From Pimelobacter simplex (GTDB lineage Bacteria; Actinomycetota; Actinomycetes; Propionibacteriales; Nocardioidaceae), in the NCBI RefSeq assembly GCF_900114845.1, contig NZ_FOUK01000001.1, positions 124,001-188,000 of the forward strand: 64,000 nt of DNA, read 5' to 3'. A program made the position numbers and the translations under genes. Within the stretch, counting starts at the first letter, position 1. Every line of letters starts with the position of its first letter. The notes beneath the pieces are model-generated. The model was not told the origin of the DNA. It searched no databases and saw only the letters and a list, made by a program, of their open reading frames with translations. Below are positions 1 through 64,000 of the stretch, piece by piece.

Positions 1-24
1 GCTGACGGGCTCTGGGTCTCTCGT

Positions 25-2256
25 TCAGGCGGCGGCCCGCGGGCCGACGCGGACGAGCACCTGCTGGGCATACTGCTGGATCTCGAGCTCCAGGCCGGAA
101 TCCCAGTCGCGTTCCCGGGCGAGCTCGGCGATCCGGCTGTCGGTGGCGACCAGGCGCAGCTGCAGGCCGTCCCTCCCCTCGAGGAGGGAGACGACCAGAT
201 CGGTGCCGGGGTCGACCACGGTGGTGGCGTCGACGACGTACTGTCCGAGCAGGTCGGCGGTCCCGGGGGCGATGTCGTGCGGGCCGGAGCGCACCTGGAG
301 GTTCACGTCGCGTTCCCGGGCGGTCGAGAGGGCTTGGCAGAACCAGGCGCCGATGTTGACCAGCTCGGGCGGGAGCAGGACGACCTGGCGCAGGTACGTC
401 TCCTCGAGGCCGCTGCGGTGGCGGGCCTCGGGGGAGGCGGGGTCGAGGGTGCTGCCGAGGGCCCGCAGCAGGTCGGCGGCGCTCTCGATGCCGGCCAACC
501 GCCAGCGGGCCCTCACCTGCGCGGCGGTGGCCTGGGCCTCGGCGGCCTCGTCGGCGCGCACCGCCGCCTCGTGCTCGCGGATCGCGCGTGCTGCCATCCG
601 GCGCAGCCGGAGGTTGAACAGGACCCAGCCACCGACCCACACGAGTCCGGTCGCCAGCATGACGAAGGTGACCGCCCCCGCTGCGGGCGTCGCGGTGAGG
701 GCGAACGCGGCCGCCGCGCCGACCGCTGCGTAGGCCGCCGTCCCGATCGCGACGACGCGCGCGGAGCGGGTCCCGGCCACGACGATGAAGAGCAGCATCG
801 CGGGCGCGATGCACTGCCAGGCGAGGACGTAGCCCTGCCCGAAGTCCACGCCGCTGCCGGAGACCAGGAAGGCGATCGGCGCGGTGACCACCAGCACCGC
901 GGTCATCGCTCCGGTGAGCCGGTCGTGGCGGCGCCAGCTCCGCCACGCAAGGAGCGTCGTCGTGATGACCAGCGCCGCCAGCAGGTAGTCCGGGGTGAGC
1001 TCGCCCGGGTGGTTGGCCGCGCCGAGGAAGATGCCTCCTCCGGCCAGCAGCGCGCTGATCAGGAGCGCGCCCACCATGCTGACCCGGTCGACGCCGACCC
1101 GGAAGTCCGCGGCCTCGCCCGCACCCTGATCGCCGTCGGCGCGCCACGACATGGCGGCGCGCACCCCGGCCCCCGGGGCAGTGCGCAGGTCGAAGGCGAT
1201 GCCCTCCTCGGCCAGCCGCGCGCGTACCGACGAAGCGAGCCCCCGCTCTGCCACGTCCTCGGGCGCGAAGCCCCTGCCCTGGTCACTGACGACCACGCGA
1301 ACACCGCCACCGCCGGCGCCGTCGGCCCGGATGTCGACGCTCACCCGCGCCACTCCCGCGTGCTTCTCGGCGTTGGTCACCAGCTCACCTGTCGCGCCGC
1401 CCAGGGCCGCCCGGACCCCCAGCGGCATGCCGGCCCAGAGGTCGGCGAGCGGTTGGCCCGACAGCCCGGTCAGGTCCACCGTGACCGTGCGCCGCGCGAG
1501 CGGCGCCTCGGGCGACTCGTGGGCCGTCAGGTCCAGCCCGGAGGAGCTCATCAGGTGCTCCAGCACCTGGGTGTCCGCGTGGCAGCGAGCTCGCACCGCG
1601 CCCAGATCCGAGACGGCGGACCCGCCACGAGCGACGGCCGCGAGGGTGTTGATCGCCGTGTCGTGGACCTGGCGCTGCTCCTCGGCCGCCCGGCGCATGG
1701 CCGCCGTCTGCACGTCCAGGCGCGTCCTCGCGCGCACCGCTTCGTGGTGGTTGGTGTCGAGAGATCTGGCGAACCGCAGCAGCGGCACCAGCCCCGGCCG
1801 GCCGACCACGATCGCGAGCGGCCCGTTCGCCAGGAGGAACAGCGGAAACCGCGTCCCCTGCTCCGGGTCCGCGAGGTAGATCAGCACGGCGACCGCCACG
1901 CAGCACGCCAACGAGAGGACCAGGTCGATCCGGCGTCGCAGCACCAGACCCTGGGCGACCGCCGTGATGATGAAGAGGTGGAACGTCGCTACCGCGAACG
2001 GCGTGGACGGGCCGGCGGTGTGCATCCAGTCGAAGACGAACACCGCGTACTGGAGCAAGAACACCAGCCACGCGGGGAACTCCGGCTTCGCGCAGGCCAC
2101 CGCCGCCACGACCAGCAGGGCGCCGTTGACCCCCACCACCAACATGCCGTCGTGATGGCGCTCCGGGCCGACGAAGTACGCCGCGACCACCAGCGGCATC
2201 CACACCACCATGCCGGCGAAGAACGCCCAGCGGACAGCGTCGCGGAAGCTGGCCAT
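25..2256 (-). CDS. Membrane sensor histidine kinase with duplicated architecture
   Basis: A 743-residue protein with two membrane-plus-cytoplasm modules in tandem. Module 1 has about six hydrophobic segments (residues 1-165), then a NarX/HisKA_3-like phosphoacceptor stretch QVHDTAINTL with His198, then a HATPase domain with an N box (ELVTNAEKH, near residue 290) and a G box (SDQGRGF). Module 2 has about six more hydrophobic segments (about 390-545), then a cytoplasmic tail (about 552-743) in which I see no phosphoacceptor His and no intact ATP-binding boxes. The tail is probably a degenerate kinase or dimer partner. ATG at 2256 was chosen because the hydrophobic region begins right after it. 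No response regulator is visible; one may lie left of position 25. The signal is unknown. Confidence 0.8.
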   Translation of the reverse strand: MASFRDAVRWAFFAGMVVWMPLVVAAYFVGPERHHDGMLVVGVNGALLVVAAVACAKPEFPAWLVFLLQYAVFVFDWMHTAGPSTPFAVATFHLFIITAVAQGLVLRRRIDLVLSLACCVAVAVLIYLADPEQGTRFPLFLLANGPLAIVVGRPGLVPLLRFARSLDTNHHEAVRARTRLDVQTAAMRRAAEEQRQVHDTAINTLAAVARGGSAVSDLGAVRARCHADTQVLEHLMSSSGLDLTAHESPEAPLARRTVTVDLTGLSGQPLADLWAGMPLGVRAALGGATGELVTNAEKHAGVARVSVDIRADGAGGGGVRVVVSDQGRGFAPEDVAERGLASSVRARLAEEGIAFDLRTAPGAGVRAAMSWRADGDQGAGEAADFRVGVDRVSMVGALLISALLAGGGIFLGAANHPGELTPDYLLAALVITTTLLAWRSWRRHDRLTGAMTAVLVVTAPIAFLVSGSGVDFGQGYVLAWQCIAPAMLLFIVVAGTRSARVVAIGTAAYAAVGAAAAFALTATPAAGAVTFVMLATGLVWVGGWVLFNLRLRRMAARAIREHEAAVRADEAAEAQATAAQVRARWRLAGIESAADLLRALGSTLDPASPEARHRSGLEETYLRQVVLLPPELVNIGAWFCQALSTARERDVNLQVRSGPHDIAPGTADLLGQYVVDATTVVDPGTDLVVSLLEGRDGLQLRLVATDSRIAELARERDWDSGLELEIQQYAQQVLVRVGPRAAA

Positions 2257-2393
2257 CGCCCACCCGCGTTCGTCCGGTGCCCCACGCTCCGGCGTGCCCG
2301 TCCGGGCCAAGATCGTCCTCCCAGATCCCCCGGGCCCTCCGACCCGCGGCAGCAGCGTAGCGAGACGTGGACCGCCGGGACCCAGGGACGCGG

Positions 2394-3929
2394 TCAGGGG
2401 GCCAGCACGGCACGCTCCCGGGTGACCGGAGCCGTCGCGCTGGCGAACGCGAGGTGCTCGTCGACGACGGCGCCGCGGCGCAGGACCTTCGCGTCGTTGT
2501 AGTAGTTCATCGACATCAGCCACGGCGCGGCCACGCCCTGCTTGGGCAGGGTGTCGAGAGCACGCTGGACGTAGCCGGCGCCGAAGTCGAGGAGCGGGCG
2601 GGTCTCCATGTCGGGGTCGGCGACGGGCCACACGGCGTCGTGGCCGTGCTCGTCGAGGTGGGCGAGGAGGCGGCAGAAGTAGTCGCAGAGGAGGCCGATC
2701 TTCAGGGTCCACGACGAGTTCGTGTAGCCGATCGCCATGGCGAGGTTCGGGATGCCGCTGAGCATCACGCCGCGGTACGCGACGCTCTGGCTGACGTCGA
2801 CGGCGCGGCCGTCGACGACCAGGTCGATGCCGCCGAGCAGCTTGATGTTGAGGCCCGTCGCCGTGACGATGATGTCCGCCTCGAGCTCGCGTCCCGACTC
2901 CAGGAGGATGCCGTCTTCGGTGAAGGTAGTGATGCGGTCGGTGACGACGGAGGCGTCGCCGTTGCGGATCGACCGGAACAGGTCGCCGTCCGGTACGGCG
3001 CACAGCCGCTGGTCCCAGGGGTTGTACGGCGGGTTGAAGTGCTCGTCGACGGGGAAGCCGGCGGGCAGCCGCTCCTCGTTGAAGCGCCGGATGACCTGGC
3101 GGGCCTTGCCGGGGAACCTCTGCGCGAACAGCCAGATGGCGCGCTGCTTGGCGATGTTCTTCTGCCGGGCCAGGGCGTGGCCGCGGTCGTCGCCGAACCA
3201 GCGGCGCAGGTTGTTCGCCAGCTTGTCCACGCGCGGGATGGGCATCACGTACGTCGGGGTGCGCTGCAGCATCGTGACGTGGGCGGCGTCGTCGGCCATC
3301 GACGGCACCAGCGTGACCGCGGTGGCGCCGCTGCCGATGACGACGACCTTCTTGCCCGTGTAGTCGAGGTCCTCGGGCCAGTGCTGCGGGTGCACCACCT
3401 GCCCCCGGAAGCGGTCCCGGCCCTCGAAGACGGGCGTGTAGCCCTCGTCGTAGTCGTAGTAGCCGCCGGCGCAGAACAGCCAGCCGGCGCTGAAGTAGCG
3501 CCGTTCGCCGGTGTCGGTCTGCTCCACCTCGACCAGCCAGCGGGCCGTCTCCGAGGACCACGACGCGCGCTGCACCCGGTGGTGGTACCGGATGTGCTCG
3601 TCCAGCCCGTTCTCGGTGGCGGTCTCGCGCAGGTAGCCCACGATCTGCGCGGCGTCGGCGATGGCCTCCTTCTCGCGCCACGGCTTGAACTCGTACCCGA
3701 AGGTGGTCAGGTCGGAGTCCGAGCGGATGCCGGGGTAGCGGAACAGGTCCCAGGTGCCTCCGGACGCCGCCCGGCCCTCGAGGATGACGAAGCTCTTGTG
3801 GGGGAGCTCGGTCCGCAGGTAGCGACCTGCGCCGATGCCGGAGAGGCCGGCGCCGACGATGAGGACGTCGACCTGCTCGACGTCCTCGAGGGACGACGGC
3901 GGACCGGTCCGGGCGTGACGGTGGGACAT
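2394..3929 (-). CDS. EthA-like FAD/NADPH Baeyer-Villiger monooxygenase
   Basis: A 511-residue flavoprotein monooxygenase, expected to insert one O2-derived oxygen into ketones or to S-oxidise thio compounds using NADPH. The N-terminal FAD Rossmann motif GAGLSGIGAGRYL is present. The Baeyer-Villiger fingerprint FxGxxxHxxxW appears as FRGQVVHPQHW near residue 172, and the NADPH motif GSGATA near 196. The middle and C-terminus resemble my recollection of mycobacterial EthA (for example NPWDQRLC and LSGIPNLAMAIGYTN). The ATG has an AGGAGAG ribosome site. The gene is divergent from a PucR-type regulator rather than the TetR-type EthR known beside ethA. The physiological substrate is unknown. Confidence 0.87.
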   Translation of the reverse strand: MSHRHARTGPPSSLEDVEQVDVLIVGAGLSGIGAGRYLRTELPHKSFVILEGRAASGGTWDLFRYPGIRSDSDLTTFGYEFKPWREKEAIADAAQIVGYLRETATENGLDEHIRYHHRVQRASWSSETARWLVEVEQTDTGERRYFSAGWLFCAGGYYDYDEGYTPVFEGRDRFRGQVVHPQHWPEDLDYTGKKVVVIGSGATAVTLVPSMADDAAHVTMLQRTPTYVMPIPRVDKLANNLRRWFGDDRGHALARQKNIAKQRAIWLFAQRFPGKARQVIRRFNEERLPAGFPVDEHFNPPYNPWDQRLCAVPDGDLFRSIRNGDASVVTDRITTFTEDGILLESGRELEADIIVTATGLNIKLLGGIDLVVDGRAVDVSQSVAYRGVMLSGIPNLAMAIGYTNSSWTLKIGLLCDYFCRLLAHLDEHGHDAVWPVADPDMETRPLLDFGAGYVQRALDTLPKQGVAAPWLMSMNYYNDAKVLRRGAVVDEHLAFASATAPVTRERAVLAP

Positions 3930-3968
3930 GTTCTCTCCTGAGGGGGTGGACGATCCGGGCCGAACCCA

Positions 3969-5270
3969 ATGTGCGACGGCTCTGCCCCAGCTCGCCAGGA
4001 CAATCCGTCTCAGCTCGTTCGGCGTGTGGTGCAGAATGCTGCAGTGACCGGGTCCTGGCCGTCGTCCTCGCCGCAGGTGCGCGAGCTCATCCGGCAGGGC
4101 GCCGAGATCGCGCTCCGCCTGCGTCCGGAGTGGGTGGCCGAGATCGACTCCGCCGCGCTGGCCAGTCCCGGCATGGAGGCGATCGCCGCGGACCCGGTGC
4201 TGGCCGAGGGCATCCGTCGCAACACCCTGGCCAACCTGCGGCACTGGGCCGCCGCGAACGTGCAGGCACCGGGGCTCCGGGTGCCCCCGAACCTCGACCC
4301 GGACAACCTGGAGACCGCACGCGACCTCGCCCGGCGCGGCCTCGACCGCAGTGCGCTGGACAGCTACCGCACCGGTCAGAGCAGGGCGTCGCGGCGGTGG
4401 ATGACGATCTGCTTCGAGCTCACCCAGGACCCCGACCTCCTCCACGAGCTCCTCGACGTGTCGCTGCTGTCGATCTCCACGTTCATCGACGACACCATCG
4501 ACGCCGTCGCCTCGGTCATCGAGGCCGAGCGCGACCAGCTCAAGAGCGGCAGCCACGCCGAGCGCCGCGCCGCCGTCTCCCTCATCCTCGAGCGTGCTCC
4601 CCTCAGCCGTGCCCGGGCCGAGGCGCAGCTCGGCTACCCCCTGACCGGACCGCACGTCGCGGCCGTCGTCTGGACGGCGGTCGAGGCGAGCACCACCGAG
4701 CTCGACGCCGCCGCCGAGGCCCTCGTCCAGGCGAGCGGCGCCACCCGCCGGCTCACCGTCGTCGCGAGCTCGGCGTCCCACTGGGTGTGGCTGCCCGTCG
4801 CCACGGCGCCCACCGCCCACGAGCTCGCCACCAGGCTCGTGGGGCACCCCGGCGTGAGCATCGCGGTCGGGCGGCCGGGCCGCGACATCGAGGGGTTCCG
4901 CCGCAGCCACCTCGACGCCTCCACCACCCAGCGGATGATGACGCGCCTCGCCTCGCCCCAGCGCATCGCCCGCTACCAGGACATCCAGCTCGTCGCCCTC
5001 ATGACCACCGAGCCCGCCAGTGCCGACGAGTACGTCGCCGAGGTGCTCGGCGACCTCGCGACCGCCGACCCCGAGACCCGCGACGTCGTCCTCGCCTTCG
5101 TGCAGGAGCAGTTCAACACCTCCCGGACCGCGCGACGGCTCCACGCCCACCGCAACACGGTCATCCGGCGCCTCGCCCGGGCCGACGAGCTGTTGCCGCG
5201 GCCCCTGGCCGAGCACCCGGTCGACGTCGCGGCCGCGCTCACGGTCCTCCAGTGGCGGGGCGGCAGCTGA
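3969..5270 (+). CDS. PucR/CdaR-type transcriptional regulator
   Basis: A regulator of up to 433 residues. The C-terminus carries the PucR-type helix-turn-helix (NTSRTARRLHAHRNTVIRRL), and the middle has the GGDEF-like sensing fold typical of the CdaR/PucR family. The N-terminal 150 residues are mostly helical, with no obvious small-molecule domain. The start is uncertain: ATG 3969 lies only 39 bases from the divergent monooxygenase start, and GTG codons at 4026, 4029 and 4044 are in frame. None has a clear ribosome site, and the residues before 4044 look unlike the domain. It probably controls the adjacent monooxygenase and possibly itself from the shared short promoter region. Confidence 0.78.
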   Translation: MCDGSAPARQDNPSQLVRRVVQNAAVTGSWPSSSPQVRELIRQGAEIALRLRPEWVAEIDSAALASPGMEAIAADPVLAEGIRRNTLANLRHWAAANVQAPGLRVPPNLDPDNLETARDLARRGLDRSALDSYRTGQSRASRRWMTICFELTQDPDLLHELLDVSLLSISTFIDDTIDAVASVIEAERDQLKSGSHAERRAAVSLILERAPLSRARAEAQLGYPLTGPHVAAVVWTAVEASTTELDAAAEALVQASGATRRLTVVASSASHWVWLPVATAPTAHELATRLVGHPGVSIAVGRPGRDIEGFRRSHLDASTTQRMMTRLASPQRIARYQDIQLVALMTTEPASADEYVAEVLGDLATADPETRDVVLAFVQEQFNTSRTARRLHAHRNTVIRRLARADELLPRPLAEHPVDVAAALTVLQWRGGS

Positions 5271-5372
5271 TCCGATCACCTGGATGTCTACGTTCCGCCG
5301 GTTCGGTGCCGACGTGGGGAGAGGCGGCTCGGGCGGCCACGAGTCCGCGCGATCTCTGCACGCGCGCAAGGG

Positions 5373-5389
5373 CCGGCCACCGTGGCCGG
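5373..5389 (+). promoter_or_regulatory. Inverted repeat in the leader of the secreted-protein gene
   Basis: CCGGCCAC and GTGGCCGG are separated by a single C, giving a compact 8-bp inverted repeat 11 bases before the AGGAGG ribosome site of the gene at 5413. It could be an operator, or an RNA hairpin ending the upstream regulator transcript. There is no T-run. Function is inferred from position only. Confidence 0.3.
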
Positions 5390-5412
5390 GCCGCGAACCA
5401 GGAGGAAGAAAC

Positions 5413-5856
5413 GTGAAGACCCTGACCCGTTCCATCGCCAGTGTGGCCATGGCCGTCGCCGTGATCGCTCCGGTCGGCGCCTCGGCCGCCTCGGCGGCCC
5501 CGGTCGCCGCCAAGCCCAGCGGCAAGCAGTTCACCGTCGTCCAGACGATGCAGAAGGCCAAGCTCGGCGTCTGCAAGGTCTCCGTGAGCAAGGGCGCCGC
5601 CTGGCGCGTGTACGGCCGGCTCGACACCCGCAAGGTGCGCGCCGGGAAGTTCAGCGCCACCCTCTACGTGTTCAAGGAGGGCGTCGACGACCCGACGTCG
5701 TCCTGGCGCTCGCCGATGGTCAAGAAGGGCACCTACTCGAAGGTCGGCTCGGTGCGGCTGCCCAAGAAGGCGGGCTTCACGCTCGCCGGCGGCATCGGCG
5801 GCGGCAACATGGGCAACGGCGGCCCGATCGACATCGCCCGCGTCGGCAAGTGCTGA
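5413..5856 (+). CDS. Small secreted protein of unknown function
   Basis: A 147-residue protein starting at GTG behind a strong AGGAGG ribosome site (5400-5405). The N-terminus is a classic Sec signal: Lys/Arg, an Ala/Val-rich core and a likely cleavage after an Ala-X-Ala motif near residues 27-29. The mature part is basic, rich in Lys, Gly and Ser, with one internal Cys (LGVCKV) and one as the last residue, which could form a disulfide. I do not recognise a family. It is expected outside the membrane. The gene is monocistronic and followed by a strong hairpin. Confidence 0.72.
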   Translation: MKTLTRSIASVAMAVAVIAPVGASAASAAPVAAKPSGKQFTVVQTMQKAKLGVCKVSVSKGAAWRVYGRLDTRKVRAGKFSATLYVFKEGVDDPTSSWRSPMVKKGTYSKVGSVRLPKKAGFTLAGGIGGGNMGNGGPIDIARVGKC

Positions 5857-5883
5857 CCCGGCGGAGCTGAACGAAGGGGGCCG

Positions 5884-5917
5884 TCGACCACCGGGGACCT
5901 TGGTCCCCGGTGGTCGA
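5884..5917 (+). terminator. Rho-independent-type hairpin after the secreted-protein gene
   Basis: A perfect 16-bp inverted repeat (TCGACCACCGGGGACC and its complement) with a TT centre lies 27 bases after the stop codon at 5856. No T-run follows, as is common for actinobacterial terminators. It separates the secreted-protein gene from the GGDEF gene. Confidence 0.65.
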
Positions 5918-6025
5918 GCTGCGTGGCGACCCCGAATGACTAGGACGTCAGAACGCTCGGTCATGTTTCCGCCTCGCCCACCCGCGGCGGCTGCCGCGGC
6001 AACCCGATGCACCTAGCCTGGGAGC

Positions 6026-7204
6026 ATGCTGGACCTGGTCACCCTGCGCATCGCCTTCGGGCTCGTGGCCCTGAGCGTCCTGGTCCTCGTCTACGGCGTC
6101 ACGTTCCGCACGACCCGCTCGGCCTACAGCGGGTGGTGGTGCGTGTCGATCGGCTGCTTCATCCTCAGCGCCACCCTGTTCCTCTTCGACGGCACCGCGC
6201 TCCAGGTGGTGGGCAACCCCGCCGGGAACATGATGGGGGTGCTGGGTGCCGGCTGTGTGTGGGCCAGCGCGCGCTCCCTGCGCGCCGTGCCCGTGCCCCG
6301 CTGGCAGCTGGCGGCGGTGCCCGCAGTCGTCGCGGTCGCGTCGGCCCTGGGCGACCCGACTGTCGACTCCTGGTCGGGTGGCGCGGCGTTCCTGACCGGC
6401 ATGGCGCTCCTCATCGGCCGCTCGACCCTGGAGCTCGTGCTCCTGCTGCGTCAGACGGACGTGGGGGTCGACTCGCCGGCGCAGAACCGCTTCGCTCTCG
6501 TGGCGATGGCGGTGGTCTCGAGTCTCCTCGGCGCCTACTACCTGGCCCGCGCGACGGCGTTCGTCACCGTCGGCCCGCAGCACCCGGTGTTCCAGAACGC
6601 GTTCGGTGGCCAGGTCACCACGCTGCTCACCATGATCCTGCTCGTCGTCGCCACGTTCGGCATGTCCGCCTTGGCCGCGGACCAGCAGATCGCCGAGCTG
6701 CGTCGCCGCGCCACCCGGGACTCACTCACCGGGCTCCTCAACCGTGCGGAGTTCTACCGCGAGGGCCAGGTCATCCTCGATCGCGGCCGGTTCGGCACCG
6801 ATGCCGCGCTCGTGCTCGCCGACCTCGACCGGTTCAAGGACATCAACGACGACGCCGGTCATGCCGCCGGCGACGACGCCCTGACCGCGTTCGCCGACGC
6901 CTGCCGCGAGGTCATCGGACCCCGCGGGATCGTCGGACGTCTCGGCGGCGACGAGTTCGTCATCCTCACCGTCCACGGCACGGCCGAGGATCTCACCGCG
7001 ACCATCGCGCACCGCTACGCCGAGGCCGACGGGACACCCACGGTCAGCTTCGGCATCGCCTCCGTCCTGCCGGGCGACGACGTCGCCCTCGGCCTCGCCC
7101 GCGCCGACCACGCCCTGTACCGCGCCAAGGCCGCGGGCCGCGCTCAGGCCATCCGTCACGACGACCGGCCCGCGTTCCTCGTCGGTGGACGCCGCACCGC
7201 CTGA
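6026..7204 (+). CDS. Membrane-anchored diguanylate cyclase (GGDEF)
   Basis: A 392-residue protein that should make cyclic di-GMP from two GTP at the membrane. About six hydrophobic segments occupy residues 1-225, followed by a short linker and a GGDEF domain (about 235-385). The signature RLGGDEF is intact, and DLDRFKDIND, the metal and substrate stretch, is present, so activity is likely. The residues before the signature (RGIVGR) do not give an RxxD product-inhibition site. ATG 6026 was chosen because it starts just before the first membrane segment. The gene stands alone and its stop is 9 bases from the stop of the convergent LysR gene. The membrane-bound stimulus is unknown. Confidence 0.87.
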   Translation: MLDLVTLRIAFGLVALSVLVLVYGVTFRTTRSAYSGWWCVSIGCFILSATLFLFDGTALQVVGNPAGNMMGVLGAGCVWASARSLRAVPVPRWQLAAVPAVVAVASALGDPTVDSWSGGAAFLTGMALLIGRSTLELVLLLRQTDVGVDSPAQNRFALVAMAVVSSLLGAYYLARATAFVTVGPQHPVFQNAFGGQVTTLLTMILLVVATFGMSALAADQQIAELRRRATRDSLTGLLNRAEFYREGQVILDRGRFGTDAALVLADLDRFKDINDDAGHAAGDDALTAFADACREVIGPRGIVGRLGGDEFVILTVHGTAEDLTATIAHRYAEADGTPTVSFGIASVLPGDDVALGLARADHALYRAKAAGRAQAIRHDDRPAFLVGGRRTA

Positions 7205-7213
7205 CCTACCCGC

Positions 7214-8071
7214 TCAGGCGCTCGCTCCCGAGGTGAGCAGCGGCGTCAGCGCCTGAGCGACCAGCCGGACGACGTCCGCGTCGAGCGCCGGGCGCGCGCA
7301 GACGGACAGCCGGAGCGGCTCGGGGAGGGGCAGGTCGTCGCGGCGGACGAGACCCTCGGGGGTGCTGCCGAGGGTGGCCATGAGGGCCACGCCGAGGCCC
7401 GCGCCGACGGCGGCCTGGACGCCGGCGAGCTGGATGGCCTCGGCGCCGATGACGGCGGGGATGGCGTGGGCGGCGAGGGTCTCGAGGGCGCGGCTGCGCA
7501 GGCTGCAGGGGCTGTCGAAGGCGACGAGGGGCACCGGCTGGGGCGCGGACGGCGGCGACCAGGCGGGTGAGGAGTACCAGGCGAGCTCGAGCTCACCGAC
7601 GGGGACGGCGTCCGGGTCGTCGGCGTTGAGGACCAGGGCGAGGTCGATGGAGCCGGAGGCCAGTCCCTCGCGGAGCCGGTTGCCGCGGTCGATGCGGAAG
7701 CGGAAGCGGTGGCCGGAGTCGGCCTGCTCGAGCGCGGCGGCGAGCGAGGGGAGCAGCTGGGCGGCGGCGTGCTCGGTCGAGCCGAGCGTGAACTCGCTGA
7801 CCTGGGTGACCGCGAACGAGCGCAGGGTGTCGTCGTGGGCGGCCAGGATCTGGCGCGCGTGGTGCACGAGGCGCTCGCCGCCGGCGGTGAAGCGGGAGCC
7901 GCGGCCGTGCTTCTCGACGAGCTTGGTGCCGACGACGCCCTCGAGGCGCCGGACGTGCTGGCTGACCGCGCCCTGGCTCAGGTGCAGGTGGTCGGCCGCG
8001 CGCTGGAAACCGCCGCAGTCCGCGACGGCGACGAGGCTGCGCAGCGGGGCAATGTCCAGAATCTTGCTCAT
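7214..8071 (-). CDS. LysR-family transcriptional regulator
   Basis: A 285-residue LysR protein. The N-terminal winged helix-turn-helix (residues 5-65, containing GFQRAADHLHLSQGAVSQHVRRLE) is followed by the periplasmic-binding-like effector domain. It is divergent from the organosulfur operon starting at 8205, with a 133-base shared promoter region, the classic arrangement for a LysR activator of a catabolic or sulfur operon. The ligand would be a pathway intermediate or a sulfur-status metabolite; this is inference from position. Confidence 0.85.
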   Translation of the reverse strand: MSKILDIAPLRSLVAVADCGGFQRAADHLHLSQGAVSQHVRRLEGVVGTKLVEKHGRGSRFTAGGERLVHHARQILAAHDDTLRSFAVTQVSEFTLGSTEHAAAQLLPSLAAALEQADSGHRFRFRIDRGNRLREGLASGSIDLALVLNADDPDAVPVGELELAWYSSPAWSPPSAPQPVPLVAFDSPCSLRSRALETLAAHAIPAVIGAEAIQLAGVQAAVGAGLGVALMATLGSTPEGLVRRDDLPLPEPLRLSVCARPALDADVVRLVAQALTPLLTSGASA

Positions 8072-8088
8072 GAAACAAGAGTAATCCC

Positions 8089-8121
8089 TGATCCATCACG
8101 CCTCGTGATCGGTTCGGATCA
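8089..8121. promoter_or_regulatory. Nested inverted repeats, candidate LysR operator
   Basis: An inner inverted repeat ATCACG-CCT-CGTGAT (8095-8109) sits inside an outer pair TGATCC (8089-8094) and GGATCA (8116-8121). The block is 17 bases from the LysR start and just upstream of the candidate promoter of the 8205 operon, where a LysR recognition site would be expected. Binding is inferred. Confidence 0.45.
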
Positions 8122-8131
8122 TGAAGCCTCG

Positions 8132-8161
8132 TTGGACCCCGCTCTCAAAGGCGAGTAATTT
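8132..8161 (+). promoter_or_regulatory. Candidate sigma-70-type promoter of the organosulfur operon
   Basis: TTGGAC (8132-8137) and TAATTT (8156-8161) are separated by 18 bases, in one of the few A/T-rich patches of the region, about 45 bases before the first start codon. It lies just downstream of the nested inverted repeats. Prediction by eye. Confidence 0.35.
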
Positions 8162-8204
8162 TGTAGACAAACATCGCCAATGAGTGTGGGAAGCGAGCCG
8201 GAGC

Positions 8205-9563
8205 ATGGCCTCGAAGCGGCAGATCCACCTGGGTGCGGTGCCCTACGGCACCGGCGGCCCGGGCAGCCACACGTTGTGGCTGGACCCCGAGATCCCGGGT
8301 GACGCGAGCGTGAGCATCGCGTGGTTCACCGAGATCGCGCGGCTCGCGGAGCGCGGCTGCTTCGACCTGCTCTTCGTCGTGGACAGCCAGTTCATCACCC
8401 CCTACTCGCCGCCCCACTACCTCAACCGGCTCGAGCCGCTCACCCTGCTGAGCGCGCTCGCCACGCAGACCAGCCGGATCGGCCTGGTCGGCACCGCGAC
8501 GACGAGCTTCAACAGCCCGTTCAACCTGGTCCGGCGGCTCGGCTCGCTCGACCTGATCAGCGGCGGCCGCGCGGGGTGGAACGTCGTCACCACGGGGGAC
8601 GCCGGCACCGCGACCAACTACGGGCTCGACGAGCACTACGACTACGACACCCGCTACGGCCGGGCGCAGGAGTTCGTCGAGCTGGCCCGGGCCCTGTGGG
8701 ACTCCTACGAGGACGACGCCTTCGTCCGCGACCGCGCGAGCGGCGTCTTCCTCGACCGCACCAAGCAGCACGTGCTCGACCACGAGGGCGAGCACTTCAA
8801 GGTGCGCGGCCCGCTCAACCTGGTCCGCTCGCCCCAGGGGCACCCGGTCGTCTTCCAGGCCGGCGACTCCGACCAGGGCCGCGACCTGGGAGCCAGCGTG
8901 GGGGAGGGGATCTTCACCCACGCCCCGGACATCCCGGCGGGACAGGCCTTCTACGACGACCTCAAGACCCGCGCGCAGACGAAGTTCGGGCGCGACCCCG
9001 ACGAGCTGGTGATCATGCCGGGGATCAAGGTCGTCGTCGGCGACACCGACGAGGAGGCGCGCGAGCTCGAGGCGTTCAACAACGACCGCGACCACACCTT
9101 CGCCGCCGCGCTCGCCGAGTTCGGCCGCCCCTTCGGCTGGCACGACTTCACGCAGTACGACCTCGACGCGCCGTTCCCCGCCGAGACCCTCGAGCACGGA
9201 CGCCGCTCGTTCTTCACCCAGGCCAAGGCGGTCACCGAGCGGGCGGTCGAGAACGGCTGGACGCTGCGGCAGACCGTCGAGGCGACCCGGTACTTCCGCA
9301 AGAGCGAGTTCGTCGGCTCCCCGGCGACGGTCGCCGACAAGCTCGTCGAGTGGTGGGAGGCCCGGGCCTGCGACGGCTTCAACGTGGGCGTCGACCACCC
9401 GGCCGGCTTCCGGCGCTTCGTCGAAGAGGTCGTGCCGATCCTCCAGGAGCGCGGCGTCTTCCGCGCCCAGTACGACGCCACCACCCTGCGCGGGCATCTC
9501 GGGCTGCCCGTCCCGGTCAACCGCCACACCGCCGCGCGCGCGGCGGCGGCGACCACCCCCTAG
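8205..9563 (+). CDS. Flavin-dependent monooxygenase, NtaA/SnaA/DszA family
   Basis: A 452-residue LLM-superfamily monooxygenase of the NtaA/SnaA/DszA branch. These use FMNH2 supplied by a separate reductase to cleave C-N or C-S bonds. The family hallmark GGRAGWNVVTT is near residue 125, followed by conserved blocks such as YGRAQEFVELARALWDS, FKVRGPLNLVRSPQG and QAGDSDQGR. The length fits the family. ATG 8205 was chosen (weak GGAG just upstream); a GTG at 8184 is an alternative. First gene of the operon divergent from LysR. Reduced flavin would come from the reductases at 19433 and 19927. The sulfur-compound assignment is from context. Confidence 0.85.
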   Translation: MASKRQIHLGAVPYGTGGPGSHTLWLDPEIPGDASVSIAWFTEIARLAERGCFDLLFVVDSQFITPYSPPHYLNRLEPLTLLSALATQTSRIGLVGTATTSFNSPFNLVRRLGSLDLISGGRAGWNVVTTGDAGTATNYGLDEHYDYDTRYGRAQEFVELARALWDSYEDDAFVRDRASGVFLDRTKQHVLDHEGEHFKVRGPLNLVRSPQGHPVVFQAGDSDQGRDLGASVGEGIFTHAPDIPAGQAFYDDLKTRAQTKFGRDPDELVIMPGIKVVVGDTDEEARELEAFNNDRDHTFAAALAEFGRPFGWHDFTQYDLDAPFPAETLEHGRRSFFTQAKAVTERAVENGWTLRQTVEATRYFRKSEFVGSPATVADKLVEWWEARACDGFNVGVDHPAGFRRFVEEVVPILQERGVFRAQYDATTLRGHLGLPVPVNRHTAARAAAATTP

Positions 9564-9567
9564 AGCT

Positions 9568-9600
9568 CCGGGCGCCCGGCCGCACCCGCCGGGCGCCCGG
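9568..9600 (+). terminator. 13-bp GC hairpin between monooxygenase and transporter genes
   Basis: CCGGGCGCCCGGC (9568-9580) pairs perfectly with 9588-9600 across a 7-base loop. Each arm contains the 12-base palindrome CCGGGCGCCCGG. It starts 5 bases after the stop at 9563 and has no T-run. It may be a partial terminator or an mRNA-stabilising stem that sets the monooxygenase at a different level from the transporter genes. Confidence 0.5.
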
Positions 9601-9648
9601 TCACCACCTCCGCAGCTCCATCCCCCGAGACCCCCGAAAGAGACCTCG

Positions 9649-11205
9649 ATGCCTCTCCGCACCAGCAAGCCGGCCCAGCCGACCCACCTCAACCGCCGGA
9701 CCTTCCTCGGCGCCAGCCTGGGCGCCGGGCTGATCCTCGCGCTGGAGGCCTGCGGCGGCACGTCGACGAGCAGCGGGGGCAGCGGCGCCGGCGGCACCAT
9801 CAAGTGGGCCTGGCAGCTCCCCACCACCTGGGACCCGGTCACCTCGTCGGCCGGCTCCGACGTGCAGATGCTCGCCCTGGCCTACGACCCGATCACCGCG
9901 CTCGACGAGCAGGGCAACGCGATCCCGTGGCTGGCCGAGTCCTGGAAGTACGACGCGTCCGGCAAGCAGGTCACCTTCACCCTGCGCACCGGCCTGGCGT
10001 TCAGCGACGGCAGCCCGCTCGACGCGGCCGCCGTGGCGAAGTCGATCGAGCGCGGCCGCACCCAGCAGGGCTCGCTGATCGCGCCGCAGATGAAGACCAT
10101 CAAGAAGGTCTCGGCCTCGGGCGCGCGCGACGTCGTGATCGAGCTCAGCGAGGTCGACTACCAGTACCCGCTGCTGTTCGCCGGCAAGACCGGCATGGTC
10201 GTCAACCCGGCCGCGTTCCAGAAGGACGCCGCGGCGCTCGCCACCCAGCCGGCCGGCTCCGGGCCGTTCGTGGTCACGAAGTACGTCCAGAACGACCACG
10301 CCTCGCTGAAGAAGAACGACCACTTCTTCGCGGCCGGCGAGATCAAGGTCTCCGCCTTCGACCTCTACCCGCAGGCCGACCCGGCGACCGTCGTGGCGGC
10401 GGTCCAGTCCGGGCAGTACAACGTGGCCCGGCTCGGCGGCGCCCAGGTGCAGCAGGCCAAGGACGCCGGGCTCGAGGTGCAGGTGCTCGACTCGATGTTC
10501 GTCAGCGTGCTCGACGTGCACACCGGGATGGCGCCGTTCGACGACCCGGCTGTCGTCGAGGCCCTCAAGTTCGCGATCGACCGGGAGAAGATCAAGAAGG
10601 TCGCCAACTTCGGCATCGGCGACGTCAACTACCAGCCCTTCCCGCCGGGCTACGTCGGCTTCGACCCCGACCTCGGCGACGTCTACGCCTACGACCCCGA
10701 CAAGGCCCGCCAGCTCCTCGCCGACGCCGGCTACACCGACCCGGTCCCCGCCGTGTTCACCTCGTCGGGCTTCGCCCCCGCCGCGGTCGAGCTGATCCAG
10801 GCCCAGCTCAAGGACGTCGGGATCGACGCCAAGATCGACACGATCCCGCAGACCCAGCACACCCAGCTCGTCTACATCGAGCGCTCCAAGGCGCTGACGT
10901 ACGACGGCTTCGCGGGCCGCGAGTCGCCGGTGCAGGCGTTCCAGGTGCTGTTCGGCTCCGAGGGCCTGATGAACCCCAGCCGCACGTCGAGCCCCCAGCT
11001 CGAGGCCCAGCTGAAGAAGGTCAAGGAGACGCCGACCGACGACCCGGCGTACCCGGGGCTGCTCCAGGAGGCGACCCGGATCGCGGTCACCACCTTCCCG
11101 AACGTCTTCCTCTACCTGACGCCGTCGATCGTCGCGCGCAAGGGCGTCTCGGCGCTGCCCGCGTCGCCGAGCCTGCGCCGGTTCGAGGGGGTGACGACGT
11201 CATGA
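9649..11205 (+). CDS. ABC transporter substrate-binding lipoprotein, peptide type (SBP_bac_5)
   Basis: A 518-residue extracellular binding protein of the peptide/nickel family. The N-terminus has a twin-Arg pair followed by TFLG and a lipobox ending LEAC, so it should be exported, possibly by Tat, and lipid-anchored at Cys36. A Ser/Gly-rich linker follows, then the bilobed domain with typical features ([23 protein letters not shown]). It captures the substrate for the permeases and ATPases that follow. Its stop overlaps the next start by 4 bases. The substrate is not necessarily a peptide; context suggests a sulfur-containing organic acid or sulfonate. Confidence 0.88.
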
Positions 11206-12260
11206 CCGTGGTCGCCCCCGCACCGGGGGCGGTCCCGTCGGCGGCCGAGGCCTCCGGGCGGGCCGCCGCCGCGCTGCGCCGGGCGCTGCCGGCCCTGCGC
11301 TCGCTGGCCGGCGTCGTTGCGGTCACGGTGACGGTGCTCTTCCTCGCGTCGGTCGTGACCTTCGCGCTCGGCGCGCTCAGCGACAGCAACCCGGCCGCCG
11401 CGGCGCTGGGCGAGACCGCCACCGCCGAGGACATCGCCCGGCTCGACCACGAGTTCGGCCTCGACCGCCCGCTCGTCGAGCAGTACGCCACCTGGGTCGG
11501 CAACGCCGTCACCGGGGACCTCGGCCGGTCGTGGTTCACCACGATCCCGGTCGCCGACAGCATCCGCACCGCCCTGCCGGTCGACCTGTCGATCGCCGCG
11601 CTGGCGCTCGTGCTGGCGATCCTGATCGGCGGCGGCGCCGGCATCGGCGCGGCGCTCAGCAACGGCGGTGTCGTCGACCGGGCCGTGACGCTGGTCTGCT
11701 CGCTGCTCGGCACGCTGCCGCCGTTCGTCATCGGCATGGCGCTGATCGTGGTGTTCGCCGTGAAGCTCCAGCTGCTGCCGGCGGGAGGCTACGTCCCGGT
11801 CCAGACGGACCCGCTGGAGTGGCTGCGCTTCGCGATCCTCCCGGCCCTCGCGCTGAGCCTGGACGTCGCGGCGTCCATCGCACGCCAGCTGCGGACCTCG
11901 CTGGTCGGCGAGCTGCGCGAGAACTACGCCGTGGGTGCGGCGATGCGCGGCTTCGGGCGCCGCCGCGTGCTCTTCGGCCACGTGCTGCGCAATGCCGCCG
12001 GGCCGACGCTCGCGGTGATCGGCCTCGCCATCCCGCTCATCATCGGCGGCGCCGTGATGACCGAGAAGCTGTTCGGCCTGCCCGGCGTCGCCCAGCTCTC
12101 GCTGCAGGCCGCCGAGAAGGGCGACGTGCCCGTCGTCCTCGGCACGCTGCTGGTGACCGCCGTGGTCGTGGTCGTCGCGAGCCTCGTGGTCAACCTGCTC
12201 CAGGTGCTGCTCAACCCGGTCGCCCGGCGCGGCAGCGGCGCGACGGGAGCCGCCCGATGA
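11202..12260 (+). CDS. ABC transporter permease, DppB type
   Basis: A 352-residue inner-membrane permease with about six membrane helices after a 30-residue soluble N-terminus. It has the DppB-type N-terminal layout (helix, then an external segment with LDHEFGLDRPLVEQY and GDLGRS) and the cytoplasmic coupling loop NYAVGAAMRGFGRRRVL ahead of HVLRN. It pairs with the DppC-type permease at 12257. Start and stop overlap both neighbours, implying translational coupling. Confidence 0.88.
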   Translation: MTVVAPAPGAVPSAAEASGRAAAALRRALPALRSLAGVVAVTVTVLFLASVVTFALGALSDSNPAAAALGETATAEDIARLDHEFGLDRPLVEQYATWVGNAVTGDLGRSWFTTIPVADSIRTALPVDLSIAALALVLAILIGGGAGIGAALSNGGVVDRAVTLVCSLLGTLPPFVIGMALIVVFAVKLQLLPAGGYVPVQTDPLEWLRFAILPALALSLDVAASIARQLRTSLVGELRENYAVGAAMRGFGRRRVLFGHVLRNAAGPTLAVIGLAIPLIIGGAVMTEKLFGLPGVAQLSLQAAEKGDVPVVLGTLLVTAVVVVVASLVVNLLQVLLNPVARRGSGATGAAR

Positions 12261-13141
12261 GGACCCTGCGCGCACTCTGGCGGATCCCCAGCGCCCGGCT
12301 GGCGCTCGTCGTCCTGCTGGGCGTGGCCCTGCTCGCCGTGCTCGGCGGCACCCTGGCCCCCCACGACCCGCTCCACCAGTACACCGACGACGTGCTCCAG
12401 GGCCCGAGCAGCACGCACCTGCTGGGCACCGACTACGTCGGCCGGGACGTGCTGAGCCGGCTGATGGAGGGCACCCGCCTGTCCGTCGTCGGCGCTGTCG
12501 AGGCGGTGCTGATCGGCGCCGTGCTCGGCGTCCCCACCGGTCTTGCGTCGGCCTGGCTGGGCCCGCGGCTGGAGTGGCTCACCCTGCGGGTCAGCGACAC
12601 CCTGGTGATCCTCCCGTTCACCGTCTTCGCGATCGCCGTCGCCGGCACGCTCGGCAACGGGCTGCAGCAGGCGATGATCGCGATCGGCATCCTGATCAGC
12701 CCGATCTTCTTCCGGGTCACCCGGGCGGCGGCGCTGGGCCTGCGCAAGGTGCAGTACGTCGAGGCCGCCGAGCTGATGGGCGCGACCGAGTGGTGGACCC
12801 TGCGCCGGCACATCTGGACCAAGGTGCTGCCGAACGTCGCGGTCACCGCGGCGCACGCCACCGGCGCCGCCCTGCTGGTGGTCGCCTCGCTCGCGTTCCT
12901 CGGGCTCGGCGTGACGCCGCCCGCGCCGACCTGGGGAGGCATGCTCTCCTCCGACCTCGGCTACCTGGCCCAGCAGCCGTGGGCCCCGATCTTCCCGGCC
13001 CTGCTGATGATGGCGACCGTCGGCTCGCTCAACCTGCTCGCCGACGCCATCCGCGACGCGACCGGTGCGACGGAGGCTCCACGCCGGCGCCGGCCCACCC
13101 CGCCCGTCCGAGAGGAGCGACGCGATGGCGTCCCCGCGTGA
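12257..13141 (+). CDS. ABC transporter permease, DppC type
   Basis: A 294-residue permease. The N-terminal helix is followed by the DppC signature region (HLLGTDYVGRDVLSRL), then five further helices and the coupling loop EAAELMGATEWWTLRRHIW ending in VLPN. The basic C-terminal tail (about 25 residues, many Arg) is longer than I expect for the family and overlaps the next gene by 17 bases. It forms the membrane heterodimer with the 11202 product. Confidence 0.88.
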   Translation: MRTLRALWRIPSARLALVVLLGVALLAVLGGTLAPHDPLHQYTDDVLQGPSSTHLLGTDYVGRDVLSRLMEGTRLSVVGAVEAVLIGAVLGVPTGLASAWLGPRLEWLTLRVSDTLVILPFTVFAIAVAGTLGNGLQQAMIAIGILISPIFFRVTRAAALGLRKVQYVEAAELMGATEWWTLRRHIWTKVLPNVAVTAAHATGAALLVVASLAFLGLGVTPPAPTWGGMLSSDLGYLAQQPWAPIFPALLMMATVGSLNLLADAIRDATGATEAPRRRRPTPPVREERRDGVPA

Positions 13142-14123
13142 GAGAACCCTGGCGGTCACCGACCTGCAGGTGTCCGTCGGCGACGGCCTGGTGGCCGTCC
13201 AGGACGTGTCCTTCGAGATCGGGCGCGGCGAGTCGGTCGGCCTGGTCGGCGAGTCGGGCAGCGGGAAGACCCTGACCTGCCGGGCCGCGCTCGGGCTGCT
13301 GCCCACCACCGGACGGGTCGACGGCGGCCGGATCGTGCTCGGCGAGGGCCCGCAGGCCGTCGAGCTGGTCGGCGCGCGCCGCTCGACCTGGGACGGCGTC
13401 CGCGCGGGCCGGATCGGCGCGGTGTTCCAGGACCCCGCGTCGTACCTCAACCCGTCGCTGACGGTCGGCCACCAGCTCGCCGAGCAGCTGCGCGTCAAGC
13501 GCGGCCTGCGGCGGCGCGCCGCGCACGACCGCGCGGTGGAGCTCTTCGCCGAGGTCGGCCTGCACGACCCGGCCGCGGTCTTCCACCAGTACCCCCACCA
13601 GCTGTCCGGCGGGATGCTCCAGCGGGTCCTGATCGCGATCGCGATCTCCTGCGAGCCCGAGCTGCTCATCGCCGACGAGGCCACGACCGCGCTCGACGTC
13701 GTCATCCAGGCCGAGATCCTCGCGCTGCTGCGCCGGCTGCGCGAGACCCACGCCCTGTCGCTGCTCCTGGTCACCCACGACCTGGCCGTGGTCGCCGAGA
13801 GCTGCGAGCGGGTCCTGGTGATGTACGGCGGCCAGATCGTCGAGAGCGGTCCGACCGCGCAGGTGCTCGGCGACCCGCAGCACCCCTACACGCGCGCTCT
13901 GATGGCCGTCGCGACGATCGGCGACTGGGGGCGCCGGCGGCTCGACGTCATCCCCGGGCAGCCGCCGGCCGCGGGCGAGGAGATGCCCGGCTGCCGGTTC
14001 GCGCCGCGGTGCCCGGTGGCGAGTGCCGCGTGCACGGCCGGCCCGGTCCCCGTCACCGACCTCGGTGGCGGGCGCACCACCCGGTGCGTCCGATCCATCC
14101 TCGACGAGGCGGTGCCCGCATGA
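13125..14123 (+). CDS. ABC transporter ATP-binding protein, DppD type
   Basis: A 332-residue ATPase. The Walker A motif is GESGSGKT, the signature LSGGMLQR, Walker B LLIADEATTALD, and the H-loop THDLAV. The C-terminal extension carries the Cys cluster of DppD/OppD proteins (GCRFAPRCPVASAAC), a stretch that may bind a metal or iron-sulfur cluster in this family. ATG 13125 has an AGAGGAG ribosome site. It works with the DppF-type ATPase at 14120 to power the importer. Confidence 0.9.
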   Translation: MASPRERTLAVTDLQVSVGDGLVAVQDVSFEIGRGESVGLVGESGSGKTLTCRAALGLLPTTGRVDGGRIVLGEGPQAVELVGARRSTWDGVRAGRIGAVFQDPASYLNPSLTVGHQLAEQLRVKRGLRRRAAHDRAVELFAEVGLHDPAAVFHQYPHQLSGGMLQRVLIAIAISCEPELLIADEATTALDVVIQAEILALLRRLRETHALSLLLVTHDLAVVAESCERVLVMYGGQIVESGPTAQVLGDPQHPYTRALMAVATIGDWGRRRLDVIPGQPPAAGEEMPGCRFAPRCPVASAACTAGPVPVTDLGGGRTTRCVRSILDEAVPA

Positions 14124-15214
14124 GCACGACCCACCCGACCCGCGCCCCCCACGACGTCCGGCTGGCGGCGTCGCTCCCGCCGACGCCGGCCCCGCTGCTG
14201 CGGGTCCGCGGGCTGTCGGTGTCGTACACGCCGCCGCGCAAGGGCACCCACCTCGGCACCGGCGCCGCGCTGCGCGACGCCGACCTCGAGGTGCGCCCCG
14301 GGGAGATCGTCGGCATCGTCGGTGAGACCGGCTCCGGCAAGACCACCCTGGCCCGGGCCACCGTCGGCCTGGTCGCGCCCGCGGCCGGCGAGATCGAGTT
14401 CGCGGGCGAGGACATCGGCGGGCTGCGCCGCCGGGCCCGGCGCGCCTTCCGGCGCTCCGGCCAGGTGCAGCTGGTTTTCCAGGACCCGCTGCGCTCGCTC
14501 GACCCCGACCTCACGGTGACCGAGCTGGTCCGCGAGCCGCTCGACATCGCCGGCACGCTGTCCCGTGCCGAGCGCGGGCAGCGGGTCGCGGAGTCGCTGC
14601 GGCTGGTCGGCCTCGACCCCGAGGCGGTCGCGGACCGCCGGCCCCGCCAGCTCTCCGGGGGCCAGCGCCAGCGGGTCTCGCTCGCTCGCGCCATCAGCAC
14701 GCGACCCCGGCTGCTGTTCTGCGACGAGCCCGTCTCGGCGCTGGACGTGTCCAACCGCAACCTGATCCTCAACCTGCTCGACCAGCTGCGCACCGAGCTC
14801 GACCTGGCCGTCGTGATCATCGCCCACGACCTCAGCTCGCTGGCCGGGATCGCCGACCGGGTGGCGGTCTTCTACCGCGGCCGGATCGTCGAGCAGGGCC
14901 CGATCCGCGCGGTTCTCGAGGAGCCGGCCCACCCCTACACCGCGCTGCTCACCGCCTCGGCGCCGACCATCGCGCTCGGGCACGAGGACCGGCTCACCCC
15001 GGACCGGCTGCGCCCGGACCCGGACCGGCCGGCCTGGCCGGCCGACCTCGGCTGCGTGTTCGCCCACCGCTGCCCGTTCGCGCACGACGCCTGCGCCGAG
15101 CAGCCGCGCTCCGCCCCGCTCCCGCACGCTCCCCAGCGGCAGAGCGCCTGCCACGACGCCGTCGTCTGGCGGGAGCGCCTCGACCCACCCCACCCCCAGA
15201 AGGAGTCAGCATGA
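14120..15214 (+). CDS. ABC transporter ATP-binding protein, DppF type
   Basis: A 364-residue ATPase with Walker A GETGSGKTT, signature LSGGQRQRVSLARA, Walker B LLFCDEPVSALD and H-loop IIAHDLSS. An N-terminal extension of about 30 residues precedes the domain, and a C-terminal Cys cluster (GCVFAHRCPFAHDAC and a later Cys) is present. It completes a five-gene peptide-type importer. Start overlaps the previous stop and stop overlaps the next start, both by 4 bases. Confidence 0.9.
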   Translation: MSTTHPTRAPHDVRLAASLPPTPAPLLRVRGLSVSYTPPRKGTHLGTGAALRDADLEVRPGEIVGIVGETGSGKTTLARATVGLVAPAAGEIEFAGEDIGGLRRRARRAFRRSGQVQLVFQDPLRSLDPDLTVTELVREPLDIAGTLSRAERGQRVAESLRLVGLDPEAVADRRPRQLSGGQRQRVSLARAISTRPRLLFCDEPVSALDVSNRNLILNLLDQLRTELDLAVVIIAHDLSSLAGIADRVAVFYRGRIVEQGPIRAVLEEPAHPYTALLTASAPTIALGHEDRLTPDRLRPDPDRPAWPADLGCVFAHRCPFAHDACAEQPRSAPLPHAPQRQSACHDAVVWRERLDPPHPQKESA

Positions 15215-16356
15215 GCACCGCTTCCCCCTACGACGAGGTCGAGATCCTCGGCATGATCGGCACCGCCGACGCCTCGGAGATCCGCCCCGGCAACGCGGCC
15301 GTCGTCGACCCCGACTACACGGCGCGGTTCGCGAAGGCCCACGAGGACGGCGGTTTCGACCGGGTCCTCATCGGCTACGGGTCCGGCTGGGCCGAGGGGA
15401 CGCAGGTCGCGGCGTACGCCGCCGCCCAGACCGAGCGGCTGGGCCTGCTCATCGCGCACCGCCCCGGTGTCGTGCACCCGACCCTGGCGGCGCGCACGTT
15501 CACCACGCTCGACCAGTTCAGCAAGGGGCGCGTCGCGCTCAACATCGTGACCGGCAGCACCGACGCGGAGCAGCGTCGCGAGGGCGACTACCTGCCCCAC
15601 GACGAGCGCTACGACCGCACCGACGAGTACCTCCAGGTGCTGCGGGCCCTCTGGGACTCCCGTGGGCCGCACGACTTCGAGGGCCGCTACTACCGCTTCG
15701 ACGGCGCGACCCCGCAGGTCTTCCCCTACCAGGACCGGCACCTCGAGCTGTTCTTCGGCGGCAGCTCGCCGGCGGCGTACGTCGTGGGGGCGAAGCGTGC
15801 GGACACCTACATGCTCTGGGGCGAGCCGCTGAAGGAGACCGGCGAGCAGATCGCGACCGTCGCGGCGCGCGCCGCGGAGGCCGGGCGCGGGCAGCGGCCG
15901 CGTGTCTCGGTGTCGTTCCGGCCGATCCTCGGCGCGACCGACGAGGCCGCCTGGGAGCGGGCGCACGGCATCCTCGACACCATCAACGGCGCGGTCGGCG
16001 CGCAGTTCAAGCAGAAGGTCGGCCAGATGCACCCGCAGGGCCGTGCGCCCGAGAACGCCGGCTCGCAGCGGCTGCTGGCCGTCGCCGAGAAGGGCGAGCT
16101 GCACGACCGCTGCCTGTGGACGCCGACCACGCAGGCGGTCGGGGGCGGCGGCAACTCCACCGCCCTGGTGGGCTCGCCCGAGACGGTCGCCGCCGCGATC
16201 CTCGACTACGTCGAGATCGGCGTCGACACCGTGCTCATCCGCGGCTACGACCCGCTCCAGGACGCCGTCGACTACGGCCGCGACCTGCTGCCGCTGGTGC
16301 GCCAGGAGCTGGCCCACCGGGCCGCGACCCGCCGCACGGAGAAGGCAGCCGTCTGA
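15211..16356 (+). CDS. Flavin-dependent monooxygenase, SsuD (alkanesulfonate) type
   Basis: A 381-residue LLM-family enzyme of the SsuD-like group. These use FMNH2 and O2 to desulfonate alkanesulfonates to aldehyde plus sulfite. Supporting blocks include IAHRPGVVHPTLAART, GRVALNIVTGS, HDERYDRTDEYLQVLRALWDS, the YFGGSS-like FFGGSSPAAY and a conserved LVGSPETVA near the C-terminus. It is a second, distinct monooxygenase in the operon, so two sequential oxidations, or two substrates, are likely. Start overlaps the ATPase stop. The reductase partner is probably the SsuE-like product of 19433. Confidence 0.87.
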   Translation: MSTASPYDEVEILGMIGTADASEIRPGNAAVVDPDYTARFAKAHEDGGFDRVLIGYGSGWAEGTQVAAYAAAQTERLGLLIAHRPGVVHPTLAARTFTTLDQFSKGRVALNIVTGSTDAEQRREGDYLPHDERYDRTDEYLQVLRALWDSRGPHDFEGRYYRFDGATPQVFPYQDRHLELFFGGSSPAAYVVGAKRADTYMLWGEPLKETGEQIATVAARAAEAGRGQRPRVSVSFRPILGATDEAAWERAHGILDTINGAVGAQFKQKVGQMHPQGRAPENAGSQRLLAVAEKGELHDRCLWTPTTQAVGGGGNSTALVGSPETVAAAILDYVEIGVDTVLIRGYDPLQDAVDYGRDLLPLVRQELAHRAATRRTEKAAV

Positions 16357-16359
16357 CCC

Positions 16360-17511
16360 ATGTATCCCCTCGAAGGAGTGCGGGTCGTCGAGCTCGCGCA
16401 CGTCGCCGCCGGGCCGTTCGCGGGCATGCTGCTCGCGGACCTCGGTGCCGACGTCGTGAAGGTGGAGCCGCCGACCGGCGACCAGATGCGCGCGTGGCCG
16501 CCGTTCGCCGACGACGGGACCGAGCGGTTCAGCCACAACTTCGCCTCGGTCAACCGCAACAAGCGGTCGGTCGTCGCCGACCTGAAGGACCCGGCCGACC
16601 TGGCCAGGGTGCGCGAGCTCGTGGCCGCGGCCGACGTCGTGGTCGAGAACTACCGGCCGGGCGTGCTCGACCGGCTCGGGCTCGGCTACGCGACCGTCCG
16701 CGAGGGTCACCGCGGCCTCGTGTACTGCTCGATCTCGGGCTACGGCCTGACCAGCCCGTACGTCAACGACGGCGCGTACGACGTCGTCATCCAGGGGATG
16801 TCGGGCCTGATGAGCGTGACCGGCGAGCCGGACGGCGGCCCGGTCAAGGCCGGCGTGCCCGTCGGCGACTTCACCGCCGGGCTCTACGCGGCGTACACGA
16901 TCGCCGCGCTGCTGCCCCAGGTGCGTGCGAGCGGCACCTCGGTGCGGGTCGACTGCCCGATGCTCGACTGCCTGCTCGGCGTCTCGGCGCTGCAGACCAG
17001 CGAGTACTGGGGATCCGGCGCCGAGCCGCGCCGGCTCGGCACCGCGCACCCGCGCAACGCGCCCTACCAGGGGTTCACCGCGGCGGACGCGCCGTTCACG
17101 GTCGCCGCCGGCAACGACCGGCTGTGGGCGGCGGTGGCCGCGGTGGTCGGGCTGCCCGACCTGGTGGACGACCCGCGCTTCCGGACCCAGCTCGACCGGG
17201 TGCGCCACCAGCAGGAGCTGGAGGCCCTGCTGCAGGGGCGCTTCGCCGAGGAGAAGCGGGAGCACTGGCTCTCCGAGCTGCGGGCGCGCGGGGTGCCGTG
17301 CGGCCCGGTCAACACCTTCGGCGAGATCCTCGCCGACCCGCACGTCGAGGCGACCGCGCTGGTCGCACCGGTCGACGTCCCGGTCGCCGGGCCCACGCCG
17401 AGCGTGGTGTTCCCGGTCCGGGTCGAGGGCCTCGCGCCGCGGCTCGAGCGCGGTGCGCCGCGGCTCGGCGCCGACGCCGGCGTCCACGACGAGTGGACGG
17501 CGGCCCGATGA
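16360..17511 (+). CDS. Family III CoA transferase (CaiB/BaiF type)
   Basis: A 383-residue family III CoA transferase that moves CoA between a donor acyl-CoA and an organic acid. Typical blocks are the N-terminal GVRVVELAHVAAGPFAGMLLADLGADVVKVE, then VVENYRPGVLDRLGL, with the catalytic Asp in GDFTAG near residue 170. It would activate a carboxylate produced by the monooxygenases or imported. In Variovorax a family III transferase activates 3-sulfinopropionate; the same type of gene next to a thiol-dioxygenase-like cupin here suggests a related step (inference). Three bases separate it from the upstream stop. Confidence 0.88.
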   Translation: MYPLEGVRVVELAHVAAGPFAGMLLADLGADVVKVEPPTGDQMRAWPPFADDGTERFSHNFASVNRNKRSVVADLKDPADLARVRELVAAADVVVENYRPGVLDRLGLGYATVREGHRGLVYCSISGYGLTSPYVNDGAYDVVIQGMSGLMSVTGEPDGGPVKAGVPVGDFTAGLYAAYTIAALLPQVRASGTSVRVDCPMLDCLLGVSALQTSEYWGSGAEPRRLGTAHPRNAPYQGFTAADAPFTVAAGNDRLWAAVAAVVGLPDLVDDPRFRTQLDRVRHQQELEALLQGRFAEEKREHWLSELRARGVPCGPVNTFGEILADPHVEATALVAPVDVPVAGPTPSVVFPVRVEGLAPRLERGAPRLGADAGVHDEWTAAR

Positions 17512-18119
17512 CCCTCCAGGTCGCGCGGGGTGACGTCTGGACGGTCACCCTGGACCGGCCCGAGCGGGCCAACGCGCTCTCCGCCGGCCTCGTCGAGGCC
17601 CTCCACGACGTGCTCGACCAGGCCGAGGCGGCGAGGCCGGAGGCCCTCGTCCTGCGCGGCAACGACCGGCACTTCGCGGCCGGCTTCGACCTGGCCGGTC
17701 TCGCGGACGAGACCGATGCGTCGCTGGTGCACCGGTTCCTGCGGATCGGGCTGCTGCTGGAGCGGCTGATCGCGGCCCCCTACCGCACGGTCGCGGTCGC
17801 CCGGGGCGCCGCCGTCGGTGCCGGGGCCGACCTCGTCCTCGCCTGCGACCACCGCCTGGTGGATCCCGCGGTGACCCTGCGCTTCCCCGGCTCGGCGTTC
17901 GGGGTCGCGCTCGGCACCGTGCGCCGGACCGAGCTCGGCCCGGCCCTGACCACGGGCGTGCCGGCGGAGCTGCCGGCCGTGCTGGCCGCGCCGTCGTCGC
18001 CCCGCCCGCCCCACGACAGCGACGCCGAGCTCGCGGCGCTGACCCGCTCGGTCGCCGTCCCCGGACTGCGGGACCGGATCGCCGCCTACCGAGCGGCCCT
18101 GACGAAGGAGAACGCATGA
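17508..18119 (+). CDS. Short crotonase-fold protein lacking hydratase glutamates
   Basis: A 203-residue protein, about 50-60 residues shorter than usual enoyl-CoA hydratases. The oxyanion and CoA-binding region is clear (LDRPERANALS, then HFAAGFDLAGL). In the active-site block the first catalytic Glu is replaced (GAGADL), and the second position (RFPGSAFGV) has no Glu, so a hydratase reaction is unlikely. The family also includes CoA hydrolases, decarboxylases and C-S or C-C lyases. It directly follows the CoA transferase with a 4-base overlap, so it probably acts on the CoA ester made there. The missing segment lies after LGTVRRTELG. Confidence 0.78.
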   Translation: MTLQVARGDVWTVTLDRPERANALSAGLVEALHDVLDQAEAARPEALVLRGNDRHFAAGFDLAGLADETDASLVHRFLRIGLLLERLIAAPYRTVAVARGAAVGAGADLVLACDHRLVDPAVTLRFPGSAFGVALGTVRRTELGPALTTGVPAELPAVLAAPSSPRPPHDSDAELAALTRSVAVPGLRDRIAAYRAALTKENA

Positions 18120-18697
18120 CCCAGCAGCAGATCGTCCCGGTCGACACCGACGTCCCCGAGCTCGCGGCGTTCGCCGGCCGGGTCGCCGCGCTCATCGCGG
18201 ACGGCCTCGACGAGCGCGCGCTGACGGCCGCCGTGCGCGACGACCTGGAGGCGACCCTCGCCGCCGGCTTCACGCTGCCTGCCGACAAGACCCGGCCGGA
18301 CCCGGAGCGCTACGTGATGTACCCCCTGCACGTCGCCGCCGACGGATCGTTCTCGATCGCCAGCGCGGTGTGGGACGTCGGCCAGGGAACCCCCGTGCAC
18401 GGGCACGAGACCTGGGGAGTCGTGGGCATCCACCGCGGCGTCGAGGTCGAGACCCGGTACGCCAAGCCGGCCGTCCCCGACGTGCCGCTGGTCGCCGAGG
18501 GCACCGACGAGTGGGGGGCCGGCCAGGTCACCGTGTGCTGCACCACCGACGACGACGTCCACCAGGTCCGGTGCGGCGGGGACGAGCCGGTCGTCGGCAT
18601 TCATGTCTACGGCGCGGACATCGGCACCCTGCCGCGCCGTTCCTACGACCCCGACACCGGGGCCGTGCACTGGTTCACGTCCACGTGGGCGCGTTGA
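18116..18697 (+). CDS. Cysteine/3-mercaptopropionate dioxygenase-like cupin
   Basis: A 193-residue cupin of the thiol dioxygenase family, non-heme iron enzymes that oxidise a thiol to a sulfinate with O2. The ligand motif HGH (in PVHGHETWGVVGI) and a third His (DVHQVRC) are visible, along with the later GIHVYGADIG and RSYDPDTG blocks typical of the bacterial group that includes 3-mercaptopropionate dioxygenase. Substrate preference cannot be read directly. The gene sits between CoA-ester enzymes and flavin reductases, which supports a sulfur-acid pathway. Start overlaps the crotonase stop by 4 bases. Confidence 0.82.
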   Translation: MTQQQIVPVDTDVPELAAFAGRVAALIADGLDERALTAAVRDDLEATLAAGFTLPADKTRPDPERYVMYPLHVAADGSFSIASAVWDVGQGTPVHGHETWGVVGIHRGVEVETRYAKPAVPDVPLVAEGTDEWGAGQVTVCCTTDDDVHQVRCGGDEPVVGIHVYGADIGTLPRRSYDPDTGAVHWFTSTWAR

Positions 18698-18710
18698 GAG
18701 GAGAGAGCCG

Positions 18711-19436
18711 ATGACCGTGACTTCCTGGGACGAGCCCGCCGGAGGGACGCCGCGCGGCACGCTGGTCGTGCTGCCGGGCCGCGGAGAGACGCCGGTCTCG
18801 TACGAGCGGTTCGGACGCCGGCTGTCCGGCGACGCCTGGCGGGTCCGGCTCGTTCCCGTCGACCTCGACGACCTCGACGCGACCCGTGAGCACGTCGAGA
18901 AGGTGCTCGCCGACGAGGCGCTGCCGGCCCCGAAGGTGCTCGTCGGCACCGACACCGGCGCGACCCTGGCGGCGCTGCTCGCGCCCACCCTGCCGGTCGA
19001 CGGCGTCGTCCTCGCCGGCCTCGCGCTGCCGCGCGCCGGTGGCGCGCCGACGTGGGAGACCTGGGAGGAGGAGGTCGAGGCCCGCACCGCGTGCCCCGTG
19101 CACCGCCGGGTGATCGCCGAGGACGAGGGGTTCGCCCGCGGCGCGCTCGACCAGCCGCTGCCGTGGCGCTCGGTCCGCCTGGTCGCGCCCGGTAAGCCGG
19201 TCCTCGTGCTGCACGGGACCGCCGACACGGTCACCCCGGTCGGCGCCGCCCTCACGGCGTACGACGCCCTGCCCGACGCCGTGGTCCGGCTGGTCGAGGG
19301 CGGTCGCCACGACGTGCTCAACGACGCGTCGCACCGCTCGGTCGCCGCCACCACCGTGCTGTTCCTCGAGTCCTTGCGCCTCGGCGCGGACCTGCCCGCG
19401 GTGGTCCGCGAGCCCGAGGGGGCCGGGCACCGATGA
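18711..19436 (+). CDS. Alpha/beta hydrolase with Asp at the nucleophile position
   Basis: A 241-residue alpha/beta hydrolase. The nucleophile elbow reads GTDTG in place of GxSxG, putting Asp where esterases have Ser, as in haloalkane dehalogenases and epoxide hydrolases. A later acid region (GTADTVTP) and a C-terminal His (GGRHDVLND) complete a plausible triad. It may hydrolyse an ester, thioester or epoxide intermediate. The ribosome site GAGAGGAGAG lies upstream of ATG 18711, 13 bases after the previous stop. The stop overlaps the next start. Confidence 0.75.
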   Translation: MTVTSWDEPAGGTPRGTLVVLPGRGETPVSYERFGRRLSGDAWRVRLVPVDLDDLDATREHVEKVLADEALPAPKVLVGTDTGATLAALLAPTLPVDGVVLAGLALPRAGGAPTWETWEEEVEARTACPVHRRVIAEDEGFARGALDQPLPWRSVRLVAPGKPVLVLHGTADTVTPVGAALTAYDALPDAVVRLVEGGRHDVLNDASHRSVAATTVLFLESLRLGADLPAVVREPEGAGHR

Positions 19437-19930
19437 GCGTCGCCGTCGTCGTCGGCAACCCGAAGCCGGCCAGCCGCACCCTCGCGGCCGCCCGGCACGT
19501 CGCCCGCGAGCTCGCCGGCGAGCCCGACCTCGTCGTCGACCTCGCCACCGTCGGGCCGGCCCTCCTGGACTGGTCGGACCCCGGCGTCGGCGACCTGGTG
19601 GCCCAGGTGGGTGCCGCCGACCTGGTGGTCGTCGCGAGCCCGACGTACAAGACGTCGTACACGGGGCTGCTCAAGCTGTTCCTCGACCGCTTCGCGGCCG
19701 GCACCGGGCTCTCCGGCCTCGCCGTCCCGCTGATGCTCGGTGGCGGCCCGGCCCATGCGCTCGCGCCCGAGCACAGCCTGCGGCCGATCCTCACCGAGCT
19801 CGGCGGAACCGTGCCGGGCCGGGCGCTCTACGTCCTCGACAGCGCGCACGACGACGCCGCGTCGTACCAGGACTGGCTCGACGCCGTGCGCCCGTTCGTC
19901 TCCTCCTACCTGAAAGGCAGGGCCGCATGA
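19433..19930 (+). CDS. NAD(P)H-dependent FMN reductase (SsuE/MsuE-like flavodoxin fold)
   Basis: A 165-residue flavodoxin-fold reductase. Typical features are the phosphate-binding start VVVGNPKPASRT, the SPTYKTSYTGLLKLFLDRF block that contacts FMN and forms the dimer interface, and a Gly-rich GGGPAHAL stretch. It should reduce FMN with NAD(P)H and supply FMNH2 to the LLM monooxygenases at 8205 and 15211. In E. coli SsuE does this for SsuD. Overlaps both neighbours by 4 bases. Confidence 0.87.
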   Translation: MSVAVVVGNPKPASRTLAAARHVARELAGEPDLVVDLATVGPALLDWSDPGVGDLVAQVGAADLVVVASPTYKTSYTGLLKLFLDRFAAGTGLSGLAVPLMLGGGPAHALAPEHSLRPILTELGGTVPGRALYVLDSAHDDAASYQDWLDAVRPFVSSYLKGRAA

Positions 19931-20451
19931 CCGTGCTCGCGGGCCGCTTCGCCACCAACCAGGACCTCGACCCGGCACTGCTCCGGAAGGCGTTCGGGTT
20001 CTTCCCGAGCGGCGTGGTGGCCGTCGCCGCCGAGATCGACGGCCGCCCGGTCGGGCTGGCCGCGAGCTCGTTCACCTCCGTGAGCCTCGACCCGCCCTTG
20101 GTCTCGATCAACCTGGCCACCAGCTCGAAGACCTGGCCGGACCTCCAGCGCGCGCCGCGCCTCGGCGTCACCATCCTCGCCGACCACCACGCCGACGTCT
20201 GCCGCCAGCTCGCGGGCGCCGTCGAGCACCGCTTCGACGACGTCGCCTACAGCGTCACCGACGAGGGGGCGGTGCTGCTGGACGACGGCCTCGCCCGCTT
20301 CGACTGCACCGTCTACCGCGAGGTCGAGGCCGGCGACCACGTTCTCGTCCTGCTCGAGCTCCACGCCGTCGACCACATCGAGCAGACGGAGGTGCTGGCG
20401 CCTCTGGTGTTCCACCGCAGCGGGTTCGGCCGGCTGGACGCACGCGCCTGA
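19927..20451 (+). CDS. Flavin reductase, HpaC/DszD-like
   Basis: A 174-residue flavin reductase domain protein (split-barrel fold). Typical motifs are FPSGVVAVAAE, GLAASSFTSVSLDPPLVSINL and the C-terminal RSGFGRL. This is a second, unrelated reductase in the same operon. NtaA/DszA-type monooxygenases usually pair with this family (NtaB, DszD), while SsuD pairs with SsuE types, so each monooxygenase probably has its own reductase. Last gene of the 13-gene operon; a regulator begins 56 bases later. Confidence 0.88.
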   Translation: MTVLAGRFATNQDLDPALLRKAFGFFPSGVVAVAAEIDGRPVGLAASSFTSVSLDPPLVSINLATSSKTWPDLQRAPRLGVTILADHHADVCRQLAGAVEHRFDDVAYSVTDEGAVLLDDGLARFDCTVYREVEAGDHVLVLLELHAVDHIEQTEVLAPLVFHRSGFGRLDARA

Positions 20452-20507
20452 CCCGGCTCCCGGGACGCCTACGATGTGCACGTCGCCACACCGGAGGGGA
20501 GCGTGCC

Positions 20508-21740
20508 ATGGCCGAGGACGAGCTGCAGGTCATCGTGGACGACCTCGCGGAGCGGCTCGAGCGCTCGGTGGCGATCGACGATCCCGGCATCCGGCTCCTG
20601 GCGGCGAGCCGGCACTTCGGCGACGAGGACCCGGTGCGGATCGGTTCGGTGCTCAACCGGACGGTCCCGGCCGAGGTCGTCGAGCTGATCCTCACCCACG
20701 GGGTGGCGCAGTGGACCGAGCCCGGGCGGCTCGAGCTCGGGATGCTCGACGCCACGCCGCGGCTGTGCGCCCCCGTGCGCTGCCAGGGCCAGCTGCTCGG
20801 CTACCTGTGGCTGCTCGACCACGGCGGCACGCTCAGCGATGCCGAGGTGGCCGCGGCCGGTGAGGCCGCGGACCGGGCCGGCACGGTGCTCTACCGGCGC
20901 CTGCTGGTGCGGCAGCGCTCCCAGGCCCGGCACGAGGCCATCCTGCGCGACCTGGTCTCGCCCGACACGATGATCCGCTCGCAGGCGATCGACGACCTGC
21001 GCGCGGAGGAGCTGTTCCCCGAGAGCCCGCTCCACCTCACCGTGCTGGCCGTGCAGTGCCTGGCCGACGACGAGACGCACGCCGAGCGGGGGGTCGAGCT
21101 CGAGGCGGCGGTCGAGGAGGGCAGCCGCGCGGTCACCGACGACGTCGCGCTGCTCGCCACGAACCGGTCCCGGGCCTGGCTCCTGCTCGCCCTGCGACGG
21201 CCGCCGAGCCGCGACCTCGTCGACACGATCACCGACCGGATCACGATCCGGTTCAAGCACCTCACCCGGGGCAGGTCCACCCTCGTCTTCGGCCTGGGCC
21301 CCACGGTCGAGCGTCTCGACGAGGTGGCCGACGCGTACCGCAAGGCGGTGCGCGCCGCGCGGACGGCGGTCCTCGTGCCCGGTGTCGGCAGCACTGCGCG
21401 CTGGGGTGAGCTCGGACCCTACGAGCTGCTGGTCACCCTCGCTCCCGACGACCTGGCCGAGGCCGCCCGGACGCCGGACCTCGTCGCCCTCGAGGACGCC
21501 GACGTGCACGGCGTCCTGATCGCCAGTCTCACCGCCTTCTTCGACCACGGCGGCAGCGCCCAGGAGGCGGCCGAGGCGCTGTGCATCCATCGCGCGACGC
21601 TCTACCAGCGCCTGCGGCGGATCGAGCAGGTCACCGGTCGTAGCCTGCAGAGCGGCGACGACCGCCTGGCCCTCCACCTCGGCCTCAAGCTGCGCGCCCT
21701 CGCGATCGCCTTCCGCCTCAACGCGGACACCGCCGGCTGA
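20508..21740 (+). CDS. PucR/CdaR-type transcriptional regulator
   Basis: A 410-residue regulator. The N-terminal half looks like a GAF-type sensing domain (about residues 10-130), the middle is the GGDEF-like fold of the family, and the C-terminus carries the PucR helix-turn-helix (SAQEAAEALCIHRATLYQRLRR). The ribosome site GGAGGGGAG precedes ATG 20508. It lies between two transporter operons on the same strand and may control the downstream importer at 21943, the upstream organosulfur operon, or both. It may also be co-transcribed with the latter. Confidence 0.85.
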   Translation: MAEDELQVIVDDLAERLERSVAIDDPGIRLLAASRHFGDEDPVRIGSVLNRTVPAEVVELILTHGVAQWTEPGRLELGMLDATPRLCAPVRCQGQLLGYLWLLDHGGTLSDAEVAAAGEAADRAGTVLYRRLLVRQRSQARHEAILRDLVSPDTMIRSQAIDDLRAEELFPESPLHLTVLAVQCLADDETHAERGVELEAAVEEGSRAVTDDVALLATNRSRAWLLLALRRPPSRDLVDTITDRITIRFKHLTRGRSTLVFGLGPTVERLDEVADAYRKAVRAARTAVLVPGVGSTARWGELGPYELLVTLAPDDLAEAARTPDLVALEDADVHGVLIASLTAFFDHGGSAQEAAEALCIHRATLYQRLRRIEQVTGRSLQSGDDRLALHLGLKLRALAIAFRLNADTAG

Positions 21741-21757
21741 CCGCCCGCTCGGGGCGG
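21741..21757 (+). terminator. Short GC hairpin after the PucR-type gene
   Basis: CCGCCC (21741-21746) pairs with GGGCGG (21752-21757) directly after the stop codon. No T-run follows. It is a weak terminator candidate. The remaining gap to 21942 holds a small inverted repeat, GCGAC-GATT-GTCGC at 21778-21791, and presumably the promoter of the next operon, which I could not place. Confidence 0.35.
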
Positions 21758-21942
21758 CCGACCCGGCCCGGGCGCTAGCGACGATTGTCGCCGAAGAGCC
21801 CTCGGAACAGCGACAGGCGACGCTATGAGGGGTCGCTCGCGGGCCCCAATACTGGTTCGATCGCAGCCGGTCCGGATCATCGCGTCGGCTCTCGCGTGTC
21901 CCGTCGCCCGCCCCACCATCGCCGAATCGAGGGCCGCTGATC

Positions 21943-23523
21943 ATGTCCATCCGTGACCAGGCTGTTCGCGTACTGCCCCTACTCCTCGCCGCCACCGGCC
22001 TCGCCGCGTGCGGTGGCTCCCCCGACTCCACCGGCTCCGGCGACTACGTCGACGGAAAGACGTTCACCCTGGCCACGCTGGCCGATCCGGGAAACCTCGA
22101 CCCGCAGGCCTCGTTCGTCGCGACCGAGATCGGCAGCTTCGCGTACGACACCCTCGTGGGCGTCGACCCGCGCGGGACCATCCAGCCGCAGCTCGCCTCG
22201 TCGTGGAAGGTCACTGCCGAGGCGGTCAGCTTCGAGCTCCGCGACGACGTCACCTGCTCGGACGGCTCGGCGTTCGACGCGCAGACGGTGGTCGACAACA
22301 TCGACTACGTCGCAGACGTCGCCAACGCGAGCCCCTTCCACGGCGTCTACGTGCCGGCCGACGCCCGGGCCACCGCGTCCGGCTCGACGGTCACCGTCGC
22401 GCTCACCTCGCCCGCCCCGTTCGTCCTCGAGGGCTTCGCCCACCTGCCGATGGTGTGCCAGTCGGGGATGAAGGACCGGGACAGCCTCAAGGCCGGCACC
22501 GCGGGCACCGGACCCTTCACGGTGACCGAGTCCGTGCCGGGCGACCACTACACGCTCGCCGTCCGGAAGGACTACGCATGGGGTCCGGACGGCGCGACGA
22601 CCTCCGCGGCCGGCACCCCCTCGTCCGTCGTCTTCAAGGTGGTGGCCAGCGAGGCCACGGCCACCAACCTGATCCTCAGCGGGCAGGCCAATGCGGCGTC
22701 CTTCCTGGGGCGCGACGGCGACCGGCTCGAGAAGCAGGGCATCGACGCCGTGAAGACCCAGAGCGCGTACGCCCACCAGTGGTACAACCAGGCGCCCGAC
22801 CGGGTCGGCAGCGACCCGGTGGTCCGCAAGGCGCTCACCCAGGCGCTCGACCTGGCCGAGCTGCAGCGCGTGATCACGTCCGGCCGGGGCTCGACCCCCA
22901 CCGCGCTGGCCGTCTACGACACCGGCGTCTGCAGCGGCAACACGGTCGACGGCAACCTGCCGGGCACCGATCCGGCCGCGGCCGCCGAGGCGCTGGCCGC
23001 GGACGGCTGGACCAAGGACGACGACGGCGTGCTCACCAAGGACGGCAGGAAGCTGTCGCTCACGTTCGTCTACAGCAGCCAGGGCCCCGGCCAGACCGCG
23101 GCCGCCGAGCTCGTGGTCGCGGCCTGGGAGAAGCTGGGCGTCGAGGTCGACGCGCGGGCGCTGGACATCACCGAGCACACCGCGGCGCTCTTCCAGACCG
23201 GCGACTGGGACGTCACCTGGTCGTCGCCGAAGGCCCCGAACCCCCTGGTGCTCATGCCCTTCGTCTCCGGCCCCTCGCCGGCCCGGGGCGGCAACAACTT
23301 CGGGTCCGTCGCCAATCCCGCCTACGACTCCCACGCGCAGGCGGCGCTGACCAAGGTCGGCAACGACAGCTGCTCGGAGTGGGAGGCCGCCGAGGCTGCG
23401 CTCTTCCAGAGCGCCGACGTCGTGCCGTTCGCCAACGTCACCGTGCTGACCTTCCACAAGGGCGCCGACCTCGAGCGCGCCGGCAACCTCCTGGTGCCGA
23501 CGAGCATCAGGATGCTGGGCTGA
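21943..23523 (+). CDS. ABC transporter substrate-binding lipoprotein, peptide type (SBP_bac_5)
   Basis: A 526-residue lipoprotein with an Ala/Leu-rich signal and a lipobox ending AAC at Cys24. The mature domain shows family blocks (LADPGNLDPQASF, PQLASSWKVT, FELRDDVTCSDGSAFD). It differs clearly from the binding protein at 9649, so it should take a different ligand. First gene of a four-gene importer (binding protein, DppB, DppC-DppD fusion, DppF). No catabolic enzyme lies inside this operon, so the substrate is unknown. Confidence 0.88.
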   Translation: MSIRDQAVRVLPLLLAATGLAACGGSPDSTGSGDYVDGKTFTLATLADPGNLDPQASFVATEIGSFAYDTLVGVDPRGTIQPQLASSWKVTAEAVSFELRDDVTCSDGSAFDAQTVVDNIDYVADVANASPFHGVYVPADARATASGSTVTVALTSPAPFVLEGFAHLPMVCQSGMKDRDSLKAGTAGTGPFTVTESVPGDHYTLAVRKDYAWGPDGATTSAAGTPSSVVFKVVASEATATNLILSGQANAASFLGRDGDRLEKQGIDAVKTQSAYAHQWYNQAPDRVGSDPVVRKALTQALDLAELQRVITSGRGSTPTALAVYDTGVCSGNTVDGNLPGTDPAAAAEALAADGWTKDDDGVLTKDGRKLSLTFVYSSQGPGQTAAAELVVAAWEKLGVEVDARALDITEHTAALFQTGDWDVTWSSPKAPNPLVLMPFVSGPSPARGGNNFGSVANPAYDSHAQAALTKVGNDSCSEWEAAEAALFQSADVVPFANVTVLTFHKGADLERAGNLLVPTSIRMLG

Positions 23524-23527
23524 TCCG

Positions 23528-24508
23528 GTGGCGGTGGCTCACGCATCGGCGCACCGCACGCGCGGGCGCTGGGGGAGGTTCGCTCTCCGGCGGGTGCGGC
23601 GGCTGCTGGTCTCGCTGTGGATCCTGGTGACGGCGTCGTTCCTGATGATCCAGCTCGTGCCCGGCGATCCGGTCCGGGCGGCGCTGGGCACCAGTGCGCC
23701 GGCCGAGCTCGTCGCGACGAGGAGAGCGCAGCTCGGGCTCGACGACTCCCTGCTCGACCAGTACCTGACCTATGTCCGGAACCTGTTCACCGGCGATCTG
23801 GGGGAGTCCATCCTCACCCAGCTCTCGGTGGCCGAGACGATCGGGCAGCGGCTGCTGGCCACGCTCTCGCTGGCGCTGCCGGCCTTCGTGCTCACCTTCG
23901 CGATCGCCGTCCCGGTCGGCGTCGCGATGGCGGTCGTGACCCGGCGGGGACGGCGGCGCCGCGCCGAGCTCACGTTCGTCGGGACCAGCATCGTGCTGGC
24001 CTCGATCCCCGAGTTCGTCGTCTGCGTCGCACTGGTCGCGGTGTTCGCGGTGAACCTGGGACTGGTCCCGGCCGCCGGCCGGAGCGGCATCGACTCCTAC
24101 GTGCTGCCGGTGCTGGCGCTCGCGATCGGACCGGCCGCGGTGCTGGCCCGGATCGTCCGGGTCGAGATGCTGGCGGTGCTGGACGCCGACTACATCCGGA
24201 CCGCTCGTGCCCAGCGGCTGAGCGCGCTGCGGATCCACCTGCGCCACGCGCTGCCCAACGCCGTGACCGCCACGCTCACCCTGAGCGGCCTGATGCTCGC
24301 GACCATGGTCGCCGGCACGGTGCTGGTCGAGAACGTCTTCGCCTGGCCCGGGCTGGGCGGCACCATCGTCTCGTCGATCCAGAGCCGGGACTACCCGCTG
24401 GTGCAGGGCGCCGTCCTCGTCTACGGCGCCATCGCGCTCACGGTCAACACCCTCGTCGACGTGGGCATCGCCGCGATCGACCCGCGCTCCATGATCGGAG
24501 ACTCCTGA
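23528..24508 (+). CDS. ABC transporter permease, DppB type
   Basis: A 326-residue permease with an N-terminal basic stretch, a first helix (LLVSLWILVTASFLM), the external region with GDPVRAALG and LGLDDSLLDQYLTY, and five further helices. The coupling loop DYIRTARAQRLSALR precedes HALPN. Start is GTG at 23528, 4 bases after the binding-protein stop; a second in-frame GTG at 23534 is possible. It pairs with the permease half of the 24508 fusion. Confidence 0.85.
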   Translation: MAVAHASAHRTRGRWGRFALRRVRRLLVSLWILVTASFLMIQLVPGDPVRAALGTSAPAELVATRRAQLGLDDSLLDQYLTYVRNLFTGDLGESILTQLSVAETIGQRLLATLSLALPAFVLTFAIAVPVGVAMAVVTRRGRRRRAELTFVGTSIVLASIPEFVVCVALVAVFAVNLGLVPAAGRSGIDSYVLPVLALAIGPAAVLARIVRVEMLAVLDADYIRTARAQRLSALRIHLRHALPNAVTATLTLSGLMLATMVAGTVLVENVFAWPGLGGTIVSSIQSRDYPLVQGAVLVYGAIALTVNTLVDVGIAAIDPRSMIGDS

Positions 24509-26409
24509 TGCGCCGTCACCGGCCCGAGGTGCTGCGCACCCCCGTCGGCATCGTGGGGGTGACCCTGCTGACCGTCCTGGTGCTGCTCGCCGTCCTCGCG
24601 CCCCTGCTCTGGGGCGACCGCGCGACCGCGACCAACACCGGCAACATGCTCGCGGGGCCGTCGCCGGAGCACTGGGCGGGCACCGACAACCTCGGTCGCG
24701 ACATCCTCTTCCGCACGCTCGTGGCGACCCGGCTGTCCCTCGTCCTCACCCTGGTCGCCACGACCCTCGGGGTCGGCCTCGGTCTCCTGCTCGGCCTGGC
24801 CCCGCTGCTCCTCCCGCAGCGACTGGGCCGGCTCGTCGTCGCGTTCGTCAACGTGCTCCTCGGCTTCCCGAGCCTGCTGATGGTGCTCTTCCTCGCGGTC
24901 ATCCTCGGGGTCAGCACGACGAGCGCCCTCCTCGCCATCGGGATCGCGATCGCGCCGCCCTTCGCCCGGCTCGTCCACGCGCTCGGTGCCGGGGTGACCG
25001 AGCGGGACTTCGTCGCGGCGGCACGCATCGCCGGCGTCCCCCCGGCGCGCATCATGGTGCGGCACGTGCTGCCCAATGTCGCCGAGCCGCTGGTGGTCAA
25101 CGCGACCGTGACGGCGAGCAGCGTGCTCCTCGCCTTCGGCGGGCTGTCGTTCCTCGGCATCGGCGTGCAGGCGCCCCAGTACGACTGGGGCCGCCTCATG
25201 CAGGACGGGCTCGCGATCATCTACGACAACCCGCTCGCCGCGCTCGCCCCCGGGATCGCCTTCGTGCTGACGGGGCTGGCGTTCAACCTGACCGGCGAGG
25301 CCGCGGCCGGCACCTTCGGCGCGAAGTCGCGCAGCAGGATGCGGTGGCCGGCGCCGGCGTCGCCGCGACCCGGCACCCGGGACGACGCCGACCTCGCCGC
25401 CGACCGCGACGGCCTCGTGCTCGACGTCCGCGACCTCGCGGTCACCTTCCCGGGGCCGGACGGCCCGATCCCGCCGGTGCGCGGGGTCTCGATCGCCCTG
25501 CGGGCTGGCGAGGCGGTCGGCGTGGTGGGGGAGTCCGGCTCCGGGAAGTCGATGACGGCACTGGCCGTCGCGCAGCTCGTCGAGGAGCCCGGCCGGGTCA
25601 CCGCCGAGCGCCTGGCCTTCTGCGCGACCGATCTCCGCTCCGGTCGGCGCGCCGCCCACGACGCGCTGCTCGGGACCTCCCTCGCGGTCGTCTTCCAGGA
25701 CCCGATGACCTCCCTCAACCCCGTGCTGCGGGTCGGGACCCAGCTCGGCGAGGCCGCGCGCCGGCACCAGGGACTCACCCGGCGGCAGGCGTCCGCGCGT
25801 GCCGCCGACCGGCTCCGCGCCGTCCACCTGGCCGAGCCCGAGCGTCGTCTTCGCCAGTACCCGCACGAGTTCTCGGGCGGCATGCGCCAGCGCGCCATGA
25901 TCGCGATGGGGCTGATGGGCACGCCACGGCTGATCGTCGCCGACGAGCCGACGACAGCGCTCGACATGACCGTGCAGCGGCAGGTGCTCGACGTGCTCCA
26001 GGAGGTCCGCCGCGAGCACGGCACCGCACTGCTGCTGATCAGCCACGACGTCTCGGTCGTCTCGAGCGTCTGCGACCGCGTGCTCGTCATGTACGCCGGC
26101 CGGATCGTCGAGGACCTGCCCTCCGCGGACCTGCACACCCAGGCCCGGCACCCCTACACCCGCGCCCTGATCGGAGCGGTCCCCGACATGACGACCGACC
26201 TGGACGCCCCGCTGGCCACCATCGCCGGGCAACCGGTGGACCCTCGGCACGTGCCCGACGGGTGTGCGTTCGCCGCCCGCTGCCCCCTGGTGACCGACCG
26301 GTGCCGGCAGGAGGAGCCCACGCTGCAGGCCGGCCCGGTCGGCGCGGTGGCGTGCTGGCACGTCGACGATCCCATCCCTGCCGAGACCGAGGAGGTGGCG
26401 GTCGGATGA
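24508..26409 (+). CDS. Fused ABC permease (DppC) and ATPase (DppD)
   Basis: A 633-residue single-chain fusion. Residues 1-270 are a DppC-type permease (HWAGTDNLGRDILFRTL, coupling loop AAARIAGVPPARIM). A 30-residue linker rich in Arg, Pro and Asp leads to an ATPase at about 300-633, with Walker A GESGSGKS near 341, LSGG replaced by FSGGMRQR, Walker B LIVADEPTTALD and H-loop SHDVSV. The Cys cluster of DppD (GCAFAARCPLVTDRC and a later Cys) is kept. The DNA reads through without a stop. Start overlaps the upstream stop by one base and stop overlaps the next start by 4. Confidence 0.87.
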   Translation: MRRHRPEVLRTPVGIVGVTLLTVLVLLAVLAPLLWGDRATATNTGNMLAGPSPEHWAGTDNLGRDILFRTLVATRLSLVLTLVATTLGVGLGLLLGLAPLLLPQRLGRLVVAFVNVLLGFPSLLMVLFLAVILGVSTTSALLAIGIAIAPPFARLVHALGAGVTERDFVAAARIAGVPPARIMVRHVLPNVAEPLVVNATVTASSVLLAFGGLSFLGIGVQAPQYDWGRLMQDGLAIIYDNPLAALAPGIAFVLTGLAFNLTGEAAAGTFGAKSRSRMRWPAPASPRPGTRDDADLAADRDGLVLDVRDLAVTFPGPDGPIPPVRGVSIALRAGEAVGVVGESGSGKSMTALAVAQLVEEPGRVTAERLAFCATDLRSGRRAAHDALLGTSLAVVFQDPMTSLNPVLRVGTQLGEAARRHQGLTRRQASARAADRLRAVHLAEPERRLRQYPHEFSGGMRQRAMIAMGLMGTPRLIVADEPTTALDMTVQRQVLDVLQEVRREHGTALLLISHDVSVVSSVCDRVLVMYAGRIVEDLPSADLHTQARHPYTRALIGAVPDMTTDLDAPLATIAGQPVDPRHVPDGCAFAARCPLVTDRCRQEEPTLQAGPVGAVACWHVDDPIPAETEEVAVG

Positions 26410-27185
26410 GCCGGCTCGACTTCGAGGACGTCACGGTCCGCTACGGGCACCACACCGTCCTCGACGGCGTGAGCCTGAGCGTGCCCGCGCACCAGATCAT
26501 GGGACTGGTCGGCGAGTCCGGCTCCGGGAAGTCCACGCTCGCCCGGGCGGCGGTGGGGCTGGCGCCCCTGGCGAGCGGGCGGGTCCTGCTCGACGGGCAG
26601 CCGGTCCGGCACCAGGGACGTCGCCGGCCCATCCAGATGGTCTTCCAGGACCCGTTCTCGTCGCTCGACCCGCGGATGAGCATCGGCCGGAGCATCGCCG
26701 AGGCGCTGCCCGAGCGCCTCCGCCGAGCGCCGCAACGGGCCGAGATCGCACGCCTCCTCGAGCTCGTCCACCTGGATCCCGGCCGGGCTGCCGACTCGCC
26801 GGGGCGCCTCTCCGGCGGACAGCGCCAGCGGGTGGCCATCGCCCGCGCGCTGGCCGGGCGACCGGACGTCGTCCTCGCCGACGAGATCACGTCGGCGCTG
26901 GACGTGTCCGTGCAGGGCGCCATCCTGAACCTGGTCCGGGAGATGCAGCGGGAGACCGGCCTCACCGTTCTCTTCATCTCCCACAACCTCGCCGTGGTGC
27001 GCTACGTCGCGACCCATGTCGCGGTGATGGCCGGCGGGCGCATCGTCGAGCAGGGACCGACCGCCGAGGTCTTCTCCGGCCCTGCCTCCGACTACACGCG
27101 GGAGCTGCTCGCGTCCATCCCCGGCCCGGCCGGTGGCGACGTGCGACAGAGGTCGCCCGAGTCCGGTGCGAATCACGACAACTGA
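26406..27185 (+). CDS. ABC transporter ATP-binding protein, DppF type, short
   Basis: A 259-residue ATPase with Walker A GESGSGKST, signature LSGGQRQRVAIARALAG, Walker B VVLADEITSALD and H-loop SHNLAV. It ends soon after the ATPase core and lacks the C-terminal Cys cluster seen in its partner. It completes the importer with the fused 24508 protein. Start overlaps the upstream stop by 4 bases. Confidence 0.88.
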   Translation: MSRLDFEDVTVRYGHHTVLDGVSLSVPAHQIMGLVGESGSGKSTLARAAVGLAPLASGRVLLDGQPVRHQGRRRPIQMVFQDPFSSLDPRMSIGRSIAEALPERLRRAPQRAEIARLLELVHLDPGRAADSPGRLSGGQRQRVAIARALAGRPDVVLADEITSALDVSVQGAILNLVREMQRETGLTVLFISHNLAVVRYVATHVAVMAGGRIVEQGPTAEVFSGPASDYTRELLASIPGPAGGDVRQRSPESGANHDN

Positions 27186-27291
27186 CTACTGCTCTCCAGG
27201 GCCGAGGCGGGCAAGGTTGCGACGACCAGGCACCGAGCAACGGCGAGATCAGACGGGCCATGGCCGACAGGGTGAGCGAAGGGAAAGCCCC

Positions 27292-28644
27292 GTGAGTGTT
27301 CAGAAGGTAGACCGGCCTCCGACGGCGGTGGCGGTGGCGGACGAGCCCAGCCTGCGCCGCACGGTGGTCGCGGCCTCGGTCGGCAACTTCGTGGAGTGGT
27401 ACGAGTTCGCCGTGTACGGCGTGGTCGCCGCCTACATCTCGAAGGCGATGTTCCCCACCGACGACCCCACCGCCGCCATGCTCAACACCTGGGCGGCGTA
27501 CGGCGTCTCGTTCCTGGTGCGCCCGGTCGGCGGGGTGATCCTGGCGCGTCTCGGCGACCGCTACGGCCGGCGCCACATCCTCTACGTCACGATCACGCTG
27601 ATGTCGGTCGCGACCTTCTGCGTCGCCCTGATCCCGTCGTACGCGACGATCGGGATCGCCGCGCCGCTGCTGCTGATCAGTGCCCGCATCGCGCAGGGCA
27701 TCGCCGCGGGAGGCGAGCTGGCCGGCGCCGCCGCCTTCCTCTACGAGCACGCACCGGCGGATCGCCGGGCCCGGATGGTCAGCTTCCTCGGGGTGAGCAC
27801 GTTCTGCTCCATCGTCCTGGGGTCGCTGCTGGGCACCCTGCTGACCGTCGTCCTGCCGGCCGCGGAGATGCAGTCGTGGGGATGGCGCGTGGTCTTCGCG
27901 ACGGCCCTGCCGCTCGGCTTCATCGGTCTCTACATCAGGCGCTCCCTCCAGGAGACGCCCGAGTTCCAGCAGCTGCACGAGCAGCGGGACACGACCCCGG
28001 TCGCGCCGGTCCCGGAGAGCTTCTGGCGGGCCATGCGGGAGAACGGCCGCGCGATCCTGCTGTACCTGGGGTTCGGGACGTTCTACTCGATCGCGGTCTA
28101 CGTCAGCGTCGCCGCGTACCTGGCGTTCATGCTCGCCAACGGCTTCTCGGAGAAGGAGGCGCTGACGATCAACACCGTCGCCGGGCTCGCGATCATCGCC
28201 GGCATCCTGCTCACGGGCGGTCTGGCCGATCGCGTGGGGAGGAAGCCGATCCTGGTCGCCGGGGCCGGCGCCATGGCGGTCGGCGTCGTCCCGACCTTCC
28301 TGCTGGGCTCGACCGGCACGTTCGCGCTGGGCCTGCTGGGGGCACTGATCTTCGCGCTCCCGCTGTCGGTGTTCATCACGCCGGCGGTCATCAACGTGGT
28401 GGAGCTCTTCCCCGCGAAGGTCCGGGTCACCGCCGGTGCCGCGGCCTACAACCTGACGGTCATCATCGGTGGCTTCATGCCCTTCGTCGCCGTCTGGCTC
28501 ACGGACGCGACGGGCTCCCACCTGGCCTTCCCCGCCTTCGTCGCGACGACAGCGGTCGTGGCGCTCGCCGTGGTGCTGGTTTGGTACCGTGAGCCGGCGG
28601 CTGATCAGGCATCGACCCAGCTGGGAAATGAGTCGCGACGATGA
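27292..28644 (+). CDS. MFS transporter, metabolite:H+ symporter (ProP/ShiA-like)
   Basis: A 450-residue major facilitator with 12 predicted helices. Family hallmarks are the start of helix 1, SVGNFVEWYEFAVYG, the loop motif RLGDRYGRRHIL and its second-half counterpart GLADRVGRKPIL. Members take up organic acids, betaines, proline or shikimate with protons. GTG 27292 has GGGAAAG upstream. The stop overlaps the amidohydrolase start by 4 bases, so it probably imports that enzyme's substrate or a pathway relative. Confidence 0.85.
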   Translation: MSVQKVDRPPTAVAVADEPSLRRTVVAASVGNFVEWYEFAVYGVVAAYISKAMFPTDDPTAAMLNTWAAYGVSFLVRPVGGVILARLGDRYGRRHILYVTITLMSVATFCVALIPSYATIGIAAPLLLISARIAQGIAAGGELAGAAAFLYEHAPADRRARMVSFLGVSTFCSIVLGSLLGTLLTVVLPAAEMQSWGWRVVFATALPLGFIGLYIRRSLQETPEFQQLHEQRDTTPVAPVPESFWRAMRENGRAILLYLGFGTFYSIAVYVSVAAYLAFMLANGFSEKEALTINTVAGLAIIAGILLTGGLADRVGRKPILVAGAGAMAVGVVPTFLLGSTGTFALGLLGALIFALPLSVFITPAVINVVELFPAKVRVTAGAAAYNLTVIIGGFMPFVAVWLTDATGSHLAFPAFVATTAVVALAVVLVWYREPAADQASTQLGNESRR

Positions 28645-29882
28645 CGCAGATCATTCTCGAGAACGCCCGCATCTTCGACGGAGTCTCCGACGAGTGCCCC
28701 GAGGGCATGACGGTCCTCGTCGAGGACGGGACGATCCGCGAGGTCTCCGACCGGCCGATCCGCTCGGACGACGCGCGGCGGGTCGACGTCGCCGGCAAGA
28801 CGCTCATGCCGGGCCTGATCGACCTGCACGTGCACTCCTACTTCTCCGACCTCGACCCGCGCGTCCTCAACGACCGCGACGCGCCCTACCGGACCGCCTA
28901 CGCGATCCGGAAGCTCGGCCACGCGCTCGACAGCGGGTTCACGACCGTGCGCGACATCGGCGGCGGCGACTATCCCCTGGCCGCGGCCATCGCGGACGGA
29001 CTGATCAGGGCACCGCGCTTCTTCTACGCCGGCAAGGTCCTGTCGATGACCGGCGGCCACGTCGACTACCGCACGCCCAACGAGAAGCACCACACCCACG
29101 GCTACTGCTCGTGCGCCTCGATGAACTGGGCAGGCGTGATCGCCGACGGCGTCGACGAGTGCATCAAGGCGACGCGCGAGGAGCTGCGCCGCGGCGCCCA
29201 CTGCATCAAGATCGTGGCGTCCGGTGGCGTGATGTCGCCGAGCGACCCGATCTGGATGAACCAGTTCCGCGAGGACGAGATCCGCGCCATCGTCCAGGAG
29301 TGCGCCGAGCGGCGCACCTATGTCGCGGCGCACTGCCTGACGAGCGAGTCGGCACGCCGGTCGGTCGAGTTCGGGGTGCGCTGCATCGAGCACGCGGCGA
29401 TCATCGACGCCGAGACGGCCGCCTTCGTCGCGGAGCGCGGCGCCTACGTCGTCCCCACGATGGTCTGCCTCTTCTCGCTCGTCGAGCAGGGCCTGGAGAT
29501 GGGGCTGCCGAGCGACCGGATGGGCGATCTCCGCACCATCTACGAGCAGTCGATGTCCGGCCTGGACGTGATGCGGAGCGCCGGGGTCAAGCTCGGCTTC
29601 GGCACCGACCTGCTGGCCGGCTTCTACCCCCAGCAGAGCCGGGAGTTCGAGCTCCGTCGCGAGGTCTTCACACCGCTCGAGCTGCTGCGCCAGGCGACCT
29701 CGGTCGGCGCCGAGGTCCTCATGCAGACCGACCGGCTGGGCTGCGTGAAGCCGGGCGCGCACGCCGACCTGCTCGTCGTCGACGGCGACCCGCTGGCGGA
29801 CATCGGCCTCCTCTCCGCGGGGGCCCGGAACCTCGACCTCGTCATGCGCGGCGGGGAGATCGTCACCAACCGGCTGAGCTGA
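28641..29882 (+). CDS. Metal-dependent amidohydrolase (imidazolonepropionase/prolidase-like)
   Basis: A 413-residue amidohydrolase-superfamily enzyme. Metal and catalytic residues visible are HVH (LIDLHVHSY), the bridging Lys (CIKIVASGG), His in AAHCLTSESA and CIEHAAIID, and Asp in GFGTDLLAG. The layout fits the group containing imidazolonepropionase-like and Xaa-Pro or Xaa-Arg dipeptidases. It likely opens a cyclic amide or cleaves an N-acyl bond. Translationally coupled to the MFS gene; 86 bases follow before the esterase gene. Confidence 0.82.
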   Translation: MTQIILENARIFDGVSDECPEGMTVLVEDGTIREVSDRPIRSDDARRVDVAGKTLMPGLIDLHVHSYFSDLDPRVLNDRDAPYRTAYAIRKLGHALDSGFTTVRDIGGGDYPLAAAIADGLIRAPRFFYAGKVLSMTGGHVDYRTPNEKHHTHGYCSCASMNWAGVIADGVDECIKATREELRRGAHCIKIVASGGVMSPSDPIWMNQFREDEIRAIVQECAERRTYVAAHCLTSESARRSVEFGVRCIEHAAIIDAETAAFVAERGAYVVPTMVCLFSLVEQGLEMGLPSDRMGDLRTIYEQSMSGLDVMRSAGVKLGFGTDLLAGFYPQQSREFELRREVFTPLELLRQATSVGAEVLMQTDRLGCVKPGAHADLLVVDGDPLADIGLLSAGARNLDLVMRGGEIVTNRLS

Positions 29883-29968
29883 CCCGGCGCTGACCTGACC
29901 TGAGCCGGTCCGGCCGGCCGATCGACGCCGGCCCGCGGTTCGGCGTACCCAACGACTGAGGAGGAAGC

Positions 29969-30883
29969 ATGACCGAGAACATCGAGAACGGCCAGCGGGG
30001 GAGCGGGACCGCTCCCGCGATGACCCCCGAGCAGGTGTTCGGCGCGACGGAGTACTTCGAGCTGGAGTCGGCGTCCGTGGGCGCCCGGTTCGCGATCTGG
30101 GTGACCACCTCGCCGACGTACGCCCAGGACGAGCAGGTGACCTACCCGGCCCTCTACGTGACCGACGGCAACTACAGCGTCGGCCAGACCGCGCCGCTGG
30201 CCGTGATGCAGGGTGACCCGGCGCTCCCGATCGCTCCCTACCTGCAGGTGACCGTGGGCTACGCCGGTGCGGACGCCCAGGACTGGTCCCGGGTGCGCAA
30301 CCGCGACCTCGTGCCGCCGGGCGAGCCCGTCCCGCCGGCGATGCGGGGCTCGCTGGACCTCGCGGTCGAGAAGGGGCTGATGACCCAGGAGGACGCCGAC
30401 GCCTACCTCGCCGACCTGGCGAACACCCGGGCCGACGCCTTCCTCGCCTTCATCACCGACGAGCTGCACCCGGAGATCAGCCGTCGCTACCGGGTCTCGG
30501 CCGAGGGTCACGGGCTGTTCGGCTACTCCTACGGCGGGCTGTTCTCCCTGTACACCCTGCTCACCGGGTGCTCCCTGTTCACTGCCTACGGCGCCGGGAG
30601 CCCCGGCGTCGCCTCGCTCGAGAGCACGGCGCTCGCGCTCGCCGAGAAGCCCCTCGACCTGTCGGGCAAGCGCCTCCACCTGACGATCAACGGGCCCGAG
30701 ATGACGGGGGAGCTGGCCATCTACCGCACGATCGGGCGCGGCTTCACCGCGCTCGTCGACTCCCTGCGCTCGGCCGACTCGGGGCTCGCGCTGACCACGC
30801 AGGTGCTCGGCGAGACCCACCTGACCGGCCTCCAGCCCGCATTCCTCAGCTTCATGCGCACCTGCTGGTCGAGTCCTGCGTGA
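29969..30883 (+). CDS. Esterase-like alpha/beta hydrolase (IroE/Fes-type)
   Basis: A 304-residue hydrolase of the putative esterase group. Features are an N-terminal beta-rich region with YPALYVTDGN, the nucleophile elbow GYSYGG (Ser near residue 191) and a C-terminal His in GETHLTGL. There is no signal peptide, so it is cytosolic. The ribosome site GAGGAGGAAG precedes ATG 29969. Its stop shares one base with the ATG of the FAD oxidase that follows (TGATG). It may release an acid from an ester for the next enzymes. Confidence 0.8.
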   Translation: MTENIENGQRGSGTAPAMTPEQVFGATEYFELESASVGARFAIWVTTSPTYAQDEQVTYPALYVTDGNYSVGQTAPLAVMQGDPALPIAPYLQVTVGYAGADAQDWSRVRNRDLVPPGEPVPPAMRGSLDLAVEKGLMTQEDADAYLADLANTRADAFLAFITDELHPEISRRYRVSAEGHGLFGYSYGGLFSLYTLLTGCSLFTAYGAGSPGVASLESTALALAEKPLDLSGKRLHLTINGPEMTGELAIYRTIGRGFTALVDSLRSADSGLALTTQVLGETHLTGLQPAFLSFMRTCWSSPA

Positions 30884-32292
30884 TGCTCCTCGAACGCCTG
30901 CAGGAGCGGATCCCGGCCGACCGCCTGCAGCTCGATCCCGCGGTGACGGCGAGCTATGCCCACGACGAGGCGGAGTGGGCGCCGCACGGGACGCCGCTCG
31001 TCCTCGTCCGGCCGCGCACTGCCGAGGAGGTCCAGGAGGTCGTGCGCGCGTGCATCGAGCACGGCGTGCCCGTCGTCCCCCGGGGTGCGGGGACCGGGCT
31101 GTCCGGTGGTGCGAACGCGATCGACGGGTGCGTCGTCCTGTCGACCGAGGCGATGACGTCGATCGCGGAGATCGACCCCGTCGAGCGGCTGGCCGTGGTG
31201 CAGCCCGGTGTCGTCAACGACCACCTGCGGAGCGCGTGCGCCGAGCACGGCCTCTGGTACCCGCCCGACCCCGCGTCGTCCCCCTGGTCGACGATCGGCG
31301 GCAACGTCGCGACCAATGCGGGCGGGCTGTGCTGCGTGAAGTACGGCGTCACCGCCGACTACGTGCTCGGGCTGCAGGTCGTCACCGGCACCGGTGAGCT
31401 GGTCCGGCTCGGCCGTCGTACGGCGAAGGGCGTCGCGGGGTACGACCTCGCCCGGCTGCTGGTCGGTTCCGAGGGGACGCTCGGCGTCATCACCGAGGTC
31501 ACCCTCCGGCTGCGTCCCCAGCGTCCGCCGGAGCGCACCGTCGCCGGGTACTTCTCGTCGGTCGTGGACGCCGGGCGCGCCGTCACGGCCGTGGGTGCGG
31601 CGGGCATCGTTCCGTCGGCGTTGGAGCTCGTCGACCGGCACTGCCTCGAGGCCGTCGACCAGTGGAAGAAGATGGACCTGGCGGTCGAGGCCGAGGTCAT
31701 CCTGCTGGCGCGGTGCGACGTCCCCGGCGCGGCCGGCGACGACGAGGCCGACGCGATCCGCGACTGCTTCGAGCAGGCGGGGGCCACCTGGGCCGCCCGC
31801 TCGACCGACCAGGACGAGGCCGACGCGCTGTTCGCGGCCCGGCGCCTGGCGTACCCGGCCCTCGAGCGCCTGGGACCCGTGCTGACCGAGGACGTCTGCG
31901 TCCCCAAGGCGGCGGTGCCGGAGATGCTCGCCCGGATCGAGGCGATCGGGAAGCGGCACGCGACCCTGATCGCCAACATCGCCCACGCCGGCGACGGCAA
32001 CCTGCACCCCCTCCTGATCACCCCGCGCGGCGACGACGCGGCCCGGGTGCGTGCGCAGCGCGCCTTCGAGGAGATCATCGACGAGGCCATCGCGCTGGGC
32101 GGCACGGTCACGGGGGAGCACGGCATCGGCCTGCTCAAGAGGGACGGACTCGTCCAGGAGCTGCCGGCGGCGGTGCTCGACCTGCACCGCGCGGTGAAGG
32201 CGGCGCTCGATCCGCACGGCATCCTCAACCCCGGCAAGGTGATCGCCGCCCCGGCCGACGGAGGCGCGCCGGGCCCGGCCGACCGAGGCTGA
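30883..32292 (+). CDS. FAD-linked 2-hydroxyacid oxidase/dehydrogenase (GlcD-like)
   Basis: A 469-residue flavoenzyme of the glycolate oxidase GlcD / D-lactate dehydrogenase family. It has the FAD_binding_4 domain with PRGAGTGLSGGA and GGNVATNAGG, and the C-terminal FAD-oxidase domain with HAGDGNLHP and GEHGIGLLK. It should oxidise a 2-hydroxy acid to a 2-oxo acid. No GlcE or GlcF partner is nearby, so it may pass electrons elsewhere. ATG 30883 overlaps the previous stop; GTG at 30880 is an alternative. Confidence 0.87.
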   Translation: MLLERLQERIPADRLQLDPAVTASYAHDEAEWAPHGTPLVLVRPRTAEEVQEVVRACIEHGVPVVPRGAGTGLSGGANAIDGCVVLSTEAMTSIAEIDPVERLAVVQPGVVNDHLRSACAEHGLWYPPDPASSPWSTIGGNVATNAGGLCCVKYGVTADYVLGLQVVTGTGELVRLGRRTAKGVAGYDLARLLVGSEGTLGVITEVTLRLRPQRPPERTVAGYFSSVVDAGRAVTAVGAAGIVPSALELVDRHCLEAVDQWKKMDLAVEAEVILLARCDVPGAAGDDEADAIRDCFEQAGATWAARSTDQDEADALFAARRLAYPALERLGPVLTEDVCVPKAAVPEMLARIEAIGKRHATLIANIAHAGDGNLHPLLITPRGDDAARVRAQRAFEEIIDEAIALGGTVTGEHGIGLLKRDGLVQELPAAVLDLHRAVKAALDPHGILNPGKVIAAPADGGAPGPADRG

Positions 32293-32330
32293 CGTCCCGG
32301 ACACCAGGACCCACGACCTCGACACACACC

Positions 32331-32376
32331 CTCGGCATGCCCCTACGGCGGGCATGCCTCTCCTCGGCATGCCCCT
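32331..32376. promoter_or_regulatory. Triple GGCATGCC palindrome upstream of the amine-oxidase-like gene
   Basis: The 8-base palindrome GGCATGCC occurs three times, at 32334-32341, 32351-32358 and 32366-32373. The outer two sit in identical 14-base repeats CTCGGCATGCCCCT (32331-32344 and 32363-32376). The array fills the 130-base gap before the gene at 32423, about 50 bases from its start. It resembles a cooperative operator. The regulator is unknown. Confidence 0.5.
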
Positions 32377-32422
32377 CGGCAGCCGCGACCGAGCAGCACA
32401 CCACCGACTCCGGAGGTAACAC

Positions 32423-33718
32423 ATGAGCAGGACCGCCGACGCCATCATCGTCGGGGCGGGCGTGGTGGGCGCCTCCACCGCGCTGGAGCTGACCCGAGCC
32501 GGCTACTCCGTGCTCGTCGTCGACAAGGCGGGAGGGCCCGGCTTCGGCTCCACGAGCGCGTCGAGCGCCGTTGTCCGCTTCAACTACTCGACCTGGGACG
32601 GCATGGCCGCCGCGTGGGAGTCGAAGTTCCGCTGGGAGGCCTGGGCCGACCACCTGGGCCACGTCGACCCGACCGGGCTGGCGTCGTTCAAGCGGTGCGG
32701 CCTGGCCTTCCTCGACGTCGACATCATGCCGCGCGACCGGATGGCGAAGATGTTCGTCGAGGCCGGCATCCCGTTCGAGGAGTGGGGACCGGCCGAGCTC
32801 GCTGCGGCCTTCCCCCATGTCGACGCCGGCCGCTACTTCCCCCCGAAGCCGGTCACCTCCGACGAGTTCTTCGACGCCCCGACGGGCGTCCTCGGCGCCA
32901 TCTACACGCCGGACGCCGGCTACGTCGACGATCCCCAGCTCGCGGCGGCCAACCTCGCGGCCGCGGCCGCCCACCTCGGCGCGACGTTCCGCTACCGGAG
33001 GACCGTCACGGCCGTCGAGCAGCGGGCGCGGTCGTGGGCGGTGACGCTCGACGACGGCGACGTCCTCGAAGGTGCTGTCGTCGTCAACGCGGCCGGGCCC
33101 TGGTCGACCGGGCTCAACCGGCTCGCGGGGATCGGCGCGGACTTCACGGTCAAGGTGGCTCCCGTGCGCCAGGAGGTGCACCACGTCCCCGCACCGTCGT
33201 CGCTGCCGGCCGGCTTCCCCGTCGTCGCGGACGCCGACCTCGGCATCTACATCCGTGGCGAGTCCGGCGGCAACCTGCTGATCGGCGGCACCGAGCCCGC
33301 GTGCGACCCGTTGGAGTGGATCGACGACCCCGATGCCGCCAACCCGCACCCCACGACCGAGCGCTTCGAGGCGCAGGTGTTCCGCGGTGCCCGCCGGCTC
33401 CCCGACCTCGCCGTCCCCAACCGGCCCCGGGGGATCGCCGGCGTGTACGACGCCAGCGACGACTGGACGCCGGTCTACGACCGGACCGAGGCCGACGGCT
33501 ACTACGTCGCGATGGGCACCAGCGGCAACCAGTTCAAGAACGCCCCGCTGATCGGCTCCCTGATGACGACCCTCATCGACGGCATCGCCAACGGCGCCGA
33601 CCACGACGCGCAGCCCCTGACCTACACGGCCCCCCACACCGGCCACGTCATCGACCTCGGCGCCTTCTCGCGACGACGCCCGCCCAATGCGGCGTCGTCC
33701 GGGACCGTGCTCGGCTGA
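32423..33718 (+). CDS. FAD-dependent amine oxidase, DAO family (sarcosine-oxidase-like)
   Basis: A 431-residue flavoenzyme of the D-amino acid oxidase / N-methyl amino acid oxidase family. The N-terminal FAD motif is [34 protein letters not shown] and the C-terminal [15 protein letters not shown] are typical of the fold. Members oxidise N-methyl or secondary amines, often releasing formaldehyde, and the next gene is a mycothiol-type formaldehyde dehydrogenase, which fits that use (inference). Ribosome site CGGAGG. Exact substrate unknown. Confidence 0.82.
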
Positions 33719-33735
33719 ACCACCAGGAGACCACC

Positions 33736-34845
33736 ATGCAGCAGGTCAAGGGCGTCATCGCCCGTGTGAAGGGCGCCCCGGTCGAGGTCGTGACGATCAA
33801 CGTGCCGGACGCCGGTCCGGGCGAGGCGGTGGTGAAGGTCTTGTCGTGCGGGGTGTGCCACACCGATCTGCACTACCGCGAGGGTGGGATCAACGACGAC
33901 TTCCCGTTCCTGCTGGGCCATGAGGCCTCGGGGGTCGTGGAGGCCGTCGGTCCCGACGTGACGTCGGTGGCCGTGGGTGACTTCGTGGTGCTGAACTGGC
34001 GGGCGGTGTGCGGGGAGTGTCGTGCGTGCAAGCGGGGTGAGGCGCAGTACTGCTTCGCCACTCACAACGCCAAGCAGAAGATGACGCTGGCTGATGGGCC
34101 GGACGCCGGGACCGAGCTGTCGCCGGCGCTGGGCATCGGCGCGTTCGCGGAGAAGACCCTGGTCGCGGCGGGTCAGTGCACGAAGGTCGACGCGTCGGCT
34201 CGTCCGGCCGCCGTGGGGCTGCTGGGCTGTGGTGTGATGGCGGGTATCGGTGCGGCGATCAACACGGGTGCGATCACGCGCGGGAAGTCGATCGCGGTGA
34301 TCGGCTGCGGCGGTGTGGGTGTGGCTGCGATCGCGGGTGCGGCGCTGGCGGGTGCGTCGCCGATCATCGCGGTCGACATCGACGCGAAGAAGCTCGGGGC
34401 CGCCTCGGCGCTCGGTGCCACGCACACGGTGGATGCGAGCAGCGCCGATCCGGTGACCGGCATCCGCGACCTGACCGGTGGGTTCGGTGCCGACGTGGTC
34501 ATCGACGCAGTCGGCCGTCCGGAGACGTGGAAGCAGGCGTTCTACGCCCGTGACCTGGCCGGCACGGTGGTCCTGGTCGGCGTCCCGACGCCGGACATGA
34601 AGGTCCCCGACCTGCCGTTGATCGACGTGTTCGGTCGTGGGGGTGCGCTGAAGTCGTCGTGGTACGGCGACTGCCTGCCGAGCCGCGACTTCCCGATGCT
34701 GGTCGACCTGTACCAGCAGGGCCGGCTGGACCTGGATGCGTTCGTGACCGAGGAGATCGGGATCGACGACATCGAGGCCGCGTTCGAGCGGATGCACCAC
34801 GGCGACGTCCTGCGCTCGGTCGTCGTCCTGGAGGGGGCGCCGTGA
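33736..34845 (+). CDS. mscR: S-(hydroxymethyl)mycothiol dehydrogenase (mycothiol-dependent formaldehyde dehydrogenase)
   Basis: A 369-residue zinc alcohol dehydrogenase. Visible are the catalytic Cys region [22 protein letters not shown], the four-Cys structural zinc loop [15 protein letters not shown], and the NAD motif [13 protein letters not shown]. The overall match to actinobacterial class III-type enzymes suggests oxidation of S-hydroxymethylmycothiol formed from formaldehyde. It would clear formaldehyde from the upstream oxidase. The codons use noticeably more GGT, GTG and CGT than the neighbouring genes. AGGAGA ribosome site. Confidence 0.8.
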
Positions 34846-35105
34846 GCAGGAAGCCCCCTGCGCCGCCCTCCGAGCGGTCGGCGTGGCACGTCGTCGCCCC
34901 GTTCGCCCGCTACGACCGCTCGACCGAGTACACGATGCTCGTGCCCACGTCGACCATCCATGCCAAGGAGATGGGCACCTTGACCACGGCCTGCGGGCAG
35001 CGGTCGGACAGCTGGTTCAAGTTCTGGGCGGAGGACTTCCCCATGCCCGGGGCCGAGCCCTGCCGGGACTGCTGGCACGTCGTCCGGTCGACCCCGCGGC
35101 GCTGA
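34842..35105 (+). CDS. Small Cys-containing hypothetical protein
   Basis: An 87-residue protein starting at GTG 34842 and overlapping the mscR stop by 4 bases. It contains [15 protein letters not shown] and, near the end, EPCRDCWHV, giving a spaced Cys...CxxC arrangement that could bind zinc or react with thiols. There is no signal or membrane segment. I do not recognise the family. Tight coupling to mscR suggests a role in formaldehyde or mycothiol metabolism, but this is positional inference. Confidence 0.65.
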
Positions 35106-35140
35106 GCACGACCCGAGTCCCCGGACTCCCTCCGACCCGA

Positions 35141-35160
35141 CCCGATCCGACCCGATCCGA
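35141..35160. repeat. Short tandem repeat CCCGATCCGA
   Basis: Two exact tandem copies of a 10-base unit, flanked by partial copies (35131-35163), lie in the 78-base gap before the cupin gene. Probably replication slippage in a GC-rich spacer. Confidence 0.6.
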
Positions 35161-35183
35161 TCCCCCTACCGAAGGACCATTCC

Positions 35184-35546
35184 ATGGCGATCACGTTCCC
35201 TCCCGCCGACCTCTTCCACGGAGTCCTGGACGAGGCCCTTCTCGGCCCGCCGAGTGCCGTCGTCCTCGCGGGCGAGATCCCGGTCCGCTCGGCCGTGCCC
35301 TTCACGTCCGACGACGGGCGCGTGCTGTCCGGTGTCTGGGAGGCCGACCCCGGTGTCTCGCGCTGGGAGTTCCTCGACCGGGGCGAGGTCATCCTCGTGC
35401 TCGCGGGCCGGATGGTCGTGACCCCGGACGACGGCGAGCCCCTCGTGCTGACCGCCGGCACCGCGGCCGTGTTCCCGGTCGGCTGGGTCGGCACCTGGGA
35501 GATCACCGAGCAGATCCGCAAGTTCTTCGTGGTCTACCGCGGCTGA
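35184..35546 (+). CDS. Small cupin-domain protein
   Basis: A 120-residue single-domain cupin. The core runs from about residue 45 to 115 (GVWEADPGVSRWEF, GEVILVLAGRMVVTPDDGE, TAGTAAVFPVGWVGTWEI). The classical His metal ligands of the first cupin motif are not evident, as in the EutQ/ureidoglycine-type Cupin_3 group. It may be a small isomerase, binding protein or regulator-associated cupin. It ends 3 bases before the stop of the convergent eda gene. Confidence 0.72.
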   Translation: MAITFPPADLFHGVLDEALLGPPSAVVLAGEIPVRSAVPFTSDDGRVLSGVWEADPGVSRWEFLDRGEVILVLAGRMVVTPDDGEPLVLTAGTAAVFPVGWVGTWEITEQIRKFFVVYRG

Positions 35547-35549
35547 CCG

Positions 35550-36174
35550 TCAGCCGCCGAGGGACACCGCCGCCGCGGCCCGGCGCGCCACCTCGTCCCA
35601 GTCGCCCGCGGCGATGACGTCGGCGGGGGCGAGCCAGGTGCCGCCGACGCAGCCGACGTTGGGCAGGCCGAGGTACGACGGCGCGGACTCCTGGGTGATC
35701 CCGCCCGTGGGGCAGAACCGGGCCTGGGGGAGCGGCCCCGCCAGCGCACGGAGGTACGGCGCCCCGCCCGATGCCGCAGCCGGGAAGAACTTCATCTCGG
35801 TGAGCCCGGCCTCGAGCACCGTGAGCACCTCCGAGACGGTGGAGGTCCCGGGCAGGGCGGGCACCCCGGTCGCCAGAATCCCGTCGAGCAGCGCCGGCGT
35901 GCAGCCGGGCGACACGAGGAACGCGGCGCCGGCGCCGACCGCGGCTGCCGCCTGCGCCGGCGTGACGACGGTGCCCGCTCCGACGGTGATCTCGGGGACT
36001 TCCGTGGTGATGGCGCGGATCGCGTCGAGTGCCACCGGTGTGCGCAGGGTGAGCTCGATGGCGGACAGGCCGCCCGCGACCAGGGCGCGGGCGAGGGGCA
36101 CCGCTGCCGCGAGCTCGTCGATGACAACCACCGGCAGCACCGGGACCAGGGACAGGACGGAGCCGGCCGCCGGC

Positions 36175-36188
<14 letters not shown>
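35550..36188 (-). CDS. eda: 2-keto-3-deoxy-6-phosphogluconate aldolase
   Basis: A 212-residue class I aldolase cleaving KDPG to pyruvate and glyceraldehyde 3-phosphate, the last step of the Entner-Doudoroff route. Visible are the catalytic Glu region ([11 protein letters not shown]), GAGTVVTP, the SPGCTPALL block and the Schiff-base Lys in [11 protein letters not shown]. The start is inferred as TTG at 36188: it has GGAGG six bases upstream, overlaps the edd end by 14 bases and gives the family length. No ATG or GTG nearby fits as well. Confidence 0.85.
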
Positions 36189-39491
<3,303 letters not shown>

Positions 39492-39577
39492 CCTGCCACG
39501 GTAGTGGGTAACCCCTGTTCTCCGGAAGCGCACTTATGACTTTTAGCGAACAAAGAGGTGACGCTTAGACTCGCCCC

Positions 39578-40765
39578 ATGACGGAGATGCGGCCGCCGGG
39601 CGGTCGGGACACGGCCACGGCCGGCGACCTGTTCGCCCTGGTCCGTGCCGGACGGGCGGCCACCCGCGCCGACCTGGGCCGGCTCACCGGGCTCTCCCGG
39701 ACCGCGGTCGTGGCCCGGGTCGGCGCCCTCGGCGAGTCCGGGCTGCTGCGGGTCGGCGCCGATCTCGCCTCCACCGGCGGCCGCCCGCCCGGCCGGCTCG
39801 AGGTCGCCACCGACGCCGGCACGGTCCTCGCCGTCGCGATCGGGCGCTCGCGATCCCAGGTGGCCGTCCACGACCTGGCCGGCGCCGAGCTCGCCGCCTC
39901 CGCGGTCGACCACGAGATCGGCGCGGGACCCGACGCCGTGATGCCCTCGGTCGCCGACCAGCTGGCCGGCCTGCTCGTCCCCGGCACCCCGCCGGTCCTC
40001 GGCATCGGGCTGTCGCTGCCCGGCGCCGTCGACGCCGAGCGCGGCGTCAGTGTCGAGACGCCCGTGATGGCCGGGTGGGACGGCGTCCCCCTCGCGCCCT
40101 ACCTCGCCGGCGTGACCGAGGCGCCGCTGCTCGTCGCCAACGACGCCGACACGCTCGCCCGCTCGGAGTACCTCGGCCACGCCGCGCGGATGCGCGACCT
40201 GCTCGTCGTCAAGGCCTCGACCGGCATCGGGCTGGGCGTTCTCGCCGGCGGCCGGATCGTCGCCGGCGCCCTCGGCGCGGCCGGCGAGCTCGGCCACACG
40301 AAGGTCCCCGAGGCCTCGGGCCGCCCGTGCCGCTGCGGCGACGTCGGCTGCCTCGAGACCATCGCCGCCGGCTGGGCGCTGGTCGCCCGGCTCCGCGAGA
40401 GCGGCCGCGAGGTCGAGCACGTCCGCGACCTGGTCGCGCACGCGCTCGCCGGTGACCCGGAGGCCAAGCAGCTGCTGCGCGAGAGCGGCCGGATGGTCGG
40501 CGAGCTCCTCGCCGTCGCGATCAACCTGCTCAACCCCCGCGCCGTCGTGCTCGGTGGCGACATGGCGGCGGCCTTCGACGTCTACGCGGCCGGCGTCCGC
40601 GAGGCCGTCTACGCCCGGTCGACGGCGCTGGCGACCCGCGAGCTGCAGTTCCTTCCCGCGACGTACGGCGACCGGGCCGGCCTGGTCGGCTGCGCGGCCC
40701 TCGCGCTCGACGAGGTGCTCAGCCCCGCCGCGGTCGACGCGCGGCTGCGGCGGGCGGCCGGGTGA
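39578..40765 (+). CDS. ROK-family transcriptional regulator
   Basis: A 395-residue repressor-type ROK protein. The N-terminal winged helix-turn-helix (TRADLGRLTGLSRTAVVARV) is followed by a sugar-kinase-like domain with DTGxG-like remnants and the zinc motif CRCGDVGCLE. It is divergent from zwf-edd-eda, so it is the likely local sugar-responsive regulator of that operon (inference). The shared gap (39492-39577) holds A/T-rich sequence around 39531-39567. It ends 3 bases from the convergent dioxygenase gene. Confidence 0.85.
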   Translation: MTEMRPPGGRDTATAGDLFALVRAGRAATRADLGRLTGLSRTAVVARVGALGESGLLRVGADLASTGGRPPGRLEVATDAGTVLAVAIGRSRSQVAVHDLAGAELAASAVDHEIGAGPDAVMPSVADQLAGLLVPGTPPVLGIGLSLPGAVDAERGVSVETPVMAGWDGVPLAPYLAGVTEAPLLVANDADTLARSEYLGHAARMRDLLVVKASTGIGLGVLAGGRIVAGALGAAGELGHTKVPEASGRPCRCGDVGCLETIAAGWALVARLRESGREVEHVRDLVAHALAGDPEAKQLLRESGRMVGELLAVAINLLNPRAVVLGGDMAAAFDVYAAGVREAVYARSTALATRELQFLPATYGDRAGLVGCAALALDEVLSPAAVDARLRRAAG

Positions 40766-40768
40766 GCC

Positions 40769-41653
40769 TCAGGTGCGCGGTGCGAGCACGATGTCGAACC
40801 GCGCCCGCGACCAGGTCCCGTCGATCTCGCGGCCGCCGGGCGCGGGTGTCCCGGGCGGCTGCTGCTCGAACCTCTTGACCAGCGAGTCCTTCACGCCGAA
40901 CACCGAGTCCCGGTCGAGCAGCTCGTCGCCCTCGACGAAGATGTGGGTGACCAGGGTCCGCAGCCCCGGTGCAGTGACCATGAAGTGCAGGTGCGAGGCG
41001 CGCATGGGTGAGCGGCCCGTGGCGGCGAGCATCCGGCCGACCGGCCCGTCGTGCGGGATCGGGTACGGCGTGGGCGTGATCGCCCAGAACGCATAGCTCC
41101 CGTCCGGGCCGCTGTGCAGGTGGGCCCGCGCGGCGGTCCGGTCGTCGGCGTACTGGACGTCGTAGAAGCCGTCGTCGTCGGCCTCCCACACCTCGATCCG
41201 AGCGTCCGGCACCGGGTTGCCCTCGGTGTCGGTGACCGTGCCCTCGACCCAGCACGGCTCGCCGGCCGCGCCGCCGGCGATGTCGCCGCCGGACTCGATC
41301 CGCGGCGATCCCTCGACGAAGAACGGCCCGAAGACGGTGGCCTCGGTGGCGTCGCCGTGCGCCTCGTTGTTCATCGCGATCGTCTGCATGGACGCGCCGA
41401 GCACGTCGGAGAGAAGGATGAACTCCTGGCGCCGCTCGTCGGTGATGCGGCCGGCGTCGGTGAGGAAGCCGATGCCGGCCTCCCACTCGGCCTCGGTCAG
41501 CCGGACCTCGCGCAGGAAGGCGTGGAGGTGCCGGGTCAGCGCCTGCATCACCAGCTTGAGGCGCGGGTCGGCGGTGGCGTCGAAGGAGCGCAGCACGCGC
41601 TCGACCAGGTCCTGCTCGCGGGCCTGCTGCTCGGCGGGGACGGGCGTGCTCAT
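40769..41653 (-). CDS. Hydroxyquinol 1,2-dioxygenase (intradiol)
   Basis: A 294-residue intradiol dioxygenase that should cleave 1,2,4-trihydroxybenzene (hydroxyquinol) to maleylacetate with Fe(III) and O2. The ligand set is visible: Tyr in DGFYDVQY, Tyr in PYPIPHDGP, and two His in RASHLHF. The N-terminal helical dimerisation domain and [12 protein letters not shown] are typical of the hydroxyquinol/catechol group. Company with maleylacetate reductase and an aromatic hydroxylase points to hydroxyquinol rather than catechol. The ATG overlaps the reductase stop. Confidence 0.88.
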
Positions 41654-42705
41654 GCGGGATCGGCTCCTTCCCAGACCGCGCGGAGGAGCGCGGTGAGGTT
41701 CTCGGTGGTGACCGGCGTCGGGTTCGATGGTGGGACGACGGGCAGGATCGCCGCCACCGCACCGGGGATCTGGTCCTCGCGGAAGCCGTGGTCGCGCAGC
41801 GCCCGTGGGGCGCCGACGGTCCTGCGGAGCTCCTCGAGCCCGGCGAGCGCCGAGGGGGCGCCGAAGGCGCCGGCCAGCCGGGCGTCCGCCTCGGGCGCGT
41901 TCGGGGCGTTGAGCGCGAGCACCTGCGGCAGCACGGTGGCATGGGTCTGCGCATGGGGGAGGTCGTAGCGACCGCCGAGCACGTGGCAGATCTTGTGGTG
42001 CAGCCCCGAGCCCGCGGACGCGAACGCCACCGCGGCGAGGTAGGCGCCGTAGACAGTCCGCTCCCGGCCGTCGATCGCGTGGGGGTCGGTGACGACCGCG
42101 GGCAGTCCGGCGCACAGCGCGCGGGCGCCCTCGGTGGCGAGCGCCGCGTTGATCGGGTCGGCGCGCGGTGCCCAGAGCGAGTCGACGCAGTGGGCGAGTG
42201 CGTTGAGGCCGCTCGCCACCGACAGGTCCACCGGAAGGCCGGTCATCAGCGTGGCGTCGTACACGACGGCGCGGGGGAGCACCCGGGGGTCGGCGCCCGT
42301 GGTCTTCGCCCCGTCCTCGGTGAGGCCCCAGACGTCGGTGGCCTCGGAGCCGGCATACGTCGTCGGCACGGCGACGACGGGGATGCCCGTGGTCAGGGCG
42401 ACCGCCTTGCCGAGGCCGGTGGTCGAGCCGCCCCCGACGGTGACGATCACGTCGGCCGCGGCCTCCGTGGCGGCGGCCCGGGCGCGGCCGGCGACCTCGA
42501 CGGGGACGTGCATGACCACCTCGTCGTAGGTGAGGACGACGGGCAGCCCCTCGGTCACCGACGCCGCGAGCGAGGCCTCCCGCTCGGACGCCACCACCAT
42601 GACCCGGCGCGCGCCCAGCGCGGCGACCTCCTCGGCGACGGCCGCGGCCGCCTCGCCCGTGGCGAGCCGCACGCGCTGGGGCAGGGTGTCGTGGACGAAC
42701 CTCAT
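41650..42705 (-). CDS. Maleylacetate reductase
   Basis: A 351-residue iron-type alcohol dehydrogenase family member that reduces maleylacetate to 3-oxoadipate with NAD(P)H. It has the coenzyme motif [14 protein letters not shown], the [12 protein letters not shown] stretch and the metal-region His set ([11 protein letters not shown]). It sits between the hydroxylase and dioxygenase genes with 4-base overlaps on both sides, so the three make one transcript. Confidence 0.9.
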
Positions 42706-44498
42706 GCGTCCCTCCCCAGCAACCGCGTCAGCGCGTCCCGGAGGGCGGCCTCGGGGGCGTCGGGAAGGAACGGCGCGCGCCAGGCGATGTGCTTGTCGGG
42801 CCGCACGAGGAGCGCGCCGCTCTCGTCGACCTCGCGGATCTTCGCCCAGTCGTAGTAGAGGTCGGTGACCGCGCGGCCGGGGCCGATGACCACGGTGGTG
42901 AGCGGGATGCCGAGGTCGGCGGCGACCTGCGCCGCGGCCGGCTCCCACGTCTCGCCGGCGACGCCGGTGATCAGCGTCCAGCCGCGGTAGGGGGCGAGGT
43001 CCATCGTCGCCTGCTTCGTGACCTGGTCGCCGACCCACGCGTGCGGCAGGTGAGCGCCGGGGGAGGTCGACATGACGTGGTAGAGGTCCTCGTCGCGGCT
43101 CGGTGCCGGCCGGGTTCCGTCGGAGACGATCGCGCGCGACTCGTAGAACTGCCCGAGCTCGACGCCGTGCGCGTTGAACTCGTAGTTCTTGCGGTCCATC
43201 GCGGTCACCAGTGCTGCCCGGCGGGCCGCGCCCTCCGGTGTGTTGTCCTTGCGCTGCTCGATGGCGGCGGCCATCTCGGCGGCGTCGGTGAGCCCGGTGA
43301 TGCCGAGGGCGTCGAAGATCTCCGCGAACTCCCGGGCGCTCCGGTTGGCCCGCGTGACGATCCGCTTCGCCACCGGCGCCCGCTCCTCGGAGTAGCTCTC
43401 CAGCAGGCTCGGGGCGGCCTGGCCGGCCAGGACGGCGGCCAGCTTCCAGGCGAGGTTGTACGAGTCCTGGACCGAGGTGTTGGAGCCGAGACCGTTGCTC
43501 GGTGGGTGCCGGTGGATCGCATCGCCGACGCAGAACACCCGTCCCCGCTGGAGATGCGTCGCGTACATCTCGTTGACGCCCCACAGCGAGTAGCCGGTGA
43601 TCTCCGGTTCGAGGTCCGGCATGCCGAGCAGGTCGCGGACGATCCGGGCGGCCTCCTCGTCGTCGAGGTGGGGCGGCGGCTCGTCGATGTCGTAGCCCCA
43701 CACGATGAGCCACTCGTCCCAGGGGCGGACCATCCGGACCAGGCCCGTCCCGATGCCGCCGACGTTGGAGCCCGGCTGGATCACCCAGTAGAGCACCGAC
43801 GGCCGGTGCCCGACGTACGCGCTGATGTCGGCCTTGAACGTGATGTTCATCGATCCGGCGATGTCCATCGCGCCCTCGAACGGCAGGTCGAGGTCGGCGG
43901 CCACCTTCGAGCGGGCGCCGTCCGCGCCGATCAGGTAGCGGCAGCGGATCGTGTACTCGCGCCCGGTGAGCCGGTCGCGCACCCGGACGTCGACCTTCGC
44001 GTCGTCCTGGGTGTGGGAGAGGTACTCGGTCGAGAACCGGGTCTGGGCGCCGCGCTCGGTGGCGTTGCGGACCAGGATCGGCTCGAGGTACGTCTGCGGG
44101 ATGTCGACGGTGAGGCACGGCGACGCGAGCTGGTAGTCGGCCTCGCGGTCGGGGCGGGTGCCCCACGTGTGGATCCGGCCGATCTCCTCACCGGCGATGC
44201 TCGTGCAGAAGACGGTGTCGCCGCACAGCTCGTGGGGCGTCGCGTCGGCGAGCACCTGCTGCTCGATGCCCAGGTCGCGGAAGATCTCCATCGCGCGCTG
44301 GTTGGTGATGTGGGCGCGGGGAGTGTTCGCCGTCCACCGGTACTTGGTGATCATGATGGTGGAGACCCCGAGGGTGCTCAGGAACAGCGCCGCCGCGGCG
44401 CCGCCGGGGCCCGAGCCGACGACCAGCACGTCGGTCTCGACCACGTCCTCGACCGCGGGCAGCTCGGTGTCGGCGATCCCGTCGTTGAACTCAGCCAT
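42702..44498 (-). CDS. FAD-dependent aromatic hydroxylase (resorcinol/phenol hydroxylase type)
   Basis: A 598-residue class A flavin monooxygenase. FAD motif [14 protein letters not shown], the DG motif GADGARS and the GD motif ([15 protein letters not shown]) are intact, and a C-terminal thioredoxin-like extension is present. The length and sequence style match TfdB-like phenol hydroxylases. With hydroxyquinol dioxygenase and maleylacetate reductase in the operon, the likely job is para-hydroxylation of resorcinol or a chlorinated or nitro phenol analogue to hydroxyquinol. First gene of the operon, divergent from AraC. Confidence 0.87.
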
Positions 44499-44520
44499 GG
44501 CTCCGAGCCTGGGCCCCGGC

Positions 44521-44536
44521 TGTGGCGACCGCCACA
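44521..44536. promoter_or_regulatory. 16-base palindrome upstream of the hydroxyquinol operon
   Basis: TGTGGCGACCGCCACA is a 7-bp inverted repeat with a 2-base centre, 22 bases from the hydroxylase start. It is a candidate operator in the 117-base intergenic region shared with the AraC gene. Binding protein not shown. Confidence 0.4.
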
Positions 44537-44595
44537 CTCTTGCCGTGGGATGGCGGAAATGCGCACCTCCGCGCGCACCCTGGCACCAAATTGGT

Positions 44596-44605
44596 TGACG
44601 TGTCA
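44596..44605. promoter_or_regulatory. TGACGTGTCA inverted repeat before the AraC gene
   Basis: TGAC and GTCA flank a 2-base centre, 10 bases before the GTG start of the AraC-type regulator. The same stretch contains TTGACG, so it could be part of a promoter or an autoregulatory site. Weak evidence. Confidence 0.25.
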
Positions 44606-44615
44606 TCCTACTCCC

Positions 44616-45539
44616 GTGAGACCTGTCCCGCAGGTGCAGTGCTTCGAGGTCGGCGACGCTGACGGCGTGGCCGACTGGGAGCGGCACAACGCCGAGGCGT
44701 TGATCGAGCTCGCCTGCTCCCTGCCGGCCACGGCCTTCCGGGCCCGGGAGGTCAACGTGCAGGTGGACCGGATGGGTGTCGCCCACGTCGCCGGGACGCC
44801 GCACACGGTCACCCGCGGGCCGGCCCTCGTCGACGCCCGGCCGGCGGACGCCATCGCCGTGTACGCCACGCTCCGGGGCGAGGCGCTGCTCGAGTCCTCT
44901 GGGCGACGACACGTCATCCGGCCCGGGCGGGTGCTGCTCTGCGACGTCGACCGCCCCTTCCTGCGGGACTTCGGGCACGGTCTCGAGGAGCTCGCGGTGA
45001 AGGTCCCGCGCGCGCTGTTCGCCGAGGCCACCGGGCTGACCTCGCTCGCGGCGCCGCTCGTCGTCGACGCCGGGGCCGATCCCTTCGCCCGTGCCCTCGT
45101 CCGGCTGGTCGGCCGGACGGTGGCGGCCGGCGTCCGCCTGCCGGCCGAGGAGATCGCCCTCCTCGAGCTGGTCTCCGTCCTCGCCACCGGACCGCGCGGC
45201 TCCGTCACCCTGGCGCACCGGGCCGCCGCCCGCGCCCACATCGACGAGCACCTCACCGACCCGACGCTGTCCGCATCGTCGGTGGCGGCGGGGGCGGGCA
45301 TCAGCGAGCGCCAGCTCTCCCGCGTCTTCGCCGACGCCGGCACGTCGGTGCCGCGACAGATCCTCGCCCGGCGCCTCGACCTGGCGCACGCCCTGCTCGC
45401 CGCGGGCGCGGCGGAGCGGACGGCCGACGTCGCGGCGCGGTGCGGGTTCGCCTCGGCGTCGTACTTCTCGCAGGCGTTCCGGCGCCGTTTCGGCCGCGGT
45501 GCGGGCGAGGTGCGGCGGGCCGCGGCTACCGCAGGGTGA
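44616..45539 (+). CDS. AraC-family transcriptional regulator
   Basis: A 307-residue regulator. The N-terminal half is an AraC-binding-like (AraC_binding_2 type) domain, and the C-terminal 100 residues carry two helix-turn-helix motifs (LSASSVAAGAGISERQLSRVF and AARCGFASASYFSQAFRRRFG). It is divergent from the hydroxyquinol operon and is its likely activator, responding to a phenol. GTG 44616 was chosen because the domain begins there. The last 14 bases overlap the convergent acetyltransferase gene. Confidence 0.85.
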   Translation: MRPVPQVQCFEVGDADGVADWERHNAEALIELACSLPATAFRAREVNVQVDRMGVAHVAGTPHTVTRGPALVDARPADAIAVYATLRGEALLESSGRRHVIRPGRVLLCDVDRPFLRDFGHGLEELAVKVPRALFAEATGLTSLAAPLVVDAGADPFARALVRLVGRTVAAGVRLPAEEIALLELVSVLATGPRGSVTLAHRAAARAHIDEHLTDPTLSASSVAAGAGISERQLSRVFADAGTSVPRQILARRLDLAHALLAAGAAERTADVAARCGFASASYFSQAFRRRFGRGAGEVRRAAATAG

Positions 45540-45981
45540 GCGAGTAGTGGTGGAACTCGTCGTCGCGCAGCCAGCCCTCTGAGGCGTAGAGCGCCTGCGC
45601 GGTGGTGTTGGTCGTCGCGGTCGACAGATCCATCCGGACGACGCCGTCGCGCCGGCCGCGCTCGGCAGCGGCGCGGAGCAGCGTCCGGCCGACGCCGTGC
45701 TCGCGGCTGCCGGGGTGCACGAAGAGGTCGTAGAGCACGTAGATGGGCGCGGCCTCGACCGTGCACAGGGTCGGGTAGAGCTGGGTGAAGCCGGCGAGGT
45801 CGCCGTCGCGCTCGGCGACGAGGAGCACCGAGTCCTGCCGGCGCAGCCGGTCGTCGATGAAGGCACGGGCGCGGGGGAGGTCGGGCGCGCACGCGTAGAA
45901 CTGCCGGTAGGCGTCGAGCAGGACGCTCAGGCCGGCCGCGTCGTCGGGCCGCGCCTCGCGCACCAGGGTCGCTGGGGTCAT
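45526..45981 (-). CDS. GNAT-family N-acetyltransferase
   Basis: A 151-residue acetyltransferase that uses acetyl-CoA. The acetyl-CoA motif appears as REHGVGRTLLRAAAERGRRDGV, preceded by YDLFVHPGS and followed by ALYASEGW. The acceptor is unknown. It is convergent with the AraC gene and their 3' ends overlap by 14 bases. Confidence 0.85.
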   Translation of the reverse strand: MTPATLVREARPDDAAGLSVLLDAYRQFYACAPDLPRARAFIDDRLRRQDSVLLVAERDGDLAGFTQLYPTLCTVEAAPIYVLYDLFVHPGSREHGVGRTLLRAAAERGRRDGVVRMDLSTATTNTTAQALYASEGWLRDDEFHHYSLTLR

Positions 45982-46050
45982 GTCTCCATCATCTCGTCGG
46001 GCCCTCCGCCCCTACCTCCGAAATCGGGGGTAGCGCGGACGACGGCTGAG

Positions 46051-46080
46051 GAGTTAATTTAACGCTTGTTCAGTTAACTC
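46051..46080. promoter_or_regulatory. TetR-type operator candidate before the permease gene
   Basis: GAGTTAA (46051-46057) and TTAACTC (46074-46080) form an inverted repeat, and within it AACGCTTGTT (46061-46070) resembles the AACG...GTT core of many TetR-family operators. It lies 18 bases before the permease start, in a strikingly A/T-rich patch. The TetR gene at 47627 in the same operon is the likely binder. Confidence 0.5.
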
Positions 46081-46097
46081 GCACGCGGAGGTCCGTG

Positions 46098-47609
46098 ATG
46101 GCTGGTGTGGCGGTGGAACGGGACTCGGGGACCGGCAGTGACGGCAAGGGCAGTGGCACGACGACGTTGAAGAGCGGGGCGTTGGGGACGTTCTCGGTGG
46201 CGTTCCTGATCGTGTCCGCGGCGGCACCCCTGGGCTACCTGGCGGGCTACGGCCCGCTCGCCCTGCTCATCGGCGGCCCCGGTGCCGCCGCCAGCTTCGT
46301 GCTCGGAGGACTCGCCCTGGCCGCCTTCCTCGGCGCGTTCACGACGATGACTCCGTACGTGAAGAGCCCCGGCGCCTTCTACGCCTACGTGCGGGCCGGC
46401 CTCGGGCGTGCCGTGGGCACCGTCGCGGCGGTCTTCGCCGTGGTCGCCTACAACCTGGCGCTGGTCGGAGCGCTGGGCGCCATCGCGACCTACCTGGTGC
46501 CCCACGTCGACGACCTCGTGGGTGGAGCCGTGCCGTGGCCGGTGGTGGCCGTCGCCGCCACGCTGACGGTCTTCGCTATCGCCGCCGCGGGCATCGACCT
46601 CGGCGCGCGCTTCCTCGGGGTGCTGCTGATCGCCGAGACCGCGATCATCCTCGTGGTCGTCGTCGCGGTCCTGCTGGACGGCGGCGCGCACGGGCTCAGC
46701 CTCGACGCGTTCGGGCTCGACCGGGCCACCGCGCCGGGCATGGGTGCCGCCCTGGCGCTGACGTTCGTCGGCTTCCTCGGCATCGAGGGCATCGCGCTCT
46801 ACCGCTCCGAGGCGCGCGACCCGGACCGCACCATCCGTCGTGCCGGGGCGCTCGCCGTCGGCTCGATGGCGGTGTTCTACATCCTCGTCACCTGGGCGGT
46901 CGTCCAGGCCTTCGGCACCGATGAGGTGCAGGGCGCGGCCGAGCAGCACGGCGCCGACCTGTTCTTCGTCGCCGCCGACCAGTACGTCGGCGGGTGGGCG
47001 GCGACGACGATGCAGTGGCTCATCATCACCAGCCTGCTCGCCGCGCAGCTCGCGTTCCACAACGCCGGCAACCGCTACCTCCACGCCCTGTCCCGCGACG
47101 GCGTCCTGCCGCGCCGGCTCGCGGTCGTCGGTCGCCGGACCGGCGCGCCCTGGGTGGCCGGGGCGTTCGCGACGGTGGTCTCGCTCGTCGGGGTGGCGGT
47201 CGCGGCGCTGCTCGGCTGGGACCCGTACTTCGAGATGTCGGTGTGGCTGCTGTCGCTCGCCGTGGTCCTGATCCTGCTGCTCCAGGTGCTGACCTGCGTG
47301 GCCGTGGTGGTCTTCCTCGGTCGCCGGGCGGACGTCCCGGGCCGGGTGCGCGGCATCGTGTGCGCGCTCGTGGCCATCGGCCTGCTCGCGGTCGCCGGCT
47401 ACGAGCTGCTCACGCAGTTCGAGCTGCTCTCGGCGAGCGGGCCCGAGCAGAACGCCACCATCCTGACGGTGCTGGCCGGGTTCGTCGTGGTGACGGTCGT
47501 CGGCGTGGCCGCCGTCGCCCGGTTCCGGCCCGACGCGCTGCGCCGGGTGGGCCAGGACCCCGACGACTCCGACGACCCCGACGACACCGCCGCCCCCGAC
47601 GCGGCCTGA
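46098..47609 (+). CDS. APC-family amino acid/amine permease
   Basis: A 503-residue transporter with 12-13 predicted membrane helices. The first helix region (AFLIVSAAAPLGYLAGYGPLA) and FVGFLGIEGIALYRSEARDPDRTIRRA are typical of the APC superfamily, where a Glu follows the helix-6 break. ATG 46098 follows GCGGAGG with good spacing. It probably imports an amino acid, amine or N-substituted derivative handled by the following amidohydrolase and M24 protein. The acidic C-terminal tail (Asp-rich) is unusual but short. Confidence 0.85.
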   Translation: MAGVAVERDSGTGSDGKGSGTTTLKSGALGTFSVAFLIVSAAAPLGYLAGYGPLALLIGGPGAAASFVLGGLALAAFLGAFTTMTPYVKSPGAFYAYVRAGLGRAVGTVAAVFAVVAYNLALVGALGAIATYLVPHVDDLVGGAVPWPVVAVAATLTVFAIAAAGIDLGARFLGVLLIAETAIILVVVVAVLLDGGAHGLSLDAFGLDRATAPGMGAALALTFVGFLGIEGIALYRSEARDPDRTIRRAGALAVGSMAVFYILVTWAVVQAFGTDEVQGAAEQHGADLFFVAADQYVGGWAATTMQWLIITSLLAAQLAFHNAGNRYLHALSRDGVLPRRLAVVGRRTGAPWVAGAFATVVSLVGVAVAALLGWDPYFEMSVWLLSLAVVLILLLQVLTCVAVVVFLGRRADVPGRVRGIVCALVAIGLLAVAGYELLTQFELLSASGPEQNATILTVLAGFVVVTVVGVAAVARFRPDALRRVGQDPDDSDDPDDTAAPDAA

Positions 47610-47626
47610 GGAGAGAGGACGACGCC

Positions 47627-48214
47627 ATGGCCCGACCCGAGGACCCGACCCGGCGCCCCCAGCTGCTGCAGCAGATCATCGACTACCTCGAGGACCACCG
47701 CCTCAGCGATCTCCGGATCCGCAGCGCGGCCGAGTTCTGCGGGGTCAGCGGGCCGGTGCTCGTCTACCAGTTCGGCACCCGCGACGAGCTCGTCGCCGCC
47801 GTCGTCGCCGAGGCCGAGCGCCGGATGCGGGGGGTCGCGGAGGAGCACGTCGCCGAGGGCGTCGGTGCCGCTCTGCGCGCGTTCTGGCGGTGGACGCTGG
47901 AGGAGCCCCGCGCCGCGACGCTGCTCGGCATCTCGGTCGAGTGGCAGGTCCTCGAGCGGCGCTCGGTCGACCCGGCCGGCGAAGCCTCCGAGGGGGCGCG
48001 GTTCTGGGTGGGCTGGATCGACCTCTTCGCCGAGCGGCTCCGCAGTGCGGGCGTGCCCTCCGAGGCCGCGCTGACCGAGGCCACCTTCCTGCACGGCGGC
48101 CTGCTCGGGCTGTGCCTGGACTACTGGATCACGGGCGACCGGGAGCGGATCGGCCTGGCCTTCGAGGAGCTCGCCGTGCGTGCCGACGTCGTCGCGGCGT
48201 CCGGCGCCTCGTGA
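47627..48214 (+). CDS. TetR-family transcriptional regulator
   Basis: A 195-residue protein. The N-terminal helix-turn-helix (about residues 12-55: LRIRSAAEFCGVSGPVLVYQF) and the all-helical ligand domain fit the TetR family. GAGGAGAGAGG precedes ATG 47627. The gene lies inside the permease operon, 17 bases after the permease, so it likely represses its own operon via the repeat at 46051-46080. Its stop overlaps the next GTG start by 4 bases. Confidence 0.85.
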   Translation: MARPEDPTRRPQLLQQIIDYLEDHRLSDLRIRSAAEFCGVSGPVLVYQFGTRDELVAAVVAEAERRMRGVAEEHVAEGVGAALRAFWRWTLEEPRAATLLGISVEWQVLERRSVDPAGEASEGARFWVGWIDLFAERLRSAGVPSEAALTEATFLHGGLLGLCLDYWITGDRERIGLAFEELAVRADVVAASGAS

Positions 48215-49833
48215 CGTACGCCGACCAGGTCGTCCTCGCCTGTCGGGTGCACCCGATGGCGCCCGACGCCGGCGTGGCCGAGGCGGTCGCCGTCCGCGGC
48301 GACCGGATCGAGGCCGTCGGGTCCCGGGCGCAGGCGCGCGCGTGGATCGGGCCGGGGACGACGGTCACCGATCACGGTTCCGGCGTGATCACGCCGGGGC
48401 TCGTCGACGCGCACAGCCACCCGGTCCTGGGTCTGCGGATGACGGCCGGCGCCGACCTCACGGGCGTGACGTCGCCCGACGAGCTGCGGTCCGCCCTGGC
48501 CACGGCCGCAGCGGCCACCCCCTCCGGTGCGTGGATCCAGGCCTGGGGCCTGAAGCCCGACGCCTGGCCCGCTCCTGGGCCGCACCGGTCCTGGCTCGAC
48601 GCGATCGTCGGCGACCGGCCCGCGCTGGTGCGCTTCTTCGACGGCCACGCCGTGGTCGCCAGCACCCGGGCGCTGGAGCTCGCCGGGACGGCCGGCCTCG
48701 CCGACGTCCTGGGTCCGGGGCTGGTCGGGCGCGACGCCCAGGGCCTGACCGGCGTCGTGCGGGAGCCGGCGGGGCTGGCCCACCTCGACGCCGTGATCGC
48801 GCCGGCCGACGTCGCGGACGAGGCCGCGCGACTGCACGCGCTGCTCGCCGCCATGGCCGCGACCGGCCTGACCACCGTGCACGCACTGGACCTGGAGGGC
48901 GATGCCCTGGCGGTCCTCGCCGCGGCCGAGGCGCGCGGCCGGCTGCCGGTCCGGCTGCTGCTGTCGCCCTGGTGCGGCCCGGACCTCGACGTCGACGGCT
49001 GGCGCGCGCTCGTCGACCTGCAGCGGCGGTCGGGTGAACGCTGGGCGGTCCGCGGCGTCAAGCTGTTCCTCGACGGCACCATCGACCACGGGACGGCGTG
49101 GCTCTCGCGGCCCGACCGGTGGGGGCAGTCCGACGTCAGCCTGTGGCCCGACCGGGAGCGGTACGCCGCCGCGCTGGCCTTCTTCGACCGGCACGGCGTG
49201 GCCACCGCGACCCACGCCATCGGCGACGCCTCGGTGGGCTGTGCCCTCGACGTCATCGGTGACCTGCGGCGCGCGGGATCCACGCTGGTGCACCGGATCG
49301 AGCACATCGAGACCGCGCCGGACCACCTGCTGCCGCGCTTCGCCGAGGTCGGCGCGGCGGCCTGCATGCAGCCGACCCACTGCACCCGCTACGTCGCCGC
49401 CGACGGCTCCGACAACTGGTCGGCGCGGCTGCCCGAGCACCAGGCCCGGCAGGCGTGGCGCACCCGCGACCTCCGCGACCTCGGGGCGATCGTCGCCCTG
49501 GGGTCCGACTGGCCGATCGCGCACTACGACCCGCGCCAAGTCATGGCGGACGCGCAGGAGCGCCGTCCTGCCGAGCTTCCGGACGCCGCGCCGGTCGGCC
49601 CCGAGCAGCGGCTGACCGCCCGGATGGCGCTCGAGGGCTACACCACCCACGCGGCCGCCGCGGACGGCCTGGCCGCCGAGCTCGGCGTCCTGGCCCCGGG
49701 AGCCCGGGCCGATCTCACTGTCTTCGCCGCCGACCCCCTGGAGCTCCCGCCGGGCGAGCTCCTCACCTGCCCGGTGCTGGCGACCTACGTCGGCGGCGTG
49801 CCGACCCACCGGCACGCCGACCTCCCCCACTAG
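48211..49833 (+). CDS. Amidohydrolase, YtcJ/Amidohydro_3 type
   Basis: A 540-residue metal-dependent amidohydrolase. Key residues visible are HSH (LVDAHSHPVLG), the Lys region (VKLFLDGTIDHGTAW), His in THAIGDASVG and HRIEHIET, and Asp in GSDWPI. This large family acts on N-formyl, N-acyl or cyclic amides, but I cannot assign the substrate. GTG 48211 overlaps the TetR stop. The M24 gene follows after 19 bases, suggesting sequential hydrolysis steps on one compound. Confidence 0.85.
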   Translation: MTYADQVVLACRVHPMAPDAGVAEAVAVRGDRIEAVGSRAQARAWIGPGTTVTDHGSGVITPGLVDAHSHPVLGLRMTAGADLTGVTSPDELRSALATAAAATPSGAWIQAWGLKPDAWPAPGPHRSWLDAIVGDRPALVRFFDGHAVVASTRALELAGTAGLADVLGPGLVGRDAQGLTGVVREPAGLAHLDAVIAPADVADEAARLHALLAAMAATGLTTVHALDLEGDALAVLAAAEARGRLPVRLLLSPWCGPDLDVDGWRALVDLQRRSGERWAVRGVKLFLDGTIDHGTAWLSRPDRWGQSDVSLWPDRERYAAALAFFDRHGVATATHAIGDASVGCALDVIGDLRRAGSTLVHRIEHIETAPDHLLPRFAEVGAAACMQPTHCTRYVAADGSDNWSARLPEHQARQAWRTRDLRDLGAIVALGSDWPIAHYDPRQVMADAQERRPAELPDAAPVGPEQRLTARMALEGYTTHAAAADGLAAELGVLAPGARADLTVFAADPLELPPGELLTCPVLATYVGGVPTHRHADLPH

Positions 49834-49852
49834 AAGGACGAGAAGGAAGCAC

Positions 49853-51052
49853 ATGCTCTTCGACAAGGACGAGTACCACGGTCGCTGGAACCGGCTGTAC
49901 GACAGCATCGAGGCGGCGGGCGCCCGCACCGCGGTGGTGTGGCAACGCTCCGCCGGCGGGTACGACCGCGCCGGCGACCTGCACTGGCTGTGCAACTACG
50001 CCTCGCTCGCCTCGGGGCAGGAGCCGTCGGTCGCGACCTGGCCCGGCATCGGCCGGGGCTTCGCGGCGCTGGTCTTCCACGACCGCCAGGAGCCGACCCT
50101 GCACATCGCCGAGCCGGTCGAGCTCGTCGACGAGACCGAGATCGCGCCGCTCGCGATCCACTCCCACGACAACCTCCCCGCCGGGGTGGGCGCCCAGCTG
50201 GCCGGCCTCGGGGTCGAGGGCACGGTGCTCCACAACGCCGACGACTTCCTGCCGATCCTGTTCGGTCGCGAGCTCGCGGCAGCGGCGCCGGGCATCACCT
50301 TCGAGCACGACGACCACCTCATCTACCGCGCGCACCGGATCAAGTCGCCGGCCGAGCACGACGTCATGCGCGAGGCCGGGCGCGTCGCCAGCAGTGCGCT
50401 CACCGCACTCATGAGCGGCCTGATGTCCGGGCAGTCCGAGCGTGAGGCCTCGGCCGCCGCGGCGGCCGCGATCGTCCGCGGTGGTGGCGGCTTCCAGCGG
50501 ATCGGCGTGGCCCACGGAGCCCGCTCCGAGCGGGTCTTCTGGAGCTCCTCGATGTACGGCTACTCGGACGAGACGCCGGCGACGGGCGACCTGGTGCGGG
50601 GGTGGGTCTACGGCCCGATCTACGGCGGCTACTGGCTCGACCCCGGCCGCACGGCTGTCGTGGGCAACAAGCCCACCGCCGCCCAGCGGACCCTGCTCGA
50701 GGCCGGCAACGACGTGGTCGAGCGCCTCCTCGACGCCATCCGCCCCGGCGTCAGCAGCGCCGACGTCGGCCTGCTGGGCGACGAGCTGATGGCGGCCGCC
50801 GGCAACGAGGCCGAGGGCGACTACTGGGAGCTGTACGGGCACGGCGTCGGCAAGGACTTCTACCTGCCCCCGGCCATCCCCGCCCACGGCTCGTACGCGG
50901 GACTGGTGGACACCTACGACGTCGGGATGGCCGTCACCGTGGAGATCTTCCTGCGCCACGCCGGGGTCGGCATGGCGACCTTCGAGCGGACCGGGCTGGT
51001 GACCGAGCGCGGCGTCGAGCTGCTCGACGACACCCCCATGATCTGGTGGTAG
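49853..51052 (+). CDS. M24-family creatinase-like hydrolase
   Basis: A 399-residue pita-bread-fold protein with an N-terminal creatinase-type domain and a C-terminal M24 domain. GHGVGKDF (catalytic His), TVEIF (Glu) and the late Glu (TFERTG) are kept. In the dimetal motif the first Asp is replaced by Val252 (GWVYG), while the second, Asp263 (WLDPGRT), remains. Loss of metal ligands is a property of creatinase rather than aminopeptidase P, so a creatinase-like C-N hydrolase is favoured. Ribosome site GAAGGAAG. A strong hairpin follows the stop. Confidence 0.8.
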   Translation: MLFDKDEYHGRWNRLYDSIEAAGARTAVVWQRSAGGYDRAGDLHWLCNYASLASGQEPSVATWPGIGRGFAALVFHDRQEPTLHIAEPVELVDETEIAPLAIHSHDNLPAGVGAQLAGLGVEGTVLHNADDFLPILFGRELAAAAPGITFEHDDHLIYRAHRIKSPAEHDVMREAGRVASSALTALMSGLMSGQSEREASAAAAAAIVRGGGGFQRIGVAHGARSERVFWSSSMYGYSDETPATGDLVRGWVYGPIYGGYWLDPGRTAVVGNKPTAAQRTLLEAGNDVVERLLDAIRPGVSSADVGLLGDELMAAAGNEAEGDYWELYGHGVGKDFYLPPAIPAHGSYAGLVDTYDVGMAVTVEIFLRHAGVGMATFERTGLVTERGVELLDDTPMIWW

Positions 51053-51069
51053 ACCCGCGCACCTGAGGT

Positions 51070-51098
51070 CCGGCGCTCCCGCGACGCGGGAGCGCCGG
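51070..51098. terminator. Bidirectional hairpin between convergent genes
   Basis: A perfect 13-bp stem (CCGGCGCTCCCGC pairing with 51086-51098) with loop GAC lies between the M24 stop (51052) and the XRE gene stop (51099). With no T-run on either side, it likely works in both directions. Confidence 0.7.
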
Positions 51099-51860
51099 TC
51101 AGTCCTGCAGCGCCGGCAGGTGGGTGACGTGCGGCGACGGGTCGTCGAGCGCGGCCGAGCGGTCGTCGTTGCGGCGCGCGACGACGAACCAGATGGCGCG
51201 GCACACGCCGTCGTGGGGGTTCGAGAGGCGGTGCGGCGTCATCGCGTCGAAGGTGATGGAGTCGCCGGGCTCGAGGGTGTGGGTGTCGAAGCCTACCTGG
51301 ACGTCGAGGCGGCCCTCGAGCACGAACCCGTACTCGCGCCCGCCGTGGCGCATCATGTCGTCCTCCGGGCAGCTCGCGCTGCCCGGGTCGTAGGTGACGT
51401 GGAGGAAGTCGACGAAGGGGTCGGCCTCGCGGGTGAGCCGCTCCCAGGTGACGCCGGGGAAGCGGATCTGGGCGCGGGAGGCGCCGCGCTGGACGTTGCG
51501 CTGCACCCGGGGCCAGACCGGCTCCTCGGGGTCCCAGGCCATCGGGGGGAGGGCGTCGAGGTCGTGCACGCTGGGCCGCGGTGCCCGCTCGACGCGCCCC
51601 GGCTCGGGCTCGGCGGTGGCGTCGGGGGTGGGGCTCATCAGCTCGTCGAGGGAGACCTCGAGCGCGTTGACGAGCTTGTAGAGCGTGCCGACGCTGGCGT
51701 TGACCTTGTTGTTCTCGAGCTGGGAGACGAAGCTCGGCGAGACGCCGACCCGGCGGGCCAGGTCGCGCAGCGACATCCCGCGCGCGGTGCGCGCGGCCCG
51801 GACGCGGCTCCCCAGCTGGTCGGCCGAGGGGAGGTCGGGGTCCCCGTGCGCGGCGGTCAT
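51099..51860 (-). CDS. XRE-type regulator with C-terminal cupin
   Basis: A 253-residue protein. The N-terminal helix-turn-helix (residues about 18-72, containing SLRDLARRVGVSPSFVSQLENNK) is joined to a cupin (about 150-240: RHGGREYGFVLEGRLDV, LEPGDSITFD, PHRLSNPHDG). This architecture is common in regulators of amine, polyamine and amino-acid catabolism, with the ligand bound in the cupin. It is divergent from the amidohydrolase/transport operon at 52090 and probably binds the GTTCAGTG repeats in the gap. Confidence 0.88.
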   Translation of the reverse strand: MTAAHGDPDLPSADQLGSRVRAARTARGMSLRDLARRVGVSPSFVSQLENNKVNASVGTLYKLVNALEVSLDELMSPTPDATAEPEPGRVERAPRPSVHDLDALPPMAWDPEEPVWPRVQRNVQRGASRAQIRFPGVTWERLTREADPFVDFLHVTYDPGSASCPEDDMMRHGGREYGFVLEGRLDVQVGFDTHTLEPGDSITFDAMTPHRLSNPHDGVCRAIWFVVARRNDDRSAALDDPSPHVTHLPALQD

Positions 51861-51912
51861 CCGAGATCGTCTCCCTGGTGCTCAGGCGTGGCCGGGCCCG
51901 GTGGCGCGACGT

Positions 51913-51946
51913 GTTCAGTGTAGGTGTTCAGCGCCGTTCACTGAAC
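51913..51946. promoter_or_regulatory. GTTCAGTG inverted repeats, candidate XRE operator
   Basis: GTTCAGTG (51913-51920) and its complement CACTGAAC (51939-51946) flank an 18-base spacer that also holds two TTCA motifs. The octamer occurs a third time at 52022-52029 on the -35 element of the 52090 operon, and GTTCACT at 51984-51990 is close to it. The position in the XRE/amidohydrolase gap supports an operator role. Confidence 0.55.
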
Positions 51947-52016
51947 TCCTGTCCACGTCTCGCGCCTGAGGCAGCGCAGGAGAGTTCACTCAGAATAAAC
52001 ATTGCGTAATCCTCAC

Positions 52017-52045
52017 TTGACGTTCAGTGTGACTGGACATACAGT
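52017..52045 (+). promoter_or_regulatory. Sigma-70-type promoter overlapped by an operator copy
   Basis: TTGACG (52017-52022) and TACAGT (52040-52045) are separated by 17 bases, a near-ideal promoter 45 bases before ATG 52090. The GTTCAGTG octamer at 52022-52029 overlaps the end of the -35 element, a layout suited to repression. Confidence 0.6.
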
Positions 52046-52089
52046 TCCGGCGTGATGCAGGCCACGACGACTGAAGGGCTGGTTCGAGG

Positions 52090-53466
52090 ATGACGACCGT
52101 GCGCACACTCCTCCGTGGGGGCGACGTGATCACTTCGCGGGCAGCGGGTGAGGTGCTGACCGGGACCGACGTCCTGGTCGAGGACGGACGGATCGCGGCC
52201 ATCGGCCGCGACCTCACCGCCGGGGACGCGGAGGTGGTCGACCTGACCGGCCGCGTGGTGCTCCCGGGGTTCGTCGACACGCACCGGCACACCTGGCAGT
52301 CGGTGGTCCGCAACATCGCCTCGGACTGGTCGCTGACGGAGTACCTGGCCGGGCTGCACACCGGGCTGAGCCGGCACTACCGCGCCGAGGACACCTACGC
52401 GGGCAACTACCTCGGTGCGCTGGAGGCGCTCGACGCCGGCATCACCACCCTGGTCGACTGGTCCCACAACCTGTTCACCCCGGAGCACGCCGACGCGGCG
52501 ATCCAGGCCCTGCGCGACGCCGGCCTGCGGGCGGTCTTCGCCCACGGCGGCGGCGCCCAGCAGTGGGGTGCCCCGCTGCCGTCCGCCGTCCCGCACCCGG
52601 ACGACGCCCGCCGGGTCCGCGACGAGCACTTCAGCTCCGACGCCGGCCTCGTGACGATGGCGCTGGCCCTGCGCGGCCCCCAGTTCACGACGCCCGAGGT
52701 CAACCTGCACGACTTCGCGCTCGCCAAGGAGCTCGACCTCGACGTCACGGTGCACGTCGGTGACGGCTACTGGGGCAAGTCGGGCCCGGTGCGCGCCCTC
52801 GAGCGCGACGGGCTGCTCTCGGAGCGCACCACCTACGTCCACTGCTGCACGCTCGGCGACGACGAGCTCCGCATGATCGCCGACTCCGGCGGCAAGGCCT
52901 CCGTCGCGCCCGACGTCGAGATGCAGATGGGCCACGGCTTCCCGGCCACCGGCCGGCTGATCCGGGCGGGCGTGCGGCCGAGCTTCTCGATCGACGTCTG
53001 CAGCAGCAACGGCGGCGACATGTTCGGGACGATGCGCTCGGCGATCGGCGTGCAGCGCGCCCTCGACAACGCCCCCGCGGTCGAGACCGGCGAGGTCATC
53101 GAGCGGATCGGCCTGACCTGCAGCGAGGTGCTGATGTTCGCCACCCGGGACGGCGCCGTGGCGGCCGGCCTGGGCGAGCGCACCGGCTCGATCGAGGTCG
53201 GCAAGGCGGCCGACATCGTCGCCCTCCGCGGCGACTCGCTGGCGATGCTGCCGATGAACAACCCGATCGGCGCGGTCGTCTACAACGCCCACCCCGGGCT
53301 GGTCCAGGACGTCTGGGTCGACGGGCGCCGGGTCAAGGAGGACGGCCGTCTCGTCGGCGTCGACGTCGCCGCGGTGCGGGCGCTCGCCGAGCGCACCCGC
53401 GACCACGTCGTCGAGGCCTACCCCGAGGCCGCCCTCGGTGGTGGCTGGCACCCGGAGCTCGGATGA
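52090..53466 (+). CDS. Amidohydrolase, ATZ/TRZ/SsnA-type deaminase or chlorohydrolase family
   Basis: A 458-residue amidohydrolase-superfamily enzyme. Metal and catalytic residues are HRH (VDTHRHTWQ), His in TVHVGDGYW, His in [12 protein letters not shown] and Asp in [13 protein letters not shown], matching the group that deaminates or dechlorinates N-heterocycles (guanine, cytosine-like, triazines, adenosine derivatives). It probably acts on a heterocyclic or guanidino compound imported by the ABC system that follows. First gene of the operon; its stop overlaps the permease start by 4 bases. Confidence 0.85.
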
Positions 53467-54518
53467 CCACCGTCCCGCCCGCCGTCGTGCCGGCCGCGCC
53501 GGCGCGGCGCCGGGTCCCCGACAACGTCCCGCGCACCGGTCAGGTCCTGGCCTGGCCGGCCACCCGGGCCCTCCTCGCGGTGGCCGCCCTGCTGGCGATC
53601 AGTCCCCTGGTCGCGTCCGGCAGCGTCAGCAGCACCGCCCTCTACTCGATGCTGCCGTTCGCGGCGATCACCACGCTCGTGGCGGTCGGCCAGACCCTGG
53701 TCATCCAGCAGGGCGGGCTCGACCTCTCGGTGCCCGGTGCCGTCACCCTCGGTGCGCTCATCGTCGCCAAGTACGGCGGCGACCAGTCCTGGGGCCTGCC
53801 GACCGCCGTCCTGGTCGCCATCCTCGGGACCTCGCTCTTCGGCCTGCTCAGCGGCGTGGTGGTGACCGCCTTCCGGCTGCCGCCGCTCGTCGTCACCATC
53901 GCCACCAACGCGCTGCTCATCGGCGTGGTCCAGGTCGTCTCGGGCGGCTTCGGGGCGCAGGCCGACCCCCGGCTGAGCGACTTCGCGCTGGGCCGCTTCC
54001 TCGGGATCCCGGTCCTGGTGTGGATCGCCGGGGCGGTGGTCGTCGCGGCCCAGGTCCTGCTGAAGCTGACCCGCACCGGCCGTCGGTTCGAGCTGGTGGG
54101 CGAGAGCCGCCGGGCGGCCGACGTCCTGGGCGTCCTCACCCTCGGGTACGGCGTCGCCGCGTACTGGTTCTCGGCGCTGCTGGCCGGCACCGCGGGCGTG
54201 CTGCTCGCCGGGCTGCTCCGCTCGCCCACCCTCACCGCCGGCGACAGCTACCTCCTGCCGTCGATCGCCGCGGTCGTCCTCGGCGGCACGGCCCTGACCG
54301 GCGGTCGCGGAAGCCTCGTGGGGACGGCGCTCGGCGCGGTGTTCCTCGCCCAGCTCACCCAGCTGGTGCAGACCTTCACGTCGCTGACCGCCGTCCAGAA
54401 CGTCGTCACCGCGCTGATCATCGGCATCGGCATCGTCCTCCAGCTCCGCCTGGGACGCTCGCCCGCACGGCTCCTCGGCCTGTTCCGGCCCGGTCGCAGC
54501 AGACCCGCCTCGACCTGA
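53463..54518 (+). CDS. ABC transporter permease, ribose/autoinducer type (RbsC-like)
   Basis: A 351-residue permease with 8-10 hydrophobic segments. The family blocks [19 protein letters not shown] and [20 protein letters not shown] are present. This is the free-standing permease of the importer; a second one is fused to the ATPase at 55813. The substrate class is sugar-like or a purine/nucleoside-like ring, since these systems take both. ATG overlaps the amidohydrolase stop. Confidence 0.88.
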
Positions 54519-54640
54519 GTCACGGCGTCACCCGCTGACGTCCTCGTCCCTGCCCTCTCCCCAGCAACGGCACCGTTCGGCGGTCGCCGCGATCAGCCCT
54601 GCCCGGACGCGGTGTCCGAGCTCCAGCCAAAGGAAGCCTG

Positions 54641-55816
54641 ATGAACCTCACCACCTCTCACCGTCGCGTCTCGCGTGCCTTCCTGGCCGCCTCGGCGGTC
54701 ACCGTCCTGGGTCTCAGCGCGTGCTCGTCGGTCAACGACACCGCGTCGAAGGACTCCTCCACGAGCGACGCCGACATCTCCGTCGGCAAGGTCGGCAGCA
54801 CGGACGAGTTCGCCGACATCGCCGACGTCTGCGGCGGCAAGGACGTGAGCGTCGGCATCGTCGACGGCTTCGGCACCAACTCGTGGTCGAAGACCGTGAA
54901 GGCGGAGATCGAGAGCGAGGCCGCGAAGTGCGACGCGATCACCTCGGTCGACTACGCCGCCGGCCGCGGCGACGTCCAGGCGACCAACCAGGCGATCGTC
55001 AGCATGGCCGCCAAGAAGACCGACATCATCCTGGTCATCCCGGACGCCGGCCCGGGCGAGGCCCACCTCCCGGCGCTGCGGCGGGCCACGACGTCCGGCT
55101 CCACCGTCGTCGCGTTCGCGTCCGACCCGACGGGCAGCCCCGGCGCGGACTACCTCGACTACACCGACTGGCAGCCGGCCAACAGCGGCAAGGTCTGGGC
55201 GCAGTGGGTGGTCGACAACCTCGGCGACGACGGCGGCAACGTCGTCTTCCTCGGCGGGCCGGCGGGCGCCAGCGTCACCGCGCAGGAGCTGACCGGCATC
55301 AAGGAGGTCCTCGCGGCCAACCCGAAGGTCAAGCTGCTCAACGACGAGCCCGTCGTCACCAACTGGGACCCGGCCGTCGCGCAGCAGGCGATGTCCGGCC
55401 TGCTCTCCCGCTACGACGACATCGACGCGGTGATCGTGGACTACGGAACCGCCGCGGGCGGCGTGATCCGGGCCTACGAGAGCGCCGGCAAGAAGCTGCC
55501 CCTGGTGGCCAGCACCGACGACAACGCGCTGAGCTGCGGCTACGCGAGCCTCAAGGCGAAGAACCCGGCGTACGAGCTCGCCACGGTGTCGAGCCGCACC
55601 TGGGTCGGCCGCGTGGCGCTGCGCAAGGCCCTCGCCTCCGGTGCCGGCCGCGACGACGCCGAGCCGTCGATCTACCAGCTCTCCCTCTTCGAGGACTCCA
55701 CCGGCGCCGCTGACGGCAGCGTGGCCCCGGCCGACGCCTGCCTCTCCGGAGCGCCGTCCGACGCCTCGCCGTCGTCGCTCCTGACGGCGGACGAGTTCGC
55801 GAAGCTCTTCGGGTGA
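54641..55816 (+). CDS. ABC transporter substrate-binding lipoprotein, RbsB-like
   Basis: A 391-residue periplasmic-binding-like lipoprotein. The signal ends in a lipobox LSAC at Cys28, followed by a Ser/Asp-rich linker and a Peripla_BP_4 fold (VGIVDGFGTNSWSKTV, VIPDAGPGE). AAAGGAAG precedes ATG 54641. The 122-base upstream gap shows no clear hairpin. It supplies substrate to the 53463 and 55813 products. Confidence 0.88.
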   Translation: MNLTTSHRRVSRAFLAASAVTVLGLSACSSVNDTASKDSSTSDADISVGKVGSTDEFADIADVCGGKDVSVGIVDGFGTNSWSKTVKAEIESEAAKCDAITSVDYAAGRGDVQATNQAIVSMAAKKTDIILVIPDAGPGEAHLPALRRATTSGSTVVAFASDPTGSPGADYLDYTDWQPANSGKVWAQWVVDNLGDDGGNVVFLGGPAGASVTAQELTGIKEVLAANPKVKLLNDEPVVTNWDPAVAQQAMSGLLSRYDDIDAVIVDYGTAAGGVIRAYESAGKKLPLVASTDDNALSCGYASLKAKNPAYELATVSSRTWVGRVALRKALASGAGRDDAEPSIYQLSLFEDSTGAADGSVAPADACLSGAPSDASPSSLLTADEFAKLFG

Positions 55817-58350
55817 GCCTGGTGACCACGGCCACCACCCCCACGCCGACCGAGCGGTCCGCGGTGCTGCGCCTCGACGGGATCGGCAAGAGCTACCCGG
55901 GCGTCCGGGCCCTCGACGGCGTCAGCCTCGAGCTGCTCCCGGGGCGGGTCCACGCCATCCTCGGCGAGAACGGCGCGGGCAAGTCGACCCTCGTCGGCGT
56001 CGCGGCGGGCTCGGTGACTCCCGACGAGGGGACCATCGGGCTCGGCGGCCAGGCGCACCGCTCGCTCCAGCCCGGCCAGGCCCGGGCCCAGGGGCTGGCG
56101 ATCGTCTACCAGACGCCGGCGCTCGCGCCGACGCTCACCGTCGTGGACGCCGTGCTCACCCTGCTGCCGGCCGACCGGAAGCCGGCCCGTGGCCGCGCGA
56201 TCGGCTGGCTGACCGAGCACTTCGCGACCCTCGGCCTCGCGATCGACCCGCAGGCGGTCGTCGGCGACCTCAGCCAGCGGGAGGCGCACCTCATCGAGAT
56301 CGCCGCGGCGCTCGCGTGCGAGCCCGAGGTGCTGGTGCTGGACGAGCCGACCGAGGCGCTCGGCGCGGAGGAGACCTCGTGGCTCTTCGGCAAGATTGCC
56401 GAGCTCCAGGACCGCGGCACGGCCATCGCCTACATCACCCACCGGATCCCCGAGGTGATGGCGATCGCGCAGGACCTGACGGTCCTGCGCGACGGCCGCG
56501 TGGTCGGTCGCGGCGAGGTCGCGGACTTCACCGCGGACGAGATCGTGACCATGATCGTCGGTCGCTCTCTCGAGACGACCTTCCCCGAGAAGCCCGCCGA
56601 GGCCGGACCTCCGGTGCTCACGGTCGAGGGGCTCTCCGGTGCCGCCTTCCGCGACGTCTCGTTCGAGGTGGGCCGCGGCCAGGTCATCGGCCTGGCGGGC
56701 GTCGAGGGCAACGGGCAGCGCGAGCTGCTCCACGCCCTCGGCGGCGCGGGCGGCGCGCACGGCGAGGTCCGGGTGGCGGGTGAGGCGGTCTCGATCCGCA
56801 GCCACCGCTCGGCCGCGGCCGCCGGGATCGTGCTGCTCCCGGGCGACCGGCTCGGCACCGCGATGTTCGGCAACCTCTCGATCCGCGAGAACGTGGTCGC
56901 CTCCGCGCTCGGCGACGCGATGCCCGGAGGGTGGACCCGCCGGGCTCGCGAGTACGAGCTCACCCGAAGCGCCATCGACGAGTTCGCGGTCAAGACCGCC
57001 ACGCTCGAGAGCGCGGTCGTCTCCCTGTCCGGCGGCAGCCAGCAGAAGGTGCTGCTCGCCCGTGCCCGGCTGGGCGACCCCCGGGTGCTGCTGGTCGAGG
57101 ACCCGACCCAGGGCGTCGATGCCGGCGCGCGCGTGGAGATCTACGCGTGCCTCCGGGCACTGGCCGAGGCCGGCGTCGCGGTGGTCGTGCTGTCGACTGA
57201 CGCCGTCGAGCTCGAAGGTCTGTGCGACCGGGTCCTCGTCCTGTCGCGGGGGGCCATCGCCGCCGACCTGCACGGCACCGAGATCACCGAGCGCGCCATC
57301 GTCGGCGGTGCCCTGCTCGCCGATCACGCCGATCACGCCGATCACGCAGCTCCGGCGGGCGTTCCGGAGGCCGACACGCCGCAGCCGGTGGCGCCCCGCC
57401 GCCGGTGGCGCGGTGCGGCCCTCCAGCCCGCGGCGCTGCTGGCGCTGACCGTGGTCGTCGTCCTCGCGACGGCGGGCCGGGACTCGTCGTTCCTCGAACC
57501 GCTCAACATCAGCCAGCTGCTGCTGGCGTCGTCCGTCCTGATCCTGGTGGGCCTGGCCCAGCTGGTCGTCGTCATCACCGGCGGCATCGACCTCAGCGTC
57601 GGATCGGTCGTGGCGCTCTCCGGCGTCGTGGTGTCCTTCTTCGCCGGGAGCGCAGGCTCCCTGGGCCTCGGCATCGTCCTGGCGCTCGCCGCCGGCGCCG
57701 CCGTCGGCGTCGTCAACGGGCTGCTCGTCACGCGGCTCGAGGTGCCGGCGGTGATCGCGACCCTGGTGTCGTCGGTCGCGGTCCTCGGCCTCGCGCAGGT
57801 GATGCGGCCCCAGCCGGGCGGTGCGGCCGGCCTCGATGCGCTCAACCTCCTGGGCGCGACCGTGGCCTCCGTGCCGATGCTGCTCGTGCTCGGCCTCATC
57901 GTCACCGCGGCCGTGGCGCACGTCCTCCAACGCACCGCGCTCGGCCGCGGGCTGCGTGCCGTCGGCGCGGACCCGGTGAAGGCGAACCGGATGGGCGTCC
58001 CCGTCGCGCGCACCCGGGTGATCGCGATGGCGCTCTCGGGTGCCCTCGGCGCGGGGGCCGGCATCGCGCTCTTCGCGCAGACGGGCATCGGCGACGCCAA
58101 CAGCGGTCAGTCGCTCACCCTGGCCTCGGTCACGGTGATCGTGATCGCCGGCGTCAGCATCTTCGGCGGCTCCGGCTCCGCGATCAGCGTGGCCGCGGCG
58201 GCCCTGCTGCTGCAGGTGATCACCAACGCGCTCGCCTTCCTGTCGTGGAGCATCGCCTGGCAGTACTGGGTGCAGGGCATCTTCGTGATCGTCGCGGCGG
58301 TGCTGCCGATGCTCGCGCGGCGGTCGCGGACGCGGAGGGCGGCGGCATGA
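55813..58350 (+). CDS. Fused RbsA-type double ATPase and RbsC-type permease
   Basis: An 845-residue chain with two ABC ATPase domains (about residues 18-240 and 260-505) and an RbsC-type permease (about 535-845). ATPase 1 has Walker A GENGAGKST near 51 but a divergent signature LSQRE near 153 in place of LSxGQ. ATPase 2 has the usual degenerate P-loop (GVEGNGQRE), a good signature LSGGSQQK, and Walker B with Glu429-Asp430 swapped relative to the normal Asp-Glu. A linker with three copies of Asp-His-Ala (DNA repeats 57319-57345) joins to the permease. GTG 55813 overlaps the previous stop. Confidence 0.87.
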   Translation: MSLVTTATTPTPTERSAVLRLDGIGKSYPGVRALDGVSLELLPGRVHAILGENGAGKSTLVGVAAGSVTPDEGTIGLGGQAHRSLQPGQARAQGLAIVYQTPALAPTLTVVDAVLTLLPADRKPARGRAIGWLTEHFATLGLAIDPQAVVGDLSQREAHLIEIAAALACEPEVLVLDEPTEALGAEETSWLFGKIAELQDRGTAIAYITHRIPEVMAIAQDLTVLRDGRVVGRGEVADFTADEIVTMIVGRSLETTFPEKPAEAGPPVLTVEGLSGAAFRDVSFEVGRGQVIGLAGVEGNGQRELLHALGGAGGAHGEVRVAGEAVSIRSHRSAAAAGIVLLPGDRLGTAMFGNLSIRENVVASALGDAMPGGWTRRAREYELTRSAIDEFAVKTATLESAVVSLSGGSQQKVLLARARLGDPRVLLVEDPTQGVDAGARVEIYACLRALAEAGVAVVVLSTDAVELEGLCDRVLVLSRGAIAADLHGTEITERAIVGGALLADHADHADHAAPAGVPEADTPQPVAPRRRWRGAALQPAALLALTVVVVLATAGRDSSFLEPLNISQLLLASSVLILVGLAQLVVVITGGIDLSVGSVVALSGVVVSFFAGSAGSLGLGIVLALAAGAAVGVVNGLLVTRLEVPAVIATLVSSVAVLGLAQVMRPQPGGAAGLDALNLLGATVASVPMLLVLGLIVTAAVAHVLQRTALGRGLRAVGADPVKANRMGVPVARTRVIAMALSGALGAGAGIALFAQTGIGDANSGQSLTLASVTVIVIAGVSIFGGSGSAISVAAAALLLQVITNALAFLSWSIAWQYWVQGIFVIVAAVLPMLARRSRTRRAAA

Positions 58351-58667
58351 TCCTGCACCTCGCGCTCTTCACCTGGACCGGCGACGTCACCGCGGACGAC
58401 GTCACCGGCCTCACCGCCGACCTGCACGCCATGGCCGACCAGCTCGACTCGATCGAGCAGTACGCCTGCGGACCGAACCTCGGCATCACGCCGAGCACCG
58501 CGGACTTCGTCGTCGCCGCGGCCGTGCGGGACGAGGACGGCCTGCGCGCCTACCTGACGCACCCGCTGCACCAGGCCGTCCAGGAGCGGTGGCTCACCCG
58601 GATGACGGCGGCCCGGTCCGCCGCGCAGCTGCCCATGCCGTTCACCGTCGTCCGCGACGCGCGCTGA
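58347..58667 (+). CDS. Dabb-domain (stress-responsive alpha/beta barrel) protein
   Basis: A 106-residue ferredoxin-like fold protein. The start MILHLALFTW and the IEQYACGPNLG segment fit the Dabb family, small dimers that include cyclases, monooxygenase-like and degradative enzymes. ATG overlaps the transporter stop by 4 bases, so it belongs to the catabolic operon. Its reaction is unknown. Confidence 0.75.
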   Translation: MILHLALFTWTGDVTADDVTGLTADLHAMADQLDSIEQYACGPNLGITPSTADFVVAAAVRDEDGLRAYLTHPLHQAVQERWLTRMTAARSAAQLPMPFTVVRDAR

Positions 58668-58717
58668 CGCGCCACCCACCCACTACCCACAGGCCGGACC
58701 GGCCGAGGAGGAAACTC

Positions 58718-60100
58718 ATGTCGAACACCGCCACCACCGGCAGCAATGCGGTCGATTGGGAGGCCCGGATCGACTTCGACCGGTTGCGCACCGAGCGGCT
58801 CGCGCGGCTGAAGGCGCAGCTCGAGAAGTCGGACTGCGGCGCGATCCTCGCCTTCGACTTCTCCAACATCCGCTACATGACGTCGACCCACATCGGCACC
58901 TGGGCGATGGACAAGCTGATCCGGTTCTCGCTGCTCACCCGCGAGACCGACCCGATCTCGTGGGACTTCGGCTCCGCTGCCAAGCACCACGCGCTCTACA
59001 ACCCGTGGCTGAACACCACGACCGCCGAGGCCGACGCCGACCCGCACGCGCCCCACCACGGCGCCGTCCGGCCGCGTCTGGAGTCGGGTGCCCGGGCCGG
59101 GATCTCCACGCTCCGCGGGGCCTTCACGCCCGACGCCGGCGTGGCCGAGGACGTCGCCCGCAAGATCAAGCGCGAGCTCGAGAAGTTCGGGGTCGCCGAC
59201 CAGCCGCTCGGCGTCGACGTCATCGAGCTGCCGATCCTGTTCGCCCTGCAGCAGCAGGGCATCGACGTCGTCGACGGCCAGCAGGTCTTCATGGAGGCGC
59301 GCCGGGTCAAGACCGACGACGAGATCGGGCTGCTCACCCACGCGGCGTCCATGGTCGACGCCGCCTACGAGGAGCTCTACCGCTTCCTGCGGCCCGGCGT
59401 GCGGGAGAACGAGTGCGTCGGCCTGGTGGCCAAGACGCTCTACGACCTCGGCTCCGAGTACGTCGAAGGTGTCAACGCGATCTCGGGCGAGCGGTGCTCG
59501 CCGCACCCGCACGTGTTCTCCGACCGGCTCATCCGGCCCGGCGACCCGGCGTTCTTCGACATCCTGCACAGCTTCAACGGCTACCGCACCTGCTACTACC
59601 GCACGTTCGCGGTCGGCTCGGCCAGCCGTGCCCAGCGCGACGCCTACACCCGGGCCCGGGAGTACATGGACCGCGCGATCGCGCTGGTCCGCCCGGGTGC
59701 GACGACGGCGGACATCGTCAGCGTCTGGCCGACCGCCCAGGAGTTCGGCTTCCCCGACGAGGAGGCGGCCTTCGCGCTGCAGTACGGCCACGGCGTCGGT
59801 CTCTCGATCTGGGAGAAGCCGATCTTCTCGCGCCTGGTCTCCCTCGACCACCCCGAGGTGCTCGAGGAGGGCATGGTGTTCGCGCTCGAGACCTACTGGC
59901 CCTCGGCCGACGGCATCGGGGCCGCACGCATCGAGGAGGAGGTCGTGGTCACCCGCGACGGCTGCCAGGTGATCACGAAGTTCCCCGCCGAGGACCTGAT
60001 CGTCGCCGGGCGCAAGTACTACACCGTCGGTGGCGAGCTCGGGACCCTGCGCGACTCGCAGTCCCACCTCAACACGCCGTGGGGGAGCGCGCAGGCGTGA
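58718..60100 (+). CDS. M24-family Xaa-Pro peptidase/creatinase-like protein
   Basis: A 460-residue M24 protein with the creatinase N-terminal domain. The catalytic His (YGHGVGLSIW), a Glu (FALETYW) and the late Glu pair (ARIEEEVVVT) are present. The first metal Asp is Asp281 (FFDILH), but the second, eleven residues on, is Cys292 (TCYYRT). It is thus unlikely to be a standard dimetal aminopeptidase. Related families include ectoine hydrolase, DMSP lyase DddP and creatinase; I cannot choose among them. GAGGAGGAA ribosome site. Confidence 0.78.
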   Translation: MSNTATTGSNAVDWEARIDFDRLRTERLARLKAQLEKSDCGAILAFDFSNIRYMTSTHIGTWAMDKLIRFSLLTRETDPISWDFGSAAKHHALYNPWLNTTTAEADADPHAPHHGAVRPRLESGARAGISTLRGAFTPDAGVAEDVARKIKRELEKFGVADQPLGVDVIELPILFALQQQGIDVVDGQQVFMEARRVKTDDEIGLLTHAASMVDAAYEELYRFLRPGVRENECVGLVAKTLYDLGSEYVEGVNAISGERCSPHPHVFSDRLIRPGDPAFFDILHSFNGYRTCYYRTFAVGSASRAQRDAYTRAREYMDRAIALVRPGATTADIVSVWPTAQEFGFPDEEAAFALQYGHGVGLSIWEKPIFSRLVSLDHPEVLEEGMVFALETYWPSADGIGAARIEEEVVVTRDGCQVITKFPAEDLIVAGRKYYTVGGELGTLRDSQSHLNTPWGSAQA

Positions 60101-61029
60101 GTGCCGAGCGCGACCCTCGGGTGGTCGGCTTCCTCGGTCTCGGCTCGATGGGCTCGGCGATGGCCGGGCGGCTGCTCGCCGCGGGCTACCGGGTGCGGGT
60201 CTGGAACCGCAGCCCGGCGGCCGGCGACCGGCTGGCGGCCCAGGGTGCGGAGGTCGCGCCCGACGCCGCGACCGCGCTCGCCGCCGACGTCTCCTTCTCG
60301 ATGCTCGCCGACGACGCGGCGGCCCGGGCGGTGCTGACCCCCGGCGCGCTCGCCGGCGCCGCCGGCCGCGTGCACGTCTCGATGGCGTCGCTCAGCCCGT
60401 CGTCGAGCCGGGAGCTGCACCGGCGGTGCACCGAGGCCGGCCTGGACTTCCTGGCGGCACCAGTGCTCGGCCGGCCGGAGGTCGCGGCCGCGGGAGGGCT
60501 CCAGGTCCTCGCCGGCGGCCGTCCCGAGGTCGTGGCGCGGGTCCGCCCGATGCTGGAGGCGATCGGCTCGCGGGTGTGGCCGATCGCGGACCGGCCCGAG
60601 GTGGCCAACGTCGTGAAGATCGCGGTCAACCTGCAGATCATCCACGCCCTCCAGGCGCTGGCGGAGTCGATCGCGCTCGTCGAGGCGCACGACGTCGCGG
60701 CCGACGACCTCGCCGAGCTGCTCGGCGCGACGCTGTTCGGCGGTGTCGTGCACCGCACCTACGGGCAGCTGATCGCCCGGCGGGCGTACCAGCCCGCCGG
60801 GTTCACCGTCCCCCTCGGCGCCAAGGACCTCGGGCTCGCCGCCGAGGTCGCCGAGGACGCCGGGGTGACCCTCCCGTCCCTGCCGGTGCTGCAGCAGGTC
60901 TTCGCCGCGGCTCTCGAGCACCCCGAGGCGGCGAGCCTCGACTGGGCCGCGATCGCCGAGGTCACCCGGCAACCCGATCACCCGGCGCGCGAGCGCCGGA
61001 CCACCACCGAGCTGGAGGAGAACCCATGA
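60097..61029 (+). CDS. NAD(P)-dependent beta-hydroxyacid dehydrogenase-like oxidoreductase
   Basis: A 310-residue protein of the 3-hydroxyisobutyrate dehydrogenase family. The coenzyme motif GLGSMGSAMAGRLL starts near residue 12, and the catalytic Lys sits in NVVKIAVN. Members oxidise beta-hydroxy acids or reduce imines. GTG 60097 overlaps the M24 stop by 4 bases, and its own stop overlaps the next start. It probably handles a product released by the M24 enzyme. Confidence 0.82.
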   Translation: MSAERDPRVVGFLGLGSMGSAMAGRLLAAGYRVRVWNRSPAAGDRLAAQGAEVAPDAATALAADVSFSMLADDAAARAVLTPGALAGAAGRVHVSMASLSPSSSRELHRRCTEAGLDFLAAPVLGRPEVAAAGGLQVLAGGRPEVVARVRPMLEAIGSRVWPIADRPEVANVVKIAVNLQIIHALQALAESIALVEAHDVAADDLAELLGATLFGGVVHRTYGQLIARRAYQPAGFTVPLGAKDLGLAAEVAEDAGVTLPSLPVLQQVFAAALEHPEAASLDWAAIAEVTRQPDHPARERRTTTELEENP

Positions 61030-62060
61030 GCATCGAACGCATCGCCGTCCTCGGGACCGGAGCGAACGGCGCCAGCATCGGCGCCGACCTCGTCCGCGCC
61101 GGGTACGACGTCACCTACATCGAGCAGTGGCCGGCCCACGTCGAGGCGATCCGGGCGAACGGGCTCACCGTCGTGAGCCAGGGCGAGAAGACGGTGACCG
61201 ACGTGCGCGCGCACCACCTCTGCGAGGTCGCCGAGATGCGCGAGGACTTCGACCTGGTCTTCATGCTGGTCAAGGCGTACGACGCCCGCTGGGCCGCCGA
61301 GCTGATCAAGCCGCGGCTCGCGCCGGACGGCATCCTCGTGGGCCTGCAGAACGGCATGATGGCCGACGACATCGCCTCGATCGTCGGTGTGGAGCGCACG
61401 CTCGGCGCCGTCATCGAGATGGCGTCGAACATGTTCGAGCCCGGCGTCGTGAACCGGGACACCCCCAAGGAGACGGCCTGGTTCGCGCTCGGCGCCCTCG
61501 ACGGCGGTCCGCAGGACCGGGCCGAGGAGGTCGCCGAGATCCTCCGCGCGGCCGGCAACGTCGAGGTCGTCGACGACATCCTGTCGGCGAAGTGGATGAA
61601 GCTGGTCGTCAACGCCACCGAGCTGGTCAGCGCCGGTGTCGTGGACCTGCCGATGGTCGAGGCCGCCGACCTGCCCGGGATGCGCGCGTTCATGGTCGAG
61701 GCCGGCGTCGAGGCGCTCGAGGCGGCGCTCGACCTCGGCCACCGGGCGCTGCCGATGTTCGGGCTGACCGGTGGCGCGGAGGACGGGCCGCAGGCCTACG
61801 TCAACGCGCTGATCGACGCGGTCTACGAGCACTACGCCATCCCGACGACGCTCACCACCGTGCACCAGGACTGGGTCAAGGGCCGGCGCAGCGAGGTCGA
61901 GGAGATCAACGGCCTCGTCGTGCGCGAACGGGCCCGGAAGGGCAGGAGCGCGCCGGCGAACGCCGTCCTGCGGGAGATCGCGCTGGGGATCGAGGCCGGC
62001 ACCGAGACCCCCGGCGAGCATCACCTGCCGCGGCTGCTCGCGGCACTCTCGACCGACTGA
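61026..62060 (+). CDS. Ketopantoate reductase-like (ApbA/PanE family) oxidoreductase
   Basis: A 344-residue protein with the N-terminal motif VLGTGANGASIGADLVRAG, LVKAYD and VGLQNGM of the PanE family, and a helical C-terminal domain with AKWMKLVVN carrying the catalytic Lys. In a catabolic operon, a role on an alternative 2-oxo or beta-hydroxy substrate is more likely than pantothenate synthesis. Its 3' end overlaps the convergent GntR gene by 40 bases. Confidence 0.82.
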   Translation: MSIERIAVLGTGANGASIGADLVRAGYDVTYIEQWPAHVEAIRANGLTVVSQGEKTVTDVRAHHLCEVAEMREDFDLVFMLVKAYDARWAAELIKPRLAPDGILVGLQNGMMADDIASIVGVERTLGAVIEMASNMFEPGVVNRDTPKETAWFALGALDGGPQDRAEEVAEILRAAGNVEVVDDILSAKWMKLVVNATELVSAGVVDLPMVEAADLPGMRAFMVEAGVEALEAALDLGHRALPMFGLTGGAEDGPQAYVNALIDAVYEHYAIPTTLTTVHQDWVKGRRSEVEEINGLVVRERARKGRSAPANAVLREIALGIEAGTETPGEHHLPRLLAALSTD

Positions 62061-62737
62061 GGGGCACCGCCGGCCGGTGCCATGCTCTGCTCGATCACCT
62101 CGGGGTGCTCGAGCAGGGCCAGCCGGGTGCGGCGGATGTGCACGGTCAGCATCCGGGTGGCGATGTCGACGTCGCGCCGCGCGACGGCGTCGAGGATCAG
62201 GTCGTGCTCGGCCGCGATCACCCACGACTCCTGGGTGCCGGCCTGCCGGACGAACGCGCGCCGGTAGGGCTGCGTGGTGTCCCACAGGCCGCGGACCATC
62301 CCCGCCAGGTGGGTGGCCTCGCTGCCCGCGTAGGAGACCTCGTGGAACTCCCGGTCGAGGACCAGGAACCGCTCGACGTCGTCGTTGGCGACGATCTCGG
62401 CCTGGAGCTCGCGCATCCGCGCCACGTGCTCGTCCGTGAGCCGCGGGATGCTGTCGGCCAGGAGCAGCGGCTCGATCCGCTCCCGGATCTCGTACGACAT
62501 CTCCAGGTCCGGCAGGCTCAGCGACATCACCCAGGCGCCGCTGTTGGCGCGCAGGGTGACCAGTCCGCGGGTCTCGAGGATGCGGAGCGCCTCGCGGACC
62601 GGGATCCGGCTGGTCGACAGCTCGTCGGCGAGCTGGTCCTGCTTGATCCGGCTCCCGGGCGCGAGCGTGCCGTCGAGGATGCGCGCGGCCAGGACGTCGG
62701 CGATGCGCTGGCTGGCGACCTGGCTCGTCGTGCTCAC
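62021..62737 (-). CDS. GntR-family regulator, FCD domain
   Basis: A 238-residue regulator. The N-terminal winged helix-turn-helix (QLADELSTSRIPVREALRILE) is followed by an FCD effector domain with helical metal-ligand positions (EFHEVSYAGS, HIRRTR). GTG 62737 is the only start in the right place; it has no strong ribosome site, so expression may depend on coupling to the VOC gene that ends 11 bases upstream. It may bind the AATGTATCCAT repeats near 63283-63367 and control the E1 operon. Confidence 0.84.
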   Translation of the reverse strand: MSTTSQVASQRIADVLAARILDGTLAPGSRIKQDQLADELSTSRIPVREALRILETRGLVTLRANSGAWVMSLSLPDLEMSYEIRERIEPLLLADSIPRLTDEHVARMRELQAEIVANDDVERFLVLDREFHEVSYAGSEATHLAGMVRGLWDTTQPYRRAFVRQAGTQESWVIAAEHDLILDAVARRDVDIATRMLTVHIRRTRLALLEHPEVIEQSMAPAGGAPQSVESAASSRGR

Positions 62738-62748
62738 GGGAGGTGAGA

Positions 62749-63276
62749 CTACGGCCGGGTGACGTCGGCACGGTAGCGCGCGGGATCGGCGTCCACGGCG
62801 CGCCCGGCGGGGTACGAGACCAGCTCGAGCTGAAGCCCCCACGGTGCGCGCAGGTAGACCCACCGCTGCCCCTCGTGGGCGCCGACACTCGCCGTGGGGG
62901 CGCCCATCACCTCGACGCCGGCCGCTCGGAGGTCGTCGACGGCGCGATCGAGGTCGTCGACGTAGAGCGCGAGGTGGTGACCGCCCACGTCGCTGTTGCG
63001 GGGCGGGACGAGCTGCTGCTCCGGCGCCTCCCACGCGAACACCTCGAGGATCAGCCCGCCGAGCTCGAAGAAGCGGATCTCCGCGATGGCGGCGCGGTCG
63101 TCGACGCCCAGGTGGGTGCTCATCCAGTCCCCGGTGCCCTCACGCCGGGGGAGTGCGTAGCGGTAGGTCGCGCCCAGGACGTCGACCAGGAACCGGTGCG
63201 CCTGGTCGAGGTCCGGCACGGTCAGGCCGACGTGGTCGGCGCGGCGCAGCCCGGTCAGCACAGGTGAGGAGCTCAT
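62749..63276 (-). CDS. Glyoxalase/VOC-superfamily protein
   Basis: A 175-residue VOC protein with two beta-alpha-beta-beta-beta modules: an early DHVGLTVPDLDQAHRFLVDV with His as probable metal ligand, and later GHHLALYVDDLDRAV and RWVYLRAPWGLQLELVS ending with a Glu ligand. Such proteins act as lyases, isomerases or ring-cleaving dioxygenases. It shares an operon with the GntR gene and is divergent from the E1 alpha gene. Confidence 0.82.
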   Translation of the reverse strand: MSSSPVLTGLRRADHVGLTVPDLDQAHRFLVDVLGATYRYALPRREGTGDWMSTHLGVDDRAAIAEIRFFELGGLILEVFAWEAPEQQLVPPRNSDVGGHHLALYVDDLDRAVDDLRAAGVEVMGAPTASVGAHEGQRWVYLRAPWGLQLELVSYPAGRAVDADPARYRADVTRP

Positions 63277-63282
63277 GCGTTC

Positions 63283-63367
63283 AATGTATCCATATACTCG
63301 ACCGATCGCGACAGTTCCCCGCTAGAGATCGTTGCGATTCCCGAATCTCTTCCTCTAATGTATCCAT
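63283..63367. promoter_or_regulatory. Paired AATGTATCCAT repeats in the VOC/E1 divergent gap
   Basis: The 11-base sequence AATGTATCCAT occurs at 63283-63293, 7 bases from the VOC start, and at 63357-63367, 34 bases from the E1 start. TGTATxCA-type cores are common in FCD-GntR operators. An inverted pair AGAGAT (63324-63329) and ATCTCT (63345-63350) lies between. Candidate operators for the GntR protein at 62021. Confidence 0.5.
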
Positions 63368-63400
63368 TCAGGCACTTTCGCGACGAGGGGAACCAGCAGC

Positions 63401-64000
63401 ATGCCGAAGCACGTCAGTCTCCAGCCGGCCGCACCGTGGGTCGAGGTGACGCTCGACCAGCGCGACCGTGACGCCGCCGAGCCGCAGCTGCTGCTCGACC
63501 TGCTCGGCCGGATGCAGTGGGTGCGGACGTTCGAGGAGTACGTCCTCGAGCTCGCCGGGCAGGGGCTCGTGCACGGCCCGGCGCACTCCAGCATCGGCCA
63601 GGAGGGCGGTGCGCTCGGCTCGATCCTCCCGCTGCGCTCGGACGACATGATCAACGGCTCGCACCGCGGCCACCACCAGTTCCTGGCCAAGGCGTTCGGG
63701 CACGTCCTCCCCGCCGGCGGCACCGGGCTGCCGCGCGTCACCGGCGAGGTGCGCGAGGTGCTGCGCCGCACGCTGGCCGAGATCTGCGGCCTGGCCGACG
63801 GCTTCTGCCGGGGCCGCGGCGGCTCGATGCACCTCCAGTGGCGCGAGGCCGGCGCGATGGGCACCAACGCCATCGTCGGAGGCGGCGTCCCGCAGGCGGC
63901 CGGCTTCGGCTGGGCCATGCGCAACGCCGGCACCGACGCCGTCAGCGTCACCTACTTCGGCGACGGCGCGGTCAACATCGGGTCGGTCCTCGAGACCTTC
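63401..64000 (+). CDS. 2-oxo acid dehydrogenase E1 component alpha subunit (partial, runs off the right edge)
   Basis: The first 200 residues of a thiamine-diphosphate E1 alpha-type subunit (pyruvate, acetoin or branched-chain dehydrogenase family). SSIGQEGGALGS, the HRGHHQFLAKAFG block, the RGRGGSMHL stretch and the start of the thiamine-diphosphate motif FGDGAVNIGS are visible. GAGGGGAA lies upstream of ATG 63401. The beta subunit and E2 would be expected to the right. The divergent GntR/VOC genes suggest regulation by the pathway's acid. Confidence 0.85.
   Translation, partial: MPKHVSLQPAAPWVEVTLDQRDRDAAEPQLLLDLLGRMQWVRTFEEYVLELAGQGLVHGPAHSSIGQEGGALGSILPLRSDDMINGSHRGHHQFLAKAFGHVLPAGGTGLPRVTGEVREVLRRTLAEICGLADGFCRGRGGSMHLQWREAGAMGTNAIVGGGVPQAAGFGWAMRNAGTDAVSVTYFGDGAVNIGSVLETF

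Follow-up and report, generated by a model that had tools for sequence, protein, structure and literature searches.

The window, a stretch of 64,000 nucleotides, corresponds to positions 124001-188000 of contig C2 in a genome of 5.63 Mb. At its left end lies a single open reading frame encoding a protein with two kinase-like halves (Table 1), whose start codon is uncertain since the N. carbamazepini orthologue has no Met at the same position. An earlier sequence-only reading had described two stacked membrane-kinase modules in one chain, and this layout was confirmed with about six plus six helices. The membrane segments were read from a Kyte-Doolittle plot alone, in which the peaks overlapped, and a full-length model of low confidence, whose pLDDT of 49.6 is too poor for reading the packing between the modules, had helices at places compatible with the hydropathy segments.

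Table 1. The fused kinase gene, its parts and nearby genes, in window coordinates.
Feature	Position	Strand	Basis
Fused histidine kinase - pseudo-histidine kinase, 743 aa (P0001)	25..2256	-	Translation; homologues sharing this layout
First membrane block, about six hydrophobic segments, residues 11-157	1786..2226	-	Kyte-Doolittle
Putatively active DHp region, residues 188-236; phospho-acceptor H198 at 1663-1665	1549..1695	-	H198 in 75/76 aligned sequences
Putatively active ATP-binding (HATPase_c) domain, residues 277-372; N-box 1360-1386, G1 box 1267-1284	1141..1428	-	Pfam above cut-off; N295 and D325 in 75/76 each
Second membrane block, about six hydrophobic segments, residues 387-547	616..1098	-	Kyte-Doolittle; collinear with block 1 (half-versus-half profile alignment)
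Degenerate DHp region, residues 552-633; I590 (codon 487-489) faces H198; conserved E618-Q624 at 385-405	358..603	-	Profile alignment; no His there in 36/36; R623 in 76/76
Degenerate ATP-binding-like domain, residues 634-742, without N-box or G-box	31..357	-	AlphaFold model (pLDDT 60.9) matching histidine-kinase CA domains
Flavin monooxygenase	2397-3941	-	Kinase neighbour
PucR-type regulator	3969-5267	+	Kinase neighbour
GGDEF protein	6017-7201	+	Near kinase

The N-terminal module carries the features of a HATPase-type sensor histidine kinase, i.e. an H-box His and an HATPase_c domain with N and G1 boxes. The assignment of H198 and of the ATP boxes made in the sequence-only reading was correct: H198 is followed by D199 and N203, HATPase_c (PF02518) matched residues 286-348 with 29.2 bits (cut-off 26.4) as the sole Pfam family in the protein, and both N295 and D325 are present. 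The label "NarX-type" held as a resemblance but not as a family assignment, given that Pfam HisKA_3 gave no match to the window protein at E<=10 and one relative reached 13.8 bits against a cut-off of 24. The module appears kinase-like in function, yet outside HisKA_3. The C-terminal module, in contrast, fails as an active histidine kinase, with acceptor His, N-box and G-box all missing.

To the left, where a response regulator had been expected, the neighbouring gene encodes a convergent short-chain dehydrogenase, followed by an AraC regulator. When the neighbours of the window kinase were compared with the flanks of two orthologues (L039 and L086), the sole match was an aldehyde dehydrogenase (L001:2252-3784) with 42-43% identity.

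Common origin of an intact and a degenerate half

Profiles of the N-terminal and C-terminal halves (35 sequences) aligned collinearly over 281 columns with a probability of 98.0 (E 2.4e-13), compared with 15.3 (E 0.0017) for a reversed profile, at most 0.1 for eight column shuffles and at most 0.4 for eight block shuffles. The cytoplasmic modules alone gave 94.6 (E 6.7e-8; controls at most 2.4) and the membrane blocks alone just 28.6 (E 6e-4; reversed 3.3). The alignment, which ends within the N-box helix, places I590 opposite the acceptor histidine, and a His is found one residue further on in four of the 36 pseudo-modules. Patterns resembling HDxxN, ExxxN or DxGxG were absent from the pseudo-modules of all 40 loci read in other families (see below). 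In the rows of the window protein the signalling helix and DHp region are gapless from residue 160 to beyond H198/I590, so both DHp hairpins could sit at equal height. The C-terminal half is thus a degenerate duplicate that shares its origin with the N-terminal half.

Ordinary kinases of the same genome served as controls, 11 of the 20 fetched having passed a pattern filter. The kinase-module profile matched these with a probability of 99.7 (E 1.6e-26) and the pseudo-module profile with only 7.2 (E 0.0049), indicating that the pseudo-module is far diverged.

Residues 550-742 gave no useful match in Pfam, NCBIfam or among PDB sequences. The AlphaFold model of this segment, built from three sequences, consists of four helices followed by strand-helix-strand-strand-helix-strand. 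All 50 Foldseek matches listed (of 475) were histidine kinases or proteins with related domains (phytochrome A, CheA), with a best E of 1.1e-4, query TM of 0.23-0.39 among the matches listed, and 6 of the 475 at E <= 0.001. VIA-align superposed the model on the ATP domain of Mtb DosS with Z 8.3 (110 residues, 3.3 A), but the unrelated Amuc_1100 also reached Z 7.0, and the fold result therefore backs the profile result but would not stand alone. At this moderate model quality the module has the histidine-kinase fold (DHp helices and a Bergerat-type CA domain), as indicated by its homology to the N-terminal half, the Foldseek matches and the VIA-align score. The degenerate, kinase-like tail of the sequence-only reading was thereby upheld by profile and fold comparison.

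In a search of 96 genomes (own included) long matches were obtained to a second copy in the own genome (contig C9, 36% identity) and in the genomes G014, G042 and G029; the named relatives are N. carbamazepini and Nocardioides sp. LHD-245, with 64-65% identity in the best segment and residues 2-739 matched. Seven homologues with identities of 27-65% to the window protein have the same architecture, one of them (L003) cut by a frameshift in the second module. In the alignment of these eight sequences the invariant residues of the kinase module include H198, D199, N203, E291, N295, H299, D325, G327 and G329, and those of the second module are R584, W585, A588, G589, P606, E618, E619, L622, R623, Q624, P630, L632, V633, W638, F639 and A646. 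Among 76 paired sequences, the single exception for both H198 and N295 was L198, which is cut by a contig end, and that for D325 was L109; in 70 sequences the residue after H198 was D (65) or E (5). Among three orthologues dN/dS was 0.24-0.39 for the C-terminal module, where two of the three comparisons end at residue 645, and 0.26-0.34 for the N-terminal module. The second module is thus maintained, under purifying selection similar to that on the kinase half.

Two deviating copies were noted. The kinase half of the distant relative L109 (L109:4373-6328) has no G1 box, and both halves may be degenerate there. The frameshift in the orthologue of Nocardioides sp. LHD-245 lies near position 5923 of L003, inside the pseudo-module, and is due to sequencing error or decay.

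Relatives as fusions and as separate genes

The second-module profile had matches in 18 of 215 genomes of the genus Nocardioides, one of which (G011) had just a partial match (L119), leaving 17 genomes with 28 loci, the window and L001 being one place. L119 and a second weak partial match (G014:C11:881080) were kept outside the family count. These and the following genome counts are lower bounds, as part of the first-look candidates was scored (15 per genome in the genus search and 8 in the class and phylum samples). Both modules were encoded in one uninterrupted open reading frame in 26 of the 28 loci, the exceptions being L003/L086 (the same gene twice), with the second-module frameshift, and L104, with its halves in different frames. 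This ruled out a sequencing fusion. L104 and L113 were rejected as clean splits, since their halves lie in different frames, possibly through frameshifts; L116 was left out (N runs), and L115 is the sole clean two-gene case among these four. L111 is a single kinase hit by both profiles. At L102:3473-8268 two fused kinases in direct tandem are followed by two regulators.

The gene could also be decaying or artefactual, i.e. an accidental fusion or one with a functionless, pseudogenising second half, for which its orphan position (see below) and the frame disruptions in L003, L104 and L113 could be cited. The predominance of uninterrupted loci, the selection on the second half and its 16 invariant residues are all in conflict with decay, and we regard this explanation as very improbable.

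Outside the genus, even samples yielded matches in 17 of 394 genomes of the class and 9 of 396 of the phylum (own genus and weak cross-hits included). A diverse second-module profile was then run against two actinobacterial families. It matched 36 of 120 genomes in the first and 50 of 101 in the second, and 32/49 and 47/71, respectively, of the matches listed there were in open frames of about 380-510 residues. Forty loci were read (L151, L152 and L198-L235; 39 from these two families and L152 from a third), which is a non-random sample because they were picked among the stronger hits, partly for their short and partly for their long frames. Each of the 40 has the pseudokinase immediately after a kinase of the N-terminal-half family on the same strand, as a separate gene in 31 and fused in nine. 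In 30 of the 31 separate pairs (exception L211) the pseudokinase has a candidate start codon 4-17 bases upstream of where the kinase stop codon ends. A NarL-like regulator adjoins the pair in 37 loci. It follows on the same strand in 35, lies upstream in L152 and is divergent in L217; none is adjacent at L201 (contig end), L212 and L229. Among 20 lower-scoring hits that were read, 14 had the order kinase-pseudokinase-regulator and the remaining six (L246, L247, L255, L257, L258 and L259) were a single kinase with a regulator, cross-detected at E 2.5e-10 to 1.6e-5. These six loci imply that the parental kinase family falls within reach of the pseudo-module profile, that a pseudokinase is not present everywhere and that the kinase family can work alone. 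In a plasmid collection 18 records matched (17 Streptomyces and one Nonomuraea), and the four of these that were read all had the same gene order.

The sequence-only reading had named separate genes in homologues, together with a sequencing fusion, as evidence against a composite protein. The outcome was mixed: homologues frequently have the halves as two genes, yet fusion is genuine and recurrent, which excludes a sequencing artefact. In a FastTree tree of 75 sequences the fused or separate state changed at least four times, indicating that fusion or fission happened repeatedly. Distances among the kinases and among the pseudokinases (mirror-tree) had a correlation of 0.909, as expected from shared descent through co-inheritance alone.

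The occurrence of the two halves as neighbouring genes beside a shared regulator in many relatives suggests an overlooked signalling system made up of an active kinase and a dead one. None of five standalone pseudokinases reached the cut-off of a Pfam or NCBIfam family, and three annotated Streptomyces records label the genes as ATP-binding protein, hypothetical protein (the pseudokinase) and LuxR-type or response regulator. The analysis thus predicts a role for the set of genes to which these pseudokinases belong, and indicates that searches with kinase domains alone miss half of the system. In the open-access literature, subscription papers being outside the scope, no description of the pair was found, which is weak evidence of absence.

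Regulators and surface-protein genes

Adjacent regulators were detected with a profile of Nocardioides-type regulators (a strict pattern gave one match). Such a regulator adjoined the kinase in 16 of the 28 Nocardioides loci, and all 18 regulators aligned from other loci had the receiver Asp and Lys. The profile detected no regulator within about 8 kb to the left or 62 kb to the right of the window copy, nor adjacent to its orthologues L039 and L086 within the fetched flanks. The own-genome paralogue on contig C9 has one directly downstream, whose NCBIfam similarity to UhpA (51.2 bits, under the cut-off) marks it as NarL-like and whose receiver and HTH scores fall just short of the Pfam cut-offs.

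Given that the window copy is an orphan, its partner regulator would have to lie elsewhere in the genome. Two strong matches to the profile, C9:60997-61626 and C7:518479-519108 (349 and 348 bits; next 92), are 84% identical to each other and are candidates, and the unpaired regulator on C7 would be the best candidate partner for the unpaired kinase. This C7 gene (L260:7479-8108) has no kinase of the family beside it and adjoins a PucR regulator and a protein with a fatty-acid-desaturase fold and a rubredoxin domain, which we read as AlkB-like.

The pseudo-module might instead be mainly a regulator-binding or phosphatase platform in the manner of DivL, binding the NarL-like regulator or its phosphorylated form and tuning the neighbouring kinase. 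This would agree with the position of the regulator gene directly downstream of the pseudokinase in 35 of the 40 loci and with the strongly conserved second-helix motif around R623, and DivL is among the Foldseek matches of the tail model (rank 5, E 9e-4), as are many kinases. Speaking against it, no regulator lies beside the window copy or, within the fetched flanks, beside its two orthologues, and we consider it somewhat unlikely as the main function.

In Nocardioides the fused kinases are often located amid genes for large surface proteins with thioester (TED), T-Q ester bond and SdrD_B domains, and for sortases. Adhesin/sortase islands flank L034, L035, L036, L037, L087, L088, L091-L098 and L104, and in three places (G014:C18 65-104 kb, G234:C3 14-53 kb and G227:C1 581-622 kb) three copies of the fused kinase are about 16-22 kb apart with adhesin genes between them. 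Adhesin profiles from five loci matched 19 of the 28 Nocardioides stretches (five by construction) versus 0 of 75 stretches from other families. TED was present in 13 of the 17 kinase-positive genomes versus 7 of the 198 others (Fisher p = 7e-13, uncorrected for phylogeny), and within 12 kb of the kinase in 10 of the 13. The presence of SdrD_B was uninformative, as it is too common in the genus (155/215 genomes). The window copy has no adhesin neighbour.

Proposed arrangement and comparison with known systems

The best reading of the window protein is an active kinase with a dedicated pseudokinase, here fused and without a regulator nearby. The functional-looking kinase with a built-in pseudo-partner proposed in the sequence-only reading is well supported, as the halves are homologous and relatives keep them as overlapping neighbours or as fusions. 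As that reading also suggested, such a partner might replace homodimerisation or sense a second signal. We consider it probable that the protein is the fused version of an actinobacterial kinase/pseudokinase pair, in which an active half and a dedicated non-catalytic partner form an asymmetric bundle and the regulator is encoded elsewhere. Judging from its motifs, the N-terminal half would be a sensor kinase with six membrane helices that is catalytically competent and takes H198 as its autophosphorylation site. Its C-terminal counterpart, which apparently arose by duplication of the entire first half (with membrane block, signalling helix, DHp and a now remnant ATP domain) and lost acceptor and nucleotide-binding residues, would act as the non-catalytic partner. 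A heterotypic four-helix bundle is likely, as predicted from the pairing and the fusion, and in the most likely arrangement the two DHp hairpins of one chain would pack into this single asymmetric bundle. The chain would then carry its own heterodimer, with a single active site and a single acceptor His, and because the lone ATP site and the lone acceptor share a module, any phosphorylation inside such a bundle would have to occur in cis. The second membrane block and the pseudo-module may set or read the signal allosterically and may help dock the regulator. Output would presumably go to a NarL-like protein of the kind encoded next door in most relatives read.

Alternatively, the active halves of two chains could homodimerise while the pseudo-halves pair as an appended, modulating second sensor, giving a dimer of dimers with about 24 helices. 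Homodimerisation is described as usual for sensor kinases (PMC9491836), and relatives with a single kinase and no pseudokinase exist. By itself, however, this arrangement leaves unexplained the strict pairing of the separate genes in the loci read, their repeated fusion in the same order, and the kept DHp hairpin and equal helix register of the pseudo-half, and it appears unlikely.

On a broader scale, Actinobacteria may hold a widespread, unnamed three-component class whose kinases would function only when heterodimerised with a dedicated pseudokinase from an overlapping gene. Several lineages would have fused the two into a chain that is an asymmetric dimer by itself, having a single acceptor His and a single active site, and in Nocardioides the class would control covalent thioester adhesins of the cell surface. 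We give this generalisation an even chance.

Most work on sensor kinases treats them as symmetric homodimers, and the case that both protomers are required has come largely from engineered mutants. A natural family with a live and a dead half, present as separate genes and as fusions, would permit direct tests of cis versus trans phosphorylation, half-site activity and allosteric signalling.

We classify the pair as two-component signalling with a dedicated, often fused pseudokinase. The best NCBIfam match of the kinase halves of two relatives was the MacS family sensor kinase (NF047322; E 4.2e-25 and 5.3e-26), but with 88.7 and 91.7 bits of the 300-bit cut-off they lie outside that family, whose model of 367 positions covers one kinase alone; the window protein itself had no match to NF047322 in the NCBIfam search. 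The kinase-like proteins of the pairs DivL/CckA and RetS/GacS are not fused to their partners and have other sensory domains, and we know of no collinear internal duplication in them. The likeness to these pairs is that a kinase-like protein modulates a partner kinase, and the difference is that the partners are separate chains (PMC9491836 for DivL-CckA; PMC12189002 for RetS-GacS, which form heterodimers). A frameshift pseudokinase, ChrS of Corynebacterium glutamicum, similarly influences a paralogous kinase in an actinobacterium, but it arose by frameshift in an evolved strain and does not represent an ancient conserved family, and for truncated ChrS no significant heterodimerisation was seen (PMC9491836).

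AbrC1/AbrC2/AbrC3 of Streptomyces coelicolor resembles the present pair in having two kinase genes and one regulator at one actinobacterial locus. Both AbrC kinases autophosphorylate (H214 and H270), and they are 57% identical in protein sequence, with the AbrC genes non-overlapping at distances of 114 and 308 bp (PMC4428217). With both of its kinases active, AbrC was rejected as the same system, given that the second module of the window protein is without catalytic motifs. The nearest described case found is FasB/FasC/FasA of group A Streptococcus, which likewise combines two kinase-like proteins with one regulator and for which a heterodimer or higher form is reported, with one member proposed to be a pseudokinase (PMC12675982). 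A comparable layout at one locus was present in 37 of the 40 relatives' loci but not at the window copy. The division of labour differs, however: in the same source FasC is the likely acceptor (H246) and FasB supplies the kinase domain (PMC12675982), whereas here one module has kept both features and the other has lost both, and the two halves are often joined in one chain.
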